From a virus, in the IMG/VR virus record IMGVR_UViG_3300035670_000798, positions 1 through 33,583 of that record: a stretch of DNA of 33,583 bases, one strand, 5' to 3'. Positions within the stretch are counted from its first letter, which is position 1, and every line of letters begins with the position of its first letter. The notes beneath the pieces were generated by a model. The model searched no databases and was not told where the DNA came from. It saw only the letters and a program-made list of their open reading frames with translations. A program made the position numbers and the translations under genes. Below, in pieces: positions 1-33,583 of this stretch.

Positions 1-8
1 GTTGGTGT
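1..8 (-). repeat. Start of a further Thr-Pro tract, cut by the window edge
   Basis: The last codons visible at the left edge again read Thr-Pro-Thr after the second module. The stalk/module alternation therefore continues beyond the window. Confidence 0.7.
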
Positions 9-1217
9 TGACGGAACAATACAATCTCCATCATTTGTACATCCAACACCTTGTGAAACGAATTCTAAACCATTATAGAAACGAACAAGGTTACCACCCA
101 CAACAAAGTATGGCTGAACAGTTGAACAAAGTAATATACTCTCCTCGATTGAGCCAGGTCCCGGACTTACCATTAAAGCATTAAATGGAACTCTCGTAAT
201 TTCACCGTCATAAGGTACGTATTGTACTTCTAAACCTTCTTCAAACGTCTCACTAATCTCATATGTTAATATGTAACACGTACCAATTGTTGGTGACGGA
301 GTCACTGTCATAGTAGGTGTAATAGTTGGGGTGATTGTTAACGTAGGTGTTATCGTCGGCGTATGTGTCGGAGTTATAGTTAACGTTGGTGTTACCGTTA
401 CAGTTGGTGTAATGGTCAATGTAGGTGTAATGGTCAACGTAGGTGTTATCGTCGGCGTATGTGTCGGAGTTATAGTTAACGTTGGTGTTATAGTCGGCGT
501 AATTGTAGGTGTCGGTGTTACTGGCATTATACAATCACCATCTACCGAGCAATATGTTCCTTGTGATTCAAATTCATATCCGTTATAGAAACGAACAAGG
601 TTACCACCCACCACAAAGAAAGGTATCGTTGTTGAACATAATAAGATACTTTCTTCTGTCGAGCCAGGTCCCACATTTACCAAGAAACTTGAGAATGGTA
701 CATTCATTAATGAACCACCATATGGTGTGTATTGAACTTCTAATTCAGGTTCGAAATATGTGCCACTTTCATATGTTAAAATGTAACATGTACCGATTGT
801 TGGTGTAATTGTTACTGTAGGTGTTACCGTCATCGTTGGAGTAATTGTCAACGTTGGGGTAATTGTAGGGGTTACCGTTATTGTCGGTGTTATAGTAGGA
901 CTAACCGTTACCGTTGGGGTAATTGTTAGTGTTGGGGTAATAGTCAACGTAGGTGTAACTGTAGGAGTTGGTGTTGGTGGGTTATATCCAACTTCGATGT
1001 CACATGGTTCATTGTGTAAATAAATGTTTAATGTATCATCAGGAACCGTCACCTTTACCCCTAAACCTGTAGTTAGTTGGGTGTACGTTAATCCCGATGC
1101 CAAACCACCTAAATCAGTTAATGTTGCAAGGTTTGCAGGATTTACTGAATTGTAAAAAATACTATATGGACCTTGTGAAGTCCCTCCTGTGATTAATATG
1201 TTAAAATATCTTGCCAT
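1..1217 (-). CDS. Thr-Pro-rich modular tail/adhesin-like protein (C-terminus outside window)
   Basis: An open frame starts at the ATG at 1217-1215 and, wherever I translated it, stays open to the left edge of the window (at least 405 codons; spot-checked rather than read codon by codon). The first ~79 residues (MARYFNILITGG...) form a compact non-repetitive domain of unknown function. A 61-residue Thr-Pro tract, a 93-residue four-cysteine module, a 77-residue Thr-Pro tract and a second 93-residue module follow, and a further Thr-Pro tract begins at the edge. The same modules and stalks occur in the gene just upstream, whose stop lies six bases before this ATG, so the two are almost certainly co-transcribed. 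A role as a tail-fibre or surface-binding protein is inferred from this context and the stalk-and-module architecture. I recognise no enzymatic domain. The binding target is unknown, and the missing C-terminus could change the interpretation. Confidence 0.85.
   Translation of the reverse strand, partial: MARYFNILITGGTSQGPYSIFYNSVNPANLATLTDLGGLASGLTYTQLTTGLGVKVTVPDDTLNIYLHNEPCDIEVGYNPPTPTPTVTPTLTITPTLTITPTVTVSPTITPTITVTPTITPTLTITPTMTVTPTVTITPTIGTCYILTYESGTYFEPELEVQYTPYGGSLMNVPFSSFLVNVGPGSTEESILLCSTTIPFFVVGGNLVRFYNGYEFESQGTYCSVDGDCIMPVTPTPTITPTITPTLTITPTHTPTITPTLTITPTLTITPTVTVTPTLTITPTHTPTITPTLTITPTITPTMTVTPSPTIGTCYILTYEISETFEEGLEVQYVPYDGEITRVPFNALMVSPGPGSIEESILLCSTVQPYFVVGGNLVRFYNGLEFVSQGVGCTNDGDCIVPSTP
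9..287 (-). repeat. 93-residue four-cysteine module, copy 5
   Basis: This copy begins with I-G-T-C-Y-I-L-T-Y-E, contains G-P-G-S[10 protein letters not shown] and V-V-G-G-N-x-V-R-F-Y-N-G, and ends C-x-x-D-G-D-C-I-V-P. It is exactly 279 bp, like the other four copies. The four cysteines are all present. Confidence 0.9.
288..518 (-). repeat. Thr-Pro stalk, 77 residues, with internal 55-bp exact repeat
   Basis: The frame reads alternating Thr-Pro with I, L, V, H or M at intervening positions (T-P-T-[IL]-T-[IV] units). It contains an exact 55-bp direct duplication (340-394 and 436-490). Confidence 0.9.
340..490. repeat. Pair of exact 55-bp direct repeats (340-394 and 436-490)
   Basis: The 55 bases at 340-394 recur without mismatch at 436-490. 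The offset is 96 bp, which is 32 codons, so gain or loss of the unit keeps the frame. The flanking bases differ on both sides. The repeat encodes part of a Thr-Pro stalk. Confidence 0.9.
519..797 (-). repeat. 93-residue four-cysteine module, copy 4
   Basis: This 279-bp copy reads I-G-T-C-Y-I-L-T-Y-E at its start and ends D-G-D-C-I-M-P. Within it, 583-611 is identical over 29 bases to 73-101 in copy 5, which points to recent duplication or gene conversion. Confidence 0.9.
798..980 (-). repeat. Thr-Pro stalk, 61 residues
   Basis: The coding sequence between the short N-terminal domain and module copy 4 is almost entirely Thr and Pro, with single hydrophobic residues every few positions. No charged residues are apparent in the tract. 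Confidence 0.9.
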
Positions 1218-1223
1218 TATCTA

Positions 1224-4200
1224 TTACACCGGTTCGGTACAAATATTTTGTATTGCTGTTATTATGTCTGTACCACTAAATCCTGAAGAAACTAAACCAT
1301 TAGTATCAGTTGCTAATGTGTAAAGTGCATTAGTTCCAGCGGTTGTCATCAATAACACTCTTACATTATTATTATTTAATTGTGGAATTAAATTGTTAAT
1401 GAATGTTATATCTGTTGTATTATAATTATCATCGTTACCACTTGGTACGTTATCGGTAATTAATATGATTAACTTAGAAACATTACTTCTAAATGTTCCC
1501 GCAAATCCATCAGTTCCAATTAAATCAATACCCATATCACTTGGTTCAGGTCCACCAACACCAAATCCTAATGGGAATGACGTTGTGTTTAATTTATTTA
1601 ATTGTGTTGTAAATGATGATTCATTATTCGTACTCATCATTTCAAGTGCGGTAATCCACTGAGATGCACCTATACCAACATTGATATACTTTTGTGATGA
1701 AGGTAATGATGTGTAATCTACTTTTGTACTATAATTTGAAGTAGTACTACTTGTATATTCATCAAATATCACTAATCCCATTCTATAGTTGTTTGCAGAT
1801 TCTGTAACAATTGTGTTGGCAATTGATGATATTGTTGATTTGATGTTATTAATTGCTCCACCCATGCTTCCTGTATAGTCAACCAAGAACACTACATCCA
1901 TACCCGCCTCACATGTTGCATATTCACCCGGAACTTCAGGAACTACTTCAGTAAATGAAGCTTCAAATGAACAATCAGGTGTCGGTGTTAATGTTGGGGT
2001 AACAGTTAATGTTGGAGTGATTGTTAATGTTGGAGTAATTGTAGGGGTAATTGTTGGTGTCGGTGTTACTGGCATTATACAATCACCATCAACTGTACAT
2101 TGTGTTCCTTGAGATACAAATTCGTATCCGTTATAGAATCTAACCACATTACCACCAACTACAAATTGTGGTTGTGTTGTAGAACAAAGTAAAATACTCT
2201 CTTCATTTGAACCCGGTCCAATATAATACATTAATGTATTGAATGGTACCGTGGTTATTGTACTATTATATGGTGTGTAAATTACCTCTAATTCCGTTTC
2301 AAATTCAGTTCCAATCTCATATGTTAAGATATAACAATCACCAATTGTTGGAGTCGGAGTTACCGTCATCGTTGGTGTGATGGTAGGACTAGCCGTCATT
2401 GTTGGTGTGATTGTCGGTGTTATCGTCAATGTAGGTGTGATAGTAGGAGTAACTGTTGGAGTAGGTGTTAATGGCATCAAACAGTCTCCATCGATAGTGC
2501 ATTGTGTTCCTTGAGATATAAACTCATACTCACCATAGAAACGAACCGCACTTCCTCCAATAACGAATTGAGGTTGAGTTGTTGAACAAAGTAATATACT
2601 TTCTTCACTTGAACCCGGTCCACTATTAACCATTAGACTTGTAAATGGTACATTTGTCAATGAACCATTATACGGAGTGTATTGAATTTCTAATTCACCT
2701 TCAAATGGATAACCCACTTCATATGTTAAGATGTAACAATCACCAATTGTAGGTGTTGGGGTCACTGTCATTGTCGGTGTTATAGTGGGTGTAATTGTCA
2801 ACGTAGGTGTTATAGTAGGACTAACAGTTACCGTTGGGGTAATCGTAGGAGTCACTGTAGGTGTTGGTGTCAATGGCATCAAACAATCTACATCACCTGT
2901 ACATTCACCACCTAATGAAACAAATTCATAATCACCATAATAACGAACAGGACTACCTCCCACTACAAATAATGGTTGTGTTGTTGAACACAATAAAATA
3001 CTTTCTTCTGTTGAGCCAGGTCCACCGTTAACCATCAAACTATTGAATAGTACAACGGTCAATATTCCATCGTATGGTGTGTATTGAACCTCCAATTCAC
3101 TCTCAAACGGATAACCCGCTTCATATGTCATTATATAACATGTACCTATTGTTGGTGTTAACGTTACCGTAGGTGACGGAGTCATCGTAGGTGTGATTGT
3201 CAACGTAGGTGTTATAGTAGGTGTAACCGTTAATGTAGGTGTTAAAGTCTCAGTATATGTCGGAGTAACCGTTTGACTATATGTCGGAGTTATAGTTAAC
3301 GTCGGAGTAATAGTAGGAGTTACCGTTTGTGTATAGGTAGGTGTTATCGTCTGACTATACGTTGGTGTAATAGTCGGAGTAATTGTCACCGTCGGTGTTA
3401 TTGTTTGAGTATATGTTGGAGTTAAAGTCGGTGTTGGTGTTGGACTCTTTGTAATTGTCGGTGTAGGGGTATTCGTAGTATAGAACGCCTCTGCATCAAT
3501 CACAAAATCACATGTAGAAACATCAACAAAGAAGTCACAGTCAACACATGTTACGTTATTGTCAAAATCAATTGTCTGATGTAATTGATTTGTTTCACAT
3601 AAAATAACTTGATTATCCAAACTACCGTTGATGATGTTTATTGTGTCATCCTCGATTAAATTTCCATCATAACTAAAGTTAAAGTTGTAATATAAATCGG
3701 TTTCACAATAATTTAAATCAACTGATAATACTTCAAGTAACTCACCTGTTTTTGAAATTAAATAATCACCGTTTGTTGGTATTGGTGTAGATGTTGTACA
3801 ACATGGTTCGATGACATCTGTTTTTCTCACTTGTAATTCCTCAGGGAAACGACAATCAAAATGGAATGTAGTTTCACTTGGTGTTCCGTAGTTTTCAACA
3901 TCGTAATTGGTGTAGATTTTAAATTGAGTGGTAGGTAAAACTGTAATAGTGTGTTCACCATTCGTTGGGTCGTCAACTGTTACCGTATTTTGTTTTATTG
4001 AACCTAAACACTCGATACTTTCTACACGTATCTTTTTGTAATCGAATATGAACGAATATCCATCAGTATTTGCATCTACAAATTGTTGGTAACTAAAATT
4101 AGAACATGATTTCATGTCCACAGCCAATACGTAATCACCAACGTTTAATTCTGCTGGTGAAATTTGAGTAATTTGAGATGAAATAATATAATTTAATATA

Positions 4201-7200
4201 TCGTCTTTTGTTGTACCACTATTAATAGTTAAACCACTATTAATTAACCACATGGCACTATCAGCCAATAAACCATAGTTTAAAGGTTTGGTAAATACCA
4301 CATTTGGTTCTAATGTGAACCCCGTATAATTGTCACAATAAACCGTAGAACTTTGTGATGAAATAGGGTTGTCGATTCCTGATTCGTATCCAATAATTGT
4401 AATTGCCTCAGTATGACTTTTATCACATGGGTCATGAACAATCTTACGATGTAATCCATCAACTTTGAATTTTAATTCATTATTGGATGCATCTATAACA
4501 TTGAAAGTTATTGTATCAGTTTCTGATACACCAGGTATCATAAATTGACACTCACTAATTTTTTCGATTGTGACATCGGCATTTTCATTGTATTGATTAA
4601 TACAATTTGCGTAGATGTTCAATGACCAATCGTGTGTTGTTGGCGCAATCTGTCCGTCAAAATATAAAATTACATCACTTGTTAGAGTTACTCCAGTTTC
4701 AACATCACAATGACCAATACCATCACCGGTAATAGTCACACCGATTTCATCATCAGTTTTCTCGATATCGAATCCACTTTCAAATCTATAATCAAAAAAT
4801 TCTTTTACCGAACAATCAGATATACCATATTTTATTGATGAGAATCTAATCTTTTCTACACCATCAACATCGATAAAGAATTCATGTTGTAGTAATGGGA
4901 TTGATTCAAGATAATATAATTGATTTTCCGCATTTAAATACGGTTCATAATCTTCATATCCTGCAGAATTACGATTTATTGTAACAGTGGCTAATAAATT
5001 AGTAATTGCGGTTCTCCACAATTCCTTAATTTTTGCAATATCGGGAGATAGATAATCTTTGTATTCACATATAAGTGGAAGTTTAGTTGTACTATTACTT
5101 GTTAAACTTGTACAACCTGTAATTGGCATCGGATTGAATAGTTTTGCACTATTCGTCGTGTTTGTTGTTCCACTAACAACAATTGTCATTCCTGATGTTA
5201 AAAATTCATAATCAGGACCACCATATACAACACCATCGATTTCAATAACAGGATAATATGTAACACCTGTTAAATTGATTAACCCTCTGAAGTTCTCTTC
5301 CTCACCCAACATCGTCTCCAAATCCTCTTCGATTGCGGTTTCAAAAGATGGGTATAAGTTCTCAACAAATTGTAATGGTTGACAACCATAAATGTATGGA
5401 TATTTTGACCTACCAAATGAGTTATTTTCAACTAAATTACCTCCTGTCCATAATGTGGTTGCTGGAACTAATTGTTCCACTAATTGTACCCAATATGGTG
5501 ACATTTTAACCACGAACTCATTTACATCAATAAATGTGTAAGGTGTGAATCCATTTTGATTAATATAATCTCTATAGATGTCTTCAAGTACAATGTAATT
5601 CTTCTTGTACTTTATTGTGTGTGAATTCTTAATTACACTATGAATAAACTTATCCAAGAATTCAGCAAAGGTCACACCTGTTTGTGGTGGTAAATTGTTA
5701 TCGGTACCAAAAGAAATTGAAAGGTTTCTACCTTTAGTGTAGATATCAAAATCAATTGCTCTTGATGGTGATAGGTGAATGTGTATATTTTTTCTATTAA
5801 GAATATATGACGAATTTTCATCTGTAGCATGACTCTTTACGTTGTCAATTTCAGATGTTAATCCAAATCCAGTATCTAATCCCGGTAATGTCCTGAAAAC
5901 ATCAAAATAATCTTCACCATAAGTGTATGGTTTATTTTTGGTTTTGATTGTTTTTGTTCTTCCCGTTAATACAGATGTATCTGAATCAATAATAGTCGTT
6001 GAGCGGTGGTCAAGTGTGATATCAAACCAACCCGAACCTTTTTCAAAGAATATATCGTCAGTACCATTAATTGCTCTTCTTGGTAAACCTGTAGTTGGGT
6101 CAACAGGGTATCCTTCTCTATCGAAATTAGTTACACCTGTTAAAGTTGTTTTTGTGTATGTATATCCCGTAATATCAAACTCACCGATAACATAAACCTT
6201 ATCACCTTGGATAACGTCGTAAATGTCTTGTTCAAGATTTTCACTTGAAGGTAATGATGTTACTTTATAGACATACTCATCTATTTTAATTAATGGTTCA
6301 GGTGCACCTAAGAATTTTAAAAAGAATTCAATTGATGCTCTCGTACCTTTAGATTTAAAGATGTACGCTAAATTGATTAATAATCTTCTATAGAATTCGG
6401 ACTCAGCATCTACTAAATTGTATCCCGTAGACACACCTTGGTAGTTTGAATCGATTCTTGTATATAAAACATCATCAACTGATTTCTCATCAAATAATGA
6501 TGTCGTTGATAATCCAAGATTTTCTGATAAGTTTTTTAATAGAATATCGGGTAAGTTATTGATACCATCGTAACTCACATTTCTCATGTAAGCAATGTTG
6601 TCAATATATTTCTTTACCTTATCGAAACTTTGCCCATATAATTGGAAAACACTTTCGGCTCTTCTATCCTCACTATCAAATTCAAATAATTGCGGTGATG
6701 CTAAAAATCTAACCATTAAATTAGATTTGTATGTGTCTATTTCATCACAAACATCACTTAATTTCTCGATATAACTATCGTAATCAAGACCAACAATTTT
6801 AATGTTCCAACCATCACTCGACATCGGCCAAGTATATTCAACATTAACCAATGTTGTTTTACTACCAGCTTCGTTATCACGAGGTACTTGGAATCTTGTT
6901 GTATAAATTGGGTTAGTGTCTCTGTTTAATAGAGATTCTTCTAAATCATCCAATCCTGAGAAAAATTCCTCAACAACACCATCATTTGGTCTAATTAAAA
7001 AATTATCACTATAATTTGATGTTCCACTGAATGGATTCCCATCCACAATTAATCTAATTTGATTAGATGAATTAGGTTCAGTGTATTGAATAATTGGATA
7101 TGACTCGTTATTAACAACAATTACGTACTTGTTAAATGACGAATAGAAATTTCTTAGTTCGTTTTCTGTTGTCGGCTTAATAACACTTGTAGGTTCAACT

Positions 7201-7697
7201 AATGAAATATCAAATGGATTGAATAATTTATTAGTTTCAATGTAAAAAGTGGTTCTTTTTAAATTGTTATCAAATGTAGAATTAAATGCAGAATATGCGT
7301 TTGAACCAATAGGACTATCACCCTCAACATTTAAACCCGCGGGGAATCTATTGATAATTCTTGTGATTGAAACTAAGATTCGACTTCTTAGAGAACCAAA
7401 TAATGATTTATCTGCATTCTTTTTATTACTCCTAAATCTTAATGTCTTTTTCTTTTCGGACGATGAAACTGATGTTGGTGTTTCAGTTTTTTCCTCTTTT
7501 AAACTTTCTAATGTAATAAACTCAGAAAATGGGTTAGTTCTAAAACTTTTACTATCCTTCTCAGGAATAGTTTTATCGATATCGAAGCTCGTATTGGTTA
7601 GTGCAGGACTACCCGTAGTGATTTGTCTTCCAACTAAATTATCACTAAATGTATCTGCCCCACTAGCCGCTTGACTCGGTACTTTTGTTTTAGCCAT
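1224..7697 (-). CDS. 2157-aa tail protein: baseplate-like N-terminus, Thr-Pro stalk with three modules, C-terminal vWA domain
   Basis: The N-terminal ~1400 residues are non-repetitive. Around residues 430-475 a Y-R-R-L-L-I-N-L-A... stretch followed by [15 protein letters not shown] resembles the conserved part of P2 gpI-type tail proteins, consistent with baseplate attachment (resemblance judged by eye). From 1410 the chain alternates Thr-Pro stalks (1410-1516, 1610-1650, 1744-1784, 1878-1907) with three 93-residue modules (1517-1609, 1651-1743, 1785-1877). From ~1925 to the end it is a vWA domain: a MIDAS-like D-Y-T-G-S (D1940, T1942, S1944), G-G-P-E-P-S-D-M-G, and L-I-I-L-I-T-D-N-V near the second metal-site region. 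The start overlaps the upstream stop by one base, typical of this operon. A tail-tip or fibre adhesin is the best inference; the ligand is unknown. Confidence 0.85.
1977..2066 (-). repeat. Thr-Pro stalk, 30 residues, before the vWA domain
   Basis: This is the shortest complete stalk in the window (residues 1878-1907 of the 2157-aa protein). It links module copy 3 to the vWA domain. Confidence 0.9.
2067..2345 (-). repeat. 93-residue four-cysteine module, copy 3
   Basis: This 279-bp copy starts [10 protein letters not shown] and ends V-D-G-D-C-I-M-P. It keeps all four cysteines and the E-E-S-I-L-L-C-S-T core. Confidence 0.9.
2346..2468 (-). repeat. Thr-Pro stalk, 41 residues
   Basis: Residues 1744-1784. 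It has the same length as the stalk between copies 1 and 2, so the pair module + stalk (402 bp) is a regular repeat unit here. Confidence 0.9.
2469..2747 (-). repeat. 93-residue four-cysteine module, copy 2
   Basis: This 279-bp copy starts [12 protein letters not shown] and ends I-D-G-D-C-L-M-P. It is closest by eye to copies 1 and 3. Confidence 0.9.
2748..2870 (-). repeat. Thr-Pro stalk, 41 residues
   Basis: Residues 1610-1650 of the 2157-aa protein. Thr-Pro units alternate with V, I, L and M. Confidence 0.9.
2871..3149 (-). repeat. 93-residue four-cysteine module, copy 1
   Basis: This 279-bp copy is the most divergent at its end ([12 protein letters not shown]), but all four cysteines and the [12 protein letters not shown] core remain. 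Confidence 0.9.
3150..3470 (-). repeat. Longest Thr-Pro stalk, 107 residues, with Tyr-containing units
   Basis: Residues 1410-1516. Unlike the other stalks it contains repeated T-Y-[ST]-[QE]-T units between the Thr-Pro steps. The frame is uninterrupted. Confidence 0.9.
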
Positions 7698-8614
7698 TAT
7701 TCTGTAATAGTATCAAAGTTTAGTGTTTCATCAATATCAGTTCTTTCTTCACGAACTTCATATAGAGTTTCATTAAACTCATCTTTAACTTCATAAAGAT
7801 TGTACTGTTTATAAATGTTGTTATTGTTATCGTAAATTGTGTAGATACCTTGAGAAACCGCCTTACTTTGATTACCATAAAGTGCGTGTGCCAATGTACT
7901 AGCATCATGCTCAACCATTTCAATCTCAAGTGTTGTTGGATTGAAGTATGAATTGGTTAAAATAATCTTTTGTGATGGTGTACCAATAAACGGAACCGTA
8001 TTTGGTTTGTTTGTAGGTGCGGATGACGGTGTTACCGTCAAAAACATCAGGTTTGTTGCTTGTTCACTATATTGGTATCTGATAGCCTTTTGAGATGTAC
8101 TCGTTAAGTTTGAAACTACCGGTGTGCAGTAAAAGGAAGATGTGACAATTCTGTAGAAATTTGAAATCTTTTTATTGTCAGTCGTGTTGATGTATTCAAT
8201 TCTATAACCAACCAATCCTTGAGGTGTGAACTTATTTCTATCACCTGAAGGAACGTTACTTAAATCAATCACCAAACCTCTAACGGATGGTAACGATGCT
8301 AAGATTCCACAGTCAGTAATTGTTGTACGAATTTGTTTTGGTCTAATGTGAAGGGTGTACACACCTAAATCAGAAAAATCGGTAGAACCTAATTTTAAAT
8401 TATACATACCACCTAAAATTTCTACGTTAGGTGCATTTGCGTCATCCGTTGTGTCCGAATTATGGTAAACGGGTGTAAGTACTTCACTTGACTCTAATTT
8501 TTTTAAAGTTGCAGTAGCGGTGCTAAGTCTATTTTCAACATAGTGAAAGAAGATTTCTACATCTTCAGGAGAAACATCCGCTGGTCTAACAATTCCGTAA
8601 CTTCCTACTGCCAT
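7697..8614 (-). CDS. Structural (baseplate/tail) protein of unknown function, 305 aa
   Basis: I do not recognise this protein. It begins [23 protein letters not shown]-like: a short N-terminal segment (residues ~15-45) predicted to be helical ([12 protein letters not shown]), followed by a mostly beta, Thr/Ser-rich body and an acidic C-terminal tail (E-E-R-T-D-I-D-E-T). There is no signal peptide or membrane segment. It lies between the PKD-containing gene and the 2157-aa tail protein; its stop overlaps the next start by one base, and a 25-bp A/T-rich gap precedes it. That gap carries the box shared with three other late genes. Position and composition suggest a baseplate or fibre-attachment component. 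This is inference only. Confidence 0.8.
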
Positions 8615-8621
8615 GGTTTTT

Positions 8622-8634
8622 TATTAATAAATAT
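8622..8634 (-). promoter_or_regulatory. Shared late-gene box ATATTTATnnATA
   Basis: On the minus strand this reads ATATTTATTAATA and ends 7 bases before the ATG at 8614. It matches the box in front of the gp25 gene at 12 of 13 positions. Whether it is a promoter element or a translation-initiation element cannot be decided from sequence. Confidence 0.4.
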
Positions 8635-8639
8635 AAATC

Positions 8640-9554
8640 TTATTGTTTTCGTATGTTAAAATATCCATTTCCGTAGATATCTAACTCACCTGTGTTATCA
8701 ATTTCTGATAATCGTAATGTTTTTTCCAAAACTCCTTGTTTTCCTCGTTCAACGAATATGTCCGAATAGATTGATGGTTCATCAATAAATCCTAAGAAAT
8801 GTTCATTCCTTGTTAACATGTTATTAAACACTTCTTCTTTGGTAAATCCTGTGGTGGAACCTGTTATAGTTGTGATTCCATCAGGATAATCCCTATAAGA
8901 TAAGTTGTCAATCGTATATGCGCTATATACGATTCCGTCAGTCGTTCCTGTTGTTACGCCAGTGTACGTAGAAGACCCGTACAATTTCTTTTCGTCAATT
9001 CGACTTCTACCCATTGCCGCAAATGAAAATGTAGTGTTTCCCGTCGTATTAGTATAGTCTAAATTGTTTAAATAATTTTGGGTTTGTCCCGTATTATTTG
9101 TGTAAGGAATAGTGAATCCACTAAAAGTTCCTAAAGGATTAGACACCGTAGTATTTGATGGTACTGTGATGTTCTTTTTGGTTTTAAAACTTGTCCATGG
9201 AGTATTGATTGATATTTCAACAGTTTTAACACCAGTAGTAGAATATGTTTTACTTACCGAATTTAGTGTGGTCCCTGTATGAGCACTTAAAACCGATGTG
9301 GTTCCGTCACCCCAACTTACCGTAAAATTAATTTCAAGTATTTCAGAAACTTTACTTGTGTCAACCGTATTATATAATTGAACAGTATTCCCTGTTTGGG
9401 TATATGAAAAATTACAAATTTGTTCAATTTGTTCCATTGTACCATCAAAACCAACCATAACCCCCATCTCATCGGAAGTTGATTCCAAAAAAACAGGAAG
9501 GTTAAATGTTTGACCCGTTCCATTCAATAATATGGTATATAGATTTTTCTCCAT
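8640..9554 (-). CDS. Structural protein with PKD-like domain, 304 aa
   Basis: Residues ~75-120 hold a PKD-type beta-sandwich signature: F-T-V-S-W-G-D-G-T, then K-T-Y-S-T-T-G-V-K-T-V-E-I-S. The W-G-D-G turn and the G-x-x-T-V strand are the family's hallmark positions. The rest is Thr/Gly-rich with repeated T-G-x-T peptides, and the C-terminus (from about F-L-G-F-I-D-E-P-S) is more conventional. PKD domains mostly mediate protein-protein or protein-carbohydrate contacts at surfaces, so an exposed baseplate or fibre part is plausible. Its ATG overlaps the upstream stop by one base. Catalytic function is not expected. Confidence 0.8.
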   Translation of the reverse strand: MEKNLYTILLNGTGQTFNLPVFLESTSDEMGVMVGFDGTMEQIEQICNFSYTQTGNTVQLYNTVDTSKVSEILEINFTVSWGDGTTSVLSAHTGTTLNSVSKTYSTTGVKTVEISINTPWTSFKTKKNITVPSNTTVSNPLGTFSGFTIPYTNNTGQTQNYLNNLDYTNTTGNTTFSFAAMGRSRIDEKKLYGSSTYTGVTTGTTDGIVYSAYTIDNLSYRDYPDGITTITGSTTGFTKEEVFNNMLTRNEHFLGFIDEPSIYSDIFVERGKQGVLEKTLRLSEIDNTGELDIYGNGYFNIRKQ

Positions 9555-10402
9555 TATTTTATTTTCTCATAGAATTTTATTGGGTCAGTATTCTCACCTA
9601 TTCTCGAACCGATGGTCCCATTGAAACGATATACTTGGTATGAATGGTCTGTTTTATCTATAATCACTTTATAGTATTGGTCTTCGGTTTCATCCATGGT
9701 ATCATTTAAACCAACATCTTTATTGGTGAAATCCATAACCGAACCGTCTTTTGCATTATAAAATTTAGCGGCCATATAGAAAGTATTTCCCGTTAAATTT
9801 GTTTCGTCAAATGCCGATTCGTCAGTAAACCAAAAGAAATACATGTTTTCTTTGTTTCTATAGTTTGAACCACAGAAAACAGGAAAATGTATGTAATCAT
9901 TAAGTGGGTATGCTCCTCCTGTAGTCCCCGTAAAAAATACCTTTTCACCCAATGGTAATGTTAGGTTTTTTGCAAAAACTAAACGTCTATTAAAATTAGT
10001 CGGAGCTTCGTCATTTGGAGTTTTATAGAATTCTAACCTAAAAAAACTCTCAGTCATTTCTTTTCTCATTAACGCATTTTCGGTTAATGTGATATCAACT
10101 AAACGATAATCCTGTTCACGGGTAACTCCAGTTAATACGGGATTTAAAGGATTTGAGGTGTCGTACTTATAGTTGTTAAAGTAGAAATAAAACCAAATAT
10201 CTGTAATTGTGATGTCATCTTTAGTTAGATATGGTTTGTGGATATATCTAACAGTTTCATAATTTTCTACAGGATTTATAATGTCATATAGAATTTCGGT
10301 TTCCATAATTTCCGCACTCTCAGTCCACCCCAAATCAGTCTTAAATGTCTGAATTTTAGGTTGTAAAATTGTTTGGTCATTATTTTTTCTTAAAATTTCC
10401 AC
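9554..10402 (-). CDS. Baseplate-region structural protein of unknown function, 282 aa
   Basis: I do not recognise the family. The protein is rich in aromatic residues (D-I-W-F-Y-F-Y-F-N-N and M-Y-F-F-W-F-T-D) and has T-G-V-T and T-G-T-T-G loops. I see no signal peptide, membrane helix or catalytic motif. The start is set by direct abutment with the upstream stop (10403) and the stop overlaps the next ATG by one base, so it is translated as part of a tight late operon. A wedge or fibre-connector role is inferred from position only. Confidence 0.8.
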   Translation of the reverse strand: MEILRKNNDQTILQPKIQTFKTDLGWTESAEIMETEILYDIINPVENYETVRYIHKPYLTKDDITITDIWFYFYFNNYKYDTSNPLNPVLTGVTREQDYRLVDITLTENALMRKEMTESFFRLEFYKTPNDEAPTNFNRRLVFAKNLTLPLGEKVFFTGTTGGAYPLNDYIHFPVFCGSNYRNKENMYFFWFTDESAFDETNLTGNTFYMAAKFYNAKDGSVMDFTNKDVGLNDTMDETEDQYYKVIIDKTDHSYQVYRFNGTIGSRIGENTDPIKFYEKIK

Positions 10403-12148
10403 TTAACAATTGAATTTAATTACCTTCTTAATAGAATCTTGTTTATTTGTGTATTGCTTCTCATTACGTAAATAGAATTCAATATCATTTTTTACATAAT
10501 GGGTATTGTTGATAAAGGGATAATTTGTTCCAAAACCTTCAGGGTCGATAAAACCGTGGTCGTATACATCCCTCCATTTCCATAAGTCCTCATCCTCAAA
10601 ATATTTTGCATTTTGTGGTAGACCATAAACCTCTTTCGTTCTCGATGTCTCGATATATGGTGACATCTGTCTCAATTTAATCCTGTAATGTGGTTGATAA
10701 TAAAGACCAACTAAATTATTTGCAGATGCTCCTGAATATGAAGCTGGATTATCTTGGTCGTGGTCGAATACTGAGGTTGGTGTTGTCAATTTATGAAACG
10801 CCTCACTAACAACTCTCTCCTTTAATTCTGCTCTATTATATTCAACGAACGCACCTGTTAAGACAGTATCAGGGGTTATTGTTCCTCCTGTGGTAAATGT
10901 TCTTAATGGTGGTACTGTGTATGTTCCGTAAGGTATATTTGGTTCCACAGATGTTGTTCCACTAAAATGTTGGTCAATCCATGAATCATGAAAATTAAAT
11001 TTAAAACCAACTTTAAATGGATAATTGAAGTATCCGTTACCATTTTTAAAAACAACTGATACAAAGACCTCTGTTGGAGTATATCCAAGATTATTGGTTA
11101 GTCCTGTAAGAACCAATGGTTCTCTGAAATCATAAATTAACGATTCCATTCTATTCCTAACAACCAAATAATCATTATCACCAACACTATTTTCAAAAAC
11201 TAATTTCTTTTCGGTTTCCCATATTGGGGATTCAAATCCTACTTTATCAAGTATGTAATCACTTTGTGATGTAAGAACTTTATGTTTGTGTACATAATAC
11301 GTTGAAGTGGTACCTGTAATATTGTTACGGTTAATACAACGTCTTCCTAAAATTACTGTTGATAATGTGGTTCCTGATGGTAATTCAGATTTATTAATCT
11401 CCAAGACATAATTTTCAGAATTAAAGTACGAATCACCAACAGATGTTACCAAGAATGTTCTACCCGATACCGGTACCGAATTATTCATAGTACCTCCCGA
11501 AATGATGATATACTCACCACTTTTAAAACCATGTTCTACAGGACTTGTTAATTTCAAAGTACTACCGTTATCTGTTACCCTAAATGGAATACCATCTGAA
11601 GCAACGAAACTATAAACAGTATTACCCGATAACGTATATTTCATTGGATAGTTAGTATCCCCTGAGTAAACATATGTCAAAAACAAATTCCAATTGTGAA
11701 ACGGTGCTGTGGTTGGCGTTGTATCAATGTGACCCGTTTGTCCTGTTATAATTAAATTCTTAGTAAACGCGGTTAAAACATCCGTAGATTCGGGGTCATT
11801 GATTTCACGTACCACATCTTCTCTTAAAAATGCAAACTCATTATATGGCATGAAACCATTAAAGTTGTTTCCGGTATCGTCTACTAAATAAAGATTTTTT
11901 TGTAAAGGTTGATATGTGGTTGAACCACTAAACATATTACGAAAAACCATTTTAATTTTTCCATGGATTTTGTAATTATTACTTTCGTTTCTTTCTTTGT
12001 TAAATAAAACAGACGAATCTAATATTGTTGTTCTATCACCCTCTCTTAATAAATTTTTAGTCTCATCTAAATTTACTTTAATAGTAATGTCTTCATCAAT
12101 TGCGTTGAAGAATTTTTTAGATGGTAAAACTATTCTTTTCTTATTCAT
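10403..12148 (-). CDS. Baseplate-wedge-region structural protein, 581 aa
   Basis: This large, mostly beta-type protein has a basic N-terminus (M-N-K-K-R-I-V-L-P-S-K-K). Its middle is rich in Thr/Gly peptides (I-T-G-Q-T, L-S-G-N-T, I-T-G-T-T, L-T-G-L-T). The C-terminal part is better ordered, with Y-Y-Q-P-H-Y-R-I-K-L-R, W-R-D-V-Y-D-H-G-F-I-D-P and N-Y-P-F-I-N-N-T-H-Y. It is the fourth gene after the gp25 start, a place held by gp8-like wedge genes in T4, but sequence similarity to gp8 is not evident to me. Its ATG overlaps the preceding stop by one base. Treat the wedge assignment as positional inference. Confidence 0.75.
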   Translation of the reverse strand: MNKKRIVLPSKKFFNAIDEDITIKVNLDETKNLLREGDRTTILDSSVLFNKERNESNNYKIHGKIKMVFRNMFSGSTTYQPLQKNLYLVDDTGNNFNGFMPYNEFAFLREDVVREINDPESTDVLTAFTKNLIITGQTGHIDTTPTTAPFHNWNLFLTYVYSGDTNYPMKYTLSGNTVYSFVASDGIPFRVTDNGSTLKLTSPVEHGFKSGEYIIISGGTMNNSVPVSGRTFLVTSVGDSYFNSENYVLEINKSELPSGTTLSTVILGRRCINRNNITGTTSTYYVHKHKVLTSQSDYILDKVGFESPIWETEKKLVFENSVGDNDYLVVRNRMESLIYDFREPLVLTGLTNNLGYTPTEVFVSVVFKNGNGYFNYPFKVGFKFNFHDSWIDQHFSGTTSVEPNIPYGTYTVPPLRTFTTGGTITPDTVLTGAFVEYNRAELKERVVSEAFHKLTTPTSVFDHDQDNPASYSGASANNLVGLYYQPHYRIKLRQMSPYIETSRTKEVYGLPQNAKYFEDEDLWKWRDVYDHGFIDPEGFGTNYPFINNTHYVKNDIEFYLRNEKQYTNKQDSIKKVIKFNC

Positions 12149-15100
12149 TATTCAGCGGATTTAAATGCACCAAGTGGTCCAAATCTTTTTATAAATTTAT
12201 CCATACCCGTGTTACCCGGTCTCAATCCAAAATAGAACATAAATGGTGTTGATAGGATTTGTTTAGTTCCCGAATAGTAATCACGTGTCTTTCTAATGAT
12301 AAAGTCCATAGAATAATCCCAAGCTATAGTATGCCATGTTCCCGCATTACCATATCTCGTATATAACGTACCCGAAACAGGATTGGTAACGGTACCAGAA
12401 GAAACATACAAATAAGTAAATCCGGGATATTGGTTATCGTATGTTGTGTGATTATCAGTTGTTTCAATTACATCAAATTCAACCGTATTTGTCACATTTA
12501 ATCCTGTAAATGTTAGACCATCAAAATCATATGTTATCGGTAATAACAAATATTTGTCAGATGTATCACCTGTGAATACGGTGTAACCATATGTCATCCC
12601 TTGTAATGGTTGTAATTGAACTGAAGAATAATCCCAAGATTGGTCATCTTTCGTTCCATCATTATATGCACCAAATCCCGTTCCTTTTTTATCCCATAAG
12701 AAGAATGGAACCATTTGTGATGATTCTGTTAATCTACCCGGTTCATTTACACAGGCACGAACTCTTTGACCATCGGCATCAAAATCAAACGTAATTGGTA
12801 ATGGTCCCCAAACACTACTACCATTTTTGAATACCGTTGGATATGATTCAGGGTCAAGTATTTGGTATGAATATCCAAGATACTTTGGACTTTGTAAATT
12901 AAATTCTTCAATACCAATTTCGTTATTAATTGATATTAACTGTAATAAATCTCCGTCGAGAACTTTATTTCCTCTTCCTGAACCTGTGAAACCTCCATTA
13001 TCGAAAAATTCGTCTAATGCAAACATGTTGTTCTCAGTGTCCATTCGATAGTTAATTGCTAATCCCATGATTTCACCAAAACTTTGGAAGGATGTAGGTC
13101 CTATCGACCTTGAAACAGAACAATTTGGGTCAAGTGAAGGGTCAGTACAAATTTCACGAATAAACTCATCTCTTGGTCCTAAATCGACCATGGTTGTTGG
13201 TCTATTTAATCTATATTGACCTGTGGTGTATTCTACACCATATCTGTCAGGATTTACCATGTAATTAAAAGGACAAGAACGGTAATAAAATCTTTTTACT
13301 GCATCACCTGAACCACCTTCAGATACTTTGTAATAAACAATATCATCACAATATTTTGTCCCTCCGTAGTTTAGGTCTAACGCATCTTCATCGTCCCATC
13401 TAACTTTTGCCTTAAATTGGAAGAAGTATAATGACCCACTTAACCAGTTGTCGATAAAACTATAATTCACAATTCCACCACAGAATAATGAACCTACTCT
13501 TTTTCTTCTTCTATATTCTTTTAGTATTTCAAAAACTCGACCCGCACTTTGTGTTCCCGGAACAAAATAGAATACCCCATTACTAAATTCTGAATAACCA
13601 CTTGGCGTTTCAGGGGTATATGTGTCACCACGATATGATGTTGGTAATCTGTAATCACCGTTATTTGATAATTTTGTTGCAGTTATATCCGAACCGGGAG
13701 GTAGTGTTGCGGCGGTATACTCTGTTCTACCCGTACCCACATAATATATACTCACAATATCTTCATCATATGGAACGTCATATAATGAACACCCTTCTTC
13801 TAATTGGGTTATTATCGACAATGGTGTTTCAGTTTCACCTAAATCACGAATATTACATGAATATGTTGTTGTGTTGTTAAATACGCCGTCAGGGTCGTTT
13901 AACGTTAGTGTATATCCTGTAATGTACCCATCAATATCATATCCATAAGTTACACTAAAAAACGTATCAGTAGATGTAGTCCCCGATGATAAACCAATAA
14001 GCGTTGTTGTACCCCCTGACGTTGGGGTGTATTCTAAAATATAGTTTTGTTGGTTATCTACAAAATTTTGGACACTATTATATTGGTCCGTATCCCACAA
14101 TAAAGTGGAACCACTACATGTTCCACCTGTATAAGGATTAGAACTAAAGTAGACATCATTTGCAGTTGATAACTCTCTCGGTGTTTCAACACTAGTACCA
14201 TAGATATCTATCGTACCCACCTTACAATAATCTACGGTGTCTCCACCGATGGTTGAACCGAATTCACTATCACCTGTACATTCTTCACACTCAGGGTAGT
14301 TGATTAAATAAAGTTTTCTTTGAGTTGAGTTTTGGAAACGATATGCAAATTTTCTAATCGTTCTAGCCAATCTTCTAATTGGCCAGAAATCAACCGCATC
14401 CGCAAATGAATGTAGAATATATGCTAACGTGTTTGTAAAGAAGAACGTAAATAAATTAATTAAGTGTTCAAATTGTAAAAGAACATCTGCAATTAATAGT
14501 TGGAAGGTATAGTTCTTAAACCCATAATTTACAGGTGGGGTAACCGCACTTCCTGAACAATCTTCTTCTTCACTTGGTAATAATTCTTTTAAACCTAAGA
14601 ATTTATCTTTTCTAAATGTATCGTTATCAAAATATGCACTATGGAATGATGACACCGTATAAACTTTATTATAGTTTAGACGATAGAAAAAATCTTGTGG
14701 ATAATAAAATCCATCGGTATTATTTAATATGTAATTTTCAACTGCATGTACGGGATAATCATCGTAATTAGTTGAAAACGCATACGATTTATCCATATCA
14801 TTAGAATACTCTCTAATGTTTGGTACCAAATAATCGGCATTTGCTCTAACTCTCTCTAAACCTTCATCAGATAAACTGATTCTAAATCTATAACATGCCG
14901 ATGTGGCAATACCTTTATTTGGGTCATTTGTGTATTCATTTTCACCAAACTCATTTGTGTAGATGTAATCCATATTCATGGTTACGGGTATGATGAATGA
15001 ACCGTCCTCGTCAATATCTTCGTTAAACGCAATCTCTTCTAAAATTGGTCTATATTGGTCATCTTTTTTAGACGTGAATCGTATTGCTTCAATTCTACCT

Positions 15101-15963
15101 TTACGAGTCGTTAAATCACATTTACGACCCATTTTTCTTCTTGGTTGACAGTTTTTATTTACCGCATTTTTACCGTCATCGGTATATGTCCCCCCAATAA
15201 AATACGCCTTAGGTTCAATTCTAATTCCTTTATCCGATAAATCAAAATCACTTCTTGTGATACCAATTTCACATAAATCTTCATTACCCCAAAACGGATA
15301 TACCTCAATTGTCTTATTGAATGTCACAATTTGTGGTAGGGAATCAATGTCGTCAGATGGTTTAAATTCGTATTCATTTTTAAATTCGTCGACACCTCTT
15401 CCTTGACGGATAAAATCATCAGGTCTTAATGAAAAACAACCAATATCGGATAAATCGATATCTACGTGTAATGTTTGAGTACCAAGTGGAACCCCCCATA
15501 ACATAAAATCACCCGAATCATTTGTTTTTACGGTGTAACGATAGTATTTTTCGTAAACCTCTAAAACTTCTTCTCTGTTTAAGATGTCTGATTGGTCAGG
15601 AAAAGTACCTGTTGGTGCATGTCCACCATGTTGTTTTCTTGATGGTAATAAATTATAACGATAGTTCTCATCATTTCTATCACTAACCGTTTTATATGGA
15701 TATAGTGACGAAATTACGGGGTCTAATTCATCCGTATCTGTTAATGGTACAAAAATAGAAACACGAGCATTTGGTAATCCAAATCCATTGTTTGCTGAAA
15801 TTCTACCAACAACTACCCCATAATCGGAGCACATCGATGAGTACGCATCTACTTGCGTAAATTTTAGGGATAATATTTCCAATAAATCATAGTCTTGTTT
15901 TAACTCAACCATGATTTTTTGGTCCCTACCAATATTTGTGGAAATTCTATGTTTCTGCATCAT
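12148..15963 (-). CDS. 1271-aa baseplate-region protein with Ig-like N-terminal domain and hydrophobic block
   Basis: After a short N-terminus, residues ~45-165 resemble a carboxypeptidase-regulatory/Cna-B-like beta-sandwich: G-V-V-V-G-R-I-S, then N-A-R-V-S-I-F-V-P, and T-N-D-S-G-D-F-M-L-W-G-V-P-L-G. At ~485-525 there is an unusual run of hydrophobic and aromatic residues (L-L-I-A-D-V-L-L-Q-F, L-F-T-F-F-F-T-N-T-L-A-Y-I-L) followed by a basic helix (R-R-L-A-R-T-I-R-K). A Cys-rich stretch (C-E-E-C) and a long Thr/Gly-rich body follow. The gene sits directly after gp6, where T4 has gp7 (about 1030 aa), so a gp7-like wedge role is plausible by position and size. Two consecutive ATGs start the frame. 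A hairpin overlaps the first one. Confidence 0.8.
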   Translation of the reverse strand: MMQKHRISTNIGRDQKIMVELKQDYDLLEILSLKFTQVDAYSSMCSDYGVVVGRISANNGFGLPNARVSIFVPLTDTDELDPVISSLYPYKTVSDRNDENYRYNLLPSRKQHGGHAPTGTFPDQSDILNREEVLEVYEKYYRYTVKTNDSGDFMLWGVPLGTQTLHVDIDLSDIGCFSLRPDDFIRQGRGVDEFKNEYEFKPSDDIDSLPQIVTFNKTIEVYPFWGNEDLCEIGITRSDFDLSDKGIRIEPKAYFIGGTYTDDGKNAVNKNCQPRRKMGRKCDLTTRKGRIEAIRFTSKKDDQYRPILEEIAFNEDIDEDGSFIIPVTMNMDYIYTNEFGENEYTNDPNKGIATSACYRFRISLSDEGLERVRANADYLVPNIREYSNDMDKSYAFSTNYDDYPVHAVENYILNNTDGFYYPQDFFYRLNYNKVYTVSSFHSAYFDNDTFRKDKFLGLKELLPSEEEDCSGSAVTPPVNYGFKNYTFQLLIADVLLQFEHLINLFTFFFTNTLAYILHSFADAVDFWPIRRLARTIRKFAYRFQNSTQRKLYLINYPECEECTGDSEFGSTIGGDTVDYCKVGTIDIYGTSVETPRELSTANDVYFSSNPYTGGTCSGSTLLWDTDQYNSVQNFVDNQQNYILEYTPTSGGTTTLIGLSSGTTSTDTFFSVTYGYDIDGYITGYTLTLNDPDGVFNNTTTYSCNIRDLGETETPLSIITQLEEGCSLYDVPYDEDIVSIYYVGTGRTEYTAATLPPGSDITATKLSNNGDYRLPTSYRGDTYTPETPSGYSEFSNGVFYFVPGTQSAGRVFEILKEYRRRKRVGSLFCGGIVNYSFIDNWLSGSLYFFQFKAKVRWDDEDALDLNYGGTKYCDDIVYYKVSEGGSGDAVKRFYYRSCPFNYMVNPDRYGVEYTTGQYRLNRPTTMVDLGPRDEFIREICTDPSLDPNCSVSRSIGPTSFQSFGEIMGLAINYRMDTENNMFALDEFFDNGGFTGSGRGNKVLDGDLLQLISINNEIGIEEFNLQSPKYLGYSYQILDPESYPTVFKNGSSVWGPLPITFDFDADGQRVRACVNEPGRLTESSQMVPFFLWDKKGTGFGAYNDGTKDDQSWDYSSVQLQPLQGMTYGYTVFTGDTSDKYLLLPITYDFDGLTFTGLNVTNTVEFDVIETTDNHTTYDNQYPGFTYLYVSSGTVTNPVSGTLYTRYGNAGTWHTIAWDYSMDFIIRKTRDYYSGTKQILSTPFMFYFGLRPGNTGMDKFIKRFGPLGAFKSAE

Positions 15964-15981
15964 TTCTATATAAATAGAAAT
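15962..15981 (-). promoter_or_regulatory. Inverted repeat overlapping the start codon of the 1271-aa gene, with late-gene box
   Basis: On the minus strand ATTTCTA and TAGAAAT (7 bp, perfect) flank a 6-base loop; the 3' arm runs into the first ATG. The loop and 5' arm contain CTATTTATATAGA (15965-15977), a variant of the box in front of three other late genes. There is no T-tract after it, so it is not a terminator. It could hide or expose the start. Confidence 0.4.
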
Positions 15982-16016
15982 TTATAGGTTTTCCAGAAAA
16001 ATAAGGAAAAATAAAA

Positions 16017-17849
16017 TTAAAAGGTAGTCGAAGTTAAAGGTCTTACTCTGATTTTTATATCTTTTTGTGGGAATCTAATCTGATAAATTTGATTAGATTT
16101 CATAAAGACAGTCATATCAGATTGTTGAATCTCTTTTGTGGTAGTATCTTTATAAGATTGTGCAACTTCGGCAGTTGAATATTCTCCACCAATTTGGTTG
16201 AATACTCTAACATCAATTACGTTAACCACACCTGTAACTTGTCCGATGATTTTATTTAAATCACCAACAAATAATGGGTCACCCATTTTACGTTTTTCAA
16301 TTGCAAAATAATCAACAATATCTTCAACCGCATTCTTGATGATTTCAGTTTGGTTACCGTTTTTATCGATTGTTAAATCAATTTCAAGACCTAAGTCAAT
16401 TACTTGACCACTTTCAATATCAACGTAATCATTAATCATACGATATTCTGCTAAATAATTAAGGATATTATTCTTTAGTGTTGTTGAAACCGTATCCGAA
16501 AGATTACCGTTCTCATCGTATGATAATAATTTAATTTTAACCTTATTATCTTCTTCCATTACATTAACCTTTGCAGGTGCTCCGTAGGTCGATGGCATCG
16601 TCTCAATTAATGATTTATAATCATTTAAAGTAACAGCTCTGTTTTGTGCTGCAAAATTGTAACCAATCATATTACGAATTTCTTCAATTGATGGTTGGTC
16701 GGACCCTCCAATTGCTGGTGTTACATTTGTTACCGTTAAGGATTGTTGTACTTGTGAATTTATTGAGGAATTAGGACCTGTAATCACAAAATCGATATCA
16801 TCTATACTTGTGATGACGTTAATACCTAAATTCGTCTCTTTACCCCCACCAATACGATATTTTATGAATACAGTTGTACCCACTTTAGGTAATGCTCCAA
16901 GTGACATATTATTCAAATATGTACCTAAACTAACTTTAAGATTTCCTTCAACGTAATTATCCAAATTATCCATTGGATTTACATTTCCCGAACCAAATGT
17001 TACCGAAAAATAACCCTCAGGGGTGTATTCTGTTATAAATTTATTTGCAACTGAAATATATTTTCCCGCTTTAAAATTATCTCTATCAGAAGCGCTCGTT
17101 GGGTCTTCAATAAAAACTTTTTCTTGGATTAGGGATTTAACTTCATACCATTTATTGGTCGTTGCTAAAAATTCTGAGTTAGTTGGGTTGGTTACAAAGT
17201 TAGTACCGTCTTTGTGAATTACTGACGTGATTCCCAAAACATTTTGTTCGGGTAAATAAAGTTTCAAGAATGGTTTTTGGTCAAACTCAGTTATAACTTT
17301 TCTAAAGATTCTTGTTGCACCATTTACAACAGCTTCTCTTTTTGTAATTGTATATGAAATTAAACGATTATTACCATCGAAATTAGGTATCTTTAATCTA
17401 TTTGGTTCACCTTTACTATTGAATGGGTTTGAGAAATCGATATCTTCAATTGTTTCAAATACTTGTCCTCCACCTGAAACTTGTGCCCCCGATTTAATGG
17501 TACCCAAGTATCTTTCATCTTCTTTATCACCTCTTACGGGTACGTTTATTGAGAAATCACACAATGCAACTGAAGGTCTGTTACCCGGTAAACGAATACC
17601 ATATGTTTTTGCAATATGAAACAAAGATTGTCTTTGTTGTGCAAAGTCTAACATTGTTTCTTGCCAAACTCTATCAATGTGAAAATGTAAGTTGTCGGTA
17701 ACTGCAGCATTTAAATCTAATAAAACAGAATAGATTGATGCGTCATTAGTATTTTTTACTAAATCAGGATAATATTCTTTTGTTAGGTTTACAAGTTCTT
17801 GTCTTAAACCCGCAAAATCTCTCGTTGCGTATGATATTTTCTTACCCAT
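16017..17849 (-). CDS. gp6: Baseplate wedge protein, gp6/J-like, 610 aa
   Basis: This protein helps build the baseplate wedge ring of a contractile tail. The N-terminus (Y-A-T-R-D-F-A-G-L-R-Q-E-L, then D-A-S-I-Y-S-V-L-L-D-L-N-A-A-V-T-D-N-L) matches the usual opening of gp6/baseplate J-like proteins in T4-type phages. The middle (S-D-Q-P-S-I-E-E-I-R-N, then A-V-T-L-N-D-Y-K-S-L-I) is the typical J-like region. The C-terminus carries the common F-V-G-D-L-N-K-I-I motif region. Length is close to T4 gp6 (about 660 aa). It starts one base after the gp25 stop, the classical gp25-gp6 pairing. Assignment is by recognition of the family pattern, not by search. Confidence 0.9.
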   Translation of the reverse strand: MGKKISYATRDFAGLRQELVNLTKEYYPDLVKNTNDASIYSVLLDLNAAVTDNLHFHIDRVWQETMLDFAQQRQSLFHIAKTYGIRLPGNRPSVALCDFSINVPVRGDKEDERYLGTIKSGAQVSGGGQVFETIEDIDFSNPFNSKGEPNRLKIPNFDGNNRLISYTITKREAVVNGATRIFRKVITEFDQKPFLKLYLPEQNVLGITSVIHKDGTNFVTNPTNSEFLATTNKWYEVKSLIQEKVFIEDPTSASDRDNFKAGKYISVANKFITEYTPEGYFSVTFGSGNVNPMDNLDNYVEGNLKVSLGTYLNNMSLGALPKVGTTVFIKYRIGGGKETNLGINVITSIDDIDFVITGPNSSINSQVQQSLTVTNVTPAIGGSDQPSIEEIRNMIGYNFAAQNRAVTLNDYKSLIETMPSTYGAPAKVNVMEEDNKVKIKLLSYDENGNLSDTVSTTLKNNILNYLAEYRMINDYVDIESGQVIDLGLEIDLTIDKNGNQTEIIKNAVEDIVDYFAIEKRKMGDPLFVGDLNKIIGQVTGVVNVIDVRVFNQIGGEYSTAEVAQSYKDTTTKEIQQSDMTVFMKSNQIYQIRFPQKDIKIRVRPLTSTTF

Positions 17850-17850
17850 A

Positions 17851-18300
17851 TTATATGTTAATAATTATAAAATCTGATGAACTAAATGGTTCATTATTAA
17901 TGTCGTAATCAAGTCTAACTTTAGCGGTGTATGGTTTAGATGAATGGTCCGAAACTCTAAATAAACGAGAATCGTCATCTTCACTTACACTTGATGGTTC
18001 TTCTTCATCTTGGTCCGCCGCGGTTATTCTAATTGATTTAATATCTAAATTCGGGATGTATTTTTTTACTGTCGTTCTTATTTCATCCTCAATCATATTG
18101 AACGTAACCACATCATTCGGTTCAAAAATAAATTCGTATAAACGAGTACCAAAATCTGGTAAAAAATATCTTGAACCCCTACGAGTAAGAATTAAATGCA
18201 AAAGATTTGCTCTAATCTCTTTCTCGGGACTATCTGTCATATTAAGAAATAAACCCTTTTGACTAAGTCTAAAAGGAAAGTCAATACCGTATGTTGCCAT
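17851..18300 (-). CDS. gp25: Baseplate wedge protein gp25 (GPW/gp25 family), 149 aa
   Basis: This is a small wedge protein of contractile tails, related to the sheath-initiator component of other contractile systems. The diagnostic region is E-I-R-A-N-L-L-H-L-I-L-T-R-R-G-S-R with F-G-T-R-L-Y-E-F-I-F-E, followed by a second half with I-E-D-E-I-R-T-T-V-K-K-Y. The frame is open further upstream to an ATG at 18378, but those extra codons run through a transcription terminator (18339-18366) and give a poorly related hydrophobic leader. I therefore place the start at the ATG of M-A-T-Y-G (18300-18298), which gives the usual family length. The upstream box ATATTTATGAATA touches this start. Confidence 0.9.
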   Translation of the reverse strand: MATYGIDFPFRLSQKGLFLNMTDSPEKEIRANLLHLILTRRGSRYFLPDFGTRLYEFIFEPNDVVTFNMIEDEIRTTVKKYIPNLDIKSIRITAADQDEEEPSSVSEDDDSRLFRVSDHSSKPYTAKVRLDYDINNEPFSSSDFIIINI

Positions 18301-18312
18301 ATTCATAAATAT
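18300..18312 (-). promoter_or_regulatory. Shared late-gene box ATATTTATnnATA
   Basis: On the minus strand this reads ATATTTATGAATA and runs into the ATG at 18300. It begins about 26 bases past the terminator that closes the nrd operon, as expected for a new transcription unit. If it acts as a -10-type element the mRNA would be almost leaderless. Confidence 0.4.
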
Positions 18313-18338
18313 AAAGAAAGATGAAATACTAATAAACA

Positions 18339-18366
18339 AAAAATCCCGACCTAAGCCGGGATTAAT
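18339..18366 (-). terminator. Rho-independent terminator after the nrd operon
   Basis: On the minus strand AATCCCG and CGGGATT form a perfect 7-bp stem with an 8-base loop, followed at once by a run of T. It separates the replication/nrd operon from the baseplate operon. Confidence 0.85.
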
Positions 18367-18460
18367 TTGGTGTCTCATTATTCACCCCCTGTATTCTGAG
18401 ACATGGATGCTCAAGGTACGCCTTGACGACAGTATCACTTTGAGGGAGTCACCCATTATC
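18367..18460 (-). ncRNA. G+C-rich structured island between nrdA and gp25 (possible ncRNA or 24-codon ORF)
   Basis: This stretch is about half G+C (38 of 75 bases at 18382-18456 by hand count) in an AT-rich genome. It contains a perfect hairpin (tcaagg 18411-18416 with ccttga 18421-18426, 4-base loop) and a 7-bp inverted repeat (18371-18377 with 18397-18403), and it ends in a terminator. It also holds a 24-codon frame with stop at 18382 (M-G-D-S-L-K-V-I-L-S-S-R-R...), starting 4 bases after the nrdA stop. The codons of that frame are unlike the neighbours. A stable 3'UTR-derived RNA seems likelier than a peptide; neither is proven. Confidence 0.35.
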
Positions 18461-20884
18461 TTATGAACCACATCCTTCACACTCAAATGGTGAATCCATT
18501 GGTCTTTGTGGGACCATAGACGCTTCAGGTGTTTGTTCACTAATCAATTGATTATTTGTAGGTGTTTCAAATTGTTGAACTTGTTCAGTAGGTTTAACTG
18601 TACTTGTGTCAATACCCAACCCTTTTAATGGGTCAACCGCCGATGTTGTTCTCAAATAGTACATACCTGTTTTCAATCCTAATTTCCATCCATGTAAATG
18701 TGCTGCCAATAATTTAGTTTTATTAGCATTTGCAATAAATAAGTTTAATGACTGTGATTGGTCAATATAAATTGACCTATTTGCTGCCATGTTTAATATT
18801 CTTTTTTGAGACATTTCCCAAACAGTTTTAAACACTTCCTTAATGTCTGTTGGGATTTCAGGAATATTTTGAACTGACCCATTTTCAAGAATTAATTTCT
18901 TTCTGATTTCATCAGACCAAATACCTTTATCAAGTAAAGTTTTAACAAGATGTTTGTTTACAACAATAAACTCACCTCCAAGTGTTCTTCTCGTGTATAG
19001 GTTTGTTGTGAATGGTTCAAACGCCTCATTATTACCTAAAATTTGAGCTGTGGATGCGGTTGGCATTGGTGCCATTAATAATGAATTTCTAACACCGAAT
19101 TTAACAATCTCTTTTCTTAATGATTTCCAATCCCATCTACCACTAACATCTTTATCGGTTTTACCCCATAATTCGTATTGGAATTTACCTTCAGACAATG
19201 GTGAACCTACAAATGTTTCATATGCACCGTTTTCTTTTGCCAAATCTTTTGAAGACGTTAACGCCGCAAAATAAATTGTTTCAAAGATTTCAGTTTGTAA
19301 AATATCAGAACCTTCACTTTCAAATGGTAATCCTAAAATACAGAAAACATCTGCCAATCCTTGAACCCCTAAACCAACAGGACGGTGTCTCATGTTAGAA
19401 CGTTTCGTCTCTTCAGTTGGGTAGAAATTAAGGTCAATCACGTTATTCAAATTCTTCACAACTTGATAAACATAGTCATAAAGTAACTGATGATTGAATT
19501 CGTTATTGATAATGTATTTTGGTAATGCAATTGATGCCAAATTACAAACAGCTTGTTCATCTGCACTTGAGTATTCAATAATCTCAGTACAAAGGTTAGA
19601 CGATTTAATCGTACCGATGTTCTTTTGATTAGATTTATAGTTTGCAGAATCTTTGTACAACATATATGGTGTACCCGTCTCAATTTGTGCAGTTAGAATT
19701 GCATCCATCAATTTTCTTGCCTTCACTACTTTACGAGCAATACCTTCTTGTTCGTATTTCTCATATAATTCAGTGAACGCTTTATTGTCAGGACTATCAT
19801 AAACATCAGATAACCCCGGTGCTTCGTCAGGTGAAAATAATGACCAATCACCATCTTCCTCAACTCGTTTCATGAAAAGGTCAGGTGTCCACATAGCCAA
19901 AAACAAATCTCTTGCTCTCAACTCTTCCTTTCCATGATTTTTTCTTAAATCAATGAATTCGAACACATCAGCGTGCCATGGTTCAAGATAAATTGCAAAA
20001 GAACCCTTTCTTTTACCACCTTGATTAATCCAACGAGCAACTTCATTATATGTTTTCATCATTGGTAATAGACCGTCTGATTCACCGCCTGTACCTCTAA
20101 TATAAGCACCCTTTGCTCGTACATCATGAACGTGTAAACCAATACCACCGGCCCATTTAGAAATTTTTGCAACATCCTTAACAGTGTCAAATAAACCATC
20201 AATGTCATCACCCTTATTTCCAATTAAGAAACACGATGACATTTGTGGTCTACGAGTACCCGCATTAAACAATGTTGGTGTTGCGTGAGTATAGAAATGT
20301 TGTGATAGGTCATCATAAATTCTCAATGCCATATCTAAATCACCGTTAGCAATACCAACGGCAACTCTCATATACATATATTGTGGTCTTTCAACAATAC
20401 GTTTTCCTATTTTCAATAGGTAAGAACGTTCAAGTGTTTTAAAACCGAAATAATCAAAATCTAAATCACGTTCTTGATGAACCGCTCCGTCAAGAACTTC
20501 TCTGTTCTTCATAACGAATTGGTATACTTCATCAGATATTAAAGATGATTCTTTATTTGTTTTAGGTTCAATAAATGAATATAACTCTTTAATACATTGT
20601 GAAAATTTCTTTGGTGTGGTTTTATGTAAATTAGAGACCGCTAAACGACCCGCCAATTTTGCATAATCGGGATGTGTTGTTACCAAAGAAGCCGCAGTTT
20701 CAGCAGCCAACACATCTAATTCAACAGTAGATATCCCATCATAAATTCCCTGAGTAACTTTTAATGTTACCAATGTGGGGTCAACATATTCGATATCTAA
20801 ATCATCACAAAAATTTTGAATACGTCTTGTGATTTTGTCATATCTCATTTCCTCAAGGGACCCATCTCTTTTTTTAACTTTCAT
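18461..20884 (-). CDS. nrdA: Class Ia ribonucleoside-diphosphate reductase large subunit
   Basis: It reduces NDPs to dNDPs with NrdB, supplying dNTPs for phage replication. An ATP-cone spans residues 1-~95. The active-site set is complete: C218 (M-S-S-C-F-L), N430/C432/E434 (N-L-C-T-E-I), C447 (A-V-C-N-L-A), a radical-transfer Y-Y pair (G-M-Y-Y-L-R-T), and a C-terminal C802-x-x-C805 for thioredoxin/glutaredoxin reduction. P-M-P-T-A-S-T-A-Q is intact. Length (807) and local sequence resemble the eukaryotic-type subgroup rather than E. coli NrdA. It follows nrdB by 15 bp and is the last gene of its operon. Nothing is missing, so an active, allosterically regulated enzyme is expected. Confidence 0.97.
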   Translation of the reverse strand: MKVKKRDGSLEEMRYDKITRRIQNFCDDLDIEYVDPTLVTLKVTQGIYDGISTVELDVLAAETAASLVTTHPDYAKLAGRLAVSNLHKTTPKKFSQCIKELYSFIEPKTNKESSLISDEVYQFVMKNREVLDGAVHQERDLDFDYFGFKTLERSYLLKIGKRIVERPQYMYMRVAVGIANGDLDMALRIYDDLSQHFYTHATPTLFNAGTRRPQMSSCFLIGNKGDDIDGLFDTVKDVAKISKWAGGIGLHVHDVRAKGAYIRGTGGESDGLLPMMKTYNEVARWINQGGKRKGSFAIYLEPWHADVFEFIDLRKNHGKEELRARDLFLAMWTPDLFMKRVEEDGDWSLFSPDEAPGLSDVYDSPDNKAFTELYEKYEQEGIARKVVKARKLMDAILTAQIETGTPYMLYKDSANYKSNQKNIGTIKSSNLCTEIIEYSSADEQAVCNLASIALPKYIINNEFNHQLLYDYVYQVVKNLNNVIDLNFYPTEETKRSNMRHRPVGLGVQGLADVFCILGLPFESEGSDILQTEIFETIYFAALTSSKDLAKENGAYETFVGSPLSEGKFQYELWGKTDKDVSGRWDWKSLRKEIVKFGVRNSLLMAPMPTASTAQILGNNEAFEPFTTNLYTRRTLGGEFIVVNKHLVKTLLDKGIWSDEIRKKLILENGSVQNIPEIPTDIKEVFKTVWEMSQKRILNMAANRSIYIDQSQSLNLFIANANKTKLLAAHLHGWKLGLKTGMYYLRTTSAVDPLKGLGIDTSTVKPTEQVQQFETPTNNQLISEQTPEASMVPQRPMDSPFECEGCGS

Positions 20885-20899
20885 CTTCTACTTTATTTT

Positions 20900-21877
20900 T
20901 TAAAAATCTATTTCGTCAAAATTTGTGTTTATGTCATCAATTGTTGACGCGGTGTTGACACCCGCTTTTTGATATTCAGCAACTCTCTTCTCGAAGAAGT
21001 TAGTTTTACCCTGAATAGCAATATTCTCCATAAAATCAAAAGGATTTGATGAATTATATACTTTAGGAACACCTAATGACATTAATAGACGGTCAGTTAC
21101 GAATTCCAAATATTGAGACATTAAATCAGAGTTCATACCAATCAAACGTATAGGTAGTGCCTCTAAAATAAATTCTTTTTCAATTTCTAATGCTCCACAA
21201 ATAATTTCTTTGATTCTTTCGTTTGAAAGTTTCTTTTCAATGTGGTTATTGTAAAGATGACATGCAAAGTCACAGTGCATTCCTTCATCACGTGAAATTA
21301 ACTCGTTTGAGAATGTTAAACCTGGCATCAAACCACGTTTTTTAAGCCAGAAAATTGAACAGAATGAACCTGAGAAGAAAATACCTTCAACAGCCGCAAA
21401 TGCAACTAATCTCTCAACAAATGATTCAGAATTAATCCATTTAATTGCCCATTCCGCTTTCTTTTTAATAGCAGGAACTGTTTCAATTGCGTTGAACAAA
21501 TAATCTTGTTCTTCTTTATCTTTAATATATGTGTCAATCAACAATGAATATGTTTCACTGTGGATGTTTTCCATCATAATTTGGAAACCATAAAACATCT
21601 TTGCTTCGGTATATTGAACTTCATTAACAAAGTTCATTGCCAAGTTCTCATTTACAATACCATCAGAAGCAGCAAAGAATGCCAATACGTGTTTAACAAA
21701 GTGTTGTTCATCACTGTTTAATTTATTGTCCCAATCATTAATATCTTGAGCCAAATCAATTTCTTCAGCGGTCCAAAAACACGCTTCTTGTTGTTTATAA
21801 AATTTCCAAATGTCATTATGTTGGATTGGAAAAAGGACAAAACGTCCTGGGTTCTCTTTAAGAATCTTCTCACTCAT
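20900..21877 (-). CDS. nrdB: Class Ia ribonucleotide reductase small (radical-generating) subunit
   Basis: This is the di-iron partner of NrdA. By alignment from memory with mouse R2, all ligands are present: D72, E103, H106, E164, E198, H201. The radical tyrosine is Y110 (E-N-I-H-S-E-T-Y). Segments such as [25 protein letters not shown] and N-P-F-D-F-M-E-N-I are nearly identical to eukaryotic-type R2. The C-terminus N-F-D-E-I-D-F is the peptide expected to dock on NrdA. Length (325) is normal. It lies between the helicase and nrdA with short spacers, so dNTP supply is co-expressed with replication genes. Confidence 0.97.
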
Positions 21878-21896
21878 AGTATAAAATTTTTGTAAA

Positions 21897-23270
21897 TTAA
21901 CGGTTTAATAATTCTTGTCTTCTCTTGAACGCATCAGCCGCTCTGTTTGCGTTGTTTTTGACTTTCTCTTCTTGGTGTCCAAGTAATGTAGTTTGTGTTT
22001 CGGTATCAATTCTTAGGAATTTGTTGTCGAATGAACAATTGTTCCAAATGATACCATCTTGACCAATACGAGATTTAAGAAGTGTCATTGTTGCAAGGTT
22101 GTGTTCTTTTTGTTCCAAAGTCTTACCAACAGATAAAACAACGTGACCGATTTGTGCCTTTTTAATAGAACCACCCATTTGGTCAGTTGTTACAACTTCA
22201 GATGCAATTGATTCACGATTACCTTGAGTTGCGGTCCAAATTGCAATATCAAATTCAGTTGTCATAGCTTCAAGACTTCTCATTACAGAACCCTCACCTT
22301 TCCATTCTTCACCAAAATTTGACCTCTCAGGACTAATACAATCAACGTAGTCAATTACCAACATATCTAACTTATTACCGTCAGAAATATACTTTCTTAT
22401 ACGATTTTTGATTTCACTGATAGTGACAGAATCACTTGGTAATTTAACAATGTCCAATTTACCTTTTTTACTCTGTCTGATTTCCTCAACGATTTGTTTT
22501 ACCTCATCCTTATTTTCTGATTGTAAATCAGGTTCAATGCCCGTCCAAATCGTATAGTGTTTTTTCCTAATGTTATTAGGATTGTCCTCAAAGAAGATTT
22601 GTAAAACATTGAAGTCATAGTTATAAGCAGTGTTAGAGAACAATGTTAACAATGTTGTTTTACCTGTTCCTGTCGGTGCTAAAACTACTCCTAATTCACC
22701 TCTACCTAATCCACCTTTCAGTGCCCCATCAAGACCGTTAATTCCGGTTGGAATTGCCATTCTATTGTCTTTTTCGAGAGCTTCATCAATCTTATCAAAT
22801 ACGTCAGTAGACTCTTCAGGTGGAATACCAACCTGCATTGCCTTCTGAATAATTCGTTCGATGATGTTGTATTCTTGGAAACTTCCTTTTTCAATGATAT
22901 CATTGATTTTTTTGATTTCCTTCTTCAAATTCTGTTGTTTACAGAAATTCAACGCTTCATCTTTAGCCCAAGATGGGTCTTGAGTATTATTTCTAATACC
23001 CTCCAAAGTGTCAATGTGAATTCTAGCATTTTCCTTTGTTCCAAAATTTGAAATGAACTGTTGTGTTAATTCATCATAATTCGGGGTTTTATTATATTTC
23101 CCGAAATGTTCTTTAACGAGGTTCGTAATGAATTTAAAGGATGCGTTATCAAAGTACTGGCTCTCGATTACATCAATTATCGTTTCTGCATATTTTTTGT
23201 CTTCAATAATTGACTTCAACAAAGTTTGTTGAAATGATACGCCGAGAGTTCCAAAGTTCTTTTCTGTCAT
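21897..23270 (-). CDS. gp41: DnaB/gp41-type replicative helicase, 457 aa
   Basis: This is a RecA-fold hexameric helicase that unwinds DNA at the phage fork. Residues 1-~150 form the helical N-terminal domain. After a linker comes the core: [13 protein letters not shown] (177-189), Walker A A-P-T-G-T-G-K-T (198-205, K204), F-F-E-D-N with the likely catalytic E228, Walker [11 protein letters not shown] (301-310), and a Q-G-N-R-E region. The C-terminus is basic ([10 protein letters not shown]). Length is near T4 gp41 (475 aa). It is placed with UvsX, the 5' nuclease and RNR, as expected. No primase gene is visible in the window. Confidence 0.92.
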
Positions 23271-23285
23271 GTTTTTTTAAGTTTA

Positions 23286-23732
23286 TTATAGTTGATAATT
23301 AAGGTACGTTGTTTCCAAATTCTTAGAAGATAGTAAAATAGTCAAGTCAGACAAGTATCTCTTCAAATGTGGACGAATATCAACCGTATATCTCACCTTT
23401 GGGTGGAAGAAATATGCGGGGAATATTCTTTGAATAAATACATCGTCACCTATCTTAATTTCCAACAAAAAGTGTTCTTTTTGATTGTCTTCGTTAGGTT
23501 CTGCAGAGTCCAAACCGTAAAAATATTCTCGATTATCGTATAGATAATCGGAAGTTTTCATTTTCAAATCATAGAAAATTTCGTCACAAATATTTTTCAC
23601 ATAATCGTGAATTTCCATCGAACGACGAGATTTTGGGTTGTGGTTTCTCACATTAAAGAATCGTTGAACTACAATGTTACCTTCAAGTGTCAAAAGTAAT
23701 TCAAATTTAGTTAAATCTTGATTGTTATTCAT
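23286..23732 (-). CDS. Unknown 148-aa protein of two related halves, in the replication operon
   Basis: I do not recognise the family. Residues 10-52 align without gaps to 88-130 (offset 78): F10/F88, L12/L90, Q23-R24/Q101-R102, F26/F104, P33-K34/P111-K112, R36/R114, I41/I119 and K46/K124 are identical, and many other positions are similar. Each half looks like two or three beta strands and a helix, centred on Q-R-x-F...P-K-x-R. The start overlaps the end of the 5' nuclease gene by 8 bp, and the helicase follows after 15 bp, so translational coupling is likely. A replisome accessory role is inferred from the neighbourhood only. Confidence 0.85.
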   Translation of the reverse strand: MNNNQDLTKFELLLTLEGNIVVQRFFNVRNHNPKSRRSMEIHDYVKNICDEIFYDLKMKTSDYLYDNREYFYGLDSAEPNEDNQKEHFLLEIKIGDDVFIQRIFPAYFFHPKVRYTVDIRPHLKRYLSDLTILLSSKNLETTYLNYQL

Positions 23733-24747
23733 GTGTTTTTATTTTAATTAAGGTTTTATTTTTTTCTTTTCTTGTTAAACGTAAAAAGGGGTTTAGGAAT
23801 CTGACAAATGCGTCGTCCGATTTTGGTAATAATCGGGTTATACCGTCTTCACTCATCATCTTCATTAGGTTTTTATATGACCTACCTTCGGGGTCCATAG
23901 ATTCATTTATCAACTCGTTAATTGACTCTTTGGCTTCGTCGGTAAGAAATGGAACATCTAAACTAACTATCCTTTCATTTACAATAAAAAACTCCTCACC
24001 AAGTACACCATGTTTGGTGACACCTGTTAGTAGATTTGCCGCCAATCTATTTTCTCTGTCATCTTCGAAAAGTTGATTGAATCGGTCAATAATAAATTGT
24101 AAAGTGATTGGTTCCGTTCTCAACTCAGGTACAAAACCAAGGAGTCTTCTGACTCCAAGGTTCCTAATACCCGCAATGTTATCTGATGGGTCACCACATA
24201 ACATTTTCACCAATTTAATATTCTCAATACGAATTTCTTCGTGGTCGTATTTGAACATATCATTTTGATGATACATTTTTGAGTGAGATGGGTTGAACAA
24301 TCTTGTATTTTCAGATACAAGTTGTGTTAAATCACCGTCGGATGAAAATACGATAATATTCTCATTTGGTGAATTTTGTGTGTAGTATGCAATAGCATCG
24401 TCGGTTTCACAATAATCGTACTCACCTTGTCTAACAAACACCTCTTCAAGGTATTGTTTTATTCGGTTTCTTTGTACTGAATAAGAATGAACTTGCTCTT
24501 CAGTACGAGTACGAGATTTACGATTTTGTTTGTAATGAACGTAGTATTGTTTTCGACAACTTGAACCCTCTTTTCCGTCCCAAAAGACTACGACTTTGTC
24601 CAATCTATGTACATCAATAACTTTTCTTAAAGTATCGATAAAGTGATATAATCCACCAATGTGTTTTTCATTGTGAAATATATCTTTTCTTCCAAAAAAG
24701 CCGATGGTAAGTAAGTTATCACCATCAACCAATAATACATTAGACAT
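23725..24747 (-). CDS. rnh: 5'-3' exonuclease / T4 RNase H-like flap nuclease, 340 aa
   Basis: This is a FEN/PIN-fold nuclease that removes RNA primers and flaps at the lagging strand. The acidic residues of the family are visible: L-L-V-D-G-D-N (D8, D10), F-W-D-G-K-E-G, C-E-T-D-D-A-I-A, F-S-S-D-G-D-L-T-Q-L, and C-G-D-P-S-D-N-I-A-G-I leading into the helix-three-turn-helix region (N-L-G-V-R-R-L-L-G-F). Size is close to T4 Rnh (305 aa). It lies between uvsX and the 148-aa gene. A polymerase-I-type 5' nuclease domain is related, but no polymerase part is attached here. Confidence 0.9.
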   Translation of the reverse strand: MSNVLLVDGDNLLTIGFFGRKDIFHNEKHIGGLYHFIDTLRKVIDVHRLDKVVVFWDGKEGSSCRKQYYVHYKQNRKSRTRTEEQVHSYSVQRNRIKQYLEEVFVRQGEYDYCETDDAIAYYTQNSPNENIIVFSSDGDLTQLVSENTRLFNPSHSKMYHQNDMFKYDHEEIRIENIKLVKMLCGDPSDNIAGIRNLGVRRLLGFVPELRTEPITLQFIIDRFNQLFEDDRENRLAANLLTGVTKHGVLGEEFFIVNERIVSLDVPFLTDEAKESINELINESMDPEGRSYKNLMKMMSEDGITRLLPKSDDAFVRFLNPFLRLTRKEKNKTLIKIKTHE

Positions 24748-24776
24748 TTAGTCTTCTAACTTAAAGGGTTCAACAA

Positions 24777-25805
24777 TCAATCTTCGTCTTCGTCTGCAGT
24801 AGGTTCAAATTTGATGTCACCAGTATTTGAAATAGTTTCACCAAATAATCTACTAATATAGTCAAGGTGTTCCTTGATGTATGATTCTTTAGAAGCTTTC
24901 TCTTCAGCAGCTTCTCTTGCTTGCATAAATCCGTGTGGAGTCACCATAATTTTACCATCACCGAATTGGATACCATTTACGTGGTTCTTCATCACAGTGA
25001 TTTTACTTCTTGTGGCAATGGTAATCGTTCTCTTGTTTTTAGTGATTGGAATTTTGGTTGTACCAGCGTTCTTCTCATTTCCAAAACGGAATACCAATGT
25101 TGAGTTTAACCAAACTGACTCACCACCTTTTGCCTTAATTTTTGGTTGACCAAATGGATTGTCAGGTAATTCTACCCAAGGTTGGTTTACAATAACCAAT
25201 GTGTTTGTGTGAGGTTTGTCTGCTCTTCTTGAACCCGAAATACGTTGGTTAATTCCCATACCAATTTTATCAGAAAGAACAGATGCATTGTGTTGTTTAC
25301 CTCCTTTTCCTTCCCATGTCATTTTACATGGTACCGAACCAACAGAATCCCATAAGAATAACAAATCGTAAGGGATATCACCTTTTTCCTGAGCGTCTAA
25401 TAGTTCATTAATGAAATCAGTAATTTGTTCAATGTACTCAAAATCATTTTTGAAAATAAAGTCACCTGTATATGTGATTTCACCTGTTGCAGGGTCTACT
25501 TCTTCAACAACAGGAATACCCATGATACGTGCGTGTTCAAAATCGAATTTTTGTTCTGTAATAATGAAAACAGGGACAATATTCTTTTTAACAGCATCTG
25601 CAGCTGCTCCTAAAAGAGCAGTTGTCTTACCTGTATCAGAGTGTCCAAGGAACATGTTAATGTGTCCAAGTGCAGGACCCGGTAAACCTGTGGCATCCAA
25701 GAAAGCATCACCTAAATCCAAGAAACGGTCAGGTTTATAGGTAGTCTTACTAGAGTACTTCGTAGTAATACTTGAAATTGAAAAATCTTTTTTCTTTAAA
25801 GCCAT
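24777..25805 (-). CDS. uvsX: UvsX/RecA-type recombinase, 342 aa
   Basis: This ATPase forms filaments on ssDNA and performs strand exchange in recombination-dependent replication and repair. Walker A is G-H-S-D-T-G-K-T (residues 54-61). A Walker B-like L-L-F-L-W-D-S-V-G follows, then a UvsX-type loop region (G-K-G-G-K-Q-H-N-A) and N-T-L-V-I-V-N-Q-P-W. It is slightly shorter than T4 UvsX (391 aa) and ends in an acidic tail (T-A-D-E-D-E-D). It is the first gene after the gp32-like gene and its terminator, with an A-rich leader and no Shine-Dalgarno sequence. The gp32/UvsX pair is expected to work together on ssDNA. Confidence 0.93.
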   Translation of the reverse strand: MALKKKDFSISSITTKYSSKTTYKPDRFLDLGDAFLDATGLPGPALGHINMFLGHSDTGKTTALLGAAADAVKKNIVPVFIITEQKFDFEHARIMGIPVVEEVDPATGEITYTGDFIFKNDFEYIEQITDFINELLDAQEKGDIPYDLLFLWDSVGSVPCKMTWEGKGGKQHNASVLSDKIGMGINQRISGSRRADKPHTNTLVIVNQPWVELPDNPFGQPKIKAKGGESVWLNSTLVFRFGNEKNAGTTKIPITKNKRTITIATRSKITVMKNHVNGIQFGDGKIMVTPHGFMQAREAAEEKASKESYIKEHLDYISRLFGETISNTGDIKFEPTADEDED

Positions 25806-25825
25806 ATCTATTTTTTGTAATGTTT

Positions 25826-25865
25826 AAAAAAGTATGGACACAATACACAATGAAAGTGTCCATAC
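25826..25865 (-). terminator. Rho-independent terminator after the ssDNA-binding protein gene
   Basis: On the minus strand GTATGGACAC and GTGTCCATAC form a perfect 10-bp stem around a 14-base loop, followed by six T. It lies 14 bp past the stop codon. Confidence 0.85.
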
Positions 25866-25879
25866 CTATTTGGATTTAA

Positions 25880-26764
25880 TTAGAACGGTAAATCGTCGTC
25901 CGCTTCCTCTTCAGCTTGTGGGTCAACAACTACTTGTTGTACCGGTTGTGATTGTGGAACTGAAACACTTGGAGCTGGAGATGATGGTGGTGCCATCAAT
26001 GTATCCTCTTCTTGTGAATTAGATGTCCATTTTTTGTTTTCAGAATCCCATTTTGGAACTTCACCTCTTGCAACCATTTCCAAATACTCCTCAGGTTTTT
26101 TAGAGTAAACGTCAGCCCAAGTCAATTCATCGTTAATCCATGAATCTGATGTTGTTGGGTCAGAGTGTAGTGGTGATGGGTCAGCCGGGAAGATGGATGT
26201 GATACTTGTGTATTCTCTACCGTTACCCGCTTTAGTAAGGCCTAAAGTAATGATAAGGTCACGACCTGAATTTACATCGAAAATGTCGATTTTATTCATC
26301 ACCAACGCCATGATTTTGTCCATGACACCTTCATTCTTACTGTTATGTTTAAAACGCCAGAATTTTACACCGTCTTGTTCGTTTTCACGGTCAATTACCT
26401 TTACGATGTAAAATTTACGAGACGTGTATTGTCTTGCTAAAATTTTATCAGATTCCAACCCTGTCATATACAGAGCTTCACGTACTTCGTTAAGTGGTGA
26501 ACGTAGACCTTCTTGTTTCGGGTCGTACAATTTCATCCAATTCCCATCTACTTGTACTTCGTGGAAGTATTTTTCCACGAATGGAGATGTTCCGTCCGTC
26601 ATAGGAACGATACGAATACGTTTTTGACCATTTCTAACACCTTTCGGTAAAACAGTCGTAAAGTACTTTTTTAATCGGTCTTCTTGTGAAACCTTACTTA
26701 CGTTGCCGCCTGCGGCTTGTTTGTTTTTCTCGTACTGAGCCAGTACTGCATCAAATGTTGACAT
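25880..26764 (-). CDS. gp32: gp32-like single-stranded DNA-binding protein, 294 aa
   Basis: It coats ssDNA during replication and recombination. The N-terminus (S-T-F-D-A-V-L-A-Q-Y-E-K) and core (R-I-R-I-V-P, F-W-R-F-K-H-N, G-R-D-L-I-I-T-L) match gp32-like proteins of T4-type phages in pattern. The D-P-S-P-L motif region and a long flexible Pro/Ser/Gln tail follow. The last six residues are D-D-D-L-P-F, almost the D-D-D-I-P-F tip of bacterial SSB. The protein contains no cysteine at all, so the zinc site of T4 gp32 is absent. The gene is bracketed by two strong terminators, making it its own transcription unit, as suits a highly expressed SSB. Confidence 0.88.
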   Translation of the reverse strand: MSTFDAVLAQYEKNKQAAGGNVSKVSQEDRLKKYFTTVLPKGVRNGQKRIRIVPMTDGTSPFVEKYFHEVQVDGNWMKLYDPKQEGLRSPLNEVREALYMTGLESDKILARQYTSRKFYIVKVIDRENEQDGVKFWRFKHNSKNEGVMDKIMALVMNKIDIFDVNSGRDLIITLGLTKAGNGREYTSITSIFPADPSPLHSDPTTSDSWINDELTWADVYSKKPEEYLEMVARGEVPKWDSENKKWTSNSQEEDTLMAPPSSPAPSVSVPQSQPVQQVVVDPQAEEEADDDLPF

Positions 26765-26800
26765 AAAATTTAAATTTTAAAGTTTAATAAAATATAGATA

Positions 26801-26828
26801 AAAAAAGCCGAATTACAAAATCCGGCTT
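26801..26828 (-). terminator. Rho-independent terminator before the ssDNA-binding protein gene
   Basis: On the minus strand AAGCCGGATT and AATTCGGCTT form a 10-bp stem (one G-T pair) with a 4-base loop TTGT, followed by a T run. It lies 30 bp past the DUF5856 stop. Confidence 0.9.
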
Positions 26829-26858
26829 AAAGTTTTTTGAAAATTCTTTTGGGGGGTC

Positions 26859-27230
26859 TTATTCAAGGGTCAGCAAATATAACAATTTACTTAACGATTG
26901 AATCATTTCGTCTTTGATATTCATCAAATCAGTATCTTTCGGGTCCAATGTATCAGACATTTCTTCTAACGCCTTAATACATGTGTGTACCATCTCTTTA
27001 GGTTTGATTTCATTTAAATTTATAAGATTTATATCCTTATCTTCTTCAGATAATACAAATCTTTCATACTTACCCATTGCGGATTCAACAAAAGAATCAA
27101 TCAAACCATCCAAAACCTCATAAGTCTCACCAAATGCCATGTGTCTAGCATAACCTTTGGTTTGCCAATGAAAGATTTTCAATTGTGATTGAAGACCTAA
27201 AAAGAAATTTACATTAGAAGCTAAATTCAT
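26859..27230 (-). CDS. DUF5856-like protein with ferritin/Dps-like helical pattern, 123 aa
   Basis: This small all-helical protein looks like the phage family DUF5856. The N-terminal half (L-K-I-F-H-W-Q-T-K-G, then H-M-A-F-G-E-T-Y, then L-D-G-L-I-D-S-F-V-E) follows the opening of Dps proteins. With a three-residue deletion, H21, H30, D45 and E49 fall on four of the five Dps ferroxidase ligands, while the fifth position is G34 (with E35 beside it). The C-terminal half is helical and acidic. The start overlaps the upstream gene by 17 bp, so translation is probably coupled, and a terminator follows. Metal binding or DNA protection is inference; a purely structural role is equally possible. Confidence 0.85.
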   Translation of the reverse strand: MNLASNVNFFLGLQSQLKIFHWQTKGYARHMAFGETYEVLDGLIDSFVESAMGKYERFVLSEEDKDINLINLNEIKPKEMVHTCIKALEEMSDTLDPKDTDLMNIKDEMIQSLSKLLYLLTLE

Positions 27231-27840
27231 CTTCTTGAGTTTCAGGGTTAAATGTGTTTCTTATCATTTCTTTAGAATAGTCATTCACATCTTGTTTTGT
27301 TAAAACATATTCGTGTTTACCTGATGCTGCCATCTCACCTTGTTTCTGTGTGAAGAAATCTTGTGGTTTCTGATTGAACGGGTATGAATCTAAAGAACGC
27401 ATCTCTAATTTTTCTTGTGGTGTTGGTTCTTTTACCGCCTCAACTTTTGCACCTAAGTCATCAATCTTAGCAATAACCATATCCATCTGAGATAATTTTT
27501 GTTCCAAATCACCTAATTTACCGAATAGGTCGTCCATTTTTGTAACAACACCATCGTGTTCAGCTTTGTTGTCTTCAATATCTTTCTTGATTGATTTAGT
27601 CATATTAACTAAATCTGTAATATCGATTTCTTCTGTTGACTCATCTGCAGCAGGTGCTTCAGGTGCCGCCTCAGGTGCCGGAGCTTCTTCAGGTGCAGGT
27701 GTCTCTTCAGGACCTGCCGGTAATGGAGGTAATTCTCCACCCACAGGTGCTTCCTGTTCGTTCATTAATTTCTTAGCGTACTTATTGATTGCATTAAATC
27801 TAGCAACCTCTTCCATTAATTTGTTTTCTAAGTTACTCAT
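27214..27840 (-). CDS. Acidic Pro/Ala-rich protein with coiled coil, 208 aa, unknown function
   Basis: I do not recognise a family. Residues 1-28 look helical. About 30-70 is a flexible P-A-P-E-E-A-P-A-P-E repeat-like linker. Residues ~75-135 form a heptad-like coiled coil (V-T-K-M-D-D-L-F-G-K-L-G-D-L-E-Q-K-L). The C-terminus (S-Y-P-F-N-Q-K-P-Q-D-F-F) is more conserved-looking and ends E-D-E-F-S-F. The gene lies four bases after the 68-aa gene and overlaps the DUF5856 gene by 17 bp. The layout suggests an oligomeric scaffold or adaptor. This is inference. Confidence 0.85.
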   Translation of the reverse strand: MSNLENKLMEEVARFNAINKYAKKLMNEQEAPVGGELPPLPAGPEETPAPEEAPAPEAAPEAPAADESTEEIDITDLVNMTKSIKKDIEDNKAEHDGVVTKMDDLFGKLGDLEQKLSQMDMVIAKIDDLGAKVEAVKEPTPQEKLEMRSLDSYPFNQKPQDFFTQKQGEMAASGKHEYVLTKQDVNDYSKEMIRNTFNPETQEDEFSF

Positions 27841-27844
27841 AGTT

Positions 27845-28051
27845 TTAGTCTTGTAAAAGTTGTCTACCGTCTTCGGTAATGAATTTTTTATTTATTCTCT
27901 CAACAATACCGTCTTTTGACCTGATGATATAACATTCACCAGTTTGAAGGTCACACTCTTCTCTTTCCATACCATCACTCGAAACGTTTTTAACGTTTTT
28001 TGGTGATGTTGAGTAGTTATCTAACGCGTTTTTTAATTTATCGTTATTCAT
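27845..28051 (-). CDS. Small hypothetical protein, 68 aa
   Basis: I do not recognise this protein. It has a polar N-terminal half and a compact C-terminal half (E-C-Y-I-I-R-S-K-D-G-I-V-E-R-I-N-K-K-F) with two cysteines (C-D-L-Q-T-G-E-C) that could form a small knuckle but do not make a full zinc site. It is the first gene after the giant hub-like gene and carries the shared A/T box in its leader. It lies four bases upstream of the coiled-coil gene. It is probably real because of its tight packing and codon use like its neighbours. Confidence 0.75.
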   Translation of the reverse strand: MNNDKLKNALDNYSTSPKNVKNVSSDGMEREECDLQTGECYIIRSKDGIVERINKKFITEDGRQLLQD

Positions 28052-28060
28052 AATTGTTTT

Positions 28061-28073
28061 TATCTATAAATAT
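28061..28073 (-). promoter_or_regulatory. Shared late-gene box ATATTTATnnATA
   Basis: On the minus strand this reads ATATTTATAGATA and ends 9 bases before the ATG at 28051. It lies in the 65-bp gap after the giant hub-like gene, which otherwise shows only a weak GGTAA/TTACC stem near 28081-28100. Confidence 0.4.
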
Positions 28074-28116
28074 CTACATATTGGTAAAACTCGTTACCTC
28101 ATAGTAGTAATGCTGT

Positions 28117-31100
28117 TTATTTCAATTGGAAGTAAACCACATCACCATCATATAACCCTAACTCAGACATTAATGAGGGTGACATTGCCATTCCGTAATT
28201 ACTAACACTCGGTCCAATAGAAACGGGTCCTTGTACTGTTATTGGTCCGACATTAACATCTAATTGATAATTAGCGGTTAGTGATGTCTTCTTACCATTT
28301 TTAGGGTTTAAAAATTCGGTTGTTGATGTTGTTATCTTATTTCTAACCTCACCATTCGTCAATTGGAACTTAGTACTGTAGAATTTTGAAGTACTTGAAC
28401 TAATCTGTGACCATTTAATACTATTAGCAAGATTCATTGTTACACTTTCGTCGATTGGGTAGTTTTGTCCACCCATCTTAACTACCAACGCTCTAAACCA
28501 TTCACCTGTGTAATTACTGTTGGTCACTTTTTGGATGTCCTTTTCATTATTGTAACCATTGTACGGTACTCCAAATTCACTTACACCCACTTTTTGAACC
28601 ACAGTTTCACCGTTAGGTCTTGGTGTTCCTCTATCAATCACATATGATGCATTTTGATAAACCACCGCTTCTTGAACAACCGGTTTATTGTCTGCATTTT
28701 GTTTAAACAAAGCAATTGCTTTGTTAGACAATTTATCGAACAACACCCTGTAACTCGAAATAAATGAATCCTTAGGGTCAGGTAATGAACTATATGGAAT
28801 TCGACTTCCTGTGAATTTTGTTGAGATAGTATTATTCTGTATTGAATGAGATACCTCTGTAATCCAATATGAACCTCTAAACATAGGTATGTTTTTTACA
28901 TAGAAGAACATCGTTGGTTGAATCATTACGTTACCCATACAACTCACCTCACAACTATATGAAGCTTGTTTATAATAGTCAAATAAACTAACGTCAACGT
29001 TATATGCCCCCGCACCTGAAGCGGTTCTACCTAAATTTTCCAATATCTCAAATGACTCTGATGTATTTTTCAATGTGGATTGGTCAAGTGTTAAACCTTT
29101 GAAAATACCTTGATTTTGGTCACCGAAACTTACCTCGAACGCAACAACTCTATTTGATTTACTTAAATCATTTTTACTGAAACTTTCTAATGATGTTACC
29201 ACTAATGGGTTGTTATTTACACTACCAATATAGAAACTGTCGTCAGAGAATTTATATTCCTTACTATTTGATAAATCCAATCTTTTAGATGAATTACCAA
29301 CCAATTGGATAATAATCTTTGGTGAAGATTCTTGGTAATCAACTTCTAAGAATGTACCAAATAGATTTTTGGCAACCGTTTTTGATGGGGCAACTTTACC
29401 CTTATTATTATTTAGGTTAGTACCATAGAAATTAACGTATGCCGGTAGAGCTCTCATATCAAGACCACTTCCTTGAATTAACATCGAAATTGCGCTATAT
29501 AAACTAACCTTAGCATTTTTAGGGTTTAATAGTGGTAATATCCTATCAATATTTAAAAAATACTTATCTCCAATATCTCTGTTTGCTTTGTCTAAGAATA
29601 AAAATTCCTCCAATAACAATCTCTGACCAATTGAATTCCCTGCAGTCCATTTATCGTTAAAAGATTTGAAGGTATTATATAATTCTAATTTAGTGTCACT
29701 AATATTGTGTCCACCATATTTCATTATTTGTGTACCAACTTTTTCTTTTTCAATATTTTTATCACCACTAATTAATGGTAACAAATATGCCATAAATGTT
29801 TTCAATCTATTATCCGCACCACCCGCAACAATATTATCGGTAGGTCTTTGGAATATAGATGTTCGAAGATATTCTCTAAACGCGGTTTTTGTGTTTGTAC
29901 CTCCTGATTCAACATAACCCGCGTAAATCTGAATCATTGGTCGGTATCTAATAATATTCGTTTCAGTTAATCTAATGTTATTAACAATGAAAAAATTCTC
30001 GTAATGTCCGTCAATATCTTCACCAATATATAATTTAATTAAATCCTGATTAGCCGTTGTTAAATCTAACGAACTATATTCAGATTCACCATATCTTGAT
30101 AAACCATCGAAATTAGTTATTCCATAAAACGTATACGGTTCAATTTCTTTTGGGTTAGCCAAAGTGAATTTCATTAAACTATCCACATTCACGAATCTTT
30201 TAGTGATTGATTCCGCTTTTTCTTTTTGTATTGTCTTGAAGCTATTAATCATACCTTCAATGTTTGTAGATGTTACTTTAGATTTTTCAATTCTAACAAG
30301 GTCACGTAAAATAGTTTGGAACTCATAATATGGAATGTCTTGGAATTGTTTTACCGTAGTTTCATCATTGGCAATTTCTGTTGAGAATTCGATGAACATT
30401 TCTTCAAACGATTCTAAAATTGTAGGACTAAACGTAGCAATTAAATCTATTACTTTTCTATAGTTAGTATCTACTGAGAAGACACTATTTGTGTTTCTCA
30501 TGTATTGGTCAGGTGATGCAAAAGTCTTACCCGAAAATGATGTTGTTAGGGTTTCATCAGACCACCACATTCTATAGTTATTTTGTGAAACATCACCGTA
30601 GTCTACCACATTTTGTGAAATAACATTTCCACCATCTGATGGTAGTAATGTGTAAAACGCATCGTTCGGGTCATAAGTTGAGTTGTCGACAAATACGGTA
30701 TAGTAATTTTTATCGTTTACAGTTCTTTTTCTATGTTTGATTTTACCTGACGTAGTATTTCCACTATATTCAGTGTTACCTGAAAATACATTATAATGGA
30801 TATAGTTATTCACCACTTGATGGAAAACAGAGTGATAAAAAGGTGAAATACCGATATCCGTTTGATTTGAATATGCAACGGTACTTCCATCAATTGTGAA
30901 TCCGGTGAAAGCACTTCCTGTTAATTCACCATCAAATAAAGTACTACCTGTTATTGGTTGGGTAACGTTGCTTGAATTGATAAAAGAATCTAAAATATCT
31001 TCCCCGTCAACTATCTTCTTTTTATAACGATGATAAATCGAACCCCATTTAACCATTAAATGGTAAGGGATAAAGTGTGTTGATGATATTTCTTTAAATA

Positions 31101-33583
31101 AAGATGACACCAACACTGATTTACCATCAAATGTGATTGTATCATCTAAATCAACATAAGGTAATGAGTTCAGTAAAAGATATGCCGAACCAACATACTT
31201 ACCTCTTTTGTTTAATTTATTGAAATCGGTATATAATTGTTTGTGGAAATATGGTGTGTTTAATATTGAAACACTATTACCACTCAACGACATTGGTTGG
31301 TTAAATAAATTTGTTTTATATCCGTCTTTAACCCATGATTCAGGATTAATTGGTGAGCAAATGAAACCATTCTCAGTATCCACCTTTAGGATTCCGTTGA
31401 ATTTTAAATTATCCTTACTAAATGTTGTCTTGTTTAAATAACCAAGATATGTACTTGAGTTGTATGGGTAAATCTTTGTTCTATAATCTTCAGGAACGTA
31501 ATTTAATAATTCCTGATTAATCCCCTCTTCATTAGTTAATCCACGTTTCTCTCTTTTAGTACCATATTTCTCTATTGAGAATGAGAAATCAATAATTTCC
31601 TCTATATATGGTACCGTAGGAGTATGGTCCAAGAAATAATTAAACCTTTCAAACGGTGATAACAACACCAATTGTCCACCGAATTGTTTACCATCAGGTG
31701 AAAGTGAAACAAAGTCATCAATTGTTTTTAATTTCTTAACTAATGCAATTAAGTCAATGTCATCACTTATAGATTCTTTAATGTTTTCATATTCTTCGTT
31801 TGCCAAATAGTATAACATTTTGTTGCTAAACGAATCAAATAAGGTTGTATACAACGCTCGTTCATAAATCTCGTAAACAAATGATGATGTTGATTTATCA
31901 ATATATGGTACCGATTCGTTAATAACATCAATACCACTTATATCGTCAAGTTTCTTTGTGTCTGAATCGGATTCAAAAATATAATGTACGTCTGATACTG
32001 TTGGTTCATCTTTGACCACAGTATCTACTTTGTTTGTTACAATTTGTAAGTAATTCTCAACAAAATCGACCTCGGGCCATATAGTTTTATCGTCTGATTT
32101 TAATTTCTCAATTAGTTCAGGTTCACCGGGATAGGCAATAACATTTTGTTTTCCTGACGATAATGGTTTTTTAATTTCAGGCCAAGGATAAATTGCTGGA
32201 GTGTTTTTACTTTGTTCATCCGTTAACCCTTTTAATAATTTTGCACGTGAAGATGCCGATTCAAACGCCTTATTATGGGTGTCTTTCATCAACCTAATGT
32301 AAACTTCAGCGTTTGCTAATAAAACTGCAAATATGTTTCTAATTGTTGGTTCAAATCCAAAACCATTATTCTTATCCTTAATGATTTCATTCATTTGTTT
32401 TTCAACAACATCTTCTAATTTCTTACGTTGTTCCTCAAATGATTTTTTGATTTGGAAAATGTCGGCAAAAAGTAGGTCGATTCCAACCATAACCTTTTTA
32501 GTTGAGGTTTCAACATTATAGTATGACCCAATATTTTTAACTTGTCCGATGTTTATTTTCTTAAAGTCAGCACCGGTTTTGTTCAATTGATTATTTGAAA
32601 ATAATAATGACTTTTTAAGTTGTTCAGTGTAAACCGTAACAAGTTTTTCAAGGGTACCATTTACATCTTTTCCTGTTACCTTATCTAATTTGTCCTTATC
32701 TTTTTGTGATAGGTAATACCAATTTTGTTGGTTTATTGTTTGATATTCGGTATTAGAAAGATATTGTTTTGACCAAGCTTTGATTGCATTTTCAAAATCA
32801 CTAATATTTTTCTCCAATTCTTTTATACCTTGGAAGATACTCATATCAACGACATTATTGAAAATTTGTTTTTCTAATATCTTGTCTAATGATTCCGCAA
32901 TATAACCTAACTCTTTTAATGTTTTAACAGGAAAATCTTGAGGAACTAATCCCTTTTGTTTGTATTGTGAATAAATTGATTTTAATATCGTATACCCTCT
33001 TGAACCTTTCGTTACCTTTTTCTCGTATTGACCAGTGTTTTCATTGAACTTTTTATCCTCAGCATTTTCGGTCAAGAACATATATGGTGCATTAATTATT
33101 GATGACAATGTGATGTCATTCATAAATGCATATGTTGAACCAACGAATTCTGTGGTAATTTCAAAGTTACCATTACTTTCGTTGAATCGTGATGTAAATT
33201 TTGTTAAGTGTAAACGATATCTAATTGCCTTACCGTAGTAACCTTTAACAGTTAAATAAAATATTGGCCACGGTAAATGGAAAAATGCACGATATGGTGA
33301 ATTTTCAGCAGCTTCGAATAACGTTTTACCCCTAACATCAATAAAAGTGATATTAACTCTTGGTGTAAAATTAGCACCCTTAACTGTAATATTAATAGAG
33401 TCAATACCGAAAGTTTGTCCTGAAGGGTCACGAAATGAGTCTGCGGTAAATGTTGAATCGTTTCCTGTTTTATAATTTGATTCTAATCCTTCAATTGGTT
33501 TTGGTACAAATGAATCAGTCCATGATGCGTCAAAATTACCGTCACCTCCCTGATTTTTTAAAAAATTTAAATTTCCTTTAGCA
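28117..33583 (-). CDS. Giant baseplate/tail-hub-like protein, N-terminus outside window (at least 1822 codons)
   Basis: The frame is open from the stop at 28117 through the ATG at 33123 and on to the last ~20 codons I traced before the right edge, so that ATG is internal. The visible N-terminal part (A-F-F-H-L-P-W-P-I-F-Y-L-T-V-K-G-Y-Y-G, then F-E-I-T-T-E-F-V-G) looks like a phage tail-hub-type beta domain. A long helical, lysine-rich middle and a large Thr/Gly-containing beta region follow. Near the C-terminus I-Q-P-T-M-F-F-Y-V-K-N-I-P-M-F and S-Y-W-I-T-E-V-S-H-S-I resemble the last domain of gpD/LysM-type hub proteins. The final residues (M-A-M-S-P-S-L-M-S-E-L-G-L-Y-D-G-D-V-V) suggest a small barrel. 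A central hub or spike-carrier role is inferred. Confidence 0.75.
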   Translation of the reverse strand, partial: AKGNLNFLKNQGGDGNFDASWTDSFVPKPIEGLESNYKTGNDSTFTADSFRDPSGQTFGIDSINITVKGANFTPRVNITFIDVRGKTLFEAAENSPYRAFFHLPWPIFYLTVKGYYGKAIRYRLHLTKFTSRFNESNGNFEITTEFVGSTYAFMNDITLSSIINAPYMFLTENAEDKKFNENTGQYEKKVTKGSRGYTILKSIYSQYKQKGLVPQDFPVKTLKELGYIAESLDKILEKQIFNNVVDMSIFQGIKELEKNISDFENAIKAWSKQYLSNTEYQTINQQNWYYLSQKDKDKLDKVTGKDVNGTLEKLVTVYTEQLKKSLLFSNNQLNKTGADFKKINIGQVKNIGSYYNVETSTKKVMVGIDLLFADIFQIKKSFEEQRKKLEDVVEKQMNEIIKDKNNGFGFEPTIRNIFAVLLANAEVYIRLMKDTHNKAFESASSRAKLLKGLTDEQSKNTPAIYPWPEIKKPLSSGKQNVIAYPGEPELIEKLKSDDKTIWPEVDFVENYLQIVTNKVDTVVKDEPTVSDVHYIFESDSDTKKLDDISGIDVINESVPYIDKSTSSFVYEIYERALYTTLFDSFSNKMLYYLANEEYENIKESISDDIDLIALVKKLKTIDDFVSLSPDGKQFGGQLVLLSPFERFNYFLDHTPTVPYIEEIIDFSFSIEKYGTKREKRGLTNEEGINQELLNYVPEDYRTKIYPYNSSTYLGYLNKTTFSKDNLKFNGILKVDTENGFICSPINPESWVKDGYKTNLFNQPMSLSGNSVSILNTPYFHKQLYTDFNKLNKRGKYVGSAYLLLNSLPYVDLDDTITFDGKSVLVSSLFKEISSTHFIPYHLMVKWGSIYHRYKKKIVDGEDILDSFINSSNVTQPITGSTLFDGELTGSAFTGFTIDGSTVAYSNQTDIGISPFYHSVFHQVVNNYIHYNVFSGNTEYSGNTTSGKIKHRKRTVNDKNYYTVFVDNSTYDPNDAFYTLLPSDGGNVISQNVVDYGDVSQNNYRMWWSDETLTTSFSGKTFASPDQYMRNTNSVFSVDTNYRKVIDLIATFSPTILESFEEMFIEFSTEIANDETTVKQFQDIPYYEFQTILRDLVRIEKSKVTSTNIEGMINSFKTIQKEKAESITKRFVNVDSLMKFTLANPKEIEPYTFYGITNFDGLSRYGESEYSSLDLTTANQDLIKLYIGEDIDGHYENFFIVNNIRLTETNIIRYRPMIQIYAGYVESGGTNTKTAFREYLRTSIFQRPTDNIVAGGADNRLKTFMAYLLPLISGDKNIEKEKVGTQIMKYGGHNISDTKLELYNTFKSFNDKWTAGNSIGQRLLLEEFLFLDKANRDIGDKYFLNIDRILPLLNPKNAKVSLYSAISMLIQGSGLDMRALPAYVNFYGTNLNNNKGKVAPSKTVAKNLFGTFLEVDYQESSPKIIIQLVGNSSKRLDLSNSKEYKFSDDSFYIGSVNNNPLVVTSLESFSKNDLSKSNRVVAFEVSFGDQNQGIFKGLTLDQSTLKNTSESFEILENLGRTASGAGAYNVDVSLFDYYKQASYSCEVSCMGNVMIQPTMFFYVKNIPMFRGSYWITEVSHSIQNNTISTKFTGSRIPYSSLPDPKDSFISSYRVLFDKLSNKAIALFKQNADNKPVVQEAVVYQNASYVIDRGTPRPNGETVVQKVGVSEFGVPYNGYNNEKDIQKVTNSNYTGEWFRALVVKMGGQNYPIDESVTMNLANSIKWSQISSSTSKFYSTKFQLTNGEVRNKITTSTTEFLNPKNGKKTSLTANYQLDVNVGPITVQGPVSIGPSVSNYGMAMSPSLMSELGLYDGDVVYFQLK

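Follow-up and report, generated by a model that had tools for sequence, protein, structure and literature searches.

Phage gp32 and bacterial SSB solve one task differently, and each calls its partners in its own way. In T4 gp32, residues 248-270 serve to recruit Dda, and a role in DNA binding has been proposed for the far acidic end (PMC11551737). T4 also encodes gp59, a helicase loader that works with gp32. The C-terminal tip of E. coli SSB serves more than 17 partners, and RecO accommodates its last two residues (Pro-Phe) in a hydrophobic pocket (PMC7913777). The SSBs of Flavobacterium psychrophilum and Psychroflexus torquis end in DLPF (PMC3991886).

Here we analysed a single stretch of viral DNA of 33,583 nucleotides (referred to as the window in the rest of the text), a 33.6-kb virus record that carries T4-type baseplate genes, nrdA and nrdB, and genes for a DnaB-type helicase, an exonuclease, UvsX and gp32. 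An initial annotation had described the gp32-like protein as free of cysteine, with a zinc site lost or replaced and with an SSB-like tip, and had proposed structure prediction of the core and a survey of homologues in Bacteroidota phages as checks. The features of this gene are as follows.

25880..26764, minus strand: gp32-family ssDNA-binding protein of 294 aa, complete ORF from ATG to stop codon (included)
25883..25900, minus strand: codons of the terminal D-D-D-L-P-F (residues 289-294), SSB-Ct-like tip
25883..26014, minus strand: acidic tail (residues 251-294), predicted to be disordered (pLDDT <50 in the AlphaFold model)
26489..26563, minus strand: remnant of the zinc loop (residues 68-92), located by alignment to T4 gp32

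A Pfam profile search matched residues 45-198 of the product to gp32 (PF08804; 46.1 bits where the cut-off is 26.8, E = 7.6e-12), and PHROGs assigns the protein as 'single strand DNA binding protein'. The AlphaFold model, built from 25 clade sequences, has a core in blocks of pLDDT 77-92 and values below 50 at residues 1-23 and 251-294. This model aligned with gp32 of RB69 (2a1k, Z = 13.1) and T4 (1gpc, Z = 12.8) over 192-196 residues; after the gp32 structures, the best unrelated chain scored Z = 4.5. The bacterial SSB OB-fold (PF00436) was matched neither by the protein nor by the whole window in a profile search, and a search of PDB sequences with the protein returned chance matches only. 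The product of 25880-26764 is thus a genuine member of the gp32 family, as the initial annotation had it. It shares with T4 and RB69 gp32 the core fold, the family score and a three-part layout with an acidic C-terminal tail. Unlike them, it has three of the four zinc ligands replaced; no counterpart of the Dda-binding segment 248-270 of T4 gp32 was recognised in it, and it ends in an SSB-like tip where T4 gp32 ends in DDLLNDL.

Alignment to T4 gp32 places the zinc ligands H64, C77, C87 and C90 opposite H68, D81, S89 and N92, such that three of the four are gone and the His-Cys-Cys-Cys set of the zinc-binding gp32 subgroup is absent. Not one of the 294 residues is a cysteine, and the claim that the site was lost or replaced proved correct, with D81, S89 and N92 standing in for the three Cys ligands. 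The rest of the loop (G-x-W-x-K-L-Y-D-P...S-P-L-N-E) is retained. Among relatives of about 42-47% identity, the set is complete in L170, L186 and others, and half-lost in L169, L187, L197 and L203; it is complete in the more distant relatives L171, L213 and L214. The 159 LPF-ended relatives described below comprise 124 proteins without the set, 26 with it and 9 with half of it. In L169, L187, L197, L203 and their relatives, the His and the last Cys have been replaced together (Y...C...C-P-x-Y/F), and these half-lost sites suggest that the ligand set decayed in steps, with ligands going in pairs.

The zinc cysteines are missing from other members of the family as well. At the ligand positions, gp32 of cyanophage P-SSM2 and of Stenotrophomonas phage Yut3 reads H-S-D-S and that of Mel-JY01 reads H-S-D-V, and the gp32-like protein of Flavobacterium phage immuto has no Cys. 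Since P-SSM2 and Yut3 gp32 also do without it, the H-C-C-C set does not define the gp32 family as a whole. These two proteins resemble the window protein in this respect but lost zinc separately and have no LPF (they end in FAKLAES and GLLED). In a gp32 tree, a fully supported branch separates the tip-bearing clade, whose zinc sites range from complete through partial to lost, from P-SSM2 and Yut3, and the well-supported branches require the zinc-less label to have changed at least twice. Zinc thus seems to be dispensable in gp32 and to have been lost more than once. Because its loss recurs across gp32s, it carries no information about the tip. The view that zinc loss and the tip are a single event failed on both sides: relatives with a zinc site bear the tip, and zinc loss occurs without the tip in P-SSM2, Yut3 and Mel-JY01, as does the absence of Cys in immuto. 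We rule out that zinc loss caused the tip or goes together with it; in the window protein, the loss of the zinc site is an ordinary event unconnected with the tip.

The tail consists of a hypervariable Ser/Thr/Pro linker, a D-P-Q motif (residues 281-283) and the tip, and the protein terminates in EEEADDDLPF. DDDLPF has the form of a bacterial SSB-Ct, i.e. an acidic run followed by hydrophobic-Pro-Phe at a free C-terminus, and like an SSB-Ct it closes a linker predicted to be disordered; unlike an SSB-Ct, it sits on a fold family other than PF00436. To follow its conservation, we gathered 160 unique complete homologues from IMG/VR and genome contigs. Leu-Pro-Phe ends 159 of them; in the remaining one (L205), an interruption near residue 200 breaks the ORF. 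The 127 distinct 30-nt DNAs coding for the tip use every Leu, Pro and Phe codon, with zero amino-acid replacements at these residues. Beside this invariant LPF, linker positions -15 to -30 reach an entropy of about 2.6-3.5 bits among the 159 relatives. The residue preceding LPF is D, E or N, the one further in is D, E, G or S, and the last 10 residues lack K and R in 144 of 159 relatives. When 379 ORFs of at least 80 aa from the examined phage regions were screened, the only ones ending in PF were seven gp32 copies. That the end stays invariant while the disordered tether drifts argues for selection of a recognised peptide. The tip is no chance ending but is under strong selective constraint, and a docking role is therefore likely.

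The positions inward of the tip are variable, except for the D-P-Q-like motif of the zinc-less subclade. This motif (25916-25924, minus strand; positions -14 to -12 from the end) was found in 121 of 124 zinc-less relatives versus 0 of 35 relatives with zinc cysteines.

The presence of an SSB-like tip, as initially annotated, is thus borne out, and in the homologue survey its conservation held throughout the clade (159/160) but not in immuto, whose gp32 ends in KFDDLFN. A tip general to gp32 of Bacteroidota phages is thereby ruled out. Rhodothermus phage RM378 was also considered as a carrier and rejected: none of its ORFs of at least 80 aa ends in LPF, and one of 597 aa ends in SFPF and has no acidic run. 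The SSB of Croceibacter phage P2559S ends in DDDLPF.

The gp32 gene belongs to a conserved block, the rest of which includes the following genes.

24777..25805, minus strand: UvsX-like recombinase, next gene of the block (PHROG 97; closest isolate, immuto)
23725..24747, minus strand: 5'-3' exonuclease (PF02739)
23286..23732, minus strand: u148, no family match, two beta-beta-alpha repeats in the AlphaFold model
21897..23270, minus strand: DnaB-like replicative helicase of the gp41 type (PF03796, PHROG 19)

The gene order ssb-uvsX-exo-dnaB-nrdB-nrdA is identical to that of immuto, which is also the only isolate matched by UvsX. Among named isolates, NrdA is closest to that of Tenacibaculum and Cellulophaga phages (50-55%), with at most 36% outside Bacteroidota. 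Shine-Dalgarno-like motifs precede 0 of 17 genes in the window, 2 of 147 in the relative G001 and 1 of 26 in immuto, compared to 5 of 9 in T4; such near-absence is as expected for Bacteroidota, in which Shine-Dalgarno sequences are naturally missing (PMC6847099). NrdA, UvsX, gene order and Shine-Dalgarno scarcity together indicate that the host is probably a member of the Bacteroidota. A marine Far-T4 phage genome was earlier assigned to Bacteroidetes, in a report that does not mention gp32 (PMC7198788). The phage collection that we searched holds no isolate of the tip-bearing clade: the window gp32 matched other gp32s there at 24-32% identity only, and proteins of the L170 and L214 types matched nothing. 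Three tip-bearing phage contigs, L169 (QCKH01000004.1), L170 and L171, are filed under non-Bacteroidota genomes (Prochlorococcus, Spirochaetes and Izimaplasma); they are possibly misbinned viral contigs, and for this reason no host was read from them.

In the literature searched, which leaves out most subscription journals, we found no description of an SSB-like tip on a gp32, and its novelty is accordingly provisional. Judging by titles and abstracts, publications containing DDDLPF do not concern phage gp32, and the combination of gp32, SSB, phage and 'C-terminal tip' led to a RecOR study.

We consider it probable that the window gp32 recruits partners through an SSB-Ct-like peptide that docks in SSB-tip pockets. 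The phage's own gp32-type protein would coat ssDNA with its gp32 OB-fold core, for which zinc is no longer needed, and would recruit partners with an acidic-L-P-F end, its carboxyl group free, on a disordered tether some 40 residues long. This peptide would dock into the SSB-tip pockets of DNA-processing proteins, thereby bringing them to phage ssDNA, and recruitment would be condensed into the tip instead of residing in an internal segment such as 248-270 of T4 gp32. We infer that proteins bind to the tip and that they do so with the pocket of an SSB-tip reader, which could be a host protein of the RecO, PriA, RecQ or DnaG type or, alternatively, a phage-encoded one such as u148. By description, the tail can be likened to that of T7 gp2.5, an SSB of a different type, whose acidic tail binds replication partners (PMC5686142).

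One possibility, to which we give somewhat less than even weight, is that the tip mimics the host SSB tip and diverts host SSB partners from host SSB. The tip is the DLPF ending of flavobacterial SSBs, and hence nearer to that of the probable host than to the DIPF of E. coli. No bacterial SSB (PF00436) was detected in ten large contigs of the clade, such that gp32 is the only SSB detected there. However, immuto shares the gene block and is known to infect Flavobacterium, yet it is tipless, indicating that the tip is not required to infect such hosts, and the Leu is invariant even in lineages without an assigned host. Taken overall, the host-mimicry idea of the initial annotation is a plausible proposal; the link between zinc loss and tip is refuted. 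A gp32 with a bacterial call sign, fixed across a large group of uncultured phages, would offer a clean test of whether phages use the host SSB network. Phage SSBs trigger the defence systems Hna, Hachiman, AbpAB and Retron-Eco8 (PMC13381803), so that a host-like tip could also bear on recognition.

The tip may instead dock mainly on a phage-encoded partner, a tentative reading in which the leading candidate is u148 acting as a gp59-like loader. A gene for u148 lies between those for the exonuclease and the helicase in every LPF-clade neighbourhood examined (the window, G001, G002, G006, G007, G008, G009 and L169-L171), zinc-positive lineages included. Immuto shares with the window the gene order and a Cys-free gp32, but neither it nor Mel-JY01 has a gene at the u148 position in the exonuclease-helicase interval, and their gp32s end in FDDLFN or FDDLFNKD. 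In addition, T4 has gp59, whereas no gp59 was detected in the ten large clade contigs, which are possibly incomplete. In the same search, the controls T4, P-SSM2 and Yut3 were positive and S-PM2 was missed, and a diverged gp59 could thus exist in the clade. G001 encodes PolB, primase, clamp loader and SbcCD homologues, as revealed by family scans of its larger non-structural ORFs; with T4-type replisome parts of its own, host partners may not be needed and phage partners are possible. Against a role for u148, its co-occurrence with the tip may rest on a single evolutionary event, a single split of the tree. The u148 model (AlphaFold, pLDDT 86) exhibits an internal duplication into two beta-beta-alpha repeats, has no match in the PDB (best Z = 4.6) and confidently matches solely uncharacterised phage proteins, which neither supports nor excludes the role. 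We thus regard u148 as a candidate tip reader or helicase loader, a hypothesis founded on gene position. More doubtful is the fuller scenario of a clade without the gp59 route whose gp32 would have been rewired with a convergent SSB tip, read by host SSB partners or by a helicase-loading u148.

It seems unlikely that the tail serves only to mimic DNA with its acidic residues, folding back onto the DNA trough and tuning ssDNA affinity. The acidic tails of T4 gp32 (residues 273-301) and of other phage SSBs modulate DNA binding (PMC11551737; PMC5686142), but such a mimic needs charge and no exact sequence, yet the acidic positions -4 to -6 vary (D/E/N/S/G) and L-P-F never does. We give very little credence to LPF as a ClpXP degradation signal setting the lifetime of the phage SSB, as the terminal LPF of SsbA suffices for ClpXP degradation in some Streptococcus mutans strains but goes unrecognised in E. 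coli, other streptococci and other S. mutans strains (PMC5143411), and a phage is not expected to retain a degron, over divergence of this extent, on a DNA protein that it needs.

Three further ORFs of the window, all on the minus strand, deserve mention. The one at 27214-27840, conserved upstream of gp32, codes for a 208-aa protein ending in EDEFSF, an acidic aromatic end that is not retained in G001, where the protein ends in DNAAQY. An ORF of 2157 aa (1224-7697) has a marginal Pfam match (VWA). Another of 1668 aa (28117-33123) has no Pfam match and is 44-54% conserved in close relatives.
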